A stretch of 64,000 nt of DNA from Streptomyces xiaopingdaonensis (GTDB taxonomy: Bacteria > Actinomycetota > Actinomycetes > Streptomycetales > Streptomycetaceae), in assembly GCF_000262345.1 (NCBI RefSeq), contig NZ_AJTQ01000125.1:1-64000 (forward strand), written 5' to 3'. The number at the start of each line of letters is the position of its first letter. Positions within the stretch are counted from its first letter, which is position 1. Shown here in pieces: positions 1-64,000 of the stretch. The position numbers and the translations under genes were made by a program. A model generated the notes under the pieces. It ran no database searches. It saw only the letters and a list, made by a program, of their open reading frames with translations, and was not told where the DNA came from.

Positions 1-219
1 GGCGGCGAGATGGACGCGGTGCTGGGGTTCGTCCGCGCCGGGCTCGGCCTCGCCGTGGTCCCGGGGATGGTGGCGGAGCGCTCCGGGCTCAGGGCGACGA
101 AGTTCGCGGCGCCCGGGCTGCACCGCACGGTCTCCGTCGCGCACCGCAGCGACGTCTCCCCGCCGCGTGCGGCACGCGAGTTGCGGCGCATCCTCACCGA
201 GCACCTGGCCGCCGAGTAG
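1..219 (+). CDS. LysR-type transcriptional regulator, C-terminal fragment (5' end outside the window)
   Basis: The frame is open from the first base and ends at TAG 217-219. The encoded tail, with a run such as GFVRAGLGLAVVPGMVAE, matches the C-terminal effector-binding half of LysR-family regulators, where 'V.aGlGiallP' is typical. The DNA-binding N-terminus lies outside the window, so the target cannot be inferred. A short inverted repeat, AGGCTT/AAGCCT, follows at about 239-256 and may be its terminator. Confidence 0.75.
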   Translation, partial: GGEMDAVLGFVRAGLGLAVVPGMVAERSGLRATKFAAPGLHRTVSVAHRSDVSPPRAARELRRILTEHLAAE

Positions 220-387
220 CCGCTGCGGTTCCCGATCGGAGGCTTAACGGAAGCCTAAGCCTCCGCTTATCGCGACCGAAATGCCTTACATGGCAGGTCG
301 GTTGGGCGACCCGCGGCGGCGGCACCGGTTGTGCCGCTCGAGAACGCCGCCCTAGCGTGCAGCGCGTTCGAGAAGAACACGCACCCG

Positions 388-571
388 CCGGACGCCGAAT
401 CCTGCCCCCGGCGAGTGCGCCGCCCGACGTCCCCCACCGCAGGGCAGGGGCGGGGGAACCACCTTCGCCGTACGCCACCTGCTGCGGCTCGGGGTGAAGC
501 CGCGTTCCCCGACCACCGCGCGGCCGGGCGCTCTCCCGCCCGAACCCGACAGCTCACCCCGCAGGCGCCGG
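388..571 (+). ncRNA. c-di-AMP riboswitch (ydaO/yuaA class)
   Basis: The segment shows the ordered conserved blocks of the ydaO-yuaA riboswitch: GCCGAATCCTGCC near 394, GGCAGGGGCGGGGGAACCA near 444, CGGGGTGAAGCCG near 489, and GAACCCGACAGCTCACC followed by GCAGGCG near 542-567. The closing stem is visible: CCGG-a-CGCC (388-396) pairs with GGCG-CCGG (564-571). In actinobacteria this class sits upstream of cell-wall hydrolase genes and switches them off when c-di-AMP is high. Here it ends about 15 nt before an AGGAG-ATG signal (577-589) leading towards the LysM/M23 peptidase. Confidence 0.9.
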
Positions 572-678
572 AGACCAGGAGTTCCGATGGCCGTTGCGCC
601 GCCACGCGGTTCCGCCGCGCCTCCTCCCCGCCCGGCGTACGCGCCCACCTTTCCGTACGCCCCCGACGTACCGCTCGC

Positions 679-714
679 GTGCGCGGAGGCCCGTGCGCGG
701 AGGCCCGTGCGCGG
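679..714 (+). repeat. 14-bp tandem repeat (2.6 copies) at the 5' end of the M23 peptidase gene
   Basis: The 14-mer GTGCGCGGAGGCCC occurs at 679-692 and again at 693-706, followed by the first 8 bases of a third copy (707-714). Fourteen is not a multiple of three, so each extra copy shifts the reading frame. With one copy removed, the well-placed ATG at 587 reads directly into the signal peptide and LysM/M23 frame; with both copies present it does not. Confidence 0.9.
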
Positions 715-1395
715 CACCGCGCCCCCCGGGAGAGCCGTACGCGCCGACTCGTCACCCGGGCTTCGGCGGCCGGGGCCACTCTCGCGCTGCCGTTCGTCGG
801 CGCCTCGGTGGCCGACGCCGGCTCGGTGGACGGGAGTTCGTACACCGTCGAGTCGGGGGACACGCTCTCCACGATCGCCGAGGAGCAGGGCGTCGAGGGC
901 GGCTGGAAGGAGCTCTACGCCGCCAACGGGTCGGCGATCGGCTCGGACCCCGACCTCCTGCGTCCGGGGCAGCAGCTCACGCTCCGCGCGGAGCAGGCGG
1001 TCCGCCCGGTCGGCGGCGGTACCAGGACCGCCGAGTACCAGGCGTCGGGCGCCAACTGGTCGCAGGGACACACCGGCACGGACATCGCCGTGCCCGTCGG
1101 CACCTCGGTCTCGGCTGCCGTGGACGGCACCGTGCACCGTGCGGGCCGGGACGACGCCTTCGGCTACGAGGTCGTCGTCGAGCACGCCGACGGGAAGTAC
1201 TCGCACTACGCGCACCTGTCCGAGACCAAGGTGGAGAAGGGCCAGCGGGTCGCCGCGGGAGACCGCGTCGCCCTCTCCGGCTCGACGGGCAACACCACAG
1301 GACCGCATCTCCACTTCGAGGTGCGTACGACCCCCGAGTACGGGTCGGCGATCGACCCCGCCGAGTGGCTCGCGGGGTACGGCGTGAGGCTCTGA
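679..1395 (+). CDS. LysM and M23 domain secreted peptidoglycan endopeptidase (5' end disrupted or start uncertain)
   Basis: Predicted secreted cell-wall hydrolase. A signal-peptide-like hydrophobic stretch (ASAAGATLALPFVGASVADA) is followed by a LysM domain (SYTVESGDTLSTIAEE.. to ..LRPGQQLTL) and a C-terminal M23 lysostaphin-like domain with metal-binding motifs HTGTD and HLHFEV. A good ribosome site (AGGAG at 577-581) precedes ATG 587, but that ATG is in a different frame from the domains. The first in-frame start is GTG 679, inside the 14-bp tandem repeat and without a Shine-Dalgarno. Either the gene is frameshifted by the duplication or translation starts at GTG 679, giving 238 aa. The c-di-AMP riboswitch upstream implies control by that nucleotide. 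The domain assignment is firm; the start is not. Confidence 0.75.
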   Translation: MRGGPCAEARARHRAPRESRTRRLVTRASAAGATLALPFVGASVADAGSVDGSSYTVESGDTLSTIAEEQGVEGGWKELYAANGSAIGSDPDLLRPGQQLTLRAEQAVRPVGGGTRTAEYQASGANWSQGHTGTDIAVPVGTSVSAAVDGTVHRAGRDDAFGYEVVVEHADGKYSHYAHLSETKVEKGQRVAAGDRVALSGSTGNTTGPHLHFEVRTTPEYGSAIDPAEWLAGYGVRL

Positions 1396-1450
1396 CGTGT
1401 GCGGGGTGCGGCGGCACCCCGCGCCTGTCCTCGACTCCCACGCCGTGAAG

Positions 1451-1478
1451 AAGGGGGCGGCCCGCGGGCCGCCCTCTT
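1451..1478 (+). terminator. Hairpin after the M23 peptidase
   Basis: GGGCGGCC at 1455-1462 and its complement by 1474 form a GC-rich stem closed by CGCG, followed by CTCTTCG. It lies about 60 nt downstream of the peptidase stop, a suitable place for an intrinsic terminator, although there is no long T run, as is usual in Streptomyces. Confidence 0.5.
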
Positions 1479-1506
1479 CGTCGTGCCGTTCCCTCAACGG
1501 CCTTTC

Positions 1507-1552
1507 GCGCAAGGAAAATTGCGCAAGAAGGTTTGTGCAAATCGAGTTGCAC
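1507..1552. promoter_or_regulatory. Two 6-6-6 inverted repeats, likely ArsR-family operator
   Basis: GCGCAA-N6-TTGCGC (1507-1524) and GTGCAA-N6-TTGCAC (1535-1552) have the same architecture and are 28 bp apart centre to centre. Between them also lie the palindrome TTGCGCAA (1519-1526) and the near-palindrome TTGTGCAA (1533-1540). The second repeat ends 16 nt before the ATG of the ArsR-type regulator. This geometry suggests autoregulation of the regulator-MFS operon. Confidence 0.6.
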
Positions 1553-1568
1553 GCCTAGGGTCTGCACC

Positions 1569-2246
1569 ATGCCCTCCGCACCGCAGCAGCCGCCGGCCGC
1601 GAACTCGGGGCCGTCCGAGCCCGCGGCGGAAGAGCCCTCCGGCATACCGACGCCCCCGGGCGAGACCGCGCCGAAGCCGCGCATCACCGACCTCGACGCG
1701 TTGAAGGTCTTCACCCACCCGCTGCGCATCGAACTCTTCCGACTCCTCACCGCCGTCGGCCCCGCCACCGCCTCGCACCTCGCCGAGCAGGTCGACGAGG
1801 CCGTCTCGCTCGTCAGCTACCACCTGCGGAAGATGGCGGCACACGGTTTCCTCGCCGAGGCGCGGGGCGGCACGGGGGACGCGCGCGAGCGGTGGTGGCA
1901 GGTGTCGCCCGACGAGCAGTTCGCCTTCCGCAGCAGCGACTTCGACGGCGCCCCCGAAGGCGCGGCCGTGGTCCAGCAGGTGGTGCGCCGCCTGGTCGAG
2001 ACGCGCACGCGCCGGTACGCCGAGTACCTCGACACGGCGGCGAGCTGGCCGCGCGAGTGGCGCGACGCGGCCTTCTCGGCCGAGTACCTCGCCTACCTCA
2101 CCACGGACGAACTCGGCGCGTACGCCGCGGAGTTGCAGGAGGTGGCCGAGCGCTGGGGCGAGCACGGCAAGTCGGCGGCCGAGGCCGGGGACGCACGGCG
2201 CGAGCACGTCTCCGTCCACCTCTACGGCTTCCCCTTCCGCCCGTGA
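1569..2246 (+). CDS. ArsR-family winged-helix transcriptional regulator
   Basis: The protein has 225 aa. After a Pro-rich leader of about 40 residues it shows an ArsR-like winged HTH (DALKVFTHPLRIELFRLL ... TASHLAEQ ... SLVSYHLRKMAAHGFL), followed by a C-terminal helical region that may bind a ligand. ATG 1569 is preceded by AGGG at 1557-1560; a TTG at 1533 is also in frame but overlaps the operator. The stop codon overlaps the start of the MFS transporter (GTGA, 2243-2246), so the two are co-translated. It probably represses the transporter through the symmetrical repeats just upstream. The ligand is unknown. Confidence 0.85.
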   Translation: MPSAPQQPPAANSGPSEPAAEEPSGIPTPPGETAPKPRITDLDALKVFTHPLRIELFRLLTAVGPATASHLAEQVDEAVSLVSYHLRKMAAHGFLAEARGGTGDARERWWQVSPDEQFAFRSSDFDGAPEGAAVVQQVVRRLVETRTRRYAEYLDTAASWPREWRDAAFSAEYLAYLTTDELGAYAAELQEVAERWGEHGKSAAEAGDARREHVSVHLYGFPFRP

Positions 2247-3514
2247 CGGCCACGGAGACCCCGCGCGCCCAGCCGCCCGCGCCGCGCCCCGCCTACCGCG
2301 ACGCCAACGTGCTGCGGTGGCTCGCCGCCTACGCCGCCTCGATGATCGGCGACGGCATCTACTTCCTCGCGCTCGGCTGGGCCGCGCGGGAGGCTGCGGG
2401 CCCTGCGCAGGTCGGCCTCGTGATGGCGGTCGGTGCGGTGCCGCGTGCGGTGCTGATGCTCGGGGGAGGGGTGATCGCCGACCGGTTCGGGCCGCGGCGG
2501 GTCGCGCTCGGGGGCGACGCGGTGCGGTGCACGGTGATCCTCGGGGTCGCGGCGGCGCTTGTCGTGGGGTCGCCAGGGCTGTGGGTGCTCGTCGTCGCCG
2601 CGCTCGTCTTCGGCGCCGTCGACGCCGTCTTCATGCCGGCCGTCGGAGCGCTGCCGCCGCGCCTCACCGACCGGAGCCAGCTCGCGCGGCTCCAGGGCAT
2701 GGCCCAACTCGCCGTCCGTGCGGGGAACATCACGGGGCCGCCGCTCGCCGGGCTCGCGATGGGGTTCGGGGGCCCGGCGAGCGCCTTCGGCCTCGCCGGC
2801 GGCCTCTTCGCCGTTTCGCTCGCGCTGCTCCTCACCGTCCGGCTCGCGCCGCTCCCCGCCGATACGGAGCCGACCGGGCACGCAGACCCGGCACCGGGGC
2901 GCAAAGGTGCCCTGCGGGACCTCGGGGACGGGCTGCGCTACGTCGTGCGGCATCCGCTGATCGGCCGCATCGTCCTCGCGGGGACGGTCTGCGAACTCAC
3001 GATAGCGGGACCCATGAACGTCGGCGTCGTCCTCCTCGCAGCCGAGCGGGGGTGGGGCGCAGGCGGCACGGCGTGGCTCGTCGGGGCCTTCGGCGTCGGG
3101 GCGGCGGGTGCGGCGCTGGTGCTGGCGGTGGCGGGCCGTGTGCCGCGTACCGGTGCCGTGATGCTCCTGGGGATGGTGCTCGCCGTCGCGGCGGTCGCCG
3201 GTATCGGCCTCGCGCCGGGGCTGGGTTGGGCCGTCGGGGCGGCCGGATGCGCCGGGCTCGCGGGCGGTACGTGGGGCGGTCTGGGGCGTGCACTGGTGCA
3301 GACCGAGACGGCGCCCGCGATGCTCGGGCGCGTCTCCTCCGTGCAGCTCCTCGGCGCCATCGGCGTCGCGCCGCTGAGCTATCCCGTCTTCGGGCTCGCC
3401 GCCGGCGTATGGGGTGCGGGGCCCGTCTTCGCGGCGTGCGCGTGCTTCAGCCTCGTCGGCGTGGTGATCGCCGGGGCCTCGTCCCGGGTACGGAGAAGCG
3501 AACTCGCGCTCTGA
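2243..3514 (+). CDS. Major facilitator superfamily transporter (probable efflux)
   Basis: This 423-aa integral membrane protein has about 12 hydrophobic segments. The N-terminal part reads ANVLRWLAAYAASMIGDGIYFLALGW, and GGVIADRFGPRRVAL is the typical MFS loop 2-3 motif (G.laDr.GrR). It resembles the NreB/Bcr-like drug or metal exporters commonly paired with ArsR-type regulators. GTG 2243 overlaps the regulator's stop. It converges with the lipoprotein gene, leaving 34 bp between them. The substrate cannot be told from sequence. Confidence 0.85.
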   Translation: MTATETPRAQPPAPRPAYRDANVLRWLAAYAASMIGDGIYFLALGWAAREAAGPAQVGLVMAVGAVPRAVLMLGGGVIADRFGPRRVALGGDAVRCTVILGVAAALVVGSPGLWVLVVAALVFGAVDAVFMPAVGALPPRLTDRSQLARLQGMAQLAVRAGNITGPPLAGLAMGFGGPASAFGLAGGLFAVSLALLLTVRLAPLPADTEPTGHADPAPGRKGALRDLGDGLRYVVRHPLIGRIVLAGTVCELTIAGPMNVGVVLLAAERGWGAGGTAWLVGAFGVGAAGAALVLAVAGRVPRTGAVMLLGMVLAVAAVAGIGLAPGLGWAVGAAGCAGLAGGTWGGLGRALVQTETAPAMLGRVSSVQLLGAIGVAPLSYPVFGLAAGVWGAGPVFAACACFSLVGVVIAGASSRVRRSELAL

Positions 3515-3548
3515 GCCGCCTACGCACCCAAACGGCCGCCGTACGCGG

Positions 3549-4862
3549 TCACTTGCTGCAGATGCCCCGCATCCACGGTTCCCCGGCCGCGAGTTGGCCG
3601 CTCCGTACGAGCTTGCCGCGCTCCGCGTCCTGCACCGCCTGGATCGACTTCAGGCGGGGCGCCACCCGGGGGGAGTCGAGGAAGAGCAGCACGGACTCGT
3701 AGAACGCGTCGCGCACCGCGGGCGGCATCACGTCGGAGGCGTCGAGGCAGCGCTCCGTGCCCGGGTCCGTCAACTGCCGGGAGATCCGGCGGGACACGGT
3801 GTCGTGCATCCGACTCCCGTCGGCGGCCGCGGAGTTGGCGGAGAAGTACGGGATCTCGCCCGACCACTTCCGCTGCCCGTCCGCCGACGCGAGGAACCGC
3901 AGCAGCCGGCGGGCGTCCCCGGTGTCCCTGCCGCCCTTGAAGAGCGCGGCGAAGTCGGCGCTCACCTCGCGCCGCCCGCGGTCGCCGTCGTAGGGGCCGC
4001 CGGGCAGGAAGGCGGACGACGGGCTGAACCGCGCCTCACCGTGGCTCTCGCCGTAGTAGTGCCGCATGAACGTGCCCTGGTGCTCCAGCGCGCACCGCGG
4101 CTCGTCCGCGGCGCCGCGTACCGCGCGCCTCCGCGACCCGCCGTCCACGTCCGGCTCGGGGGCGTCGGGAGGGGAGAAGAGGAGGCCGTCGCGGCCCGTC
4201 GCCGCGCGGTAGTCGGTGAGCAGGGCGCGGCGCGCCTCCGTGCGGTCCTGCCGCAGCAACTCCCCCCACAGTTCCCAGGAGTTGCGGATGCGCGGATCGG
4301 TCCACGGGAGCACGCCGCTCGCCCACTTCTCGTAGACGCCGCGCCCGTACCGCTGCAGCACGAGGTCCTCGATCCAGTCGCTACCCGGCCAGCCGGAGAC
4401 CCCGTCGTCGCGCATCCCCAGGCACAAGTGGTCCAACTGCGAGCCGTCGGGGACGCGTTCGCCCGCGCGATGCCAGACGATGCTCTTCATGTCCGCCTTC
4501 ACCGGCACCCAGTGGAGCCCCCGCGCACCGCCGGCGCGTGGCTGCCACGGCGTGCCGGGGCCGTACTCGCCGGGCTCGTAGAGGCCGTCGATCGGCTCCA
4601 ACTGGCCCTGGCGCGCGTAGTCCGCGAGTTCGCCCGGGCTCGCCATGACGGCGATGTCGGGCGGGTCGCCCGACTGCACCTGGGAGAGGAGGACCTCCCG
4701 CAGCACGGCCGTGCCCTGGTACTCGTACGGCACCCCCGAGCTGTCGAGAAGGTCGCGGAAGGCCCGTTCCTCCGCGCCGGTCCACGGCCCGAGGACCATC
4801 ACGGGCCGGTCCTGCTCACCGAGTTCGGTGCGGCCGCACGCGGTGGCGCCGACGGTCAGCAC
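3549..4862 (-). CDS. Extracellular solute-binding lipoprotein (ABC sugar-type) with defective or unclear 5' end
   Basis: The protein reads as a family 1 solute-binding protein: lipobox VGATACG near the N-terminus, a ligand-binding core (..GDPPDIAVMASPGELADYARQGQLEPID..) and a C-terminal half with Trp/Tyr-rich binding residues; about 437 aa from GTG 4862. The codons before GTG 4862 encode a proper hydrophobic signal segment (PPALLAALLLVLTV), yet no ATG, GTG or TTG occurs in that frame before an in-frame TGA about 60 nt upstream. The start is therefore either the internal GTG, which would leave a signal peptide of only 8 residues, or has been lost by a small indel near 4885-4905. No permease or ATPase genes are adjacent. 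Confidence 0.7.
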   Translation of the reverse strand: MLTVGATACGRTELGEQDRPVMVLGPWTGAEERAFRDLLDSSGVPYEYQGTAVLREVLLSQVQSGDPPDIAVMASPGELADYARQGQLEPIDGLYEPGEYGPGTPWQPRAGGARGLHWVPVKADMKSIVWHRAGERVPDGSQLDHLCLGMRDDGVSGWPGSDWIEDLVLQRYGRGVYEKWASGVLPWTDPRIRNSWELWGELLRQDRTEARRALLTDYRAATGRDGLLFSPPDAPEPDVDGGSRRRAVRGAADEPRCALEHQGTFMRHYYGESHGEARFSPSSAFLPGGPYDGDRGRREVSADFAALFKGGRDTGDARRLLRFLASADGQRKWSGEIPYFSANSAAADGSRMHDTVSRRISRQLTDPGTERCLDASDVMPPAVRDAFYESVLLFLDSPRVAPRLKSIQAVQDAERGKLVRSGQLAAGEPWMRGICSK

Positions 4863-4907
4863 CAGCAGCAGCGCGGCGAGGAGCGCGGGGGGCGTTTTCG
4901 CGTATCC

Positions 4908-4940
4908 GCAGGGCCCCGGCGCTCACCGCCGGGGCCCTGC
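4908..4940 (-). terminator. Strong hairpin terminator downstream of the methyltransferase gene
   Basis: GCAGGGCCCCGGCG (4908-4921) and its perfect 14-bp complement (4927-4940) flank a 5-nt loop. It lies 45 nt beyond the stop of the isoaspartate methyltransferase gene on the same strand and 46 nt before the lipoprotein's first usable codon. It therefore marks the end of the accessory operon. Confidence 0.75.
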
Positions 4941-4984
4941 TGTTCGCCTCATTCCGCACGGGGGCACCGGAACGTGCCGGAGCC

Positions 4985-6169
4985 TTACGGCGCCCGCACG
5001 GGTACCAAGTCGTCCGGACTGTCCAGCCACACGCGTTGGCCGTGCGGCGTGACCGTCAGGCCGTACCGTTCGAACCGTGGCTCGCCCTTCTCTCGCCACC
5101 AGGACATGACGGCCTCGGCCTCGGTCCACAGATGACGCGGCCCGTATTCGGCGACCTCGAACTCGGTACGCCCGGGTTCGTAGTCGACCGTAGCCCACGA
5201 CGTGCAGCCCATGTCGAGCAGCCACAGCCGATACGCGCCGGCCTTGCCCCACTCGACGCGACAGAACATGTCCGGCACCTGCACGCCGAGCGTGAACATG
5301 TGGTGCCAGGCGCCCATGTCGTCCGGCGAGAGGGCCGTCGTGCGCCGCGACGCGGTGCTCGGCCAGTTCGAGGCGTCCGGAAACGTGTCCGTCGGCGGGA
5401 ACGTGTCGCGCTGATCGCGCAGACGCATGAACGCGGAGGACATCACGAACCGGCCCATGGCGACGCCGCCCTCGCCGACCCTCAGCCGCGCGACTCCCTG
5501 CCCGCCGTAGGGCGGGCCCCAGGGGGCGACGACGACGGCCCCTTCCGCGGCCTGCTCGATCCAGTCGTACGGCACGGTGGAGATCCCGCACGTGGCGACG
5601 ACGCGGTCGTACGGGGCGCCGTCCGGGTAGCCGTGTGCGCCGTCGCCGACGACGGACAACGGGTTGAGGTCGACCGCGGCGAGGCGGCGCCGGGCTTCCT
5701 CGGCGACGGACGGATCAACCTCGACCGTCACGACGTTGTCCGGTCCGAGCCGGTGCGACAGCAGAGCCGCATTCCAGCCCGTGCCGGTCCCGATTTCCAA
5801 CACCCGGTTTCCGCGCTCGACGCTCAGGGCGCCGAGCATGGAAAACACCATCTTGGGCATGGAGTTGGACGAGGTCGGGGCCCGGCCCTTGTCCGTGCCC
5901 GTGTGCGCGCCGTCGTCCCATTGCGTCGTGAGCGGAACGTCGCTGTAGACCTTCTCCCACCACCGCGCCGGGTCCGTGTTCCGGTCGATCACCTCGCCCT
6001 GACGGTTGCCGCCCGCCGTCCCCGGCCACAGCCGGTCGGGCACGAACGCGTCACGCGGCACCGCCTTGAATGCGGGAACCCAATCCGACGTGAGTGCACC
6101 CTTTTCCAGCAGCACGGAGGCCAGCCCTCCCGGGCCGGCCTCCTTCGTGCTGGGAGTTTCAGCGGTCAC
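4985..6169 (-). CDS. Protein-L-isoaspartate O-methyltransferase homologue with C-terminal extension (putative imiditide-type RiPP maturase)
   Basis: The protein has 394 aa, almost twice the length of housekeeping PIMT. The N-terminal half is a SAM methyltransferase: substrate-loop motif SNSMPKM (101-107), SAM motif I VLEIGTGTGWNA (123-134) and motif II-like GDGAHGYPDGAPYD (175-188). Residues from about 230 to 394 form an extension not found in repair PIMTs but typical of PIMT homologues in RiPP clusters, which methylate Asp in a precursor so that it collapses to aspartimide. GTG 6169 follows directly on the TAA of the upstream 46-codon gene, so the two are coupled. No lanthionine synthetase or ATP-grasp ligase is nearby, which favours an imiditide-like role over a tailoring role. 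The enzyme class is firm; the RiPP role is inferred. Confidence 0.85.
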   Translation of the reverse strand: MTAETPSTKEAGPGGLASVLLEKGALTSDWVPAFKAVPRDAFVPDRLWPGTAGGNRQGEVIDRNTDPARWWEKVYSDVPLTTQWDDGAHTGTDKGRAPTSSNSMPKMVFSMLGALSVERGNRVLEIGTGTGWNAALLSHRLGPDNVVTVEVDPSVAEEARRRLAAVDLNPLSVVGDGAHGYPDGAPYDRVVATCGISTVPYDWIEQAAEGAVVVAPWGPPYGGQGVARLRVGEGGVAMGRFVMSSAFMRLRDQRDTFPPTDTFPDASNWPSTASRRTTALSPDDMGAWHHMFTLGVQVPDMFCRVEWGKAGAYRLWLLDMGCTSWATVDYEPGRTEFEVAEYGPRHLWTEAEAVMSWWREKGEPRFERYGLTVTPHGQRVWLDSPDDLVPVRAP

Positions 6170-6310
6170 TTACTCGCCGTCCGCCGGACCCTGGCCGTCC
6201 GAGGTGTTGCCGCCCTCGTCGGAGCCGCCGCCCCCGTGCTTGTTGCCGGAGTCGCTGTCATCCTGCGGATTTCCGCCATCGGCCCGCGTCATCCACGGAA
6301 ATGCGTCCAC
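6170..6310 (-). CDS. 46-residue Asp/Gly-rich peptide, putative precursor of the isoaspartate methyltransferase
   Basis: GTG 6310 is preceded by a near-perfect ribosome site (AGGAGG, 7 nt spacing), and the stop TAA abuts the methyltransferase start. The peptide starts MDAFPWMTRADGG and continues as a hydrophilic, probably unfolded chain with 12 Gly and 8 Asp but no Cys. It has three Asp-Gly dipeptides (residues 11-12, 38-39, 44-45), the chemically preferred sites for aspartimide formation, plus a GGGG run at 26-29. Small size, strong translation signal, coupling to a PIMT-like enzyme and Asp-Gly content fit a RiPP precursor. The exact core and any leader cleavage site are not evident. Confidence 0.75.
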   Translation of the reverse strand: MDAFPWMTRADGGNPQDDSDSGNKHGGGGSDEGGNTSDGQGPADGE

Positions 6311-6578
6311 TGGGTACCTCCTGATCGGTGGTGCTCGGGTGGTGGTTCCGAAATCCGCCTCGACCGGGCGATGAACCATCGGGCGCGGTCGAGGCGGAGC
6401 CTACGCGGGCGCTGATGAGCAGGCGCCCGATTCGCAGCGGGACACCGGGCACGCACAGTGCCCGCCGCGAGGGTCGGTGTGGGGTGGGCTGTTGCTCCGG
6501 CACGGGGCAGCCGGTCCGCAGTCGAGCGCGCTCGGCCTCGGCCCGATGGAGCTGTTCAACCCGGAAGATGCACCAGTG

Positions 6579-6719
6579 TCAGGCGCGGAACACGACGGTG
6601 ACGCCGTGCGCCTCCACCGTCCCCGGGCGCGCCACGGGCAGGTTCGTACGCTCGCAGCGATGGCAGGAGTCGCGACGGAAGTCGAACCGTGCCCACAGTG
6701 CCAGCGGCCTTACTCCCAC
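6579..6719 (-). CDS. Small CxxC protein of unknown function
   Basis: The frame encodes 46 aa from GTG 6719, which overlaps the stop of the upstream gene. The composition is basic and aromatic, with a single CHRC pair (DSCHRCER) that could bind metal, and a C-terminal part VARPGTVEAHGVTVVFRA. It looks like the last gene of the sub-operon beginning at 7578. The family is not recognised. Tight overlap on the same strand supports it as a real gene. Confidence 0.55.
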   Translation of the reverse strand: MGVRPLALWARFDFRRDSCHRCERTNLPVARPGTVEAHGVTVVFRA

Positions 6720-7075
6720 GGCGCACCCCCGCGTGCGCCGCAGGGCAAGGGGGCGCCGCCCACCAGGGGCAGGAAGTCGACCGGCCGAGCTGTCCACGCG
6801 AACCGTGCCTCGCCGCACGAGACGGCGAACTCGAACGGCTCGCCGCGGGCGAGGTCGGCCTCGGCCTCGCGCGGGTCCGAGCCGAGCCAGTCGAAGACGT
6901 ACGCCGAGGCCGGGTCTTCGAGGGCTGACGCGATGATGGCGAGGCCGACGCGCGCCCAACGGAGCGCGTTCGATGGCGCAGCGACCGGGCACGCTTGTAT
7001 GCGGCGCGGTGCGGGCGAGCTCGGATCGGACACCCACCACTCACACCAGTACCCGGCGGTGACCTTCCCCAGCAT
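6710..7075 (-). CDS. Conserved-looking hypothetical protein (121 aa)
   Basis: The translation begins MLGKVTAGYWCEWWVSDP and contains a regular mix of helix-forming and aromatic residues (ALRWARVGLAIIASALEDPASAYVFDWLG), with Streptomyces-like codon use. GTG 7093, overlapping the previous stop, is an alternative start. The gene lies between the resolvase-like gene and the CxxC protein on the same strand. No domain is recognised. Confidence 0.6.
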   Translation of the reverse strand: MLGKVTAGYWCEWWVSDPSSPAPRRIQACPVAAPSNALRWARVGLAIIASALEDPASAYVFDWLGSDPREAEADLARGEPFEFAVSCGEARFAWTARPVDFLPLVGGAPLPCGARGGAPWE

Positions 7076-7086
7076 GGTCGACGCCG

Positions 7087-7578
7087 TCAGCACGGAGTGT
7101 GCGGTCGGACCCGGTCGGAGCCCATGACGTGCAGGAAGCCGCCCACCTTCTCGACGTTGCGCGCGACCTCGTCGTACTCCTGCGGAATGGTCGAGATCAT
7201 CGAGCGCCAGGGCGTGAGTACCGCGCCCGCTTCCCTCTTCCCGACCATCTCGACGGCGCGCGTCAGCCCCTCGCGCCCCTCCGGGGGGAGCAGGCCGACG
7301 CGGTCCTCGACCACCTCGGCGATCTCCCAGCCGAACGCCGCGGCGTACTCGGTGCACTCCTTGCGCGGCCCCGAAATATCGGAGTTGGCCGCCGCGCACA
7401 GGTAGATCACGACACGGAATCGGCCGACCTTGGACGCGTGGTCCGGTACGGGGCCCTCGCCCGGCACGTGGCCGGCCGCGTGGTCCGCGAGGGCCTGCCG
7501 CCGCTTCTTCTCACCTGCGGTCCTTCGGGCCGGAGTTGGCCCCTGCTTGAGTACTGGCTCGGTGCTGACCATGTGCAT
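7087..7578 (-). CDS. Degenerate serine-recombinase-like N-terminal domain protein
   Basis: The protein has 163 aa. Residues 53 to the end follow the fold pattern of a resolvase N-terminal domain: beta strand RFRVVIYL, then an ECTEYAAAFGWEIAEVVED segment, then GREGLTRAVEMVGKREAGAVLTPWRSMIS, then EKVGGFLHV. The catalytic YaRvS motif is replaced by YLCAA, and there is no DNA-binding C-terminus. It is therefore unlikely to recombine DNA and may be a regulator or binding protein. It lies between the XRE regulator and the small-gene block. No clear Shine-Dalgarno precedes ATG 7578 (a second ATG is at 7572). Confidence 0.6.
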   Translation of the reverse strand: MHMVSTEPVLKQGPTPARRTAGEKKRRQALADHAAGHVPGEGPVPDHASKVGRFRVVIYLCAAANSDISGPRKECTEYAAAFGWEIAEVVEDRVGLLPPEGREGLTRAVEMVGKREAGAVLTPWRSMISTIPQEYDEVARNVEKVGGFLHVMGSDRVRPHTPC

Positions 7579-7610
7579 ATCGCGTCGTTTCGATCACGCA
7601 TGGTGAAGAG

Positions 7611-7661
7611 ACGGAGCGTAGGAGCGACGGAACCCGTTCCGGGTCAACTCCTACGCTCCGT
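7611..7661. promoter_or_regulatory. Perfect 14-bp inverted repeat between XRE regulator and resolvase-like gene
   Basis: ACGGAGCGTAGGAG (7611-7624) and its exact complement (7648-7661) flank 23 bp that themselves contain the nested repeat GGAAC-CC-GTTCC (7629-7640). The element starts 6 bp after the XRE stop and lies 33 bp before the next start. It could be a terminator/attenuator limiting read-through or a binding site for the XRE protein. Confidence 0.6.
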
Positions 7662-7666
7662 AGGCG

Positions 7667-8878
7667 TCACGCGACCAAGGGGACGCCGATCAATTCGCTG
7701 ATGTTCCGCACGCGCGCCGTCGACACCTTCGCGATCCGCTGCCCGATCACGCCCGGCAACGCCTGGTGCTTCACCCACTCCGGCGCGTCGAGGCCGACCT
7801 CGACCAGCGTGTCACCGGCCTTGTCGTAGAGCCCGGCCGAGCACTGGGCGAGGGCAACGTCGAGCTTGTACCGGTTGCGCGCCACCTTCGACATGGTCGA
7901 CGGAAGCTGCCGCATGTCCGGCTGATCGGCGAGCTTGAGCGCGCGCCCGTAGTTCTTCAACGCGACGTGAATCCCGACTGCTTCCGTCTTCGCCGCGGTC
8001 GGCCCGAACGACGTGCCGAACAGCTTCTTTTCCTTGCCCAGCCTCGCCGCGGCGGCGTGCGCCTGCGAAATGTAATCGTCGGCCTTGCTCTCGTCCTCGC
8101 GCCTCGACGCGGCTACGGCCGCCGAGATCATCAGGCGCCCGTACGCGAGCAGTTCGGGTTGCGTCGACCGGCTGAACGACGGCTCGATCGCGAGGGCGGC
8201 GCGCTCGGCGACGGCCTCGGCCCGCGGCATCTTCGCACCGCGCAAGTAGATCCACGACAGCGTGGATTCGAGTAGCGCGCCCATCACGGGATCGTCTGCC
8301 TGTTTGGCAAGCAACTTCGCGGACGTGAGCGCGGACAGGGCTAGGTCGCGGTGCCCGAACCCATTTGCCGTCGAGGCGGCGACACGGTACGTACTCGCGA
8401 GGATCGCCGCGAGACGATCGCGCTCCTCGCCGGTTGCCGAGTCGAACCGTACTTGCCCTTCCATGAGCACTTGCGAGGCGAGCATCGCCACGCGCACCGT
8501 GTCGCTTTCCCAGTACGCCGACCATGCGAGGTCGCGCGCGCTGCCGAGCTCGTCGACGGTGCTCGGGTCCTCGACACCGTCCCACTCGCCGAGGGCGCTC
8601 TCGTGCACGGCGTCGGAAAGCTGCCGCAGGGCGGTACGGCTGCCGCGGTCCATACCGCGGCGCGGTGCTTGCTGGCCCAGGATCACGCCCACGTCCGTGC
8701 GGAGCGCGGCGGCGAGCTTGAGCAGGGAGCCGACGGAGAGTTCGCCGCGGTCCTGCTCGGCTTTCTGGATCAGGGCGTACGAGACGCCCGCCGCTTCGGC
8801 CAGCCCCTGCTGTGTCAGGTCGGAGCCCCGTAGGGCCTTGATGCGCTTACCGGTCGTCAGATCAGCCCAGTTGCTCAC
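7667..8878 (-). CDS. XRE-family helix-turn-helix regulator with TPR-like C-terminus
   Basis: The protein has 403 aa. Residues 9-65 form an HTH of the Xre/Cro type (GKRIKALRGSDLTQQGLAEAAGVS.. ALIQKAEQDR). The remaining ~330 residues are helical and alanine-rich, with repeated 30-40-residue blocks resembling TPR-type quorum or peptide sensors. It heads the accessory block on the minus strand and is the likely regulator of the downstream small genes and the peptide/methyltransferase pair. In Streptomyces, similar XRE-TPR proteins often accompany small-peptide loci; this link is inferred. Confidence 0.8.
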   Translation of the reverse strand: MSNWADLTTGKRIKALRGSDLTQQGLAEAAGVSYALIQKAEQDRGELSVGSLLKLAAALRTDVGVILGQQAPRRGMDRGSRTALRQLSDAVHESALGEWDGVEDPSTVDELGSARDLAWSAYWESDTVRVAMLASQVLMEGQVRFDSATGEERDRLAAILASTYRVAASTANGFGHRDLALSALTSAKLLAKQADDPVMGALLESTLSWIYLRGAKMPRAEAVAERAALAIEPSFSRSTQPELLAYGRLMISAAVAASRREDESKADDYISQAHAAAARLGKEKKLFGTSFGPTAAKTEAVGIHVALKNYGRALKLADQPDMRQLPSTMSKVARNRYKLDVALAQCSAGLYDKAGDTLVEVGLDAPEWVKHQALPGVIGQRIAKVSTARVRNISELIGVPLVA

Positions 8879-9176
8879 GTGTGCACCTCAGCGGATTTCG
8901 GGCGTGGTGGCGTCACTTCCGATGGTAGGGCCGTGCGGGTAACTGCCCATGGTGAAGGGCGAGCGGCTCCTCGCCCTTCCTGGCGGGCAGCAGGCTCTCT
9001 TCCAGCGCGTTGCCGCCGACGCCCTCCGTAAGAACTAGCGCTCGGCGTCGTCTCTCCCTCCCCCGTCCGCAGCCACGGAGCAGACGATACGCGCGGTCGT
9101 CGTCGGTCAACAGGGGTTCGGGGACGACGCACGGAGAAGCGTCAACCAGCGTGCACCGAGGGGCGGTTGATGCGTT
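8879..9176. other. Intergenic region between the XRE regulator and the DinB-like gene
   Basis: There is no credible gene in these ~300 bp. The only clear structure is a hairpin at 8954-8979. The XRE promoter is expected near 8880-8940, but no consensus hexamers are convincing. Confidence 0.5.
8954..8979. terminator. Hairpin terminator in the XRE upstream region
   Basis: GAAGGGCGAG (8954-8963) pairs exactly with CTCGCCCTTC (8970-8979) across a 6-nt loop. It lies downstream of the gene at 9177-9809 on the same strand and probably insulates it from the XRE gene. Confidence 0.55.
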
Positions 9177-9809
9177 TCAGAAAGACAGGTCCGCCGTCTC
9201 GGCCCGCGCCACCGCCTCGTTGTCGCCCGCCGCCTCGACCTTCGCGACCCGCTGCCGCCCCGAGGTGTAGAGCAGCAGCTCGGACGGCTCGGCGGTCACG
9301 GTGACGACGGGCGTTCCCTTGCGCGCCACGACCGTCTGCCCGTCGGGGCGCCGAAGCACCAGGCCCACGGGCGACTTGCGCGCCAGGACCCGCGCCGCCT
9401 TCTCCAACCGCCGCCAGAGCACGTCCTGGAAGACGGCGTCGAGCTGCCGCGGCTTCCAGTCCTCCTCGGCGCGGCGGACGTCCTCGGCGTGGATGAAGAA
9501 CTCGACGGTGTTGGCGGCCTCGTCGATCTGCTTGATCGCGAAGGGAGAGCTGCGCGGCGGCCCCGAGCGGAAGAGCCCGAGCAACTCTTCGTAGGGCCTC
9601 TCGGCGAACTCGGCCTGCACGCGCTCCATGCGCGGCTGGAGTTGCTTGACGAAGCTCCCCGCCGCCGCGTCGCCCCTGCGTTCGCGGACGAGGAGGTGCG
9701 CCGCGAGGTCCCGGGTGCGCCAGTCGCCGCAGAGGGTGGGCGCGTCGGGGCCGTGGTTCTCCAACAGGTCGGCGAGGAGGAGGCGTTCCCGCTGTGCGTG
9801 TGTCGACAT
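9177..9809 (-). CDS. TIGR03085-type DinB/mycothiol-maleylpyruvate-isomerase-like protein
   Basis: The protein has 210 aa from ATG 9809 ([18 protein letters not shown]). The N-terminal half follows the DinB-like four-helix metal-binding fold ([16 protein letters not shown]-type motif: '[22 protein letters not shown]', central '[16 protein letters not shown]'). The His residues in AAHL and FIHAEDV are the usual metal ligands. The function is unknown; the gene is conserved next to hisI in Streptomyces. It is divergent from hisI, with 140 bp between the two starts. Confidence 0.8.
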
Positions 9810-9949
9810 GTGCCCCACCCTACGGCGCAGCACCCTGCCGCGAGCCGGTGCGAAGGCGTGTTGCGCGGCTTCCGCACTCTCGGGTCCCGTCACCTTCCGT
9901 GTTCGCCTCCGCGCGAAGGGTTCGCGCGACGATGGGCGAGAATGGAGCC

Positions 9950-10324
9950 ATGTCCGTCTCTCTCGATCCGTCGATCGCCGAGCGCCTCAAGCGCAACGCC
10001 GACGGCCTGTTCCCCGCCGTCGCCCAGCAGTACGACACCGGCGAAGTGCTCATGCTCGCCTGGATGGACGACGAGGCGCTCCACCGCACCCTCACCACGG
10101 GCCGCGCCACCTACTACAGCCGCAGCCGCGGAGAGCACTGGGCCAAGGGCGACACCTCGGGGCACGTCCAGTACGTCAAGAGCGTCGCCCTCGACTGCGA
10201 CGGCGACACCGTCCTCGTCCGGGTCGACCAGATCGGCGCCGCCTGCCACACGGGCGACCGCACCTGCTTCGACGCCGACCGCCTCCCGGTGAGCGGAGCC
10301 CAAGAGGCCACGCAGGCAGAGTAG
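9950..10324 (+). CDS. hisI: Phosphoribosyl-AMP cyclohydrolase
   Basis: The protein has 124 aa and performs the third step of histidine biosynthesis (PR-AMP to ProFAR). Diagnostic motifs are present: [28 protein letters not shown], the Mg/Zn-binding DCDGD, and the CHTGDRTCF zinc site. There is no fused PR-ATP pyrophosphatase (HisE), as is normal in actinobacteria. ATG 9950 is preceded by GGAG at 9944-9947. Confidence 0.95.
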
Positions 10325-10415
10325 TTGGCGCAGTACGCCTCCCGACTGCCACCGCCCGCGCGCCGCCGCGGACCGCGCACCCCACCCGACCCCCACGGCC
10401 CCAAGGTTGCCCGCC

Positions 10416-11951
10416 ATGACCACCCCCGACCTCGAAGGCTTCCGCGCCCTCGCCGAGGACCGCCGCGTCGTCCCCGTCACCAGGCGCCTCCTCGCGGACG
10501 GCGACACGCCCATCGCGCTCTACCGCAAACTCGTGGGCGACCGCCGCGACACCTTCCTGCTGGAGTCGGCCGAGAACGGCCGTACCTGGTCCCGCTACTC
10601 CTTCATAGGCGTACGCAGCGCGGCGGCGCTCACCGTCCGCGGCGGAGAGGCCCACTGGCGCGGCACGCCTCCCGTCGGCCTCCCCACGGGCGGCGACCCG
10701 CTCGCCGCGCTCCGCGAGACGCTCGCCGCCCTCCACACGCCCCGCGACCTCCACCGCGACGCCGAACTCCCGCCGTTCACCGGCGGGATGGTCGGCTACC
10801 TGGGCTACGACGTCGTCCGCCGCCTGGAGCGGCTCGGCCGCGACGAGGACACCGCCGACGATCTCGGCGTCCCCGAGCTCACCATGCTCCTCGCCTCCGA
10901 CGTCGCCGCCGTCGACCACAAGGACGGCACCGTCCTCCTCATCGCCAACGCCATCAACCACAACGACCTCGACTCCGGTGTCGACGACGCCTACGCCGAC
11001 GCCCTCGCCCGCCTCGACGCGATGGAGGCCGACCTCGCCCGCGCCGCACCGGTCCCCCCGTCGGCCCTGCCCGCCTCCCAACTCCCCGACCACCGCAGCC
11101 GACCGGGCGGCGCCACCTACCGCGGCTGGGTCGAGGAGATCAAGGAGCGGATCAGGTCGGGCGAGGCGTTCCAGGTCGTGCCCTCCCAGCGGTTCGAGGC
11201 GGACTGCGCCGCCGACGCGCTCGACGTCTACCGGGTGCTGCGTGCCACCAACCCCAGCCCCTACATGTACCTGTTCCGGTTCGCCGGGCAGGAGGCGGAC
11301 GACGGGTTCGAGGTCGTCGGCTCCAGCCCCGAGGCGCTCGTGAAGGTGGAGGAGGGGCGCGCCATGATGCACCCCATCGCCGGCACCAGGCCCCGCGGCG
11401 CCACCCCGCAGCAGGACGCCGCCCTCGCCGACGAGTTGCTCGCCGACGAGAAGGAGCGCGCCGAGCACCTGATGCTCGTCGACCTCGGCCGCAACGACCT
11501 CGGCCGGGTCTGCGCCCCCGGCAGTGTCGAGGTCGTCGACTTCATGACGATCGAGCGCTACAGCCACGTGATGCACATCGTCTCCACGGTCACGGGCCGC
11601 CTCGCCGAGGACCGCACCGCGCTCGACGCACTCACCGCCTGCTTCCCCGCCGGCACCCTCTCCGGCGCCCCCAAGCCCCGCGCGCTCCAGATCATCGACG
11701 AACTGGAACCGACGAGACGCGGCCTCTACGGCGGCTGCGTCGGCTACCTGGACTTCGCGGGCGACGCCGACACCGCCATCGCCATCCGCACCGCGCTCCT
11801 CCGCGACGGCACCGCCTACGTCCAGGCCGGCGCCGGCGTCGTCGCCGACTCGGAACCGGCGGCCGAGGACGCCGAGTGCCGGAACAAGGCGGCGGCCGTC
11901 CTGAGGGCGGTCCGTACGGCCGAGCGCCTCGGCGGTAGCGTGGAGAGGTGA
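10416..11951 (+). CDS. trpE: Anthranilate synthase component I
   Basis: The protein has 511 aa and converts chorismate to anthranilate, the committed step to tryptophan. An N-terminal feedback-site LLES motif (in [11 protein letters not shown]) is followed by the chorismate-binding core: [28 protein letters not shown] and the terminal [14 protein letters not shown]. No glutaminase subunit gene is adjacent. ATG 10416 is used; a TTG at 10407 is also in frame. No Trp-codon leader or attenuator was found in the 91-bp gap after hisI. It overlaps the next gene by GTGA. Confidence 0.95.
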
Positions 11952-12649
11952 CTTCCCTCCCGCACGCGCGCACCTCCGAGTCCTCGGACGCCCCGGAGCC
12001 AGAGGACGCGGACGCCTCCGAGGCCGAGCCCGCGCCCGACGAGGCGCACGGCCGCGCGTCGCGCTCCCGGGCCGCCCGCAGGGCGCTCGGCGTCGCGCTC
12101 CTCGCAGGGGCCGTCGGCGCCGCGCTCGCCCTCGTCGCCGGCGGGCAGACGTGGAGCGAGTCGGCGACGAGCTTCGCGCGCGGACGCGTCCCCGTCAGCG
12201 CCTCGGGCAGCGAGGTCACGGGCCTGCCGAACGCCCTCGCGCTCGTCGGACTCGCTGCGCTCGTCGCGGTCTTCGCGGTCCGCAGGGCGGGACGGTTCCT
12301 CGTCTCGGGGCTCCTCGCGCTCTGCGGCGCGGGCGTCGTCGTCTCCTCGCTGACGGGCATGGGCGACGACTCGGCGCTGCGCGAGGAGGCCGCCGAGACG
12401 AGCGGCCTCGCGGAGAGCACGATCGGCGCCGTCTCCACCACGCCCTGGCCCTATCTCTCGGCCGCCGGCGGCCTGCTGATCCTCCTCGCCGGGCTGCTCG
12501 CCCTCGTACACGGCCGCAACTGGCCGACGATGTCGGGGAGTTCCCGGTACGAGCGGACCTCGCGCAAGCAGGCGCCGGCCGCCGAGGTCGACCCCGAGCG
12601 CCCCGAGGACCTGTGGAAGGCGCTCGACCGCGGCGAGGACCCCACCTGA
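11948..12649 (+). CDS. Trp biosynthesis-associated membrane protein (TIGR02234 type)
   Basis: The protein has 233 aa: an acidic cytoplasmic N-terminus, then four hydrophobic segments, with a periplasmic loop containing GGQTWSES that is typical of this family. GTG 11948 overlaps the trpE stop, so it is co-translated with anthranilate synthase. The family is consistently found after trpE in Streptomyces, but no biochemical role is established. Confidence 0.85.
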
Positions 12650-12789
12650 AGCCCGCCGCCGGGCCGGAGGCGCCGGCGGACACTAGCGGGGGCCGCTCGC
12701 TGCGCGGTGGGCGCCGCAGGGGACAATGGAGGCAGGTGGGCGCGGCCGTACGGGCACACCACGGGATTCGTCGGTAACAAGGAGCATTC

Positions 12790-13041
12790 ATGGCGGACAC
12801 AGGCCACGGAAACACCGTCGCGGCATGGACGGGCGTCACCATCGCCTTCATCGGCTTCTGCATCGGCAGCGCCTTCATGGTCATGGCGCAGCCGTGGGGT
12901 GTCGTGGCCGGGCTCGTCGTGGTGGGGGCCGGCGGGCTCGTCGGCATGGCGATGAGCGCCGCCGGGATGGGCAAGGAGAGGAACCGGCCCACCGCCAAGG
13001 CCGCGACGGAGCCGGGCGGTACGGCAGGAGCCCGCTCCTGA
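12790..13041 (+). CDS. HGxxPAAW-family small membrane protein
   Basis: The protein has 83 aa with two transmembrane segments. The N-terminal HGNTVAAW is the signature of this Streptomyces trp-locus family. ATG 12790 has an AAGGAG site 9 nt upstream. It overlaps the following DUF2752 gene at its stop. The function is unknown. Confidence 0.85.
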   Translation: MADTGHGNTVAAWTGVTIAFIGFCIGSAFMVMAQPWGVVAGLVVVGAGGLVGMAMSAAGMGKERNRPTAKAATEPGGTAGARS

Positions 13042-13478
13042 GCGAGCGGCCCGAGGCCGCACTACGGCACCGCCTGCGCAGCGCGGTGCCGCGCCTCGCC
13101 GCGCCCCTGGCCGCACTCGCCGCCGCGGGCGCGGCTTTCGCGTACGTCGGCGCGGTCGACCCCAACACCCCCGGCCACTATCCGGCGTGCCCGCTGCTCA
13201 CGTTCACCGGCGTCTACTGCCCGGGCTGCGGCGGCCTGCGCGCCGCGCACGCCCTCGCGCACGGGGACGTGCCGGCGGCGCTCGGCGCCAACGCGTTCGC
13301 CGTCGTCCTCGTCGTGCTGCTCGCCGGGGTGCTGCTGGCGTGGCTGGTGCGGTCGGCGCGCGGGAGGCCGTTGCGGGTGCCGGCGCCGAGTGCGGTGCAC
13401 TGGTGGGCGGTTGGTGCCGTGGTGGGCGTCTTCAGCGTTGTCCGGAACCTGCCCTTCGGAGCCGTCCTCGCGCCGTGA
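13038..13478 (+). CDS. DUF2752 membrane protein, probable CTG start
   Basis: The protein has about 146 aa with three membrane segments and the family motif CPGCGGLRAAHALAHGD. In this frame no ATG, GTG or TTG occurs at a suitable place near the preceding stop. CTG 13038 overlaps that stop (CTGA) and has GGAG at 13027-13030 with correct spacing, so it is the best start; GTG 13086 is the conventional alternative but would cut the N-terminus. The gene lies between the HGxxPAAW gene and trpC. The function is unknown. Confidence 0.75.
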   Translation: MSERPEAALRHRLRSAVPRLAAPLAALAAAGAAFAYVGAVDPNTPGHYPACPLLTFTGVYCPGCGGLRAAHALAHGDVPAALGANAFAVVLVVLLAGVLLAWLVRSARGRPLRVPAPSAVHWWAVGAVVGVFSVVRNLPFGAVLAP

Positions 13479-13703
13479 CGGACGCGGGGTGCCGTACTGC
13501 GAGGTTCGTCCGCGATGTGGGATTTGCGACGGGCGGATGCGGGGCCCGGGTCGGGTGGCGGATACCATCGCATTCCGTGACCTGAACGTCTGCCCGCGGC
13601 CGCGGGGGCGCACCCGGCCGACAGGCACCGAGAAGCGCTGAGAACCCCAGAGAAGCAGTCAGCCAGGACCAGCCGAGAGCCAGCCAAGAAGGGAGCCGCT
13701 CGC

Positions 13704-14513
13704 GTGAGTGTGCTCGACGAGATCATCGAAGGCGTGCGTGAGGACCTCGCCGAGCGGCAGGCGCGCGTAAGTCTCGACGAGCTCAAGGAGCGCGCCGCCC
13801 ACGCTCCCCGTGCGCTGGACGGCCTGGCCGCGCTGAAGGGCGAAGGAGTCCGCGTCATCTGCGAGGTGAAGCGCTCCAGCCCGTCCAAGGGTGCGCTCGC
13901 CGCCATCGCCGACCCGGCCGCGCTCGCCGCCGACTACGAGCAGGGCGGCGCCGCCGTCATCTCCGTCCTCACCGAGCAGCGCAGGTTCGGCGGCTCCCTC
14001 GCCGACCTCGAAGCCGTCCGCTCCCGGGTGGACGTCCCGGTCCTCCGCAAGGACTTCATGTTCTCCGCCTACCAGCTCTGGGAGGCGCGCGCGCACGGCG
14101 CCGACGTCGTCCTGCTGATCGTCGCGGCGCTGGAGCAGGAGGCGCTCGTCTCGCTCATCGAGCGGGCCGAGTCGATCGGGCTCACCCCCCTCGTCGAGGT
14201 GCACGACGAGGAGGAGGCCGAACGCGCCGTGGACGCGGGCGCGAAGGTGATCGGGGTCAACGCGCGGAACCTCAGGACGCTCGAGGTGGACCGCGGCAAC
14301 TTCACGCGGATCGCGCCGGAGATCCCCGAACACGTCGTCAAGGTCGCCGAGTCGGGCGTCCGCGGGCCGCACGACCTCATCGCCTACGCCAACGAGGGCG
14401 CGGACGCCGTCCTGGTGGGCGAGTCCCTCGTGATCGGCAAGGACCCGAAGACCGCCGTCTCCGACCTCGTCGCCGCCGGCGCCCACCCGGCGCTGCGGCA
14501 CGGCAGGGACTGA
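13704..14513 (+). CDS. trpC: Indole-3-glycerol phosphate synthase
   Basis: This 269-aa TIM-barrel enzyme makes indole-3-glycerol phosphate from CdRP. Motifs present are [31 protein letters not shown] and VAESGV. The GTG start is preceded by AAGGGAG. The 225-bp upstream gap probably carries its own promoter (GATACCAT near 13560). The phosphoribosylanthranilate isomerase gene is not in this window; in Streptomyces PriA in the his cluster supplies that step. Confidence 0.95.
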
Positions 14514-14518
14514 GCCCC

Positions 14519-14722
14519 TTGCCCCTCGCACCCCCTTCGCCGACGTACCTGCCCCGGGCCACCGGGGCGCACCCCGCGCTGGCGCGCGGGTGCCGGCCGC
14601 GCGGGTGCAGGGCCCCGGCGCGCAGGGCGCTCGGCCGCCGGGTGCGCTACCACATCGGCTGCGAGCCGGGACAGATCAACGGCCGCCGATGGCGCGCCTC
14701 CCGCGGCACCGCCGCGACCTGA
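14519..14722 (+). CDS. trpM: TrpM, small tryptophan biosynthesis modulator
   Basis: This basic 67-aa protein lies between trpC and trpB and contains the characteristic block ARGCRPRGCRAPARR followed by LGRRVRYHIG and GQINGRRW. S. coelicolor TrpM has the same position and composition and is reported to modulate tryptophan production. The start shown is TTG 14519, 6 nt after trpC, without an obvious ribosome site; no ATG or GTG is in frame before the conserved core. Confidence 0.75.
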   Translation: MPLAPPSPTYLPRATGAHPALARGCRPRGCRAPARRALGRRVRYHIGCEPGQINGRRWRASRGTAAT

Positions 14723-14821
14723 GCGAGGCGCCGGAACCGGGGGCGACACCGCCCGCCGGCCGTGCCCGTGCGCCCCGCCGACCCGGAAACGTCCGTTCTT
14801 CTGTCCGAGGAGCACCGTCGG

Positions 14822-16075
14822 ATGTCCGACTACTTCATCCCCGACCCCGAGGGTCGAACCCCCACAGCCGAGGGGTACTTCGGCGCTTTCGGCGGCAGGT
14901 TCGTCCCCGAGGCGCTCGTCGCCGCCGTGGACGAGGTCGCCACCGAGTACGAGAAGGCGAAGCAGGACCCGTCCTTCGCGGCCGAGCTCGACGAGCTGCT
15001 CGTCGACTACACGGGACGCCCGAGCCCGCTCACCGAGGTGCGCCGCTTTGCCGCGCACGCCGGGGGCGCCCGCGTCTTCCTCAAGCGCGAGGACCTCAAC
15101 CACACCGGCTCGCACAAGATCAACAACGTGCTCGGCCAGGCGCTCCTCGCCCGGCGCATGGGCAAGACGCGCATCATCGCCGAGACCGGCGCGGGACAGC
15201 ACGGCGTCGCCACCGCCACGGCCTGCGCCCTCTTCGGGCTGAGCTGCACGATCTACATGGGCGCCGTCGACACCGAGCGGCAGGCGCTCAACGTCGCGCG
15301 GATGCGGATGCTCGGCGCCGAGGTCGTCGGCGTCGAGACCGGCAGCCGCACGCTGAAGGACGCCATCAACGAGGCGTTCCGCGACTGGGTCGCCAACGTC
15401 GACCACACGCATTACCTCTTCGGCACCGTCGCGGGTCCGCACCCCTTCCCGCAGCTTGTGCGCGACTTCCACCGGGTGATCGGCGTCGAGGCCCGCCGGC
15501 AGGTGCTCCAGCGCATCGGCCGGCTGCCGGACGCCGTCGCCGCCTGCGTCGGCGGTGGTTCCAACGCGATGGGCATCTTCCACGCCTTCCTCCCCGACGA
15601 GCAGGTCCGCCTCCTCGGCTTCGAGGCGGCGGGGCACGGGGTGGAGTCGGGCGAGCACGCAGCGACCCTCACCGAGGGCGGTCCCGGCATCCTGCACGGC
15701 TCCCGCAGCTACGTCCTCCAGGACGACGAGGGGCAGATCACGGAGCCGTACTCGATCTCCGCCGGGCTCGACTACCCCGGCATCGGCCCCGAGCACGCCC
15801 ACCTGCGGCAGACCGGCCGCGCCGAGTACCGCCCCGTCACCGACGACGAGGCGATGCAGGCGCTGCGCCTGCTCTCCGAGACCGAGGGCATCATCCCGGC
15901 CATCGAGACCGCGCACGCGCTCGCCGGTGCCCTGGAGTCGGGCCGCGAACTCGGCCCCGAGGGCGTCGTGCTCGTCAGCCTCTCCGGCAGGGGAGACAAG
16001 GACATGGAGACGGCCGCGCGCTACTTCGGCCTCTACGACGGCGCCGACGACGCAGACCCGGAGGGCGACAAGTGA
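14822..16075 (+). CDS. trpB: Tryptophan synthase beta chain
   Basis: This 417-aa PLP enzyme condenses indole with serine. The PLP lysine lies in HTGSHKINN, followed by ETGAGQHG and the phosphate-binding [11 protein letters not shown] 14822 was chosen because GAGGAG lies 9 nt upstream and the protein then begins [11 protein letters not shown], close to orthologues; a GTG at 14762 is also in frame. Its stop overlaps trpA. Confidence 0.95.
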
Positions 16076-16902
16076 GCACCGACAGCGGCGGAAACCGCGC
16101 ACTGCTGGAGTCCACCCTCGCGGCGGCGAAGGACGAGGGCCGCGCGGCCCTCGTCGGCTACCTGCCCGCCGGCTTCCCCACGGTGGACGGCGGCATCCGC
16201 GCCTGCACCGCCCTCCTCGAGGGCGGGTGCGACGTCGTCGAGGTCGGGTTGCCGCACACCGACCCCGTCCTCGACGGCCCCGTGATCCAGACCGCCGACG
16301 ACGTCGCGCTGCGCGGCGGCGTCCGCATCGCCGACGTGCTCCGCACCGTGCGCGAGGCGCACGCGGCGACGGGCAAGCCGGTGCTGGTGATGACGTACTG
16401 GAACCCCGTCGACCGGTACGGGACCGAGCGGTTCGCGGCCGGCCTCGCGGCGGCGGGCGGTGCCGGGTGCATCCTGCCCGACCTGCCGGTCGAGGAGTCC
16501 GAGGGCTGGCGGAAGGCCGCCGAGGAGCACGACCTCGCGACGGTCTTCGTCGTCGCGCCGAGCAGCAGGGACGAACGGCTGGCGAAGATCACGGAGGCCG
16601 GGAGCGGCTTCGTCTACGCGGCGTCCGTGATGGGTGTCACGGGGACGCGCGAGTCGGTGGGCGGCCGGGCGCAGGACCTCGTGGCGCGGACGCGGAGCGT
16701 CGGCGAACTGCCCGTCTGCGTCGGGCTCGGGGTCTCCACGGCCGAGCAGGCCGCCGAGGTCGCCGGGTTCGCGGACGGGGTGATCGTCGGCTCCGCCTTC
16801 GTCAAGCTCCTCCTCTTGGCAGGAGAGGACCTCGAAGGCGGCCTCGCCGGCGTACGGGCGCTCGCGGGCGAGCTCGCCGAGGGCGTGCGCCGCACCGGCT
16901 GA
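16072..16902 (+). CDS. trpA: Tryptophan synthase alpha chain
   Basis: The protein has 276 aa and cleaves indole-3-glycerol phosphate to indole for channelling to TrpB. The catalytic Glu lies in [11 protein letters not shown] and the catalytic Asp in LDGPVIQ. GTG 16072 overlaps the trpB stop (GTGA), ensuring balanced translation of the two subunits. Confidence 0.95.
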
Positions 16903-17038
16903 CGCCGGGGCTGCGGTCCGCGTGCGGCACGGCGCTCGGTGCGGTGCCGTACGCGGGTCCTCAACTCCCTGCTCTTTCGGGTGAATCGGCGGCGGTGGGG
17001 TGCGGTTGCCCCGGGGCTGCTCGTTGCCCCCGGGTGTG

Positions 17039-17782
17039 ATGAGCCAGAAGAACCGTGAGGGAAAGCGCACCGCGCGCGAGCGGCTGCGGGAGGAGCTGCA
17101 GCGGCAGAAGACCGCCCAACGCCGCGGGCGCGCGCTGAAGATGGGCCTCGCCTGCGTGCTGGTGCTGGGGGTGGCCGCGGTCGCCGGTGTGTTCCTGGTG
17201 AACAGGGGCGGCGGGGAGAGCACGGAGAGCCGGTCCTCGGCGAAGCCGATCTCGATGGGCAGCGCGTCCGCCGCCTCCCGCCTCAGCATCTACGAGGACT
17301 TCCGCTGCCCGGCCTGCGGCCAGTTCGAGAACCAGTTCAGCGACACGATCAGGGAGTTGGCGGAAGCGGGCGAGCTGCGCACCGAGTACCACCTCGTCAC
17401 CCTCATCGACAGCAACATGCCGGGGACGGGTTCGAAGAAGGCGGCGAACGCGGCCTACTGCGCCAAGGACGAGGGAAAGTTCCCCGAGTACCACGACGTC
17501 CTCTACCGCAACCAACCGCAGGAACAGGACGACGCGTTCGGCAAGACCTCCACCCTGCTCGGGCTCGCGAAGAAGGTCCCGGGCCTCAGCGGCTCGTCCT
17601 TCACCTCCTGCGTGGAGGAGGGCCGGCACAACAGCACCGTCGAGGAGTCGGACAAGGCGTTCGGGGAGTCGGGCCACCAGTCGACGCCCACCGTCCTGCT
17701 CGACGGCGAGGACATCTACGGCAACCAGCAGGAGCCGCTCACCCCGCAGCGGCTCAAGGAGCTCGTCGCGGGGAAGAACTGA
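17039..17782 (+). CDS. Membrane-anchored DsbA-like thioredoxin
   Basis: The protein has 247 aa: a basic N-terminus, one transmembrane helix (about residues 38-57), then an extracytoplasmic thioredoxin domain with active site CPAC (YEDFRCPACGQFE) and the cis-proline region STPTVLLDG. A second pair of Cys (AAYCAKDE, TSCVEEG) may form a structural disulfide. It probably catalyses disulfide exchange outside the membrane. It precedes lgt as in other Streptomyces. Confidence 0.88.
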   Translation: MSQKNREGKRTARERLREELQRQKTAQRRGRALKMGLACVLVLGVAAVAGVFLVNRGGGESTESRSSAKPISMGSASAASRLSIYEDFRCPACGQFENQFSDTIRELAEAGELRTEYHLVTLIDSNMPGTGSKKAANAAYCAKDEGKFPEYHDVLYRNQPQEQDDAFGKTSTLLGLAKKVPGLSGSSFTSCVEEGRHNSTVEESDKAFGESGHQSTPTVLLDGEDIYGNQQEPLTPQRLKELVAGKN

Positions 17783-17905
17783 CGGGTCCGGCGCCCCGGC
17801 GCAGGTCGGTACCGGCCGATCGGCTGCCGGGGCGCGGCTGTTACGGAGCCGTTGTGCGGCCTGATTGCCCGCGGTGCGCCCGGGCACGGTAGCGTCTGGA
17901 TCGCC

Positions 17906-18874
17906 ATGGACACCCTTGCCTTCATCCCCAGTCCCTCGTCGGGCGAGATTCATCTCGGGCCGATCCCGCTGCGCGGCTATGCCTTCTGCATCATCGCCGG
18001 TGTCTTCGTCGCCGTCTGGCTCGGCTCGCGCCGCTGGGTCGCGCGCGGAGGCCGGCCGGGCACCGTCGCGGACATCGCCGTCTGGGCCGTCCCGTTCGGG
18101 CTCATCGGCGGCCGGCTCTACCACGTACTCACCGACTACCAGCTCTACTTCGGCGAGGGCCGGAACTGGGTGGACGCCTTCCGTATCTGGGACGGCGGTC
18201 TCGGCATCTGGGGCGCGATCGCCCTCGGCGCCCTCGGCGCGTGGATCGGATGCCGCCGCCGCGGCATCCCGCTCCCCGCGTACGCGGACGCGGTGGCGCC
18301 CGGCATCGTCCTCGCACAGGCGCTCGGACGCTGGGGCAACTGGTTCAACCAGGAGCTCTTCGGCCGCTCCACCGACCTGCCGTGGGCCGTCGAGATCGAC
18401 GCGCAGCACCGCCCCGTCGAGACCCCCGACATCGCCACCTACCACCCGACCTTCCTCTACGAGTCGCTCTGGTGCGTCGGCGTCGCCCTCCTGGTGATCT
18501 GGGCCGACCGGCGCTTCCGGCTCGGGCACGGCCGCGCCTTCGCGCTCTACGTCGCGGCCTACACCGCGGGCCGGTTCTGGATCGAGTACATGCGCGTCGA
18601 CGATGCGCACCACGTGCTCGGGATGCGGCTCAACAACTGGACGGCGATCGTCGTCTTCCTGTGCGCCGTCGCGTACATCGTGGTCTCGGCTCGTAAGGTG
18701 CCGGGACGCGAGGAGACCGTCGAACCGCAGGGCCCTGAAGGCTCGGAGGAAGGCGAAGGAGCCGAGTCCTCCCACGAGGAGGAGAAGGAATCCGCCTCCG
18801 CGCCGCCGAGGCAGGGGAGCGCGGACGCCAAGGACGGTGCGGGAAGCGCCAGTTCGGCGGCGAAGGAGGAGTAG
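17906..18874 (+). CDS. lgt: Prolipoprotein diacylglyceryl transferase
   Basis: This 322-aa polytopic membrane enzyme transfers diacylglycerol to the lipobox Cys of prelipoproteins. Signature segments are ALGRWGNWFNQELFGR and HPTFLYES, with the conserved GGRLYHVLTDY before them. The C-terminal ~75 residues are acidic and charged, a common tail in Streptomyces Lgt. A hairpin follows the stop. Confidence 0.95.
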   Translation: MDTLAFIPSPSSGEIHLGPIPLRGYAFCIIAGVFVAVWLGSRRWVARGGRPGTVADIAVWAVPFGLIGGRLYHVLTDYQLYFGEGRNWVDAFRIWDGGLGIWGAIALGALGAWIGCRRRGIPLPAYADAVAPGIVLAQALGRWGNWFNQELFGRSTDLPWAVEIDAQHRPVETPDIATYHPTFLYESLWCVGVALLVIWADRRFRLGHGRAFALYVAAYTAGRFWIEYMRVDDAHHVLGMRLNNWTAIVVFLCAVAYIVVSARKVPGREETVEPQGPEGSEEGEGAESSHEEEKESASAPPRQGSADAKDGAGSASSAAKEE

Positions 18875-18887
18875 CGGAACGACAGGG

Positions 18888-18905
18888 GCCCGGTTCCGAC
18901 CGGGC
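18888..18905 (+). terminator. Terminator after lgt
   Basis: GCCCGGT-tccg-ACCGGGC forms a 7-bp stem followed by TCTTTG, 14 nt after the lgt stop. Confidence 0.65.
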
Positions 18906-19015
18906 TCTTTGCGTCAACTTGGCCGAGAGCAAAGGGATACTTTACCGGACGGGGTCTGGACCAGCCCGAGGGGGACCTGCATCGTTCGGCGACCCTTCTG
19001 TGTAAAGCTTCCCCC

Positions 19016-22000
19016 ATGCTGTGGTTGATCGTCCTCCACTGCGCCGCCGCGTGCTGTGCCCCTCTCCTCGTACGGTGGCTCGGTTCGCGCGCTTTCCTGC
19101 TGCTGGCCCTCGCACCGGCGGCCGCCGCCGTGTGGGCAGGCGTGCAGTACCCGAAGGTGGTGGGCAGCGGCGAGGAAGTCAGCCTCCACTGGGCGTGGAT
19201 CCCCAACCAGGGCGTCGAACTCGGGTTCCGCCTCGACTCGCTGTCGCTCCTGATGACGCTCATCGCCGGCGGCGTCGGCGCCCTGGTGATGGTCTACTGC
19301 GCCGGCTACTTCCGCAGTGACGAACCACGACTGGGGCGCTTCGCGGGGACGTTGACCGCCTTCGCCGGCGCCATGCTCGGACTGGTCCTCTCCGACGACC
19401 TGATCGTGCTGTACGTCTGGTGGGAGTTGACCACGATCTTCTCCTTCCTCCTCATCGGCCACAATCCGGAGACGAGGACCAACCGCCGCGCCGCCCTGCA
19501 GGCGTTGATCGTCACCACCCTCGGCGGCCTGGTGATGCTCATCGGGTTCCTCATGCTCGGCCACGAGGCCGGCACCTTCCGGATCTCCGAGTTGGTGGAG
19601 AACCCACCGGAGGCCAACGCGCTCGTCTCCATCGCGCTGGTGCTCGTCCTCGTCGGCGCGCTCTCCAAGTCCGCGATCTGGCCGTTCAGTCTGTGGCTTC
19701 CGGGCGCCATGGCCGCACCCACCCCCGTCTCCGCCTACCTCCACGCCGCGGCGATGGTCAAAGGAGGCATCTACCTCATCGCGCGGCTGGCGCCCGCCTT
19801 CGCCGACGTCGTCCCCTGGCGCGGCACGGTGCTGGTGCTCGGCGGACTCACGATGCTCCTCGGCGGCTGGCGGGCGCTCCGCGAGACCGACCTCAAGCGC
19901 ATCCTCGCCTTCGGGACCGTCAGCCAACTCGGCTTCCTCACCATGCTCGTGGGCGACGGCCACCGCGACACCGAGCTCGCCGGGCTCGCCATGCTCCTCG
20001 CGCACGCGCTCTTCAAAGCGGCGCTCTTCCTCACCGTCGGCCTCATCGACCGCACGACGGGCACCCGCGACGTCCACCGACTCTCCGGCCTCGGACGCAA
20101 GATGCCGTGGGTCTGTACGGTCGCGGTGCTCGCCGGTGCCTCGATGGCCGGGGTGCCGCCGCTCTTCGGGTTCGCGGCCAAAGAGGCCGCTCTGGAGTCG
20201 CTGCTCCACGAAGGGCCGGTGCAGCAGTGGGCGCTCGCCGCCATCGTCGTCGGCTCCGGACTCACCGCCGCCTACACGCTGCGGTTCCTCTGGGGCGCGT
20301 TCGCCAGCAAGCCGGGCGCCGAGCCCATCGAGGTGCTGCGCAGGCCCGGTGCCGCGCTCTTCGTGCCCGGCGCCGCCGTCGTCCTGGTGAGCCTCGCCTT
20401 CGGACCCGGCGCCGTGCTTCTCGACCCGCTCCTCTCCGACTACGCCGGCTCCTTCCCCGCCGTGCACAACCCGCTGCACATGGAGTTCTGGCACGGCATC
20501 GGCCTCGCCTTCGGGCTCTCCGCCGTCACGTGGGTGCTCGGCGCCGCCCTCTTCGCCCTCAACCGGCCGATCGCGAAGGCCGGCGACCAACTCGCCGTCC
20601 TGGACGGGGAACACGCCTTCGCGCACTCGCTCTGGGGCCTGGAGCGCTTCTCCCTCCAGACGACGGGCATCGTCCAGCGCGGCTCGCTCCCCTTCTACCT
20701 CGGCACCGCGCTCGCCGTCCTCATCGGGGCGCAGTTGGTCGCGCTCGTCGTCGACCGGCCCTGGGAGCACGTCAGCGACGTACGCCTCTACGACTCGACG
20801 GCCCAACTCGCCGTCTCGCTCGCGGTCTGCGCAGTCGCGGTGCTCTGCGTGCGGGCGCGGCAGCGCATGAAAGCGGTCGTCCTCGCCGGCGTCACCGGGT
20901 ACGGCGCCGCGGTGCTCTTCGTCCTGCACGGCGCACCGGACATCGCGCTCACCCAGTTCGCCGTCGAGACGGTCTCGATCATCGTCTTCGTGCTGGTGCT
21001 GCGGAGGCTGCCCCCGAGGTTCCCCGTCGGTCCCGCGGCGGGCCGGATGCGCCGGGTGACGCAGATCGTCTTCGGTGTCGCGGCGGGGACCTTCGCCGCA
21101 GGACTGACATACATCGCGGCCTCCGCCCGTGTCGACGAGCCCGCGGGGCCGCTCCTCAGCCAGGCCACCGAGGACCACGGGCTCAAGAACGTCGTCGCCA
21201 CCACGCTCGTCGACCTCAGGGCCTGGGACACGATGGGCGAGTCCTCGGTCCTCGCCGTCGCGGCCGTCGGCGTCACCAGCCTGGTGTACCTGCGGCGCCG
21301 CTCCGGTACACCGGCGTCGCCCGCACCGTCGGGGGCGCCGCCCAACGCGGCCCTCGCCCACCACGGGCACCGCTCCGGCACCGCGCACCCCGAGGAGCAC
21401 GGCGGCCGGCCCGCGGAGGCCGCCCGCACCACGGGGCAGCAGCCGCACGTCGACACGAGAGCGAAGCGGGCCGAACGGTGGCCGAAGCCCGACCCGATCG
21501 GCAGGGCGCCGCGCCGCACCTGGCTCGCCGCGAGCTCCACGCTCGCGCCGGAGCGGCGCTCGGTCGTCTTCGAGGTGGTGGCGAGGCTCGTCTTCCACCC
21601 GATCGTGGTGCTCTCGCTCTTCCTGCTCTTCTGCGCCGAGAACCTGCCGGGCGGCGGGTTCACCGCGGGGCTCGTCGCCTCGCTCGCGCTCGGGGTGCGG
21701 TATCTGGCGGGCGGGCGCCACGAGTTGGCGAACGCGGCGCCGGTTGACGCCGGATTCCTCCTCGGCGTCGGGCTGCTCACCATCACCCTCACCGGGCTCG
21801 GCGGGCTGCTCTTCACCGGCTCCGTGCTCGGCTCCGGCACCTTCCACGGACACCTGCCGGTGATCGGCGACTTCCACGCGGCCTCGCCGGTCCTCTTCGA
21901 CACCGGCGTCTACCTGCTCGTCCTCGGCGTCGTCCTCGACGTCCTGCGGAGCCTGGGCTCCGAGATCGACCGGCGGGTGGAACGCGAACTCCGTCGCGCC

Positions 22001-22039
22001 CCGAACGCGACGGCAGAGGGAGGGGCGACGCAGAAATGA
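19016..22039 (+). CDS. mrpA: Mrp-type Na+/H+ antiporter subunit A fused to subunit B
   Basis: The protein has 1007 aa. The N-terminal ~750 residues are NuoL-like, with a proton-translocating antiporter core (LYVWWELTTIFSFLLIG; SKSAIWPFSLWLPGAMAAPTPVSAYLHAA) and a DUF4040 segment (HGAPDIALTQFAVETVS). After a charged linker (about 760-830) comes an MnhB domain (LFCAENLPGGGFTAGLVASLALG). The fusion removes the need for a separate mrpB. No Shine-Dalgarno precedes ATG 19016, so the mRNA may be leaderless. It heads a six-gene operon. Confidence 0.92.
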   Translation: MLWLIVLHCAAACCAPLLVRWLGSRAFLLLALAPAAAAVWAGVQYPKVVGSGEEVSLHWAWIPNQGVELGFRLDSLSLLMTLIAGGVGALVMVYCAGYFRSDEPRLGRFAGTLTAFAGAMLGLVLSDDLIVLYVWWELTTIFSFLLIGHNPETRTNRRAALQALIVTTLGGLVMLIGFLMLGHEAGTFRISELVENPPEANALVSIALVLVLVGALSKSAIWPFSLWLPGAMAAPTPVSAYLHAAAMVKGGIYLIARLAPAFADVVPWRGTVLVLGGLTMLLGGWRALRETDLKRILAFGTVSQLGFLTMLVGDGHRDTELAGLAMLLAHALFKAALFLTVGLIDRTTGTRDVHRLSGLGRKMPWVCTVAVLAGASMAGVPPLFGFAAKEAALESLLHEGPVQQWALAAIVVGSGLTAAYTLRFLWGAFASKPGAEPIEVLRRPGAALFVPGAAVVLVSLAFGPGAVLLDPLLSDYAGSFPAVHNPLHMEFWHGIGLAFGLSAVTWVLGAALFALNRPIAKAGDQLAVLDGEHAFAHSLWGLERFSLQTTGIVQRGSLPFYLGTALAVLIGAQLVALVVDRPWEHVSDVRLYDSTAQLAVSLAVCAVAVLCVRARQRMKAVVLAGVTGYGAAVLFVLHGAPDIALTQFAVETVSIIVFVLVLRRLPPRFPVGPAAGRMRRVTQIVFGVAAGTFAAGLTYIAASARVDEPAGPLLSQATEDHGLKNVVATTLVDLRAWDTMGESSVLAVAAVGVTSLVYLRRRSGTPASPAPSGAPPNAALAHHGHRSGTAHPEEHGGRPAEAARTTGQQPHVDTRAKRAERWPKPDPIGRAPRRTWLAASSTLAPERRSVVFEVVARLVFHPIVVLSLFLLFCAENLPGGGFTAGLVASLALGVRYLAGGRHELANAAPVDAGFLLGVGLLTITLTGLGGLLFTGSVLGSGTFHGHLPVIGDFHAASPVLFDTGVYLLVLGVVLDVLRSLGSEIDRRVERELRRAPNATAEGGATQK

Positions 22040-22668
22040 CCTTGACCCTGGCGCTCGTCGTCGTCGGCGGCACGCTCTTCGGGGCCGGCACCACGCTGCT
22101 GCTCTGCCGCCCGCTGACGCGCATCCTGCTCGGCTCCGTACTCCTCGGCAACGGGACCAACATCCTGGTCCTCACCACGGCGGGGGCCGCGGGACACGCA
22201 CCGCTGCTCGGCTTCGGCCACGACACGTCGTCCATCGTCGACCCGCTGCCGCAGGCGTTCATCCTCACCGCCATCGTCATCACGCTGGCGCTCACCGCGT
22301 TCCTCGTGACGATGGCGTACCGCGCCTGGCAGCTCTCCGGGAGCGACGACGTCCAGGACGACGTGGAGGACATCCGCGTCGCCAGGCGCGCCGTCTACAT
22401 GGAGGAGCGGGAGCGCCTGCGGGCCACCTACAACGACTGGCGCGAGGCGTACCAGAGCATGGTCGGCTCGGAGGAGGAGCAGCGGGCCGCGGAGCGCCGC
22501 GCGTACCAGCGGCTCGGCAAGGCCCGCGACCGCTACCGCGAGTTGAAGGACCGGGCGCGCGCCGACGCGCGGGCGCACCGCGCACGGCAGGCGCGGGCCG
22601 AGCAGACCGCCGAGGAGACCGCGGAGGAGGACGACCCGTGGGAGACGATTCTGGGAGCCGACAGGTGA
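22036..22668 (+). CDS. mrpC: Mrp antiporter subunit C with charged C-terminal extension
   Basis: The protein has 210 aa. The first ~105 residues are a NuoK-like subunit (GTTLLLCRPLTRILLGSVLL..GTNILVL; DPLPQAFILTAIVI). The remaining ~100 residues are highly charged (ERERLRATYNDWREAYQSM..), probably a cytoplasmic coiled coil not seen in Bacillus MrpC. Its ATG overlaps the mrpA stop (ATGA). Confidence 0.92.
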   Translation: MTLTLALVVVGGTLFGAGTTLLLCRPLTRILLGSVLLGNGTNILVLTTAGAAGHAPLLGFGHDTSSIVDPLPQAFILTAIVITLALTAFLVTMAYRAWQLSGSDDVQDDVEDIRVARRAVYMEERERLRATYNDWREAYQSMVGSEEEQRAAERRAYQRLGKARDRYRELKDRARADARAHRARQARAEQTAEETAEEDDPWETILGADR

Positions 22669-22738
22669 CACCGAGTGACCCCGTCGGGCCGCACCCGCGC
22701 CCGGCACCCGCACACCCCGACCTTGCGAGGGAGCGCCC

Positions 22739-24526
22739 ATGAGCGCCGGACCCTCGGAGGCCGCCTCCGTCGCCTCCGCACTCGTCCCCCTGCCCGTGAT
22801 CCTGCCGCTCTTCGCGGCCGGGCTGAAGCTCGCCATCGGGCTGCGCCTCCAGCGCACCCAGCGCGCCATCAGCATCGTCGTGCTGTCGCTCGTCGTGATC
22901 GTCTCGTTGGTGCTGCTCGTCGTGGCGGACAAAGAGGGCCCGCAGGTGATGTACGCCGGCGGGTGGGCGCCCCCCGTGGGGGTCGTGCTCGTCGCCGACC
23001 GGCTCTCCGCGCTGATGCTCGTGGTCTCGACGTCGGTGACGCTCGGCGTACTCGTCTACTCCAACGGCCAGGGCATGGCGGACCGGGAAGGGGCGACGCC
23101 GCTCAGCGTCTTCCACCCGTCGTACCTGGTGCTCGTCGCCGGCGTCTCGGACACCTTCCTCGCGGGCGATCTCTTCAACCTGTACGTCGGCTTCGAGATC
23201 ATGCTCGTCGCCAGCTTCGTGCTGCTGACGCTCGGCGGCACCATCGCGCGCATCCGCGCCGGGGCGACGTACGCGATCGTCTCGCTCCTCTCCTCGGTGC
23301 TCTTCCTGGTGGCGATCGTCATGGTCTACGGGGCCACCGGCACCGTGACGATGGCCGAACTGCCGGCGGCGATCGAGAAGTTGCCGGACGGCGTCACCAC
23401 GTTGATGGAGATCGGGCTCCTCGGGGTCTTCGGGATCAAGGCCGCGGTCTTCCCGCTCGCCGCCTGGTTGCCCGACTCGTACCCGACGGCGCCCGCCCCG
23501 GTGACGGCCGTCTTCGCGGGACTCCTCACCAAGGTCGGCGTCTACTCGATGCTGCGCTCGCAGACGCTCTTCTTCCCCGGCACCCGGCTCACCGACGTGC
23601 TGATGATCGTCGCGCTGCTCTCGCTCCTCGTCGGCATCGTCGGGGCCGTGGCCCAGACCGACCTCAAGCGGCTGCTCTCCTTCACGCTGATCAGCCACAT
23701 GGGATACATGATCTTCGGAATCGCGCTGGCGACCCCGGAGGGCTTCGAAGGGGCGATCTTCTACGTCGCCCACCACATCACCGTGCAGACGACGCTCTTC
23801 CTCGTCGTGGGGCTGATCGAGCGGAGAGGCGGCTCGACCGACCTCCAACGGCTCGGCGGGCTGGCGACGCTCTCGCCGCTGCTCGCGGTCCTCTTCTTCA
23901 TCCCCGCGATGAACCTCGCCGGCATCCCCCCGCTCTCCGGGTTCCTCGGCAAGCTGGGCCTGCTGCGTGCGGGCGTCGCCGACGGCAGCGTCCTCGCGTA
24001 CGTGCTCGTCGCCGGGGGCACCCTCACCTCGCTGCTGACGCTCTACGCGATGGCGAAGGTCTGGAACCTCGCCTTCTGGCGCGCGGCGCCGGCCGAACTC
24101 TACGAGGTGGGCGCCGTGTTGGACTCCGAGGAGACCGACGAGGAGACCGACGAGTCCGAGGCGGAGGCGAGCCGCGAGCAGGGCGAGACCGGCACCGCGT
24201 TCGACACCGGTGCGCCCGCCTCCCAGCCGCCGGTAGGCTCGGGACGCGCACCCGAGGAAGCGCACGCGGCGGTGGGCACCGCCACCGACACCGGCAGGCA
24301 AGAGGCGCCCGCGCCGGCCGGGCACACGCAGGCGGCGACCTTCGGCGGCCAGCAGGTCACCACGACGACCCGGCTCCCCGCGAGCATGATCGGCTCCACG
24401 GTGGGGCTGGTCCTCTTCGGACTCGCCTTCACCGCCCTCGCCGGTCCGCTCTTCGACTTCACCGGGCGCACGGCCGACGAGCTCATCGAGCGAACCCCGT
24501 ACGTATCGGCGGTGATGGACAGGTGA
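22739..24526 (+). CDS. mrpD: Mrp antiporter subunit D
   Basis: This 595-aa NuoM/N-like subunit has the conserved segments DLFNLYVGFEIMLVASF, KAAVFPLAAWLPDSYPTAPAPVTAVFAG and HMGYMIFGIAL. A hydrophilic insertion of about 90 residues (roughly 455-545, Glu/Thr/Gly-rich) lies before the last membrane helix. It overlaps mrpE by GTGA. Confidence 0.92.
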   Translation: MSAGPSEAASVASALVPLPVILPLFAAGLKLAIGLRLQRTQRAISIVVLSLVVIVSLVLLVVADKEGPQVMYAGGWAPPVGVVLVADRLSALMLVVSTSVTLGVLVYSNGQGMADREGATPLSVFHPSYLVLVAGVSDTFLAGDLFNLYVGFEIMLVASFVLLTLGGTIARIRAGATYAIVSLLSSVLFLVAIVMVYGATGTVTMAELPAAIEKLPDGVTTLMEIGLLGVFGIKAAVFPLAAWLPDSYPTAPAPVTAVFAGLLTKVGVYSMLRSQTLFFPGTRLTDVLMIVALLSLLVGIVGAVAQTDLKRLLSFTLISHMGYMIFGIALATPEGFEGAIFYVAHHITVQTTLFLVVGLIERRGGSTDLQRLGGLATLSPLLAVLFFIPAMNLAGIPPLSGFLGKLGLLRAGVADGSVLAYVLVAGGTLTSLLTLYAMAKVWNLAFWRAAPAELYEVGAVLDSEETDEETDESEAEASREQGETGTAFDTGAPASQPPVGSGRAPEEAHAAVGTATDTGRQEAPAPAGHTQAATFGGQQVTTTTRLPASMIGSTVGLVLFGLAFTALAGPLFDFTGRTADELIERTPYVSAVMDR

Positions 24527-25113
24527 CCTCTCCGCAGAGGTTCAAAGAGCAGGCGCCGGGGCGGTTCCGCGCGACACAGTGGCCCATGATCGTCGGGCTG
24601 ATGATCGTGTGGGTGCTGCTCTGGGGCGAACTCTCGGTGGCGAACGTCCTCACCGGGCTCCTCGTGGGCGTCCTCGTCTGCGTCGCCTTCCCGCTGCCGC
24701 CGATCGAGACGCAGGCGCGCCTGCATCCGCTGGGAGTCACCAGGTTCCTTGCGCGTTTCGTGCTCGACATGCTCATCTCCAGTTGGCGGCTGAACCGCTT
24801 CATCCTCGGTCAGAGCAAGCCCTCCTGGGCCGTGCTGCGGGTGCGGATGCGCTGCCCGGGCGACCTGATGATGACGGGCACTGCCATCGCCGTCTCCGCC
24901 GTCCCCGGCAGCACCGTGCTGGAGGTGCACCGCGCGACCGGCACCCTCTACATCCACGTGCTCGGCGCCGACAGCCTCGCCGAGCGGGAGCGGGCGGTGC
25001 ACGAGGTGCTGCGCCTGGAGGCCCGGGTGGTCCGCGCGTTCGGCACGCCCGACGACGTCGCCGCCATGGAGGCGGCCGAGACAGCGGAGAGGGTGATCGG
25101 CCCGTGGACGTGA
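24523..25113 (+). CDS. mrpE: Mrp antiporter subunit E
   Basis: The protein has 196 aa. Two or three N-terminal membrane helices are followed by the cytoplasmic domain typical of MnhE (PGDLMMTGTAIAVSAVPGSTVLEV..LYIHVLG). GTG 24523 overlaps the mrpD stop; the C-terminus overlaps mrpF. Confidence 0.9.
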   Translation: MTSPQRFKEQAPGRFRATQWPMIVGLMIVWVLLWGELSVANVLTGLLVGVLVCVAFPLPPIETQARLHPLGVTRFLARFVLDMLISSWRLNRFILGQSKPSWAVLRVRMRCPGDLMMTGTAIAVSAVPGSTVLEVHRATGTLYIHVLGADSLAERERAVHEVLRLEARVVRAFGTPDDVAAMEAAETAERVIGPWT

Positions 25114-25520
25114 TGATGCTCGTGGTCGCGGCGGTCCTCATCGCCGCGGGGGTCCTGGTGGCCGCGCGGTTGGCGATCGGCCCGTCCACCCTCGACCGCG
25201 CGGTCGCGCTCGACGCGCTGGTCTCCGTGATAATGGCGGGGATCGGCGTCTACACCGCCGTCCAGCACGTGCCGTTCTACCTGCCGGTGATGCTCGTCCT
25301 CGCCTTCCTCGGGTTCACGGGCTCCGTCGCGATCGCGCGGTTCATGACGCTGCGGGACGAGGCGGGGACGACCGACGTCGACGAGAGCCGGTACGCGGGC
25401 AAGAGCGCCGACACCCTCGCGGAGCAGAACGTCGGCTCGTGGTCGACCCGGCCCAGGAGCCGCAAAGGCAGCGAGGGCAGCGACGGCACGAACGGCGGCG
25501 GACGGGGGAAGAACCGATGA
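25104..25520 (+). CDS. mrpF: Mrp antiporter subunit F
   Basis: The protein has 138 aa with three membrane helices and the family core RLAIGPSTLDRAVALDALVS. GTG 25104 lies inside the end of mrpE, with GAGGG upstream. A hydrophilic tail of about 50 residues follows the third helix. Confidence 0.9.
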   Translation: MDVMMLVVAAVLIAAGVLVAARLAIGPSTLDRAVALDALVSVIMAGIGVYTAVQHVPFYLPVMLVLAFLGFTGSVAIARFMTLRDEAGTTDVDESRYAGKSADTLAEQNVGSWSTRPRSRKGSEGSDGTNGGGRGKNR

Positions 25521-26029
25521 ACTGGGCCGCGGTCGTCGACTGGACCGGCGCCGTCCTCATGCTCCTCGGGGCGCTGCTCTGCCTCGTCGCCGGCATCGGA
25601 CTGATCCGCCTCCCCGACGTACTGACCCGCATGCATGCGGCGACCAAGCCGCAGGCGCTGGGTCTGCTGTTCGTCCTCGGCGGCGCCGCGCTCTGGCTGC
25701 GCACCGCCGTCGACGTCACGACGCTCATCGTGATCGCGATCTTCCAGCTGGTGACGACGCCGGTCGCCGCGCACATGGTCGGCCGCGCCGGCTACCGCGG
25801 CCGGCTCGACCGCCAGCGACTCGTCCTCGACGAGCTCGGTGAGGCGATAGAGGAGGCCGAGCAGCGCAGGGAGGCGCAGCGCGCCGCCGAGCGGCGCGGC
25901 GAGGCGGAACCGGTCGACGCGGGCGAGCGCCGCGAAGGGGAGACGGGCGGGGACGCCTCCGCCGCATCCGGCGAGGGCTCGAGCGAGGAGGGCGGCAGCC
26001 CCGAAGGCCGCGGCCCGAGCGCGGCCTAG
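25517..26029 (+). CDS. mrpG: Mrp antiporter subunit G
   Basis: The protein has 170 aa with three membrane helices carrying the MnhG motif GLIRLPDVLTRMHAATKPQALG, followed by a long acidic, disordered tail (Glu/Gly/Ser-rich). ATG 25517 overlaps the mrpF stop. It is the last gene of the antiporter operon. The complex exports Na+ in exchange for H+ and supports pH and salt tolerance. Confidence 0.9.
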   Translation: MNWAAVVDWTGAVLMLLGALLCLVAGIGLIRLPDVLTRMHAATKPQALGLLFVLGGAALWLRTAVDVTTLIVIAIFQLVTTPVAAHMVGRAGYRGRLDRQRLVLDELGEAIEEAEQRREAQRAAERRGEAEPVDAGERREGETGGDASAASGEGSSEEGGSPEGRGPSAA

Positions 26030-26032
26030 TCG

Positions 26033-26866
26033 TCAACTTCGACCGTGCGTGCGGGGGTCGAGGCGGTCACCCACGACCGTGACGGCCCCTGCCGCGCCGA
26101 CGAGCCCCACCGGCAGCAGCGCGGCAGGCGCCGCCACCGCGGCATGCAGCGCCACGGCGCCGCCCGCGCCGGCGACGAGGCAGGCGAGGCGCGCGGCGAT
26201 CCACAGGTCGGACGGGCGGGCGCCGGCCGACCGGGCGGTCCCCGTCGCGAGGCGGGCGAGGAGGGTGGTGAGGGTGCTGGTGAAGTACGTCGTCGGGGCA
26301 CCGCTGCGGCCGGCGGCGAGGAGCGCCGTCGCCTGTGCGCCCATGGCGGTCGCGTAGCCGACGACGAGCAGCGTCTGCCAGCGGTCGGCGGGCGCGGACC
26401 CGGCCGCCATCCAGCACCCGGCGAGCACGGCGAGCACCACCGCCTCGGCGCCGAAGGCGATCCTCACCCGGCGCGGCCACAGCCGCCCCGGCTCCGCGGA
26501 CGGTGCCGACCGCGCCCAGTGCGTCAGCAGCGCGACGGCCGCTGTGCCCACCGCGTACCCGCCCAGGGCGCAGGCGGCGGACCAGACGTGCCCGGGCGGT
26601 GCGGCACCTGCCGCCGCGACGCCGCCGAGCACGAGGTTCCCCGTCATCACCCCGGCGAAGACGCCGCCGAGCGCGGTGAAGGCGAGCGCGTCCACGCTGC
26701 CGGAAGCGGTCGCCAGGAGCAGGAGCGTCAACTGGGCGCGGGGGCCCGACGGGTCGGCCGCCCGGGGTTCGGGTGGCGGCTCGTCGTGCGCGTAGGCGCG
26801 GCGCCGGGCGTTCACCGGTGCTGCCGGCGCGGGGCGTTTGCTGCGTACACGCGGCTCATCGTCCAC
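26033..26866 (-). CDS. YoaK/DUF1275-family membrane protein
   Basis: The protein has 277 aa. The start of the membrane domain reads ATASGSVDALAFTALGGVFAGVMTGNLVLGG, the signature of the DUF1275 (YoaK) family. About seven hydrophobic segments and a Pro-rich 45-residue N-terminus are seen. It converges with mrpG, only 3 bp separating the stops, and is divergent from the VIT-family gene. The transported substrate is unknown. Confidence 0.85.
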   Translation of the reverse strand: MDDEPRVRSKRPAPAAPVNARRRAYAHDEPPPEPRAADPSGPRAQLTLLLLATASGSVDALAFTALGGVFAGVMTGNLVLGGVAAAGAAPPGHVWSAACALGGYAVGTAAVALLTHWARSAPSAEPGRLWPRRVRIAFGAEAVVLAVLAGCWMAAGSAPADRWQTLLVVGYATAMGAQATALLAAGRSGAPTTYFTSTLTTLLARLATGTARSAGARPSDLWIAARLACLVAGAGGAVALHAAVAAPAALLPVGLVGAAGAVTVVGDRLDPRTHGRS

Positions 26867-27057
26867 CGCCTCCCGCCGGTCCGCATCCGCGGTTCCGCGG
26901 CCGGGGGTGCGGGGTGGGGTTTCGGTGAAGGCGCAGGTCAGCGCGGTTAGTTCGGCCTTCCTTGCTGGCGCGGCCGGCGGGAGTGTGCCTACCTTCTAGC
27001 TGGGAGACGCGGCGCCGGAGCGCCGGCTTCCGTCGTCGAAGGGAGCGGGTCACCACC

Positions 27058-27789
27058 ATGAGCACCGGCATAGCCGAACCGGAGCACGGCGAGGCGGCGG
27101 ACGGTACGCCGCACCACCGCGACGTGAGCGGGGGATGGCTGCGGCCCGCGGTCTTCGGCGCCATGGACGGGCTCGTCTCCAACCTGGGCCTGATGACGGG
27201 CGTCGCCGGCTCCTCCGCCTCGCCCCAGACGATCGTGCTCTCCGGCCTCGCCGGACTCGCGGCCGGTGCCTTCTCGATGGCGGCGGGCGAGTACCACTCC
27301 GTCGCCTCCCAACGGGAGCTGGTGCAGGCGGAGTTGGAGGTCGAGCGCCGGGAGCTGCGGAAGAACCCGGAGGCGGAGGTGCGCGAGCTCGCCGCCGTCT
27401 ACGAGGGGCGCGGCGTCGATCCGGAGCTGGCGAGGGAGGTGGCGCGGCAGCTCCATCGGGACCCGGAGCGGGCGCTGGAGGTGCACGCCCGCGAGGAACT
27501 GGGCGTCGATCCGGACGACCTGCCCTCTCCGGCGGTCGCCGCCGTCTCCTCGCTGCTCGCCTTCGGCGCGGGCGCGGTGCTGCCGGTGCTGCCGTACCTC
27601 TTCGGGGCGACGGCGCTGCTGCCCGCCGTGGTCGTGGCGCTGCTGGGGCTCTTCCTCTGCGGGGCGGTCGTCGCGAAGGTGACGGCGCGAAGCTGGTGGT
27701 TCAGCGGGCTGCGCCAGCTTGCGCTCGGCGGCGGTGCCGCGGCACTGACGTACGGGCTCGGGGCGCTCTTCGGCGTCGCCGTGGGCTGA
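27058..27789 (+). CDS. VIT1/CCC1-family membrane protein (putative Fe/Mn transporter)
   Basis: The protein has 243 aa. Helix 1 reads AVFGAMDGLVSNLGLMTGVAG and helix 2 GAFSMAAGEYHSVASQRE, both diagnostic of the vacuolar iron transporter family. A cytoplasmic Glu-rich metal-binding helix pair (ELEVERRELRKNPEAEVRELAAVYEGRG) follows, then three C-terminal helices. ATG 27058 has AAGGGAG upstream. It probably moves Fe2+ or Mn2+ out of the cytoplasm; direction and metal are inferred from the family. Confidence 0.88.
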   Translation: MSTGIAEPEHGEAADGTPHHRDVSGGWLRPAVFGAMDGLVSNLGLMTGVAGSSASPQTIVLSGLAGLAAGAFSMAAGEYHSVASQRELVQAELEVERRELRKNPEAEVRELAAVYEGRGVDPELAREVARQLHRDPERALEVHAREELGVDPDDLPSPAVAAVSSLLAFGAGAVLPVLPYLFGATALLPAVVVALLGLFLCGAVVAKVTARSWWFSGLRQLALGGGAAALTYGLGALFGVAVG

Positions 27790-28142
27790 GCCACGGCCTG
27801 CTCCGCGACCTCCGGGCATGATCCCGTGTTACTCGACGGTTTGCGTTTCTTCCGTGCCGGGCAGAAGCCGGAAGTCCCCAGGGCAACGAAGCCCGGGGCG
27901 TAGCGCGTACTTGAGCGGAGACCTTCCGCACCCTTTTGAGACAGCGGGTCCACAGACCCCCCTTCCCTCGCACGGCACCTCCGTGCACACACCCCGGGCA
28001 TCCCCGTGCGTCCGCATGGTGGTCCAGGGTTTCCGTGCAGCGGGAAGGGGGTGATGATGTAACCTGCGCGAAAATTTGTTCATGCAGAGGGCCAACGTCG
28101 TCCCTCGGCGCGTGCGATTGCCACGAGACGACGGGAGAGCCG
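27790..28142 (+). other. Gene-free region upstream of gltB with a GlnR-box-like element
   Basis: No convincing gene lies in these ~350 bp. GTAAC (28059-28063), 6 bp, then GAAAA (28070-28074) resembles half of the actinomycete GlnR box (gTnAc-n6-GaAAc). The next two half sites are poor (CATGC, CCAAC). The local A+T richness at 28070-28080 also suits a -10 region for gltB. Confidence 0.35.
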
Positions 28143-31100
28143 ATGCGTGCAGCACCATTGGCGGCTTTGGCCCACCCTGCCAAGCAGGGCATGTACGACC
28201 CCAGGTACGAGCACGACGCCTGCGGCGTCGGCTTCGTGGCGACCCTGACAGGCGAGCCCGACCATCAGCTCGTCGAACGCGGTCTCACCGTCCTGCGCAA
28301 CCTGGAGCACCGGGGCGCCACCGGCTCCGACCCGGACACGGGCGACGGCGCGGGCATCCTCGTCCAGATCCCGGACGCCTTCCTCCGCGAGGTCACCGAC
28401 TTCGCGCTGCCGGCCGCGGGCGCGTACGCCGTCGGCATCGCCTTCCTCCCCGCGGACGAGGCGGACGCAGCCGCCGCCGTCGCGAGGATCGAGCAGCTCG
28501 CCGACGAGGAGGGGCTGCGCGTCCTCGGCTGGCGCGACGTACCGGTCGCCCCCGAGCTCCTCGGCGCCGGTGCCCGCGAGACCCTGCCGCAGCTCCGCCA
28601 GCTCTTCGTCGCCGACGCGGCGGGGGAGCGGGACGGCGTCGCGCTCGACCGGATCGCCTTCGTCCTCCGCAAGCGCGCCGAGCACGACGCGGACGTCTAC
28701 TTCCCGTCGCTCTCCTCGCGCACCGTCGTCTACAAGGGGATGCTCACCACCGGCCAACTGGAGCCGTTCTTCCCCGACCTCTCCGACCGCAGGTTCGCCT
28801 CCGCGATCGCGCTGGTGCACAGCCGGTTCTCCACCAACACCTTCCCGAGCTGGCCCCTCGCCCACCCCTACCGGTTCATCGCGCACAACGGCGAGATCAA
28901 CACCGTCCAGGGCAACCGCAATTGGATGCGCGCCCGGGAATCCCAGCTCTCCAGCGCGCTCTTCGCGGCGAAGGACGCGACCCCCGAGGCCGCCGCCGAC
29001 CTCTCGCGGATCTTCCCGCTCTGCACGCCGGGCGCCTCCGACTCGGCCACTTTCGACGAGGTCCTGGAGCTGCTCCACCTCGGCGGACGCTCGCTGCCGC
29101 ACTCGGTACTGATGATGGTGCCCGAGGCGTGGGAGAACCACGAGACGATGGACCCGGCCCGCCGGGCCTTCTACGAGTACCACGCGACGCTCATGGAGCC
29201 CTGGGACGGCCCGGCCTGCGTCACCTTCACCGACGGCACCCAGGTCGGCGCCGTACTCGACCGCAACGGACTGCGTCCCGGCCGCTACTGGGTCACCGAC
29301 GACGGGCTCGTCGTGCTCGGCTCCGAGGTCGGGGTCCTCGACATCGAGCCGGAGCGGATCGTCCGCAAGGGCCGGCTCCAGCCGGGCCGGATGTTCCTCG
29401 TCGACACCGCCGAGCACCGCATCATCGAGGACGACGAGGTCAAGGCGCAGCTCGCGGCCGAGCACCCGTACGAGGAGTGGCTGGATTCCGGCCTGATCGC
29501 CCTCGCCGACCTGCCCGAGCGCGAGCACGTCGTGCACACCCACGCCTCCGTCACCCGCCGCCAGCAGACCTTCGGGTACACCGAGGAGGAGCTGCGCGTC
29601 CTGCTGGCGCCGATGGCGAAGTCCGCCGCCGAGCCGATCGGTTCGATGGGCACGGACTCGCCGATCGCCGCGCTCTCGGAGCGTCCCCGGCTCGTCTTCG
29701 ACTACTTCACCCAGCTCTTCGCGCAGGTCACCAACCCGCCGCTGGACGCGATCCGCGAGGAGCTCGTCACCTCGCTCCGCTCGCCGCTCGGCCCGCAGGG
29801 CAACCTGCTGGAGCCGTCGGCCACCTCCTGCCGCAGCGTCACCCTGCCGTTCCCGGTGATCGACAACGACGAGCTCGCCAAGCTGATCCACATCAACGCC
29901 GACGGCGACCTCCCCGGCTTCCGCTCGGCCGCCCTCTCCGGCCTCTACCGCGTCGCCGACGGCGGCGCGGGGCTCGCCGCCCGCCTCCGGGAGATCTGCG
30001 ACGAGGCGGACGCGGCGATAGAGTCCGGCGCCCGGTTGATCGTCCTCTCCGACCGGCACTCCGACGCCGAGCACGCGCCGATCCCGTCGCTGCTCCTCAC
30101 CTCGGCCGTCCACCACCACCTGATCCGCACCAAGCAGCGCACCCAGGTGGGGCTGCTCGTCGAGGCGGGCGACGTCCGCGAGGTGCACCACGCGGCCCTG
30201 CTCATCGGGTACGGCGCCGCCGCGGTCAACCCGTACCTGGCGATGGAGTCGGTCGAGGACCTGGTGCGCGCGGGCACCTTCCTCCCCGGTGACATGGAGC
30301 CGGAGGCGGCGATCCGCAACCTCATCAAGGCGCTCGGCAAGGGCGTGCTGAAGGTGATGTCCAAGATGGGCATCTCCACCGTCGCCTCCTACCGCGGTGC
30401 GCAGGTCTTCGAGGCGGTGGGGCTCGACGAGTCCTTCGTCGACACCTACTTCCACGGCACCACCACCAAGATCGGCGGTGCGGGGCTCGAGACGATCGCC
30501 AAGGAGGTCGCGGCCCGGCACGCCAAGGCGTACCCGGCGACCGGGATCGCCTCGGCACACCGGGCGCTGGAGATCGGCGGCGAGTACCAGTGGCGCCGCG
30601 AGGGCGAGCCGCACCTCTTCGACCCGGACACCGTCTTCCGGCTCCAGCACGCCACCCGCACCCGCAGTTACGACATCTTCAAGAAGTACACGGACGGCGT
30701 GAACGAGCAGTCCGAGCGCCTGATGACGCTCCGCGGGCTCTTCCGCCTCAAGGAGGGCGAGCGGCGGCCGGTCCCGCTGGAGGAGGTCGAGCCGGCGAGC
30801 GAGATCGTCAAGCGGTTCTCGACCGGCGCGATGTCGTACGGCTCCATCTCGCAGGAGGCGCACGAGACGCTCGCCGTCGCGATGAACCGCCTCGGCGGCA
30901 AGTCCAACACCGGCGAGGGCGGCGAGGACGCCGAGCGCCTCTACGACCCGGAGCGGCGCTCCTCGATCAAGCAGGTCGCGTCGGGACGGTTCGGTGTGAC
31001 CTCCGAGTACCTCGTCAACTCCGACGACATCCAGATCAAGATGGCGCAGGGCGCCAAGCCGGGTGAGGGCGGGCAGCTCCCGGGCCACAAGGTCTACCCG

Positions 31101-32741
31101 TGGGTGGCGAAGACCCGGTACTCGACGCCGGGCGTCGGCCTCATCTCGCCGCCGCCGCACCACGACATCTACTCGATCGAGGACCTCGCCCAGCTCATCC
31201 ACGACCTGAAGAACGCCAACCCGCAGGCCCGCATCCACGTCAAGCTCGTCAGCGAGGTCGGCGTCGGCACCGTGGCGGCCGGCGTCTCGAAGGCCCACGC
31301 CGACGTGGTGCTCGTCTCCGGGCACGACGGCGGCACCGGTGCCTCGCCGCTCACCAGCCTCAAGCACGCCGGCGGGCCCTGGGAGTTGGGGCTCGCGGAG
31401 ACCCAGCAGACGCTGCTCCTCAACGGCCTGCGCGACCGCATCGTCGTGCAGACCGACGGGCAGCTCAAGACCGGCCGCGACGTGCTCGTCGCCGCGCTGC
31501 TCGGCGCCGAGGAGTACGGCTTCGCCACGGCGCCGCTCGTCGTCTCCGGCTGCGTCATGATGCGCGTCTGCCATCTGGACACCTGCCCGGTCGGCATCGC
31601 GACGCAGAACCCCGTGCTCCGCGAGCGGTACACGGGCAAGGCCGAACACCTCGTCAACTTCTTCGAGTTCATCGCCGAGGAGGTCCGCGAGCTCCTCGCC
31701 GCGCTCGGGTTCCGGTCGCTCGACGAGGCCGTCGGCCACGCCGAACTCCTCGACACCAGCAGGGCCGTCGACCACTGGAAGGCGCAGGGCCTCGACCTCG
31801 CGCCGCTCCTCCACGTGCCCGAGCTCCCCGAGGGCGCGGCGCGGCACCGGGCCATCCCGCAGGAGCACGGCCTGGAGAAGGCGCTCGACAACCAGCTCAT
31901 CAAGCTCTCGGCCGACGCGCTCAACGCGGAGACCGCCGAGCAGGCGCAGCCGGTCCGCGCCCAGCTGGCGATCCGGAACATCAACCGCACGGTCGGCACG
32001 ATGCTCGGCCACGAGGTGACCCGGAAGTTCGGCGGCGCCGGGCTCCCCCAGGACACCATCGACGTCACCTTCACCGGCTCGGCGGGCCAGTCCTTCGGCG
32101 CCTTCGTGCCGAGCGGCGTCACGCTGCGGCTGGAGGGCGACGCCAACGACTACGTCGGCAAGGGCCTCTCCGGCGGGCGCCTCGTCGTCCGCCCCGACCG
32201 CGGGGCCGACCACCTCGCCGAGTACTCGACGATCGCGGGCAACACCCTCGGCTACGGCGCGACCGGTGGCGAGGTCTTCCTCCGCGGCCGTGTGGGCGAG
32301 CGGTTCTGCGTCCGCAACTCCGGTGCCACGGTGGTCGCCGAGGGTGTCGGGGACCACGGCTGCGAGTACATGACCGGCGGTTCCGCCGTCGTCCTCGGGG
32401 AGACGGGGCGGAACTTCGGCGCCGGCATGTCGGGCGGCACCGCGTACGTCCTCGACCTCGACCCCGACCGCGTCAACCCCGGCCTGCGGGACGCCGTCGG
32501 CGTACCGGGGGCCGACGAGCTGGAGTGGCTGCACGGCGTGGTGCGCCGCCACCTCGAGGAGACCGGTTCCACCGTCGCCGAGCGGCTCCTCGCCGACTGG
32601 GAGCGGACCGCCGCCCGGTTCAGCCGGGTTCTACCCCCCACCTACAAGGCCGTGCTCGCCGCCAAGGACGCCGCCGAGCGGGCGGGACTCTCCGAGTCCG
32701 AGACCCACGAGAAGATGATGGAGGCGGCGACCCATGGCTGA
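28143..32741 (+). CDS. gltB: Glutamate synthase (NADPH), large subunit
   Basis: The protein has 1532 aa. A short propeptide ends at ..RYEHDA, leaving the catalytic Cys of the class II glutaminase (CGVGFVATL). This is followed by the central domain, the FMN/2-oxoglutarate-binding synthase domain ([24 protein letters not shown]), the 3Fe-4S cysteines [12 protein letters not shown], and the C-terminal beta-helix. ATG 28143 follows GGGAG; earlier in-frame codons lack a ribosome site. It transfers the amide of glutamine to 2-oxoglutarate. It overlaps gltD by 8 nt. Confidence 0.96.
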
Positions 32742-34197
32742 CCCGAAGGGCTTTCTCACCACCGAGCGCGAGGGCGCCCAGTCGCGCCCCGTCGAGGAGC
32801 GCGTCAGGGACTGGAGCGAGGTCCACGTCCCCGGCTCGCTGCTGCCGATCGTCAGCGAGCAGGCGGGGCGCTGCATGGACTGCGGCATCCCGTTCTGCCA
32901 CAGCGGCTGTCCGCTGGGGAACCTCATCCCCGAGTGGAACGACTACGCCTACCGGGACGACTGGTCGGCGGCGAGCGAACGGCTCCACGCGACCAACAAC
33001 TTCCCGGAGTTCACCGGGCGGCTGTGTCCCGCGCCGTGCGAGTCGGCCTGCGTCCTCGGCATCAGCCAGGAGCCGGTGACGATCAAGAACGTCGAGGTCA
33101 GCATCATCGACAAGGCGTGGTCCGGCGGCCTCGTCACGCCGCAGCCGCCCGAGCGCCTCTCGGGGAAGACGGTCGCGGTGATCGGCTCCGGGCCCTCGGG
33201 GCTCGCCGCCGCGCAGCAGTTGACCCGCGCGGGGCACACCGTGGTCGTCTACGAGCGCGCCGACCGCCTCGGCGGGCTGCTGCGGTACGGCATCCCCGAG
33301 TTCAAGATGGAGAAGCGGCACATCAACCGCCGTATCGAGCAGATGCGCGCGGAGGGCACCAAGTTCCGCACCGGCGTGGAGATCGGCCGGGACATCGACG
33401 CGGCGAAGCTCCGCAAGCGCCACGACGCCGTCGTGATCGCGGCCGGCTCCACCACGGCCCGCGAACTGCCGGCGCCCGGACGCGAGTTGAACGGCATCCA
33501 CCAGGCGATGGAGTACCTGCCGCTCTCCAACAAGGTCCAGGAGGGCGACTACGTCGCTCCGCCGATCTCCGCGGAGGGCAAGCACGTCGTCGTCATCGGC
33601 GGCGGCGACACCGGCGCCGACTGCGTCGGTACCGCGCACCGCCAGGGCGCGGCCTCCGTCACGCAGTTGGAGATCATGCCGAAGCCGGGCGAGGAGCGCG
33701 CGCCGCACCAGCCGTGGCCGACCTTCCCGATGCTCTACAAGGTCACCTCGGCGCACGAGGAGGGCGGCGAGCGCGTCTACTCGGTGAACACCACCCGCTT
33801 CGAGGGCGACGAGGACGGCAACGTCCAGTGGCTCCACCTGGTCGAGGTCGAGATGGTCGAAGGCAAGCTGACGCAGAAGCCGGGCACCGAGCGGAGGATC
33901 CCCGCCCAACTCGTCACGCTGGCCATGGGGTTCACCGGCATCGACAGGGAGAACGGCCTCGTCGAGCAGTTCGGCCTCGACCTCGACGAGCGCGGGAACG
34001 TCGCGCGCGACGCCGAGTTCGCCACCAACGTCCCCGGCGTGTACGTCGCGGGCGACGCCGGGCGCGGGCAGTCCCTCATCGTCTGGGCCATCGCCGAGGG
34101 GCGCTCCGCGGCGAAGGGCGTCGACCGGCACCTCGCCGGCGGCGCGAGCGCGCTCCCGGCGCCGATCCGGCCGACGGACCGGGCGCTCACCGTCTGA
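32734..34197 (+). CDS. gltD: Glutamate synthase, small subunit
   Basis: This 487-aa flavoprotein passes electrons from NADPH to GltB. N-terminal iron-sulfur cysteines ([21 protein letters not shown] and [10 protein letters not shown]) are followed by an FAD Rossmann motif ([13 protein letters not shown]), an NADPH motif ([13 protein letters not shown]) and the C-terminal [17 protein letters not shown] site. Confidence 0.96.
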
Positions 34198-34205
34198 CCC
34201 CCGCA

Positions 34206-34240
34206 CCCGTGCGGCCACCGCCCGGCGGCGGCCGCACGGG
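34206..34240. terminator. Bidirectional terminator between gltD and the M20 amidohydrolase
   Basis: CCCGTGCGGCC (34206-34216) pairs with GGCCGCACGGG (34230-34240), an 11-bp perfect stem with a 13-nt loop, placed between convergent genes. Confidence 0.65.
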
Positions 34241-34294
34241 CGGTGCCCCGCGCCCGCATCGCGCTGCCGGGTGCGGGGCGCTGCCGTCACGCCC

Positions 34295-36043
34295 TCAGTA
34301 CTGGGGCTCCAACTCGGGCCCCAGCGAGGAGAACTTCTCCTTGCTGATCACCTGCGCCGGGGGCCAGGTGATGTTCTCGGGCGGCCAGCTCTGGCCCGTC
34401 TTCTCGAGGAACCAGGACGGCGGTTCGTACATCGGCGGCTCGTATCCGTCGGGGAGGGCCGTCTTCCAGTCGACGTCCTCGGTGCGCTCGGCGAACTCCT
34501 TCTTCAGCGCCTTCAGCAGCTTCGGCTGCACGACCAGGTCGAGCGCGGTCGCCGCGAGGTACTTCGCCGCGGCGAGCAGCGCCGCGTGCCCGGGCGCCGA
34601 ACCCGCGCACGACGCCGTCGACCAGGTGTGCATCTTCGAGCCGACGGGTGCGAGCGCCGTGCCGAGCGAGACCGTCGGCACCTGCCAACTGATGTCGGCG
34701 ACGTCCGTGGAGCCGCCGCCGTTGAAGACCGGGTTGGGCGGGGTGAGTTCGCCGATCTCGTCGTGGAGGCCCTTCTGCGGGAGGCCGAGGGACTTCTGCA
34801 GGGACTTGGCGATCCGCTGGGCCTCGTCGGAGTGGTCCGGCGGCCCGATCTGCCGCATGTTGTCGTACATCAGCTCGGCGAAGGAGCGGGAGGGAAGCTG
34901 GTTCCAGCACGCCGACGTGATCTTGTGCCGGACGCTCGTACGGCTCGCCTTCGCCGCCGCCTCGGAGACGGCGATCACCTTCTCCAGCAGCGACTCGACG
35001 CGCTCCGGGCTCCCCTCGCGGACGTAGTAGGAGATCTCCGCCTTCTCCGGGGTGACGTTGGGGATGTCCCCGCCGTTGACGATCGCCCAGTGCAGCCGTG
35101 CCGAGGGCGCCATCGCCTCCTCGCGGAGGAACTCCGACATCGTCGCCATCATCACGGCGGCGTCGAGCGCGCTCTTGTTGCCGAGCGGGCTGCCGCCGTG
35201 CCCGGCGACGCCGAGGAAGGTGAAGGTCACGGCTGTCATCGCCGTCGAGGTGTCCCAGCCGGTGGCGTTGGCTGTCGAGGGGTGCCAGTCGAGGAAGGCG
35301 TCGAGGTCGTCGTAGACGCCCTTGCTGACCGCGTAGGTCTTGCCGATGAGCTGTTCCTCCGCGGTCGAGCCGAAGAACTTCACGGTGACGTCGAGCCCGT
35401 GCTGCTTCGCCGCACGCGCGACCGCTGCCGCCGCCGCTGCCGCCGCGGTGCCGAGCGCGCAGTGGCCGCAGCCGTGCCCGGGGCCGTAGGTGGGGGAGAA
35501 CGGGTCGTGGATGTACTCCAGCGGTGCGTGCTCGCCCGCGCCCTTGCGCTGCGAGAGGCCGGGGAGCGCGTCGTACTCGCCGCTGAACCCGAGGACGGGG
35601 CCGCCCGAGCCGCTCGTGAAGGTCGCCGTGAACGCAGTGGGGAAGCCGGCGGTGCCGAACTCCACGTCGAAGCCCGCCTGTTCGAGGAAGTCGGCCTGGG
35701 CGAGCGAGGACTTCCACTCGCGCAGGCTCAGCTCGGCGTTCTCCCATATCTCGTCGTTGAGCCCCACGATGCGCTTCTCCTGGCGCTCGATCCAGGAGAG
35801 CGCCGAGGTCTTGGCGGGGGAGTCCTTGGCGAGGCCCTTCGGGGGTTCGTAGCCGTCACCGGCCGCCGGGCCGGCCGCCGCAGCCATCGCGGGGTCCGCC
35901 GTCGCGGCGCCTGCGGCCGTCGTCACGCCGGCGGCGCCGAGGAGCTGCATGATGCGGCGCCTGCTCATGCCGCCTGCGGCCATCGTCTCGGCGGCCTGCT
36001 TCGCCTGCTCGACGCTTTCGTGGGGATCGTGCAAGTCGCACAC
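34295..36043 (-). CDS. Tat-exported M20-family amidohydrolase (AbgB-like)
   Basis: The protein has 582 aa. A twin-arginine signal (MSRRRIMQLLGAAGV, about residues 26-40) is followed by an M20/peptidase D fold: GFSGEYDALPG, the metal-binding GHGCGHCALG, FGSTAEEQLIGK, and the dimerisation-domain GVAGHGGSPLGNKSALDA. It is longest in similarity to p-aminobenzoyl-glutamate hydrolase subunit B, which cleaves amide-linked amino acids. GTG 36043 has GGAGG upstream. The physiological substrate outside the cell is unknown. Confidence 0.85.
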   Translation of the reverse strand: MCDLHDPHESVEQAKQAAETMAAGGMSRRRIMQLLGAAGVTTAAGAATADPAMAAAAGPAAGDGYEPPKGLAKDSPAKTSALSWIERQEKRIVGLNDEIWENAELSLREWKSSLAQADFLEQAGFDVEFGTAGFPTAFTATFTSGSGGPVLGFSGEYDALPGLSQRKGAGEHAPLEYIHDPFSPTYGPGHGCGHCALGTAAAAAAAAVARAAKQHGLDVTVKFFGSTAEEQLIGKTYAVSKGVYDDLDAFLDWHPSTANATGWDTSTAMTAVTFTFLGVAGHGGSPLGNKSALDAAVMMATMSEFLREEAMAPSARLHWAIVNGGDIPNVTPEKAEISYYVREGSPERVESLLEKVIAVSEAAAKASRTSVRHKITSACWNQLPSRSFAELMYDNMRQIGPPDHSDEAQRIAKSLQKSLGLPQKGLHDEIGELTPPNPVFNGGGSTDVADISWQVPTVSLGTALAPVGSKMHTWSTASCAGSAPGHAALLAAAKYLAATALDLVVQPKLLKALKKEFAERTEDVDWKTALPDGYEPPMYEPPSWFLEKTGQSWPPENITWPPAQVISKEKFSSLGPELEPQY

Positions 36044-36209
36044 GGGAGCCTCCGTCTCGTACGTGCTTGATCACCGATGCGCTGCGCACTCTGACTCGGG
36101 GCTGTTTCGGCCGTACGCTGCCCAGATGCCGGGGGCGTTACGCGTGTGGGCGCCGGGTTCCGCGTGCCGCGGCGTGCGCGGCGGGTCTCCCGGGGCGACC
36201 ATCGACGCC

Positions 36210-36782
36210 ATGGACCACACGCTCCACCTGGCGCAGCAGCCCGACGCCGACGCCCTGCTGAGCCGCAGCCCTCTGGCGCTCCTCGTCGGCTCCCTCCTCG
36301 ACCAACAGGTGCCCATGGAACGCGCCTTCGCAGGACCGTACGAACTCACCCGGCGCCTCGGGGACGACGGCCTCGACGCACGCGCCGTCGCCGCGATGGA
36401 CCCCGAGGAGCTGGAGCAGCTCTTCTCGGAGAAGCCCGCCGTGCACCGCTTCCCCGGCTCCATGGCGAAGCGCGTGCAGCAGCTCTGCCAGTACCTCGTG
36501 GAGCACTACGACGGCAGCGCCGAGACCGTCTGGGAGGGCGCTTCCGACGGGCGCGACCTGCTGCGCCGACTCAAGGCCCTGCCCGGTTACGGCGACGCCA
36601 AGGCGCAGATCTTCGTCGCCCTGCTCGGCAAGCAGCTCGGCGTCCGTCCGCAGGGCTGGCGCGAGGCGGCGGGCCCGTACGGCGAGGACGGCACCTACCG
36701 CTCGGCCGCCGACGTGACGGGCCCCGAGACGTTGGAGAAGGTGCGGGCGCAGAAGAAGGAGCAGAAGGCGAAGGGGCGTTAG
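36210..36782 (+). CDS. HhH-GPD-type DNA glycosylase-like protein (TIGR03252 type)
   Basis: The protein has 190 aa. It shows LVGSLLDQQVPMERAF, the start of the HhH-GPD fold, and a helix-hairpin-helix region RRLKALPGYGDAKAQIFVALLGK with the catalytic-type position after it. The Fe-S cysteines of Nth/MutY are absent. It is a probable base-excision repair protein of unknown specificity. ATG 36210 was chosen because the conserved core begins right after it; an in-frame ATG at 36126 would add a poorly conserved leader. Confidence 0.8.
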   Translation: MDHTLHLAQQPDADALLSRSPLALLVGSLLDQQVPMERAFAGPYELTRRLGDDGLDARAVAAMDPEELEQLFSEKPAVHRFPGSMAKRVQQLCQYLVEHYDGSAETVWEGASDGRDLLRRLKALPGYGDAKAQIFVALLGKQLGVRPQGWREAAGPYGEDGTYRSAADVTGPETLEKVRAQKKEQKAKGR

Positions 36783-36915
36783 GCCGACGCGGATTCGGCA
36801 TCTCTGCACGGTGGTCGGCCGCACGACGGCCCCGTCGGGGACGGCTCCCCGCGACGCGGCCGACTACCGCGCCCGGCGTGTGCCGAGCGTCCCGCCGGAC
36901 GCGCTCGGCCCCTCG

Positions 36916-37383
36916 TCAGTCCTCGGCGAGGTGGGCGGGGAAGCCGCCGGTGGCGACCGGGCCCCAGCGGGTCGGGGTGAGGCGCAGCAGGGACTTGCCC
37001 TGTTTGCGCATCGCCTCGCGGTACTCGTCCCAGTCCGGGTGCTCGCCGGAGATCGCCCGGAAGTACTCGACGAGCGGCTCGACGGACTCCGGCGGATCGA
37101 TCACCTCCGCCTCGCCGTCGACCTGTACCCACGGCCCGTTCCACTCGTCGGAGAGGACGACGGCGCTCGCCCGCTGCGTGCGCCGCGCGTTGCGGACCTT
37201 GGCGCGCTCCGGGTAGGTCGAGACGACGATCCGCCCCTCCTGGTCGACTCCGCAGGTGACGGGCGACGCCTGCGGGGTGCCGTCGGTACGGGTGGTGAGC
37301 AGGACGGCGCGGTGCCTGGGCCGGACGAACTCCAGGAGGTCGTCGAGGCCGACGGGGGTGTTGGTCGCGATCGTAGGACTCAT
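36916..37383 (-). CDS. PPOX-class F420-dependent oxidoreductase-like protein
   Basis: The protein has 155 aa with a split beta-barrel fold (HRAVLLTTRTDGTPQASPVTCGVDQEGRIVVST, then KVRNARRTQRASAVVLSD and WVQVDGEAEV). The same pattern occurs in Rv1155-type F420 or flavin-binding proteins. The substrate is unknown. It lies 49 bp downstream of the metallopeptidase gene and probably shares its transcript. Confidence 0.85.
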   Translation of the reverse strand: MSPTIATNTPVGLDDLLEFVRPRHRAVLLTTRTDGTPQASPVTCGVDQEGRIVVSTYPERAKVRNARRTQRASAVVLSDEWNGPWVQVDGEAEVIDPPESVEPLVEYFRAISGEHPDWDEYREAMRKQGKSLLRLTPTRWGPVATGGFPAHLAED

Positions 37384-37432
37384 GGCACCCGAACCTACGC
37401 GACGGAGGACCGCGCGCCCGTCCGGCCCGGCC

Positions 37433-38341
37433 TCAGGCGTCGCACTCCAGCACCGAGCGGCACGACGAGCACCGGGCACGCACCCTGCCCCGCACCGGTA
37501 TCCGGATACGGCGGAGGCAGGTCGGGCAGCGGAACGAGACGCGGGGCGGCGAGCCGGAGTCGAAGGCGTAGGCGGCGTTCGGCCGCGGTACGGGCGGGCG
37601 GCCGGCGAGGGCGAGCTTGCGGTCCTTGGCGTACCGGGCGCGCGTCGCCCAACCGGCGGCCGTGAGCGGCGGCTGCCGCCGGTCGCGCGCGGCGAGGGCG
37701 CGGCCCGCGACGTACGCGTCGTACGCCTGCGGGCTGGTGAACCGGACGGCGGGGTCCTCGCCGTTGAGCTCGGCGCGCTTGGCGAGGACGTAGCCGAACT
37801 CCTCCGGTGTGAGGTAGCCGAGCTTCTGCGAGGTGAGCGCGTCCTGGCGGAAGGCGTCGAGGAGGAGCCAGCCGGCGCCGAGGTAGGCGGCGGCCGTGTC
37901 GGTGAGGATCTCGTTCTCGCCGACGGTGTCGAAGGCGAGGTCGAGCCGGTGCAGCAGTACGTGCGCCACCTCGTGCGCGAGGGCGGCGCCGACGTCCCTG
38001 CGGTGCGTCTTGAACCGCGTGTTGAGCTCGACGAAGTACTCGGGCCCCGCCTCCAGTTCGACGTTGGCCGCGTGCTCCATCTCGCGGAAGCTGACGATCA
38101 CCCGGGCCTCGGGCAGCCGGTAGTGGCGGACGACGGCAGCGGCCACCTGCTGGACGCCGAGGTGGAGTTCGTCGTCGTCGGCGAAGGCGACCTCGGCGGG
38201 GGAGAGGCTCGGGTCCCAGGTTCTGAGGGTCTCGTACGACAGGCGGCGGTGGAGGGCGGCGATGGCGTCGCGGACCGTCTCCAGGTGCGGAAAGCCGTGT
38301 TCGACCGGGTCGGCCGCGCCGCGCCCGCTACCCGTGCCCAT
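37433..38341 (-). CDS. Zinc metallopeptidase (SprT/ImmA-like) with C-terminal zinc ribbon
   Basis: The protein has 302 aa. HEVAHVLLH (123-131) is a zincin active site, with downstream acidic residues (ENEILTDTAAAYLG) as candidates for the third ligand. The C-terminus has two CxxC pairs (RCPTCLRR, ARCSSCRS) forming a zinc ribbon. The cytosolic location and lack of a signal peptide argue for a regulatory or quality-control protease. The family is not firmly identified. Confidence 0.7.
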   Translation of the reverse strand: MGTGSGRGAADPVEHGFPHLETVRDAIAALHRRLSYETLRTWDPSLSPAEVAFADDDELHLGVQQVAAAVVRHYRLPEARVIVSFREMEHAANVELEAGPEYFVELNTRFKTHRRDVGAALAHEVAHVLLHRLDLAFDTVGENEILTDTAAAYLGAGWLLLDAFRQDALTSQKLGYLTPEEFGYVLAKRAELNGEDPAVRFTSPQAYDAYVAGRALAARDRRQPPLTAAGWATRARYAKDRKLALAGRPPVPRPNAAYAFDSGSPPRVSFRCPTCLRRIRIPVRGRVRARCSSCRSVLECDA

Positions 38342-38630
38342 CGCCTACCACCTCGGACCCTCGCGCCTGCGGTCGTTCCACTCTACGGGCGGATGTACGG
38401 CTCCCGGCGGGCGGTCCGGAAAGCGGTTGCCGTATCGCGGGTGCGCTCGTCCTCCTCGCCTGCGACCGCCGAATGCGCGCCGACGGCCGACGGTCGTGAG
38501 CCTGCTCTCCTCGGCGGGGACCACCGCAGCGGACGGGCACTCGACGAACCTGGGCTAGGGTGCGCTGTGCGGTGCGCGTGCCGCCCACCGCACAGCCCGC
38601 AGCGACGACACGGGAGCAGAGCACCGGCCG

Positions 38631-38966
38631 ATGGAGAACAACGAGATCGACACCGCCGTACGCGACGAGCTGGCGGAGCTGCGGGACAGCATCGACAACA
38701 TCGACGCGGCCGTGGTCCACATGCTCGCCGAGCGCTTCAAGTGCACCCAGCGCGTCGGCAGGCTCAAGGCGGGGCACGGTCTTCCGCCGGCCGACCCGGC
38801 CCGCGAGTCCCGGCAGATCGACCGCCTCCGCAGCCTCGCCGAGGACGCCAAGCTCGACCCCGCCTTCGCGGAGAAGCTGCTCAACTTCATCATCGCCGAG
38901 GTGATCCGGCACCACGAGCGGATCGCGGAGGAGGGCGTGGGCAGCCAGGACACGCCGGTCGGCTGA
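38631..38966 (+). CDS. Chorismate mutase (AroQ type)
   Basis: This 111-aa all-helical protein has the AroQ pattern: ELRDSIDNIDAAVVHMLAERFKCTQRVGRLK, then RESRQIDRLRSLAEDA and EKLLNFIIAEVIRHHERI. Arg and Lys at the active-site positions (in R.D..D and VGRLKA) are present. It converts chorismate to prephenate and thus competes with TrpE for chorismate. Confidence 0.88.
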   Translation: MENNEIDTAVRDELAELRDSIDNIDAAVVHMLAERFKCTQRVGRLKAGHGLPPADPARESRQIDRLRSLAEDAKLDPAFAEKLLNFIIAEVIRHHERIAEEGVGSQDTPVG

Positions 38967-39091
38967 GGGCGCACGCGGTCCTGCGGCGCTCGGTCGCTGC
39001 CGCGTCAAGTGCTCGGGTTCCTGTGGGAGTTCGCGACGGCAGCCCGGGGTCCGCAGTATCGCTCCCGTCCCGCCGCTCGGGACACGACTGC

Positions 39092-39748
39092 TCAACGGGG
39101 CGTACGTGGGGGGCGCTTCGGGGTGCGCGTTGACGGAGGCGGTGTGCCGAGGCGCTGAGCGCCGGCGAAGATCGCCACCATGCCGACGACCTCCTCGGCG
39201 ACTTCGCGGGGCCACACGTGGTCTCCCCGGCGTGAGCGGCCCGCGACGATGCCGTGGAGGGCCGTCCAGAGCTGTTCGCCCCGCTCCAGCGCCTCCTCCG
39301 GGCCGATTCCGGGGTCGACCGCGTGCAGGTCGTCGGCCAGGGAGGCCGTCCGCTCCTCCATCCACGCACGGACGGCGCCGGTCCCCTTGAGCCAGTCGAC
39401 GCTTTCGAAGAGCAACTGGTACGGGCCGGGACGCTCCAGCGCCCAGCCGACGTAGGCGAGAGCGAACGCGTCGAGACGCTCCCGCGGCCCTGCGGCTGCG
39501 GCCACCGCCGCCTCGGCCCGTTCCCGTGCCTCGGCGAAGTGCATCTCGAGCACGGCGTCGATGAGCGCCGCCCGCGAGTCGAAGTGCAGGTAGACGGCGG
39601 TCGCCGAGACGTCGCAGGCGCGGGCGACCGCGCGGAGCGAGGGGGCGGGGGCGGTGCGGGGCTCCTGCAGCAGCCTCGATGCCGCCTCGATCAGGGACTG
39701 CCGCAGGTCGCGGCCGCCCCTGCCCGCCGTGCCGACGGCCATTCCCAT
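39092..39748 (-). CDS. TetR-family transcriptional regulator
   Basis: The protein has 218 aa. The N-terminal HTH reads LIEAASRLLQE..PSLRAVARACDVSATAVYLHFDSRAALIDAVL, followed by a helical ligand-binding domain with the WHG-like region (AYVGWALERPGPYQLLFES). It is divergent from an SDR gene, and the 89-bp gap carries two strong palindromes, so it is probably an autorepressor of both genes. Confidence 0.88.
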   Translation of the reverse strand: MGMAVGTAGRGGRDLRQSLIEAASRLLQEPRTAPAPSLRAVARACDVSATAVYLHFDSRAALIDAVLEMHFAEARERAEAAVAAAAGPRERLDAFALAYVGWALERPGPYQLLFESVDWLKGTGAVRAWMEERTASLADDLHAVDPGIGPEEALERGEQLWTALHGIVAGRSRRGDHVWPREVAEEVVGMVAIFAGAQRLGTPPPSTRTPKRPPRTPR

Positions 39749-39775
39749 CCTCCGTGCGCTTCCGGGCCTTGTTGG

Positions 39776-39824
39776 TTGACAGGTGTCAATGTACCGTGCG
39801 GAACCGGTACTTGACAGCTGTCAA
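39776..39824. promoter_or_regulatory. Two TTGACA-NN-TGTCAA palindromes, likely TetR operators
   Basis: TTGACAGGTGTCAA (39776-39789) and TTGACAGCTGTCAA (39811-39824) are nearly identical 14-bp palindromes 35 bp apart. GTACCG/CGGTAC (39791-39810) forms a further inverted repeat between them. They cover the divergent promoter region of the TetR and SDR genes. The TTGACA half sites may double as -35 elements. Confidence 0.75.
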
Positions 39825-39837
39825 CCTTGGGGGTTTC

Positions 39838-40620
39838 ATGCGGAGGGTCACGGTCGTCACCGGAGCGAGTTCCGGCATCGGCGAGGAGTTCGCACGCCGG
39901 TTCGCGAGCCGGGGCGACGACCTGGTCGTGGTCGCCCGGCGCGTCGAGCGGTTGGAACGCCTCGCGGCGGAGTTGCGGGAGCAGCACGGGGTGAGGGTGA
40001 CACCCGTCGCGCTGGACCTCACCGCTCCCCGGCCCGGTCGGGCGCTGCGTCACCGGCTCGCGCAGGAGGGCGTCGTCGCCGGCGCACTGGTGAACTGCGC
40101 CGGGTACGGCAGGTCCGGGGCGTTCGCCCGGGCCGATGCGGAGGAGACGGCCCGGCAGATCGCCGTGGACGTCACCGCCCTTACTGATCTGACCAGAGCA
40201 CTCTGGCCCGACCTGCTCGACGCCGAAGCGGGGCTGCTGCTCAATGTGGCCAGCCTCACCGGGTACGCGCCGATGCCGGGGATGGCCGTCTACGCGGCGG
40301 CGAAAGCCTTCGTGGTCTCCTTCACCGAGGCGCTGTGGGCCGAGGGGCGCGGTAGCCGGCTGCGAGTGCTGTGCCTGTCGCCCGGCCCCACCAGCAGTGA
40401 GTTCTACGGGACTTCGGGGACGTCCACCGACGGGGTTCGCTTCCAGACTCCGCAACAGGTCGTCGACGCGGCCTTCCGTGCGCTGGGCAAGCGGCGGCCC
40501 ACCGTCGTGTCGGGACGCGCGAACGCCCTCGCCGCAACCCTGATGCGCGTTCTGCCCCGGCGGCTCGTCCTCGCGCTGACGGCGCGAGAGGCGCCCCGGC
40601 CCTCCGCCGCCGTCCCGTGA
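39838..40620 (+). CDS. Short-chain dehydrogenase/reductase
   Basis: The protein has 260 aa with a Rossmann fold. The NAD(P) motif is TGASSGIG (8-15), NCAGYG follows strand 4, and the catalytic YAAAK is in place. RR after strand 2 (VVVARRVERLERL) favours NADP. It is controlled, by position, by the divergent TetR regulator. The substrate is unknown. Confidence 0.9.
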   Translation: MRRVTVVTGASSGIGEEFARRFASRGDDLVVVARRVERLERLAAELREQHGVRVTPVALDLTAPRPGRALRHRLAQEGVVAGALVNCAGYGRSGAFARADAEETARQIAVDVTALTDLTRALWPDLLDAEAGLLLNVASLTGYAPMPGMAVYAAAKAFVVSFTEALWAEGRGSRLRVLCLSPGPTSSEFYGTSGTSTDGVRFQTPQQVVDAAFRALGKRRPTVVSGRANALAATLMRVLPRRLVLALTAREAPRPSAAVP

Positions 40621-40694
40621 GCCCCGCTTCCGCTGCGGCGACAGGCGGCGCTGGGACGGGCCCCTACTTCAAGCCCTCCCTGGACGGCGGGCGT

Positions 40695-42131
40695 TCACCC
40701 CTCGGCGTCGTCCTCGCCGATCCGGTGCACCCGCACCAGGTTCGTCGAGCCGGGGACGCCGGGCGGTGAGCCGGCCGTGATGATGACGAGGTCGCCGCGC
40801 CGGCAGCGGCCGAGCTTGAGGAGCTGCTCGTCGACCTGGTCGACCATCTCGTCGGTCGAGGCGACGGTCGGGCCGAGGAACGTCTCCACGCCCCAGCTCA
40901 GGCCGAGTTGGGAGTGGGTGGCGGCGTCGGGCGTGAAGGCGAGGACGGGGATGGGGGAGCGGTAGCGGGCGAGGCGGCGGACCGTGTCCCCGGATTGGGT
41001 GAAGGCGACCAGGTACTTGGCGCCGAGGAAGTCGCCCATCTCCGCGGCGGCGCGGGCGACGGCCCCGCCCTGGGTACGGGGCTTGCTGCGCTCGGTGAGC
41101 GGCGGCAGCCCCTTGGCGAGCACCTCGTCCTCGGCGGCGCCGACGATGCGCGCCATCGTGCGGACGGTTTCGATCGGGTACTTGCCGACGCTCGTCTCTC
41201 CGGAGAGCATCACCGCGTCGGTGCCGTCGAGGACGGCGTTGGCGACGTCCGACGCCTCGGCGCGCGTCGGCCGGGAGGAGTCGATCATCGAGTCGAGCAT
41301 CTGCGTCGCGACGATCACCGGTTTCGCGTTCCGGCGGCAGAGCTTGATCGCCCGCTTCTGGACGAGGGGGACCGTCTCCAGCGGCATCTCCACGCCGAGG
41401 TCGCCACGGGCGACCATGACACCGTCGAAGGCGTCGACGATCGACTCCAACTCCTCGACGGCCTGCGGCTTCTCCAACTTCGCGAGGACGGGGAGCCGTC
41501 GGCCCTCCTCCTCCATGACGCGGTGCACCTCGCGGACGTCCTCGCCGCTGCGGACGAAGGAGAGCGCGATCAGGTCGGCGCCGGTGCGCAGCGCCCACCG
41601 GAGGTCGTCGACGTCCTTCTTGGAGAGCGCGGGGACCGACACGGCGACGCCGGGCAGGTTGAGCCCCTTGTGATCGGAGACGACACCGCCCTCGACGACG
41701 ACGGTGTGCACCAACGGGCCTTCGACGGCCTTGACTTCGAGGCCGACGCGGCCGTCGTCGACGAGGATGCGCTCGCCGGGGGCGACGTCCTCGGCGAGAC
41801 CGGCGTAGGTGGTCCCGCACCTGGTGCGGTCGCCCTCGCAGCCCTCCTCGACCGTGATGGTGAACTCGTCCCCGGCTTCGAGGAACACGGGTCCTTCCTG
41901 GAAGCGGCCGAGCCTGATCTTCGGGCCTTGAAGGTCCGCGAGGACGCCCACGCTGCGTGCGGTCTCCTCGGCTGCGCCGCGCACCCGGTGGTAGCGCTCC
42001 TCGTGCTCGGCGTGCGTACCGTGGCTCATGTTGAACCTGGCCACGTCCATGCCGGCCTCGACGAGCTCCTTGATCTGCTCGTACGAGTCGGTGGCCGGAC
42101 CAAGTGTGCTGACGATCTTTGCTCGGCGCAT
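40695..42131 (-). CDS. pyk: Pyruvate kinase
   Basis: The protein has 478 aa. It begins MRRAKIVSTLGPATDS; active-site and metal motifs are MVARGDLGVEMPLE, the effector/monovalent-cation region SGETSVGKYPIETVRTMARI, and CRRNAKPVIVATQMLDSMI. It makes ATP and pyruvate from phosphoenolpyruvate. A palindrome lies in the leader just before the ATG. Confidence 0.96.
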   Translation of the reverse strand: MRRAKIVSTLGPATDSYEQIKELVEAGMDVARFNMSHGTHAEHEERYHRVRGAAEETARSVGVLADLQGPKIRLGRFQEGPVFLEAGDEFTITVEEGCEGDRTRCGTTYAGLAEDVAPGERILVDDGRVGLEVKAVEGPLVHTVVVEGGVVSDHKGLNLPGVAVSVPALSKKDVDDLRWALRTGADLIALSFVRSGEDVREVHRVMEEEGRRLPVLAKLEKPQAVEELESIVDAFDGVMVARGDLGVEMPLETVPLVQKRAIKLCRRNAKPVIVATQMLDSMIDSSRPTRAEASDVANAVLDGTDAVMLSGETSVGKYPIETVRTMARIVGAAEDEVLAKGLPPLTERSKPRTQGGAVARAAAEMGDFLGAKYLVAFTQSGDTVRRLARYRSPIPVLAFTPDAATHSQLGLSWGVETFLGPTVASTDEMVDQVDEQLLKLGRCRRGDLVIITAGSPPGVPGSTNLVRVHRIGEDDAEG

Positions 42132-42147
42132 GCTGCGAGCCTACGGC

Positions 42148-42165
42148 TTACCTGCGGGTAGGTAA
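42148..42165. promoter_or_regulatory. Palindrome in the pyk leader
   Basis: TTACCT-N6-AGGTAA forms an 18-bp inverted repeat 16 bp upstream of the pyk start codon, past any reasonable promoter position, so a bound protein would block elongation or translation. No known regulator consensus was recognised. Confidence 0.45.
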
Positions 42166-42267
42166 CTGTGCCCGAGCGACGGCGCAACGGCCTTTCTCTT
42201 AAAGGGTGTTGACAAGACTTGAAAGGTGTGCGGCGCCCTGCTCTGATGAGCGTTCACCCGTCGTGGC

Positions 42268-45174
42268 TCAGCCCACGGAGGGCGCCGGCATCGGACGCAC
42301 GTCCCCCAGGCGTCCGGGCGCCCGCGTGCTGGGGGTGCCCGGGTCGGGTTCGCGCAGGCCGAAGCTGGTGAACGCGGTGCGGGCGGGGAGCGGGAAGTGC
42401 TCCTCGCCGGTGAGCGAGTTGAGGATCACCGCGCTGCGGTGCGCCGCGAGGCCCAGGTCGGGGGCCCCGACGCCGTGCGTGTGCCGCTCGCCGTTCTGCA
42501 CGTAGACGGAGCCGGCCACCGAAGTGTCGAGCCGCAGGCGGTAGTCGGCGGTGACGAGGGGGCGGCCGGAGGAGTCCCTGGAGAGGTGCGGGTCGAGGGC
42601 CGCGAGGAGCCCGTCGGACGGGCGCTCGCGGTAGCCGGTGGCGAGGACGACCGCGTCGGTGAGGAGGCGCCCGCGCTCCCGCTGCTCGGCGTGGACGAGG
42701 TGCAGCTCCAGGTGCGTGGTGCCGAGGCGTCCCGCGGTGCGCACACCGACCCCGGGGGTGAGCACCACGTCCGGCCAACTGCCTCCGGCCGTACGGCGGT
42801 AGAGCTCCTCGTGGACGGCGGCGAGGGTCTCCGCGTCGACCGCCTTGTGGAGCTGCCACTGCTTCGGCAGGAGCGAGTCCCTCGCCTCCTCGGGGAGCGA
42901 GTGGAAGTAGCGGGTGTAGTCGGGGGTGAAGTGCTCCAGGCCGAGCTTGCTGTACTCCATCGGCGCGAAGGCGGGACTGCGCGTCAGCCAGTGGAGGCCC
43001 TCGTGCCCCGCGGGACGGCGACGGAGCAGGTCGAGGAAGACCTCGGCCCCCGACTGCCCCGAGCCGACGACCGTGACGTGCTCGGCCGCCAGGAGCCGTT
43101 CGCGATGGTCCAGGTACTCGGCGGAGTGCACCACGGGGACCGAGTCGCTCTCCGCGAGCGGGCGCAGGGCCTCGGGGACGTACGGCTCGGTGCCGATCCC
43201 CAGCGCCACGTTCCGCGCCGCTGCGCGCCCCGGAGAGCCCGTGCCGCCGCCCGCGTCGAGCCGGGTGAAGTCCACCTCGAACAGGGCCCGCCGGGGGTTC
43301 CACCTGACGGCGTCCACGTGGTGCCCGTAGTGCGGGCCCGTCCCCGGCGCGCCGACCGCCCGCTCCGCGAGCCCGTCGCTCACCCAGCGGCAGTACGCGT
43401 CGTACTCGGTGCGTTCGATGTGGAAGCGCTCGGCGAAGTAGAAGGGGAAGAGCCGCCGCCTGTCGCGCAGGAAGCGCAGGAACGACCACGGGCTCGCCGG
43501 GTCGGCGAGGGTCACGAGGTCGGCGAGGAACGGGACTTGGAGGGTGGCGCCCTCGATCAGCAGGCCCGGATGCCATCGGAAGGCACGCTCCCGCTCGAAG
43601 CACGCGGTACGCAGCCCCGGCACGGAGTCCGCGAGTGCCGAGAGCGAGAGGCTGAACGGGCCGCCTCCGACGCAGACGAGGTCGAGGACCTGCTCGCCCC
43701 CGGTTCCGGCGTCCCGCCGTCGGGGCGGGGAAGGCGTCAACCCCGGCTGGGATCGCGGGCGTTGCGGGTCCGGTGGTTCGTCGGCTGTCTCCGTACGGTT
43801 CGGACGCTCGGTCGGTGCTTCGGGCGCGGAGGGTACGGGCGGCCGGGTGCCGGTGAGTTCGGTGGTGGTGCGCGGGGGTGGTGCGGTGGGTTGCTTCTGG
43901 CGTGTCGGGGTCTCCGGGGCAGAGGGCTGCGTAGCCGCCGGGTCGTCCGTGGCGGAGAGGGGCCCGGGGTGCGCGTCGGTGTCCGTCTGCGTTGTGCGGT
44001 CCGTCGCTGTCAACGGGTCTCTGGTGGGTTGGGGGTCGGCGTGCTCGGCTGTTCGCTCGGGGGATGCTGTCCCGGTCGTGTTCGCCGGTGGCGTGGTGCG
44101 GAGCTGGTGCGGTGGTGCGGGGTGTGCGTCGGCCTGCGCCTGTGCCGGCTGGCTCGGTGGCGTCAACGAGTCGGCGTTCGGGGAGGGTTGGGAATCGGGC
44201 TGCTCGGTTGACTTCCGGGGGAGCGGCGTGCCGGTCGGGGGCTCGGGCGGTCGTGCGTGGTTCTCCGTCGGTGACGGCTGGTCCGGCGGTGCCGACGGGA
44301 CGGAGTGCGGAGCGGACGGGAGGTCGGGCTGCTCGTCCGTGTGCTCGGTGAGTGGGGTGCCGGCTGTGCCCGCCGGGGGCGTGGCGCGGGCTTCGTGCGG
44401 CTGTGCGGGGTGCGGGCCCGCCTCCTTCGGTGCCGACTGGTCCCGTGGTGCGAACGACTCGGAGTCCGGCACCGATCGGGGGACGGGCTGCTCGGTGACC
44501 GGCGTGCCGGTCGCGCCCGCCGGGGGAGCGGGCTCGTGCGGCGGTGCTGGACGGTCTACGGGTTCCGAGTGCGACGTGTCCTGTGCCGCCGGCGCGTTGA
44601 CGCGGCGCGTGGGCGGCTCCGTCGGAGCGGTGGGGATTGCCGGAGGGCTCGTCTCTCCGTCCGACCCCGGCTCGTGCACCTCGGGGCCCTCGTCACGGGG
44701 CGGATTCGGCACCGAGGAGGCGTGCGGGACCAGCCCTCCACGCGCGGGCGGCTCCGACTCCCCGTTCTCCGGCGGGCGTTGACCCGTCCTATCGGGCTCC
44801 GGAGGTGCCGCGTCCGGCTCCCGCGGGGGCAGTGGCGGAGCCGATGCGGACTCGACGGCACCCTGTGCGCCGCCGGGCACCGGTGCCGCACCGTCGTGGA
44901 GTTCTCCCGATTCGCCCGCGTCGTCGGCCGGTTGGGGTGCGCCGTCCCCGGTCGTGGTCGGCTCCTCCGGTCGTGACGGGAGCAGCCCGAGTCCGGCGAG
45001 GAAGTCGGCGAAGGTGCTGGAGTCGGTCTCCTGGTCGTAGACCTCGCTGGTGTCCGGACGGTTCGGCCGCGGCACCGGTCCTCGACGGCCTTGCTGGCGC
45101 GGCACGTTGCTCAGCGGGGACCCTCCCCCGCCGGCGGACGGGCGCTCCGGGGGCTGGGGTTCTTCGGCCGTCAA
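42268..45174 (-). CDS. Lysine N6-hydroxylase/ornithine N5-oxygenase family protein with long Pro/Thr-rich N-terminal extension
   Basis: The protein has 968 aa from TTG 45174. Residues from about 490 onward form a complete flavin monooxygenase of the IucD/PvdA/DesB family: FAD motif DLVCVGGGPFSLSLSA, FERERAFRWHPGLLIEGATLQ, NADPH motif VTVVGSGQSGAEVF and the terminal ATGYRE. Residues 1-490 are disordered, Pro/Ala/Thr-rich and internally repeated, which is not normal for this family (~430 aa). TTG 45174 overlaps the stop of the decarboxylase gene (TTGA), so translation is coupled; a later start would give a shorter protein, but the open Pro-rich frame is continuous with no other ribosome site recognised. 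It presumably hydroxylates a diamine or lysine. Confidence 0.8.
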   Translation of the reverse strand: MTAEEPQPPERPSAGGGGSPLSNVPRQQGRRGPVPRPNRPDTSEVYDQETDSSTFADFLAGLGLLPSRPEEPTTTGDGAPQPADDAGESGELHDGAAPVPGGAQGAVESASAPPLPPREPDAAPPEPDRTGQRPPENGESEPPARGGLVPHASSVPNPPRDEGPEVHEPGSDGETSPPAIPTAPTEPPTRRVNAPAAQDTSHSEPVDRPAPPHEPAPPAGATGTPVTEQPVPRSVPDSESFAPRDQSAPKEAGPHPAQPHEARATPPAGTAGTPLTEHTDEQPDLPSAPHSVPSAPPDQPSPTENHARPPEPPTGTPLPRKSTEQPDSQPSPNADSLTPPSQPAQAQADAHPAPPHQLRTTPPANTTGTASPERTAEHADPQPTRDPLTATDRTTQTDTDAHPGPLSATDDPAATQPSAPETPTRQKQPTAPPPRTTTELTGTRPPVPSAPEAPTERPNRTETADEPPDPQRPRSQPGLTPSPPRRRDAGTGGEQVLDLVCVGGGPFSLSLSALADSVPGLRTACFERERAFRWHPGLLIEGATLQVPFLADLVTLADPASPWSFLRFLRDRRRLFPFYFAERFHIERTEYDAYCRWVSDGLAERAVGAPGTGPHYGHHVDAVRWNPRRALFEVDFTRLDAGGGTGSPGRAAARNVALGIGTEPYVPEALRPLAESDSVPVVHSAEYLDHRERLLAAEHVTVVGSGQSGAEVFLDLLRRRPAGHEGLHWLTRSPAFAPMEYSKLGLEHFTPDYTRYFHSLPEEARDSLLPKQWQLHKAVDAETLAAVHEELYRRTAGGSWPDVVLTPGVGVRTAGRLGTTHLELHLVHAEQRERGRLLTDAVVLATGYRERPSDGLLAALDPHLSRDSSGRPLVTADYRLRLDTSVAGSVYVQNGERHTHGVGAPDLGLAAHRSAVILNSLTGEEHFPLPARTAFTSFGLREPDPGTPSTRAPGRLGDVRPMPAPSVG
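44030..44540 (-). repeat. Four imperfect ~47-50 residue repeats inside the hydroxylase N-terminus
   Basis: Successive copies begin PPAGATGTPVTE, PPAGTAGTPLTE, PPTGTPLPRKSTE and PPANTTGTASPE and share a later HPaqPHe/HPapPHq block. Spacing in DNA is about 140-155 bp. The degeneracy suggests old duplications under weak constraint. Confidence 0.65.
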
Positions 45175-46592
45175 CTGTTGCTTCCTTCCGGTACCGCGTC
45201 GTGGACGAGCTTGAGCAGGGCTGCGAAGTCCGAGTGCTGGACGTGCGGGTTGAGGAGCGTCGCCTTGAGCCAGGTGCCGTCCTCCAGGCGGGCACGGCCG
45301 AGGACGGCCCGGCCCTCGGCGAGCAGGCGGCGCCGCACGAGCGCGACCTTCTCGGCATCGGCGCCCCGCGGCCTGAAGAGGACGGTGGAGAGCACGGGAA
45401 CGGAGCGCAGCTCGAACTCCGGCTCGTCGTCGACGAGTCGGGCGAACTCCCGCGCCGCGTCGCAGACCCGCTCCACCAGCGCGGCGAGGCCGCTCCGGCC
45501 GAGCGCCCGCAGGGTGACGGCGACCTTCACCACATCCGGCCTGCGGCTGGTGCGGAGAGAGCGGCCCAGGAGGTCGGGGAGGCCCGCCTCGGTGTCGTCC
45601 TCGGCGTTGAGGTACTCGGCGCGGTGCGAGAGCGAGCCGAGCCGGCCTGCGTCCCGCACGGCGAGGAGCCCGGCGGCGACCGGCTGCCACCCGAGCTTGT
45701 GCAGGTCGAAGGTGACGGTGTCGGCCCGCTCCAGCCCCGCGACGAGGCCGCGCAGCCGCGGGCTGAAGAGGAGCGGGCCGCCGTACGCCGCGTCGACGTG
45801 GAGCGGGACGCCGAACTCGGCCGTGACCGAGGCGATTTCGGGGAGCGCGTCGATCGCGCCCGTGTCCGTCGTGCCGGCCGTCGCCACTACGAGGCGGGGC
45901 TCCTCCGGGCGCCCGCGGGCGAGGGCGTTGGAGAGCGCGGCCGACGTGAGCACTCCGGCGGGCGTGGGCACCGTCAACGGCGGCGCCAGGCCGAGCAGCC
46001 ACGCGGCGCGGGCCACGCTGTGGTGCGCGTTGGCGCCGCAGACGAGCCGTACGCCCGGGCCCGCGCGCTCCCGGGCGAGCAGCGCAGCGAGCTGGTTGGC
46101 CTCGGTGCCGCCCGTGGTGACGAGCGCGTCGGCGCGGTCCCCGTGCTCCTCGCCGAAGACGAGGGCGGCGAACTCGGCGCAGGTGAGGGCCTCCAACTCC
46201 GAGGCGGACGGCGCCTGGTCCCACGAGTCCATCGAGGGGTTGACCGCGCTCGCCGCGGTGTCGGCGGCCGTGGCGAGAGCGAGCGGTGGGCAGTGCAGAT
46301 GGGCCGCGCAGTGCGGCTCGGCCGGGTCGGCCGCGCCGCGCGCGAGGGCCGAGACGATGGTGTGCAGCGCCTCCTGCGGCCCCCGTCCGTGCTCGGTGAG
46401 GAGAGTGCCGCCGAGCCGGGCGCGCAGGTCCTCGGCCACGCGCGGCGGCCCGCCGGAGGGGAGCGGCCCGCCGCGTTCGGCCGCGCCCTCCGCGAGCGCG
46501 TCGAGGACGGTGCCGAGCAGCGGGCGGAGCGCGGCCGGGCCCGCCGCGCCGCCTGCCAGGGGTGCGGGTTCTTCGGGCGGGTACGCAGGCAT
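45171..46592 (-). CDS. PLP-dependent decarboxylase (DesA / diaminobutyrate decarboxylase-like)
   Basis: The protein has 473 aa of the group II decarboxylase fold: TTGGTEANQLAALLARE (PLP phosphate loop), HHSVARAAWLLGL, VATAGTTDTGAID, HVDAAYGGPLLF and the Schiff-base Lys in TFDLHKLGWQPVAAG. The closest match by eye is lysine or 2,4-diaminobutyrate decarboxylase, as in desferrioxamine DesA. With the coupled hydroxylase it would make N-hydroxycadaverine or a similar hydroxy-diamine. No DesC/DesD-type genes are adjacent. An iron-box-like site lies 55 nt upstream. Confidence 0.85.
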   Translation of the reverse strand: MPAYPPEEPAPLAGGAAGPAALRPLLGTVLDALAEGAAERGGPLPSGGPPRVAEDLRARLGGTLLTEHGRGPQEALHTIVSALARGAADPAEPHCAAHLHCPPLALATAADTAASAVNPSMDSWDQAPSASELEALTCAEFAALVFGEEHGDRADALVTTGGTEANQLAALLARERAGPGVRLVCGANAHHSVARAAWLLGLAPPLTVPTPAGVLTSAALSNALARGRPEEPRLVVATAGTTDTGAIDALPEIASVTAEFGVPLHVDAAYGGPLLFSPRLRGLVAGLERADTVTFDLHKLGWQPVAAGLLAVRDAGRLGSLSHRAEYLNAEDDTEAGLPDLLGRSLRTSRRPDVVKVAVTLRALGRSGLAALVERVCDAAREFARLVDDEPEFELRSVPVLSTVLFRPRGADAEKVALVRRRLLAEGRAVLGRARLEDGTWLKATLLNPHVQHSDFAALLKLVHDAVPEGSNS

Positions 46593-46646
46593 GGCGGACT
46601 CTTTCGCGTCGCGGAGCCCGGGGCCGGCGCCCCGGCTCCGGTGGGG

Positions 46647-46665
46647 TAAGGCCGCCCTAACCTAC
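46647..46665 (-). promoter_or_regulatory. Iron box (DmdR1/IdeR-like) upstream of the decarboxylase
   Basis: Read on the minus strand the 19-mer GTAGGTTAGGGCGGCCTTA matches the actinomycete iron box TTAGGTTAGGCTAACCTAA at 13 of 19 positions, including an unbroken TAGGTTAGG. It lies 55 nt before the start codon, a typical repressor position, and fits the siderophore-type enzymes downstream. Confidence 0.6.
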
Positions 46666-46785
46666 GCATCTCGGGCGGTGCACCGCGCCGATCGGCGAGC
46701 AGCTTCGCCCGAAGGGGGTACTACCGCGCCCGTGGGGTTGCGCGGCCCCTGGAGCCCGTGCGTGGAAGGGCGTTGACGCGGCCGC

Positions 46786-49302
46786 TCACGCGCTCACGCG
46801 CGACCGCACCCGCAACGCGCGCCGAAGCTCGTCGAGTTGGTCGACGAGGCGGCGGTGGAGACCTGCGGGGACGGCGGGAAAGCCCGGGGCGGCGCACTCC
46901 TCCACCAGGTGCAGCGTCCGCTCGTCCACGAGGCTCGCGGGGAAGGCGTAGCGTCCTGCGGCCTCGCCGATCGTCTGCCCGCAACGGTGGGCGAGCGCGA
47001 CGGCGTCCTGCGGGTAGCGGTCGCGGAACTCGCCGAGCAGGGCGTTCTGTTCGGGCTGCCAGAAGCCCTGCGCCGTCGCGGCGAAGAGCCGGTTGGAGAG
47101 GGTGTCCCCGAACAGCGCCGACCAGGCCGCCGCCTTCGCCTCGGGCAGCGGCAGCGCCGCCCTGCACCGCGCCGCCGACTCCCGCCCCGACGCACCGGGA
47201 TCGGCGGCGAGTTCCGCGTCGATCTCGTCGGAGGTCGCCGCGCCGAGGACGCAGAGGCGCAGCAGCAGGCGCCAGCGCAGCTCGCGGTCGAGGCGCGGGC
47301 CGCCGGGCACGGTGTCCGCTTCGCGCCAGGCGCGGAGCGGCTCGGGCGTCGTCGCGCTGTCGATCGCATGGCGGACGGCGGTGAGGCGCAGGCCGGGGCT
47401 GCGGTCGCCGGCCGTCGCCGAGAGGAGCTCGGTGCAGGCGGAGGAGAGCAGGTCGAGCGCGGTGCGGCGCTCCTCGGGCGCGAGGTAGCGGTCGGCGAGC
47501 GGGTCGCGTGCGAAGGCGAGCACGTGGTGGACGACGGCGCTGTCCGTCTCCCGCGGCAGGTGGTCGAGGAGCGTTTCGACGTAGGCGAGCGGCGGGAGTG
47601 CGCCGTCGCGCACCATGTCGCGCGCCGCGTTCCAGACGACGCCGCGGGAGAGCGGGTCGGGGAGTCCGGAGAGGGCGCGGCGCACGGTGCGCCAGGAGTG
47701 CGCGTCGAAGCGGACCTTGGCGTAGGTGAGGTCGCCGTCGTTGAGGAGGAGCAGGTCGGGGCGGGCGCCGGTGCCGCCGATCGTCGACTCCCCGCCGTCC
47801 GCCGCCAGTTCGGTGGTACGGCGCTCGCGGGGCACCAGCCGTCCACCGTCGGCGGGCGCCAGGTCGTAGGCGCCGAGCAGCAGCCGGTGCGGGCGGCTGC
47901 CCGAGTGGTGCAGCACCGCGGTCCAGCCGCCGGGGGACTGCTCGTCGGGGAAGTCGGGCGTGAGCGTGTCGACTCCCGTGGTGCCGAGCCACCGCTGCGC
48001 CCAGGCGGAGACGTCGCGGTCGGTGGCGGTGGAGAGGGAGTCGAGGAAGTCCGTCAGCTCGGCGTTGCCGAAGCGGTGCCGGGCGAAGTGCTCGTTGATG
48101 CCGGCGAGGAACGCCGTCTCGCCGATCCAGGCCACGAGTTGGCGCAGGGCCGAGGCGCCCTTGGCGTAGGAGATGCCGTCGAAGTTGGTGCGGGCCACGG
48201 CGGTGTCGAGGACGGTGCCGCGCTCCGGCGCCACCGGGTGGGTGGAGGGGCGCTGGTCGGCGTCGTAGCCCTGCGGCTTCGTCCCGACGGCGAAGTCGGC
48301 CCACATGCCGGTGTACGCGGTCGCCTCGTCGAGCACCTGGTAGCCCATGTACTCGGCGAAGGACTCGTTGAGCCAGACGTCGTCCCACCACCGCAGCGTC
48401 ACCAGGTCCCCGAACCACATGTGCGCCATCTCGTGCGCGACGACCATGCCGCGCAGCCGCCGCTCCGTGCTCGTCGAGGCCGACCTGCGGATGTACTCGT
48501 CCCGCAGCGTGACGAGTCCGGGGTTCTCCATGGCCCCCGCGTTGAACTCGGGGACGAACGCCTGGTCGTAGGAGTCGAACGGGTAGGGCTCGGCGAAGAG
48601 TTGGTGGTAGCGGTCGAAGCAGCGGCGGGTGATCTCCAGGAGCTCCTCCGCGTCCGCGTCGAGCGCGTCGGCGAGCGATCTGCGGACGTGGAGTCCGAAA
48701 GGAAGCCCCGCGTGCTCGGTGCGCACCGAGTGGTAAGGGCCGGCGACGATCGCCGTGAGGTAGGTGCTGATCGGCGGTGTCCGTGCGCACGCCCAGCGGC
48801 CCGGCGCCGTCTGCTCGGCGCGTCCGTTGCCGAGGACCGTCCATCCCGCGGGGGCTGTGACGCTGAAGGCGAAGACCGCCTTGAGGTCGGGTTGGTCGAA
48901 GCAGGCGTAGACGCGGGGCGCGTCGTTCATGAAGCCCTGCGTGTAGAGGTACGTGCGCCCGTCCGCCGGGTCGTCGAAGCGGTGCATGCCCTCCCCGACG
49001 CGGGAGTAGGCCATCTCCGCCGCCACCCGCAGCCGATGCGCGCCGGGGGCGAGGTCCTCCAGCGCCAGGCGCCCGCCGGCGAGGCTGCCGTCCGGGAGCG
49101 GGACGCCGTCGAGCTCGGCGCTGAGCAGGGCGCCGGGGCGCAGGTCGGCGAAGGTGGCGCCGGCCTCGCGTGCGGTGAAGCTGATCACAGTGGTGGAGCG
49201 GAACCGCTCCTCGCCCGTGGTGAGGTCGAGGTCGACCGAGTAGTCGTGCACGTCGAGGAGGGCGGCTCGATCCCGGGCTTCGCTGCGCGTGAGTGCCGGC
49301 AT
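46786..49302 (-). CDS. pepN: Aminopeptidase N
   Basis: This 838-aa M1-family zinc aminopeptidase has the exopeptidase motif AGAMENPGL, the zinc site VVAHEMAHMWFGDLVTLRWWDDVWLNE split over HExxH and the distal Glu, and an ERAP1-like C-terminal domain. ATG 49302 (MPALTRSEA) matches orthologues; an in-frame ATG at 49311 adds three residues. It trims N-terminal residues from peptides. Confidence 0.93.
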   Translation of the reverse strand: MPALTRSEARDRAALLDVHDYSVDLDLTTGEERFRSTTVISFTAREAGATFADLRPGALLSAELDGVPLPDGSLAGGRLALEDLAPGAHRLRVAAEMAYSRVGEGMHRFDDPADGRTYLYTQGFMNDAPRVYACFDQPDLKAVFAFSVTAPAGWTVLGNGRAEQTAPGRWACARTPPISTYLTAIVAGPYHSVRTEHAGLPFGLHVRRSLADALDADAEELLEITRRCFDRYHQLFAEPYPFDSYDQAFVPEFNAGAMENPGLVTLRDEYIRRSASTSTERRLRGMVVAHEMAHMWFGDLVTLRWWDDVWLNESFAEYMGYQVLDEATAYTGMWADFAVGTKPQGYDADQRPSTHPVAPERGTVLDTAVARTNFDGISYAKGASALRQLVAWIGETAFLAGINEHFARHRFGNAELTDFLDSLSTATDRDVSAWAQRWLGTTGVDTLTPDFPDEQSPGGWTAVLHHSGSRPHRLLLGAYDLAPADGGRLVPRERRTTELAADGGESTIGGTGARPDLLLLNDGDLTYAKVRFDAHSWRTVRRALSGLPDPLSRGVVWNAARDMVRDGALPPLAYVETLLDHLPRETDSAVVHHVLAFARDPLADRYLAPEERRTALDLLSSACTELLSATAGDRSPGLRLTAVRHAIDSATTPEPLRAWREADTVPGGPRLDRELRWRLLLRLCVLGAATSDEIDAELAADPGASGRESAARCRAALPLPEAKAAAWSALFGDTLSNRLFAATAQGFWQPEQNALLGEFRDRYPQDAVALAHRCGQTIGEAAGRYAFPASLVDERTLHLVEECAAPGFPAVPAGLHRRLVDQLDELRRALRVRSRVSA

Positions 49303-49397
49303 GCGCGCCATGGTGCCGCATGCCCGTGTGCCGTGCACCGGATTGCTCTCAACGAGAAGGTGCGGCGCGCGGGTTGGGCCGTGCGCCGGCGGTGGAG

Positions 49398-49471
49398 TGC
49401 CCCGGGTGGGACTCGAACCCACACTGAATGGTTTTTGAGGCCATCGTCTCTGCCAATTGGACTACCGGGGC
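49398..49471 (-). tRNA. tRNA-Leu (anticodon CAA), short variable loop
   Basis: On the minus strand, acceptor GCCCCGG (49471-49465) pairs with CCGGGGC, the T arm reads GTGGG-TTCGAGT-CCCAC, and the anticodon loop CTCAAAA gives CAA. The discriminator is A; CCA is not encoded. The variable loop is only about 5 nt, unlike the long arm of standard leucine tRNAs. The total length is 74 nt. Confidence 0.88.
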
Positions 49472-49603
49472 TCTTCCTCCGCGGAGCGCGCCGGGCGATG
49501 CGACGAACACGCCACGAGGGGAGCTGCGTCCACCCGCCGTGCGCACACTTTACAGGACCTGGGTACGCTCTAGAGTCCCACCTGCGCGGAAACGAGGAGC
49601 CCA

Positions 49604-50305
49604 GTGAGCACCGCGGACGCCCCCGAACCCAGCACCCCCGAGGACGCCGAGCCGGCACCCGACGAGGCGGCGCAGAACCCCGGACAGGACCTGTCGGAGG
49701 AGGCCCACGTCCCTCCCGCGACCAGGCGGGTCGTGATCGCCGAGGACGAGGCGCTGATCCGGATGGACCTCAAGGAGATGCTGGAGGAGGAGGGCTACAC
49801 CGTCGTCGGCGAGGCAGGCGACGGGCAGAAGGCCCTCGAACTCGCCCGCGAGCACCACCCGGACCTCTGCATCCTCGACGTCAAGATGCCGGTGCTCGAC
49901 GGCATCTCGGCCGCGGAGAAGATCGCCGAGGAGTCGATCGCGCCGGTGCTGATGCTCACCGCGTTCTCGCAGCGCGAGCTCGTCGAGCGGGCGCGGGACG
50001 CGGGCGCGATGGCGTACCTCGTCAAGCCGTTCAGCAAGAGCGACGTCGTGCCGGCGATCGAGATGGCCGTCTCGCGGTTCACCGAGCTGAAGGAGCTGGA
50101 GAAGGAGGTCGCCGACCTCGCCCAGCGGCTGGAGACGCGCAAGCTCGTCGACCGTGCCAAGAGCGTCCTGCAGACGCAGTACGGCCTCTCGGAGCCGGCC
50201 GCCTTCCGGTGGATCCAGAAGACGTCCATGGACAGGCGCCTCTCGATGCAGCAGGTCGCCGAGGCCGTCATCGCCGACGGCGAGGAGCGCAAGAAGCAGG
50301 GCTGA
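49604..50305 (+). CDS. ANTAR-domain response regulator
   Basis: The protein has 233 aa. After a Pro/Glu-rich leader comes a receiver domain (VVIAEDEALIRMDL; phosphoacceptor Asp in LCILDVKMP; Lys in YLVKPFS), then a coiled linker and a C-terminal ANTAR RNA-binding domain (RKLVDRAKSVLQTQYGLSEPAAFRWIQKTSMDRRLSMQQVAEAVI). It resembles PdtaR, which binds terminator RNA to stop premature termination. GTG 49604 has GAGGAG upstream. No histidine kinase gene is adjacent. Confidence 0.92.
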   Translation: MSTADAPEPSTPEDAEPAPDEAAQNPGQDLSEEAHVPPATRRVVIAEDEALIRMDLKEMLEEEGYTVVGEAGDGQKALELAREHHPDLCILDVKMPVLDGISAAEKIAEESIAPVLMLTAFSQRELVERARDAGAMAYLVKPFSKSDVVPAIEMAVSRFTELKELEKEVADLAQRLETRKLVDRAKSVLQTQYGLSEPAAFRWIQKTSMDRRLSMQQVAEAVIADGEERKKQG

Positions 50306-50340
50306 CGTCCGCAACTTCCCCTCGGAGCCGCGGAGTCGAC

Positions 50341-50382
50341 GCGACGGGGCCGGCACGGTCCGCACCGTGCCGGCCCCGTCGC
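50341..50382. terminator. Very strong bidirectional terminator
   Basis: A perfect 19-bp stem (50341-50359 with 50364-50382) closes on a 4-nt loop between the convergent response-regulator and livF genes. Confidence 0.8.
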
Positions 50383-50413
50383 CGCTGCCGCGGCGCCGCG
50401 CTGCCCGGCGTGC

Positions 50414-51127
50414 TCAGTCCTCGCCGAGGTACGCCTTGCGGACGGACTCGTCGTGGATCAGCTCCTCGCCCGTGCCCGAGAGCACCACGTTGCCGATCTC
50501 CATCACGTGCCCGTAGTCGGCGAGTTCCAGCGCAGCCTGCGCGTTCTGCTCGACGAGCAGGATCGTCGTGCCCTGCGCCTTGAGCTCCCGGATCGTCTCC
50601 ATGATCTTCTGCATCATGATCGGCGAGAGGCCCATCGAGGGCTCGTCGAGCATCAGCAGCTTGGGGCGGGACATCAACGCCCGCGCCATCGCCAGCATCT
50701 GCTGCTCGCCGCCGGAGAGAGTGCCCGCGGCCTGCCGGCGCCGCTCGCCGAGGATCGGGAAGAGCTCGTAGTAGCGCGCGATGTCCTCCGCGACGCCGTC
50801 GGTGTCCTTGCGGAGGAAGGCGCCGAGCCGGAGGTTCTCCTCGATCGACAGCCGCGGGAAGATCCGGCGGCCCTCGGGGGAGTGGGCGAGACCCATCGCG
50901 ACGATCTTGTGGGCGCCGACGCCGGCGAGCGGCTGCCCGTCGAAGGAGACGCTGCCTCCCGCCGGCTTGAGGAGCCCCGACAGGGTGCGCAAGGTGGTGG
51001 TCTTGCCGGCGCCGTTGGTGCCGATCAGGGTGACGACCTGTCCGGCCTCGACCGTGAACGAGATCCCCTTGACCGCCTCGATCTTGCCGTAGGCGACCCG
51101 CAGGTTCTCGACCTCAAGCAGGGCCAT
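50414..51127 (-). CDS. livF: Branched-chain amino acid ABC transporter ATP-binding protein LivF
   Basis: This 237-aa ATPase has Walker A GTNGAGKTT, signature LSGGEQQMLA and Walker B LLMLDEPSMGL. It is the last gene of a livKHMGF operon; its ATG touches the livG stop. Confidence 0.93.
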   Translation of the reverse strand: MALLEVENLRVAYGKIEAVKGISFTVEAGQVVTLIGTNGAGKTTTLRTLSGLLKPAGGSVSFDGQPLAGVGAHKIVAMGLAHSPEGRRIFPRLSIEENLRLGAFLRKDTDGVAEDIARYYELFPILGERRRQAAGTLSGGEQQMLAMARALMSRPKLLMLDEPSMGLSPIMMQKIMETIRELKAQGTTILLVEQNAQAALELADYGHVMEIGNVVLSGTGEELIHDESVRKAYLGED

Positions 51128-52047
51128 CAGTCCTCGTCTCCTTCCTGCGCCGCCGAGTCGCGGGGCGTCTCGGCCTTCGCGGCGGTGCGCTCCTCGGCCT
51201 CGCGCACCTCCGCCGCCTCCGCGCTCCCCGGATCGTCGTCGAGCGGGGTGCCCAGGTAGGCGGCGATCACCCGCTCGTCGTTCTGCACCGTCTCCGAGCC
51301 GCCCTCGACGAGCTTCTCGCCGCGGACGAGGACGGCGACCTTGTCGCAGAGGTTGAAGATGAACCGCATGTCGTGCTCGATCACCAGTACAGCGGTGCCG
51401 AGTTCGCGGATCGCCAGCACCAGCTCGCGGGTGGCCGTCGTCTCCGACGCGGTCATGCCGGCCGTGGGCTCGTCGAGGAGGAGCAGGCCCGGCTCGCTCG
51501 CGAGGGCCCGGGCGATCTCCAGCTTCCGCTGCTCGCCGTAGGGCAGGTTGCGGGCGAGGTGCTCGCGCTTGTGCGCCAGGCCGATGAAGTCGAGCAGCTC
51601 CATCGCACGCTCCTCGGAGGCGCGTTCGGCCCTGCGGAAGCGGGGCAGCCGCAACAGCGCGTCGAGGAGTCCCTCGCTGGTCCTGGTGTGGCGTCCGACG
51701 AGGACGTTCTCCAGGACCGTCATGTTGGCGAAGAGGCGGATGTTCTGGAACGTGCGCGCGATCCCGGCCTCGGTGACGAGGTGCGAGCGGTGCGGCAGCA
51801 CGCGGCCCTTGTACTGGACGGTGCCCTCGGTGGGGACGTACAGCCCCGTCAGGCAGTTGAAGAACGTCGTCTTGCCGGCGCCGTTCGGGCCGATGAGGCC
51901 GACGATCTCGCCCGGGTCGACGGTGAGGTCGACGTTCCGCACCGCGGTGAGGCCGCCGAAGCGCATGGTGACGCCCGTGGCCGTGAGGACGCTGCCGCCG
52001 GTGTCGGGCGCCGGCTGCGCCGCTTCCTTCGTGGTCGTCGTGGTCAT
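51127..52047 (-). CDS. livG: Branched-chain amino acid ABC transporter ATP-binding protein LivG
   Basis: This 306-aa ATPase has Walker A GPNGAGKTT, signature LPYGEQRKLEIARAL and Walker B LLLLDEPTAGM. A charged 50-residue C-terminal tail, Ala/Glu-rich, goes beyond the usual ~255 aa. It pairs with LivF. Confidence 0.93.
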   Translation of the reverse strand: MTTTTTKEAAQPAPDTGGSVLTATGVTMRFGGLTAVRNVDLTVDPGEIVGLIGPNGAGKTTFFNCLTGLYVPTEGTVQYKGRVLPHRSHLVTEAGIARTFQNIRLFANMTVLENVLVGRHTRTSEGLLDALLRLPRFRRAERASEERAMELLDFIGLAHKREHLARNLPYGEQRKLEIARALASEPGLLLLDEPTAGMTASETTATRELVLAIRELGTAVLVIEHDMRFIFNLCDKVAVLVRGEKLVEGGSETVQNDERVIAAYLGTPLDDDPGSAEAAEVREAEERTAAKAETPRDSAAQEGDED

Positions 52048-52051
52048 CGCC

Positions 52052-53905
52052 TTACGCCTCCGTCTTGCTGAGGCCGCCGCTGCCCGGTGGCACGTCGATC
52101 TCTCCTGCGGGTGTCCCGCCCCCGCCCTCCTGGCCGGGTGGTGCGTGGAACTCCAACTGCTTGCGCCGGTCGGCGATGAGCCCCTCCGGGCGGAACCGCA
52201 TCAGCAGCACCAGTGCGACGCCGAAGAGCAGCAGCTGGTAGTCGGCCATGAACTGCAGCTTCGCCGGAATGAGATAGAGCAGGGAGGCGCCGATCAGCGG
52301 GCCGCTGACGGTCCCCATGCCGCCGAGGATCACGGCGATCAGCAGGAACGCGGAGTTCGGCGGGGCCGAGTGGACGAACTTGTAGGACTCCGGGTTCACC
52401 GAGAACTCCACGTGCGCCAGGACCGTTCCCGCCATGCCGGCGAGCGTGGCGCCGAGCGCGAACGCCATCAGCTTCAGCCGGAAGGCGTTGACGCCCATCG
52501 CACGGGCCGCCGTCTCGTCCTCGCGGATGGCGAGCCAGGCGCGGCCGATGCGGGAGTTGTCCGACCGGCGGTAGATCATCACCACGATCGCGGTGAAGAC
52601 CAGCATCAGCAGGTAGTAGTTGGCGAACCGGCCGATGTCGAAGCCCAGCAGCGAGTGCTCCTGGCCGAAGTTGAAGCCGAAGAGCTCCAGGTCCGGGATG
52701 TTGGTGACGCCGTTGGGGCCGTTGGTGACGTTGGGGCCCGAGTCGCCGTCGAGGTTCTGCATCGAGATCCGGAAGATCTCGCCGAAGCCGAGGGTGACGA
52801 TCGCGAGGTAGTCGCCGTGGAGCCGCAGCGAGGGGAAGCCGATGACGAGCCCGAAGACGAGCGCCACCGCTGCGCCGATCAACACCGCGGCCCAGAACGG
52901 CACATGGATGCCGAACGGCGAGGTCGGCGAGCCCGAGACCAGCGCGGCCGTGTAGGCGCCGACGCCGAGGAAGGCGACGTATCCCAGGTCGAGGATGCCG
53001 GCGAGGCCGACGACCATGTTGAGCCCGAGCGCCACCGTCGCGAAGACGAGCACGCTCACCGCGATGTTGGTGTACGCCTCGTTGCTCTGGGTGATCGGGA
53101 AGAGCAGCGCGGCGACGAAGGCCGCGGTGAGCGTCACGTTCCGGTGCTTCGCCGCGAGGCCGGAGAGCCGCCTGAGCAGCCCTGCACGTCCGACGGCCGG
53201 CGCACCGAAGCAGGCGAGGATCAGGAAGCCGATGAACGGCGGGCCGTCCTCCGCCTCGATGCCGTAGGCGAAGACGTAGAGGCCGATGGCGCACGAGGCG
53301 CAGATCGCGAGGATCTCCACCCAGCCGGGGGTCTCCTTGGCCGCGGCGGGTGCCGGCGCCTTCAGCGACCCCACGAACCGCCGCCAGGCGCCGGGCTCGG
53401 CGTCGTCGCCCGCCACGTCGCGCCCGAGTCCGAGCGCGCCGACGAGGGCGAGGAGGGTGCCGGCGACGGCGACGTACGCGCCCGGCTCCAGGTTGACGGC
53501 GCCGCCGAGTTGGACGGAGATCGCGGCCGCCGTGAACCCGGTGGTGGCGAAGGTGCCGAGCGCCCAGAGCAGCACGGGGCTGCGGGTGCCGCCCGGGGTC
53601 AGCCAGCGCAGCCCCCTGACGGCGTACACGCCGCCGAGGAGCGAGGCGAGGATGAGCAGCGAGCCCACGAGGGTGAGGATCTGGAGGCCGCCGGGGTACG
53701 CGTAGACGGTGAGGTTCCCCGGGAACTCGGCGGTCCAGGTCCAGGCGAGGAAGGTGGAGAGGAGGCCGAGCACGGCGCCGGCCGCGGTGAGCGCCGCGGC
53801 CGCCGGGTGCGGCAGCCGGAGGAGTCCCGGCAGCCGGTCGTCGTCGGTGCGGTGGTCCTTCGCCGAAGCGGCGGTGGTCGGGGTGGAGTTGGTCATCCTT
53901 ATCAC
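52052..53905 (-). CDS. livM: Branched-chain amino acid ABC transporter permease LivM
   Basis: This 617-aa membrane protein has an N-terminal part (about 1-250) with extra helices not present in E. coli LivM, then the conserved permease core LVGLAGILDLGYVAFLGVGAY and the EAA-like loop RIGRAWLAIREDETAARAMGV. GTG 53905 overlaps the livH stop (GTGA); an ATG at 53896 is also in frame. Confidence 0.92.
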   Translation of the reverse strand: MIRMTNSTPTTAASAKDHRTDDDRLPGLLRLPHPAAAALTAAGAVLGLLSTFLAWTWTAEFPGNLTVYAYPGGLQILTLVGSLLILASLLGGVYAVRGLRWLTPGGTRSPVLLWALGTFATTGFTAAAISVQLGGAVNLEPGAYVAVAGTLLALVGALGLGRDVAGDDAEPGAWRRFVGSLKAPAPAAAKETPGWVEILAICASCAIGLYVFAYGIEAEDGPPFIGFLILACFGAPAVGRAGLLRRLSGLAAKHRNVTLTAAFVAALLFPITQSNEAYTNIAVSVLVFATVALGLNMVVGLAGILDLGYVAFLGVGAYTAALVSGSPTSPFGIHVPFWAAVLIGAAVALVFGLVIGFPSLRLHGDYLAIVTLGFGEIFRISMQNLDGDSGPNVTNGPNGVTNIPDLELFGFNFGQEHSLLGFDIGRFANYYLLMLVFTAIVVMIYRRSDNSRIGRAWLAIREDETAARAMGVNAFRLKLMAFALGATLAGMAGTVLAHVEFSVNPESYKFVHSAPPNSAFLLIAVILGGMGTVSGPLIGASLLYLIPAKLQFMADYQLLLFGVALVLLMRFRPEGLIADRRKQLEFHAPPGQEGGGGTPAGEIDVPPGSGGLSKTEA

Positions 53906-54831
53906 GCCCGGTCCGTTACGCGTTCACCGAGGATGCCCTGCGGTCGGATCAGCAGAACCAGGATGAGCAGCGCGAACGCCCACACGTCCTTCCACGATCC
54001 GCCGCCGAACTGCTCCATCCCCGGCACGTTTCCGATGTACGCGATGGCCATCGCCTCGCCGACGCCCAGCACCAGGCCGCCGACCATCGCTCCGTAGATG
54101 TTCCCGATGCCGCCGAGCACGGCGGCGGTGAATGCCTTGAGCCCGGCGATGAAGCCCATCCGGAACTGCACCTCGCCGGTCTTGAAGCCCTGCGCGATGG
54201 CGGCGACGGCGGCGAAGGCGGCGCCGATCGCGAAGGCCATGACGATGATGCGGTCGGTGTTGACGCCCATGAGCTTCGCGGTGTCGGGGTCCTGCGAAGT
54301 CGCCTGCATGGCACGGCCGGTGCGCGTCTTGCTGACGAAGAGGCCGAGCGTGAGCATGCAGACGAGGGCGGCGACGTAGATGAACAGGTCCTCGCGCGCG
54401 ATCGAGACGAAGCCGAGGTCGAAGTCGCCCCCTTCGAACTGCGGGAAGGGGCGGGCCTTTTTGGCGTCCGGGTAGAAGGCCCAGATCGCCTGCTGGAGAG
54501 CGAGCGAGAGGCCGATTGCGGTGATCAGCGGGGAGAGCCGGGGCCCGCCGCGCAGTGGACGGTAGGCGAAGCGCTCCGCTCCGACGCCGACGAGGACGGC
54601 GCAGACGACCCCGAGCAGGATCATCAGGGGGAGCGCGAGTGTGAGACTGGTGCCGGCGGGCAGCCAGAGCCAGGCGGTCAGCGCGCCGAAGCCGCCGATC
54701 ATGAATATCTCGCCGTGGGCGAAGTTGATGAGCTGGACGATGCCGTAGACCATCGTGTACCCGATCGCGATGAGACCGTACAGCGCGCCGAGTGCGAGTC
54801 CGTTCGCCAGCTGATCCGGCAGGTCGTTCAC
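53902..54831 (-). CDS. livH: Branched-chain amino acid ABC transporter permease LivH
   Basis: This 309-aa permease starts LANGLALGALYGLIAIGYTMVYGIVQLINFAHGE, the family signature, and has the EAA-like loop TGRAMQATSQDPDTAKLMGVNTD. It forms the channel with LivM. Confidence 0.93.
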   Translation of the reverse strand: MNDLPDQLANGLALGALYGLIAIGYTMVYGIVQLINFAHGEIFMIGGFGALTAWLWLPAGTSLTLALPLMILLGVVCAVLVGVGAERFAYRPLRGGPRLSPLITAIGLSLALQQAIWAFYPDAKKARPFPQFEGGDFDLGFVSIAREDLFIYVAALVCMLTLGLFVSKTRTGRAMQATSQDPDTAKLMGVNTDRIIVMAFAIGAAFAAVAAIAQGFKTGEVQFRMGFIAGLKAFTAAVLGGIGNIYGAMVGGLVLGVGEAMAIAYIGNVPGMEQFGGGSWKDVWAFALLILVLLIRPQGILGERVTDRA

Positions 54832-54862
54832 CGGGGTTCCTCCGGGGATGTGTCAGATACGG

Positions 54863-54895
54863 CTGCGCGGGGGCGCGATCGGCGCCCCCGCGCAG
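54863..54895 (-). terminator. Attenuator-like hairpin between livK and livH
   Basis: CTGCGCGGGGGCGC (54863-54876) pairs with its 14-bp complement (54882-54895) around a 5-nt loop, 43 nt after the livK stop and before livH. Such a structure would give the binding protein higher expression than the membrane components. Confidence 0.7.
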
Positions 54896-54938
54896 CAGCA
54901 GCAAGTGGTGCGGGACGGGGCCGGGTTGGCCTGGCGGA

Positions 54939-56180
54939 TCAGCTCTCGCCGAAGGTGCCGGTCTTGACCGCCTTGTGGTCGCCGCCCTTCACTTCGTATA
55001 CGGAGAGCTGCTTGTTGGTGGTGTCGCCGAACTTGTCGAAGGCGACCTCGCCGGTGACGCCGCTGAACTTGACGCTCTGGACGGCCTTGGCGATCTTCTC
55101 GCGCGCTTCGTCGACGTCGTCGGGGAGGCCGTCGCCCTCCTCGGCGACGGCCTTGACCGCCTGGACGATCGCCCAGGTGCTGTCGTACGCGTAGCCGCCG
55201 TACGCCTCGTAGGGGAGCTTGTACCCCTGGGCCTTGTAGTTCTTCATGAACTCCTTGGCCGTGTCGAGGGTGTTCAACGGGGCGCCGACCGAAGTGGCCA
55301 TGTCGCCCTCGGACTTCTTCTTGTGGAGCTTGATGTACTCGGCGCTGTAGAGCGCGTCGCCGCCGACGGTCGGGAACGTCGCGCCGGCCTTCTTGATCTG
55401 GGCCGAGAGCGGGGCCGCCGTCGGGTACTCGCTGCCGATGTAGACGAAGTCCGCGCCGGACTTGGCGACCTTGGTGGCGACGGCGGAGAAGTCGCGGTCG
55501 TCCGGGTTGACGTGGTCGGTACCGACGATCTTGCCGCCGAGCTTCTTGAACTCGGTGGTGAACGTGCCGGCGAGGCCGGCGCCGTAGGTCTTCTTGTCGT
55601 CGATGATGTACGCCTTCTTGAACTTCTTCTCGTTGTAGAGGTATTGGGCGGCGAACGGGCCCTGGACGTCGTCGGTGGCGCAGGTGCGGAAGTACGAGTC
55701 GAAGCCGCGGACCTTGTCGCCGGACTGCCACTTCGCGCCCTGCGTGAGCTGCGGCGCGGTGTTGGCGGGGGAGACCTGCACGAGGTTGGCGTTGCCGAGG
55801 ACCTTCTGCATCGACTCGCCGACGTGCGAGTTGAGCGGGCCGACGACGCCGTACACCTCCTGGTTGCCCACGAGCTTGGTGGCGTTCTGCTGGCCCGTGC
55901 CTGCCTGGCCCTGGTCGTCGAGCGACTCCAGCTTGAACTTGACGCCGTCGACCTCGTTGTTCTTGTTGGCGACCTTGACCGCGAGGTCCGCGGAGTTCTT
56001 GATCCCCGCGCCGAGCGCGGACAGGTCGCCGGAGAGCGGCGCGTCGAGCCCGATGACGACGGTCTTGTCCCCGCCGCCGCTGTCGCCGCCGCTGTCGTCG
56101 CGAGAGCCGCAGGCGGAGAGCGTGAGAGCTCCCACGGCCACGGCGGTGGTGGAGATGGTGAACAAGGAGCGGTGACGCAC
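54939..56180 (-). CDS. livK: Branched-chain amino acid-binding lipoprotein
   Basis: The protein has 413 aa: signal peptide with lipobox LTLSACG, a Gly/Asp/Ser linker, then a periplasmic-binding fold (VVIGLDAPLSGDLSALGAGIKNSADLAV; VVGPLNSHVGESMQKVL; YIIDDKKTYGAGLA). GTG 56180 has AAAGGA upstream. It captures Leu/Ile/Val or a related ligand for LivHMGF. Confidence 0.92.
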   Translation of the reverse strand: MRHRSLFTISTTAVAVGALTLSACGSRDDSGGDSGGGDKTVVIGLDAPLSGDLSALGAGIKNSADLAVKVANKNNEVDGVKFKLESLDDQGQAGTGQQNATKLVGNQEVYGVVGPLNSHVGESMQKVLGNANLVQVSPANTAPQLTQGAKWQSGDKVRGFDSYFRTCATDDVQGPFAAQYLYNEKKFKKAYIIDDKKTYGAGLAGTFTTEFKKLGGKIVGTDHVNPDDRDFSAVATKVAKSGADFVYIGSEYPTAAPLSAQIKKAGATFPTVGGDALYSAEYIKLHKKKSEGDMATSVGAPLNTLDTAKEFMKNYKAQGYKLPYEAYGGYAYDSTWAIVQAVKAVAEEGDGLPDDVDEAREKIAKAVQSVKFSGVTGEVAFDKFGDTTNKQLSVYEVKGGDHKAVKTGTFGES

Positions 56181-57572
56181 GATCTGTCCTTTCCCCTGGC
56201 GGGGCCATCGGCGGTGGATGACCTCTTCGCGGCCGCCGGGCCGTACTAGGGGTGGAGTTCGTGCTTGTGTCGCACGCCCGGCGGCGCGGTGACTGGCCGT
56301 GACTCTATGGCGAGGGCATCGGCACCGGCAGAGGTGAAGGACAGGATGTGACTGTCTTGTTATGACCATGCCTGCGCGGGAACTCCATGCCGTGCGCCTG
56401 CGGCTCGGTGATCCTGTTTCGCCGGTATTTCCCCTTGCTCACGGCGGGCTTTCCGCCGTGCAGCGAACGGGAGTTGGGCGCGAAGCCGCCGCTCGCCGGG
56501 AGGTTGGGCCGGAGGCGGGGGTGGCGTGTCCGCATAGCGTGCGGAGTGCCTGGGCGGGGCGGGCGGGGGTGAGGACGAGGGGAGGGGAGGGCGTGGTTTT
56601 CCCGCCGTGTTTCGTCACTGAGGGTGACTGGAGAGGAGTGTTGCCGGCGGGCCGGTCGGGTGTGTGATCCGGAGGTGAGGTGCGGCGGTGAGTGCGGTGG
56701 CTCGGGGTGGGTTTCCAAGTGTCGCAAGTGCGGGGGGAGTTGGAATCCGGGTGGTGTGATGTCGGGGCGCCTGGCGTGCAGCGGTGGGGGCCAACTCCTG
56801 GGGAAAACGGTGCAGTTGGCGGTCAGCGGGATGGTTGCGCACATACGCGGTCCCCGACGGGGAGCGTGGGGTCGGCCCTCGTGACGCGGGTGGGTGACGG
56901 GCTGCCGTTCCGGATCCGCGGTGAGCGGCAGCGGGCGTGAAACGGGCACGAGGGCGCGTCCGGCGGCGCGTGCGCCCGTCGCGCGAGGGACCGTGTCGTC
57001 GCGTTGTGTCACCGTTCGTCGGACCTGCCGTGCGAACCCGCCCTCGTGGCGGGCGTGTTGAGTGCCGCGGTGTCGTTCGGCTGACGTGATCGGGCGGGCC
57101 GGCGCGTCGGTGGGGGCCGGGGGGCGGCCGGTGAGGGCGGGAGGCACTCGGCTTCCAGGGCCGTGCGTGCTTCCGCCTGCGGGGGATGTACGGTGCCCGG
57201 CACGGGCCGCCGCGTCAACGGAGCTGTGTCCGGGGCGGGTTGGGGTTTCGCGACGGTGGTCCCTCGCCCGCGTCTCCCGACGGGGGCGCGGTCGTGCGGA
57301 TGCCGTACGGCCGACGGTGTGTGAGACGTACGTCGAATCGCACGACTTGCCCCTAAAGGGATGCGTGAGGGCCGGGCGCCGTTGCAGACTGCGGAGGGTG
57401 GACCCCGTGGCGGGTTCGCCCCGGGCCCTCGGTCCGGTGCTGTGTGCTGCGGCCTGCGCCGAGTCCGCGTGCGGGCGCCTGCACGCGGAGGAAGCGCGAC
57501 TCGGCGCAGGCCCCGATCCGAGGCAGGCGCCCGAAGCACTGCCGCCCGCCGGGCGGCCGAGAGGAGCCGAGG
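56181..57572. other. 1.4-kb region without a convincing gene
   Basis: No frame shows the third-position G/C pattern of the neighbours across this stretch; the plus strand is markedly G-rich between about 56530 and 57300. A hairpin CACGGCGG-N5-CCGCCGTG occurs near 56439-56459. The livK promoter should lie near 56200-56380. Nothing else is assignable. Confidence 0.45.
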
Positions 57573-57803
57573 ATGATGACAGCACCGCCGTGCGAGAGAG
57601 GGTCGTCAGGGCTGCGTGCGACCGCATCGGCGACCCCGGCCACGGCTGCGACCGTAGCGATCACCTCCGTGCTCCTCGCCCCGGAACGCCCGTACCCGGG
57701 CGAGCGCGACGCACCGGCCACGGGGGCCCTGCCTCCCCGGCTGCGCCTCGCCGGCGTCGAGGAGGACGACGAGGACTGGCACATCTGCCGCGGCATCGAC
57801 TGA
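57573..57803 (+). CDS. Small hypothetical protein (76 aa)
   Basis: ATG 57573 follows GGAG closely, with a second ATG at 57576. The translation has a hydrophobic Ala/Thr-rich middle (SATPATAATVAITSVLL), which could be a signal or anchor segment, and an acidic end (GVEEDDEDWHICRGID). A 20-bp-stem terminator follows 54 nt after the stop, which supports a transcribed gene. The family is not recognised. Confidence 0.5.
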   Translation: MMTAPPCERGSSGLRATASATPATAATVAITSVLLAPERPYPGERDAPATGALPPRLRLAGVEEDDEDWHICRGID

Positions 57804-57857
57804 CCTGCCGCCGACACGACGAAGCCCGCAGCCGGTTGGCGGCGGCCGCGCGCTCGT

Positions 57858-57905
57858 CGGGCCGGCGGGTGGTGCAGAGGACGCGCTGCACCACCCGCCG
57901 GCCCG
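57858..57905. terminator. Very strong hairpin terminator
   Basis: A perfect 20-bp stem (57858-57877 with 57886-57905) with an 8-nt loop lies downstream of the small gene at 57573-57803 and beyond the end of the convergent thioesterase gene. Confidence 0.75.
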
Positions 57906-58074
57906 TGCGGAACGCGGTCGGGGGCGTGCCCGGGCGGACCAGCCGTTCCGGGGGTGCGGCTCTTCGACGCGGCGCGGTGTGAGCCGCGGTCGCGAACGAG
58001 GACTGCTGCTCCGGGAGTTGAGGACGGTTACTCGGCCCTCCGGGTCCGTCAGCTCGGTGCGAGTCTCCGGTCCG

Positions 58075-58548
58075 TCAGCCGCGGGTGTCCGCAGGGCCGC
58101 CGTCGCGCAGCAGGCAGGTCAGGCGGGCGGTGCAGACGCGCTTGCCGTTCTCCTCGGTGAGGGCGATCTCGTACGTCGCCGTCGAGCGCCCGCGGTGCAC
58201 GGGCGTGGCGACACCGGTGACGAGCCCGGAGGAGAGCCCGCGGTGGTGCGTGCAGTTCAGGTCGACGCCGACGGCCGACTTGCGCGGGCCGCCGTGGAGC
58301 ATCGCCCCGACGGAGCCGAGCGTCTCGGCGAGGACGGCGGAGGCGCCCCCGTGGAGGAGGCCGTACGGCTGGGTGTTGCCCTCGACGGGAAGCGTGCCGA
58401 CGACCTTCTCGGCGGACGCCTCCAGCACCTCGAGCCCCATGCGCTCGCCGAGATGCCCGGCGGAGAAGAGCGCGGGCAGGTCGACGCCGATGCCGGCCCA
58501 CTCGTCCAGGACCGCCTGGGGGAAGGTGGTTGCGCTCTGCTCGCCCAT
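58075..58548 (-). CDS. PaaI-family hotdog-fold thioesterase
   Basis: The protein has 157 aa. The hotdog motif NTQPYGLLHGGASAVLAETLGSVGAML carries the HGG and catalytic Glu typical of PaaI/HGG thioesterases, followed by GVDLNCTHHRGLSSG and ATPVHRGRSTATYEI. It hydrolyses acyl-CoA, the acyl group being unknown. ATG 58548 has GGAG upstream. Confidence 0.88.
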   Translation of the reverse strand: MGEQSATTFPQAVLDEWAGIGVDLPALFSAGHLGERMGLEVLEASAEKVVGTLPVEGNTQPYGLLHGGASAVLAETLGSVGAMLHGGPRKSAVGVDLNCTHHRGLSSGLVTGVATPVHRGRSTATYEIALTEENGKRVCTARLTCLLRDGGPADTRG

Positions 58549-58830
58549 CGTGCTCCGCTCTCGTCTCGTCCGTACCCCGGCTCGTGCCGGGTCCGCTGCG
58601 CACACTGTCCTATCAGGCGATCGACACGTCGCCCCGGGTAGGTGCCCGGAGCGCTCCCGGGGGCCTGCCTCCCGTCTCTCCCTGCTGCGGAGAGCGCGCG
58701 CCGCGCGGCGGCCGGGGTGCCGAGCGGTGCCCGCCCCCCCCGGCGTCGCTGCGTGCACGGATGACGCAGGGTCGGCGGGAGGGGCCGCGCCCGGCTCCTC
58801 CCGCTTGTCCCGAAGCGACCGCGGGTCACC

Positions 58831-61119
<2,289 letters not shown>

Positions 61120-61303
61120 GCCCCGATGCTGCCACGCAGGGTGGCCTCGACGGCAGCCCTGTGGATAACTCCGCGGGCGAGCGTCCCGCATTCTGAACGG
61201 AATACTCCGCTCCGTGTCTCTCCGGCCGCGCACGGTAGCGCGGTTGGGGTGCCGCGGGCCGTCCGCGGCCGGATTGTCAGCGGCCCGTGGGAGTATCGGT
61301 CAC

Positions 61304-64000
61304 GTGGCTACAGAGGAAGCGAAGAAGGAACCCGGCGCCCCGCGGAAGAGCGCGCCGGCACAGGCGAGGCAGAGCGGGCAGGCGCCCGGTGAGCAGGGGC
61401 GCCCGGGTGCGGAACCGCCCAGGCTGCTGCTGATGGACGGGCATTCGCTCGCGTACCGTGCCTTCTTCGCGCTGCCCGCCGAGAACTTCACCACCACCAG
61501 CGGCCAGCCCACCAACGCGATCTACGGCTTCACCTCCATGCTCGCCAACACGTTGCGTGACGAGGCCCCCACCCACTTCGCGGTCGCCTTCGACGTCTCC
61601 CGGAAGACCTGGCGCTCCGAGGAGTTCAGCGAGTACAAGGCCAACCGCTCCAAGACCCCCGACGAGTTCCGCGGACAGGTCGAGCTCATCGGCGAACTCC
61701 TCGACACCATGCAGGTCCCCCGCTTCGCCGTCGACGGCTTCGAGGCCGACGACGTCATCGCCACCCTCACGACGGAGGCGGTGGCCGAGGGGTTCAAGGT
61801 CTCCATCGTCACCGGCGACCGCGACTCCTTCCAGCTCGTCTCCGAGGACGTCACCGTCCTCTACCCGACCAAGGGCGTCTCCGAGCTCACCCGCTACACC
61901 CCCGAGAAGGTGGAGGAGCGGTACGGCCTCACCCCCCTCCAGTACCCGGACTACGCCGCCCTGCGCGGCGACCCGTCCGACAACCTCCCCGGCATCCCGG
62001 GCGTCGGCGAGAAGACGGCCGCGAAGTGGATCAAGCAGTACGGCTCCATCGCCGGACTCACCGACCACGCCGACGAGATCAAGGGCAAGGCCGGCCAGAA
62101 CCTCCGCGACAGCCTCGACTCGGTCCGCCTCAACCGCCGCCTCACCGAGATGGTCAGGGACGTCCCGCTCGGCTGCCACCCCGAGGACCTCCTCCGCGCC
62201 CCCTACGACCGCACGGCGCTCGACGTCGTCCTCGACACCCTGGAGTTCCGCCACCAGAACTTCCGCGACCGCCTCTACGCCGTCGACCCCGGCGCGAGCG
62301 AGGAGGCCGGGCAGGAGGTGGCCCCCGGCGTCGAGTTGGACGGCACCGTCCTCGGCGAGGGCGAACTCGCCGAGTGGCTCGCGCACCACGGCGGCCGGAC
62401 GCTCGGCGTCGCCACGGTCGACACCTGGAAGCTCGGCAGCGGCGACGTCACCGAGGTGGCCCTCGCGAGCGACGAGGGCCCGGCGGCCTGGTTCGCCCCC
62501 TCGCAGTTGAACGCCGAGGAGGAGAAGGCGTTCGCCGAATGGCTCGCCGACCCGCAGCGCGCCAAGGTGATGCATGATGCCAAGGCCCTGATCCGGGTCC
62601 TCGGCGAGCGCGGCCTCACCGTCGCCGGTGTGGCGATGGACACCGCCCTCGCTGCCTACCTCGACAAGCCGGGCCGCCGCTCGTTCGCCCTCGACGCCCT
62701 CGCTGTGGAGTACCTCGGCCGCGAACTCGAGCCGGCCGCCGACGCCAACGGCCAACTCGCCTTCGGCGCCGACGAACAGGCCGAGGCCGAGGCGTTGATG
62801 CGCAAGGCCCGCGCCGTCCTCGACCTGGGCGAGGCGTTCGAGGCCCGGCTCGCCGACTCGGGCGCTGCCCGGATGCTGCGCGAACTGGAGCTGCCCACCT
62901 CGGCGATGCTCGCGAAGATGGAGCGCGCCGGAATCGCGGCCGACCGGGAGTGGCTGAGCGGTCTGGAGCAGCAGTTCGCCGACGCGGCCCAGCAGGCCGT
63001 CTCCGAGGCGCACGCCGCCGTGGGCCACGAGTTCAACCTCGGCTCCCCGAAGCAGCTCCAGGAGGTGCTCTTCGGCGAGCTCGGCCTCCCCAAGACCAAG
63101 CGCACCAAGACCGGTTACACCACCGACGCCGACGCCCTCGCCTGGCTCGCGGCGCAGACGACCCACGAACTCCCCGTGATCATGCTCAGGTACCGGGAGC
63201 AGCAGAAGCTGCGCACCACGGTCGAGGGCTTGATCAAGACCATCGCGCCGGACGGCCGCATCCACACCACCTTCAACCAGACCGTCGCCGCCACCGGCCG
63301 CCTCTCCTCGACCGACCCCAACCTCCAGAACATCCCCGTCCGCACCGACGAAGGCCGGGCGATCCGCCGCGGCTTCAAGGTCGGCGAGGGGTACGAATCG
63401 CTCCTCACCGCGGACTACAGCCAGATCGAACTCCGCGTCATGGCCCACCTCTCGGAGGACGAGGGCCTGATCGAGGCGTTCACCACGGGCGAGGACCTGC
63501 ACACCACGGTCGCCGCGCAGGTCTTCTCGGTCGCCGAGGCCCAGGTCGACGCGGAGATGCGCCGCAAGATCAAGGCGATGTCGTACGGCCTCGCCTACGG
63601 CCTCTCGGCCTTCGGTCTCTCGCAGCAGCTCGGCATCGCGCCGGACGAGGCGAAGAAGCTGATGGAGACCTATTTCGAGCGCTTCGGCGGCGTGCGGGAC
63701 TACCTCCGCCACGTCGTCGACGAGGCCCGCGCCATCGGCTACACGCAGACCATCATGGGCCGCCGCCGCTACCTCCCCGACCTCACCAGCGACCACCGCC
63801 AACGCCGGGAGATGGCTGAGCGGATGGCGCTCAACGCACCGATCCAGGGCACGGCCGCCGACATCGTCAAGGTGGCGATGCTCCAGGTGGACCGGGCGCT
63901 GGAGGTCGAGCAGCTCTCCTCCCGGATGCTCCTCCAGGTGCACGACGAGATCGTCCTGGAGGTCGCCCCCGGAGAGCGGGCGGCCGTGGAGGAGTTGGTC
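61304..64000 (+). CDS. polA: DNA polymerase I (3' end outside the window)
   Basis: 899 codons from GTG 61304 to the right edge, in frame to the last base; the usual length is just over 900 aa, so only a few residues are missing. A ~40-residue charged leader is followed by the 5'-3' exonuclease domain (LLLMDGHSLAYRAFF at 41-55; VTGDRDSFQLV; PGVGEKTAAK), a 3'-5' exonuclease-like domain without obvious catalytic acids, and the polymerase domain with motif A DYSQIELRV (704), motif B RRKIKAMSYGLAYG and motif C VHDEI (879-883). Confidence 0.97.
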   Translation, partial: MATEEAKKEPGAPRKSAPAQARQSGQAPGEQGRPGAEPPRLLLMDGHSLAYRAFFALPAENFTTTSGQPTNAIYGFTSMLANTLRDEAPTHFAVAFDVSRKTWRSEEFSEYKANRSKTPDEFRGQVELIGELLDTMQVPRFAVDGFEADDVIATLTTEAVAEGFKVSIVTGDRDSFQLVSEDVTVLYPTKGVSELTRYTPEKVEERYGLTPLQYPDYAALRGDPSDNLPGIPGVGEKTAAKWIKQYGSIAGLTDHADEIKGKAGQNLRDSLDSVRLNRRLTEMVRDVPLGCHPEDLLRAPYDRTALDVVLDTLEFRHQNFRDRLYAVDPGASEEAGQEVAPGVELDGTVLGEGELAEWLAHHGGRTLGVATVDTWKLGSGDVTEVALASDEGPAAWFAPSQLNAEEEKAFAEWLADPQRAKVMHDAKALIRVLGERGLTVAGVAMDTALAAYLDKPGRRSFALDALAVEYLGRELEPAADANGQLAFGADEQAEAEALMRKARAVLDLGEAFEARLADSGAARMLRELELPTSAMLAKMERAGIAADREWLSGLEQQFADAAQQAVSEAHAAVGHEFNLGSPKQLQEVLFGELGLPKTKRTKTGYTTDADALAWLAAQTTHELPVIMLRYREQQKLRTTVEGLIKTIAPDGRIHTTFNQTVAATGRLSSTDPNLQNIPVRTDEGRAIRRGFKVGEGYESLLTADYSQIELRVMAHLSEDEGLIEAFTTGEDLHTTVAAQVFSVAEAQVDAEMRRKIKAMSYGLAYGLSAFGLSQQLGIAPDEAKKLMETYFERFGGVRDYLRHVVDEARAIGYTQTIMGRRRYLPDLTSDHRQRREMAERMALNAPIQGTAADIVKVAMLQVDRALEVEQLSSRMLLQVHDEIVLEVAPGERAAVEELV

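Follow-up and report, generated by a model that had tools for sequence, protein, structure and literature searches.

A putative imiditide unit of Streptomyces linked to XRE-type regulators and carried by phages

The window, a stretch of 64,000 nucleotides from Streptomyces xiaopingdaonensis, holds a stand-alone chromosomal copy of a cassette that consists of genes for an XRE-type regulator, a resolvase-like protein, a precursor peptide and an isoaspartate-methyltransferase homologue, and that recurs in a prophage of Streptomyces, within its repressor/lysis region. Judged from its sequence, the peptide–enzyme pair is very probably an imiditide (type I pamtide) unit belonging to a Gly-rich, Pro-poor Streptomyces subfamily. 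The earlier note on this DNA had the class right when it described an imiditide-like RiPP unit, although the class itself is already in print, with 1414 type I pamtides given in the text of PMC13001092. What is new here is the linkage of the pair to XRE-type regulators and its carriage by phages; the words phage and XRE are absent from the main texts of PMC10787088 and PMC13001092, and neither the upstream regulator nor the phage relatives appeared in the earlier note. As our best guess, to which we give a probability of about 0.35, the product would have a phage-related role inside the cell.

The features of the cassette are collected in Table 1. The TAA of the peptide gene, which ends at 6170, directly abuts the GTG of the enzyme frame on the minus strand, and the spacing between AGGAGG and the GTG of the peptide is 6 nt (by eye). 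Both frames were found as previously claimed, a 46-codon gene directly before a PIMT homologue of 394 aa, and the composition count agrees as well: the 46-mer, VDAFPWMTRADGGNPQDDSDSGNKHGGGGSDEGGNTSDGQGPADGE, contains no Cys, 8 Asp and three Asp-Gly pairs, together with 12 Gly and 3 Pro, and has a net charge of about −8. In the enzyme, PF01135 (PCMT) covers residues 70–253 (5.5e-29). The C-terminal extension reported previously is present, but amounts to 141 residues beyond the PCMT match rather than about 165. The best NCBIfam model for the enzyme is TIGR04188, which describes the methyltransferase found in ATP-grasp peptide systems and is matched at full length with 321 bits, below its cut-off of 380, and which all 35 enzymes scanned match at 1e-10 or better; enzyme residues 10–390 match the phage family phrog_13505 (3.5e-135). 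The best solved relatives by sequence are ordinary PIMTs, aligned over the core only. The WXXXGXP motif is given for RiPP-associated enzymes in the text of PMC13001092. A PADLOC search returned only generic methyltransferase-domain and HTH matches (mad2, 2.2e-14 over 94 residues; capH, 2.8e-5), which we did not accept as membership of a defence system, and an AlphaFold model of a peptide–enzyme read-through fusion was set aside (mean pLDDT 42).

Table 1. Positions of the cassette features within the window
Feature	Position	Strand	Basis or remark
Isoaspartate-methyltransferase homologue (PAMT), 394 aa	4985..6169	-	PF01135, TIGR04188, phrog_13505
C-terminal enzyme extension, residues 254-394	4988..5410	-	Pfam PCMT match stops at residue 253
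WXXXGXP motif (WREKGEP), residues 358-364	5078..5098	-	In 33/35 enzymes, the window's included
Precursor peptide gene, 46 aa	6170..6310	-	GTG start, TAA stop; family alignment and profile matches
Asp38-Gly39 codons, candidate methylation/aspartimide site (inferred)	6194..6199	-	Conservation; P-Asp-Gly at the matching place in Pro-rich relatives
Ribosome-binding site AGGAGG	6317..6322	-	By eye; identical or similar in relatives
Inverted repeat, 13-bp stem	6354..6398	-	43 nt before peptide start; kept in 7 close relatives
Resolvase-N-like small protein, 163 aa	7087..7578	-	Pfam Resolvase 0.069; last 113 residues 0.031; both below curated cut-off
Perfect 14-bp inverted repeat	7611..7661	-	Between regulator and resolvase-like gene
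XRE-type regulator, HTH + TPR-like C-terminal domain, 403 aa	7667..8878	-	Start possibly up to 8929

The enzyme was searched over 392 Streptomyces genomes, in which at least 46 places with at least 50% identity were counted by hand, one of them partial (G012). The earlier note had looked to co-conservation of peptide and enzyme, with an invariant Asp-Gly, for support, and the co-conservation was indeed found: a peptide-profile match lies directly upstream of 39 of the 46 homologues listed at this identity, while the peptide is Gly-rich but divergent at five others and Pro-rich, as recovered by script, at one, G012 being outside the count. Conversely, the peptide profile finds matches in 38 of the 392 genomes, and the small frame is conserved beyond chance, since 40 of the 42 listed matches adjoin the enzyme; the remaining two lie elsewhere and match only weakly and in part, and next to one of the 40 (G375) the enzyme copy is split over three frames. 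Across the class, 394 genomes sampled from 137 genera gave 3 matches, all in Streptomyces. An identical 20-residue stretch is encoded in 27 of the 46 peptide DNAs, and 14 of its 20 codons vary synonymously among these 27, the 19 others being left out of the count. At one locus (L224:1780-2985, genome G225), a second PCMT-type enzyme directly adjoins the cassette.

The conservation within the peptide is uneven. Asp18 is kept in all of 45 distinct Gly-rich peptides in the alignment and Asp17 in 44, followed by Asp38 (41/45) and Gly39 (40/45); four divergent peptides have no Asp aligned at position 38, and their alignment is uncertain. Of the Asp-Gly pairs, Asp38-Gly39 is conserved, whereas Asp11-Gly12 is not and becomes Glu-Gly or Thr-Gly in some relatives. 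The surrounding N-terminal stretch, MDAFPWMTRADGG, had been put forward as a new leader type, but it is the most variable part of the peptide, and its loose P/W-W-hydrophobic motif recurs in only part of the family. At the other end, where type I pamtide precursors are expected to keep charged residues for a recognition based on charge, 26 of the 45 peptides terminate in Lys, 13 in Arg, 4 in Glu and one each in Asn and Ser, the last residue of the window peptide being Glu. One peptide (L021 and L097, G391:C24) is just 34 aa long, with the middle KHGGGGSDEGGN-type stretch absent and QDDSDSGN and NDGQGPADG kept, and these two retained segments may mark the parts that are needed. The divergent peptides of L129–L132, upstream of enzymes 51–54% identical to the window's, have DSGHSD- or GHSD-type endings in place of Asp-Gly, and the modified Asp may differ in them.

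A second kind of peptide, rich in Pro (e.g., ...LPGEPYPGPHQPPTPDGGPGVPNPPK), is found upstream of enzymes 42–48% identical to that of the window, where a script recovered it in 18 of 20 such loci. P-Asp-Gly is nearly invariant in 19 distinct Pro-rich peptides, L134's included (Asp in 18, Gly in 19), and by position Asp38 of the window peptide would correspond to the Asp of this motif. Asp38 is on the whole the likelier residue to be modified, although this choice is not forced, since Asp17 and Asp18 are at least equally conserved. In a tree of 36 enzymes whose root is uncertain, the 11 enzymes from Pro-rich loci are united in a single group (support 100/100), and this group is joined to three enzymes from the Gly-rich set (98/93).

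The definition of type I pamtides in PMC10787088, as far as its text goes, fits the unit in all but Pro content. It is a two-gene cluster with a PIMT homologue whose extension exceeds 100 aa and which carries WXXXGXP near its C terminus, and one family each for ATP-grasp, LanB and LanC, when searched, had no match on the window's contig, in line with the earlier statement that no lanthipeptide synthetase or ATP-grasp enzyme is nearby; the three families do match elsewhere in the same genome. Mean contents of type I pamtides are 17.3% Gly, 16.8% Pro and 10.2% Asp, as against 12, 3 and 8 residues of 46 in the window peptide. The known imiditide systems NmaA-NmaM and SpaA-SpaM are alike in having a gene for a precursor of about 45 aa that is followed at once by one for a PIMT homologue with a C-terminal extension, a conserved Asp beside Gly, the WXXXGXP motif and no further primary enzyme found. 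The window peptide differs from them in being Gly-rich, Pro-poor and acidic, with a core that is extremely conserved in Streptomyces; the linkage of the pair to XRE regulators and its presence in phages are further differences. Strong positive charges are ascribed to imiditides in section 12 of PMC13001092. A match in charge between peptide and enzyme extension was not found among 66 pairs with 61 distinct peptides (rho −0.01). The exact peptide strings were absent from the literature searched and may already stand in supplementary lists of type I pamtides.

Other classes with related enzymes are more distant. Group 13 graspetides (graspimiditides) resemble the unit in that its enzyme aligns across the full TIGR04188 model, but here the score falls below the cut-off and no ATP-grasp match lies on the contig. 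The same genome encodes a separate graspetide-type unit on contig C213 (L008, L236), with an ATP-grasp ligase and a methyltransferase both above cut-off, and a third TIGR04188-like enzyme at C231:48639-49340 (247.7 bits, 360-aa frame). Type II pamtides (cysimiditides) likewise combine a peptide with a PAMT, but have two CXXCXGXG motifs, whereas the window peptide is devoid of Cys. The methyltransferases of FxLD lanthipeptides (TIGR04364) share the PIMT core, but the enzyme reaches only 110 bits against that model's cut-off of 320, and neither LanB nor LanC is matched on the contig.

The pair is closely associated with XRE-type regulators. Of 52 oriented enzyme loci, the 12 with short flanks were omitted, and the analysis used the 40 whose upstream flank spans 3 kb; these 40 include L134 with its Pro-rich peptide and L126 with a split enzyme. 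An XRE-type protein was detected within 3 kb upstream in 35 of the 40 (helix-turn-helix profile, E 1e-3) and in 12 of 19 Pro-rich loci (20 less one dropped for length), both counts being favoured because the profile was built from the matches of these two sets. The same profile found none in 38 control stretches of these genomes that lie about 100 kb from the loci, and none in 45 downstream stretches of enzyme loci. With the window regulator alone as query, the count was 17/40 for the first set and 0/19 and 0/38 for the other two upstream sets. When enzymes were grouped at 70% identity, the 40 loci collapsed into 16 groups, 15 of which contain at least one locus with an XRE protein and 12 of which have it in every locus. 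The linked regulators vary: 20 of the 40 are strongly TPR-like as that of the window, which matches the phage family phrog_5823 over nearly its full length (1.9e-72), and others are of the DUF5753 type, with DUF6879 added at some loci. XRE-DUF5753/DUF397 pairs beside group 11 and group 13 graspetides are described in PMC13097080, so we regard the regulator link as an extension of a known pattern. A precedent for local control exists in S. venezuelae, where the XRE protein WhiJ9 is described as activating the neighbouring iosA (PMC10294661).

A search of the enzyme against 50,697 phage records gave 8 records that represent five phages, all of them Austintatiousvirus on S. venezuelae, with enzymes 53–55% identical to the window's. 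In all five, a Gly-rich peptide gene, annotated as hypothetical protein, lies directly before the enzyme, and the pair sits between holin/endolysin genes and a divergent HTH regulator, in a cargo slot of SV1-like phages and Austintatiousvirus that is bounded on the other side by repressor and integrase. Beyond the HTH regulator, PapayaSalad and Ididsumtinwong carry a serine integrase and Cro. The regulator of PapayaSalad is of the TPR-like type (phrog_5823); in Austintatious and Ididsumtinwong the regulator is a different protein. PMC9239200 calls Alderaan virulent, and the part of its sequence inspected here has no integrase annotated. In phage SV1, whose endolysin is 93% identical, the slot is taken up by gp26, an HTH protein and a protein with a histidine-kinase annotation, and the enzyme was not matched; this content (L268, 8043-10441) is reminiscent of whiJ/abaA-type modules of Streptomyces development. 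PapayaSalad, Ididsumtinwong and Bioscum have tRNAs annotated ahead of the peptide gene; these were discounted, as ARAGORN calls none in the two of the three that it was run on (L239 and L242).

Further copies occur in predicted proviruses and on a plasmid. Relatives of the enzyme are encoded at 23 loci of IMG/VR; a script found Gly-rich peptides at five of these, Pro-rich ones at five, other candidates at eight and nothing at the remaining five. Two of the Gly-rich loci apparently are the phage isolates above once more, and predicted proviruses can include host flanks. Closest to the window is the prophage L243, with identities of 89% for the regulator, 71% for the resolvase-like protein, 82% for the peptide and 78% for the enzyme, in the order serine integrase, regulator, resolvase-like protein, peptide, enzyme, and then endolysin and tail genes. 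Another copy, accompanied by an HTH gene, is on a plasmid of Streptomyces sp. NBC_00239. Searches by tblastn with the 46-mer (plasmids) and a 48-mer (phages) gave no match and missed even known copies, for which low-complexity filtering is the likely cause.

In contrast to the Austintatiousvirus slot, the surroundings of the window's cassette include no recognised phage gene; they consist of his/trp genes and genes for a TIGR03085 protein, an MFS transporter and a solute-binding protein, and among relatives with long flanks, L001 alone has these neighbours. An empty site could not be demonstrated: the solute-binding-protein gene occurs in 16 of 121 genomes and the TIGR03085 protein in 119, and where both are on one large contig, the two genes lie hundreds of kilobases apart. 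Homologues of the L243 or PapayaSalad endolysin were found in 4 of 40 downstream stretches. Twenty neighbour proteins, a subset of 39 picked by script and mostly the longer ones, were scanned, and the 16 with a Pfam match included three MazG and one second PCMT enzyme, and no phage structural or integrase family was found among the 20. Most chromosomal copies therefore look stand-alone. Homologues of the resolvase-like protein, which by eye lacks the usual serine motif, are present in 11 of 36 loci compared (29 of them with flanks of at most about 1.5 kb) and in the prophage L243. Further small frames lie at 6710-7075 (−), 121 aa, and at 6579-6719 (−), about 46 aa with CxxC; neither has a Pfam match, and the frame containing 6579-6719 was matched in 7 of the 36 loci.

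As for the chemistry, we infer that an aspartimide forms on the window peptide. With SAM as methyl donor, the 394-aa enzyme would methylate a single Asp in the linear 46-mer, Asp38 within Ser-Asp38-Gly39 being the likeliest; the amide of Gly39 would then displace methanol to give the aspartimide (−18 Da), which would hydrolyse mainly to isoaspartate. The adjacent XRE-type regulator would control expression of the product. As far as we looked, the pair has no exporter or protease gene conserved alongside it, so that the product would probably stay and act within the cell or lysogen that makes it; by eye, no transporter or protease was recognised among upstream gene clusters common to several loci. 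Taken together, we tentatively propose that an aspartimide- or isoaspartate-containing peptide from the repressor region of a phage or cassette hits a conserved host or phage target, with the exchangeable XRE regulator setting the timing; lysogeny, superinfection exclusion or a block of host development are possible target processes. If true, imiditides would gain a biological role, and a RiPP of their class would be encoded by phages. The link to biological function is named as the bigger challenge for aspartimidylated RiPPs in section 12 of a 2026 review (PMC13001092). The function is directly testable, because a putative imiditide pair sits in the repressor/lysis region of isolated phages whose host, S. 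venezuelae, is used in the laboratory, and the regulator linkage offers a second handle.

Several alternative explanations have to be weighed against this proposal. The enzyme, with its PIMT core domain, might be a repair-type isoaspartate methyltransferase and the peptide an unrelated small protein or translational leader, but the strong co-conservation, the identical amino acids over varied codons, the extension with WXXXGXP and the full-length match to a RiPP-associated model make this very improbable. Also improbable is a role as an antibacterial or membrane-active RiPP that is secreted or released, which has been suggested for other imiditides. The pair does belong to a RiPP class, membrane interaction is suggested for positively charged members (PMC13001092, section 12), and export by a neighbour would be possible in the window and L001, since the MFS transporter and the solute-binding protein are near; however, the window peptide is net negative, and the shared upstream gene clusters offered no candidate for export or processing by eye. 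The XRE link, for its part, might merely reflect accessory islands rich in XRE genes, which would fit the 74 HTH_31 matches in the 6.47-Mb genome of the window and the XRE pairs beside graspetides (PMC13097080), and the shifted controls possibly consist mostly of core genes. Yet these 74 matches lead one to expect about 3% per 3 kb, and the opposite side of the loci had none, so that we consider this explanation unlikely.

Alternatively, the modified peptide could be a signal sensed by the TPR-type XRE regulator, in a manner resembling RRNPP or arbitrium systems, and thereby tune lysogeny or host development. The HTH and TPR-like architecture of the regulator, its tight linkage to the pair and the position of the pair in phage repressor regions would be consistent with this, as would the predicted fold (middling confidence, mean pLDDT 63), which matches TPR proteins that include Rap (Z 14.7–16.2) and NprR (Z 14.4). 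However, other TPR proteins reach equal or higher fold scores, and we claim no specific relative of the regulator, because the structure-library matches are TPR folds of many kinds. Several XRE types also stand beside the same kind of peptide, 20 of 40 being strongly TPR-like, and no export signal is evident by eye. Most peptide pheromones vary, whereas the core of this peptide hardly does. A comparison of L004 and L005 points the same way: their peptides are identical and their enzymes 99% identical, whereas the regulators share 58% identity in the middle (sensor) domain as against 93–94% on both sides, and in this one strain pair the sensor thus changed without a joint change of the peptide. 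At the DNA level, the two loci are 92–100% identical across the 7 kb compared beyond the regulator gene, as against 60–77% in the middle of that gene; the sharp drop (L004:7800-8700) marks an exchange of the sensor domain, L005 having that of the window's type. Because the sensor was swapped beside an unchanged peptide, albeit in one strain pair, a simple ligand–receptor pairing is weakened, and we regard such signalling as rather unlikely. Under the preferred intracellular, phage-related role, the regulator would instead set the timing of expression.

Possible signals for such control lie upstream of the peptide gene. Between 4800 and 9200, a scan for sigma-70 promoters and terminators found none, and Rfam gave no match at gathering scores. 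The perfect repeat between the regulator and the resolvase-like gene is a possible operator or terminator, and the hairpin before the peptide may be a terminator, attenuator or operator. All 87 letter cells of the latter stem are paired in the 7 close relatives; changes on both sides affect 2 of its 13 pairs, a count matched by 85 of 500 shuffles, and its covariation score was reached by 1 of 500. Inverted repeats with arms of at least 9 bp were found in 24 of 67 upstream regions, some of them close relatives, as compared with 36 of 1340 mononucleotide shuffles.
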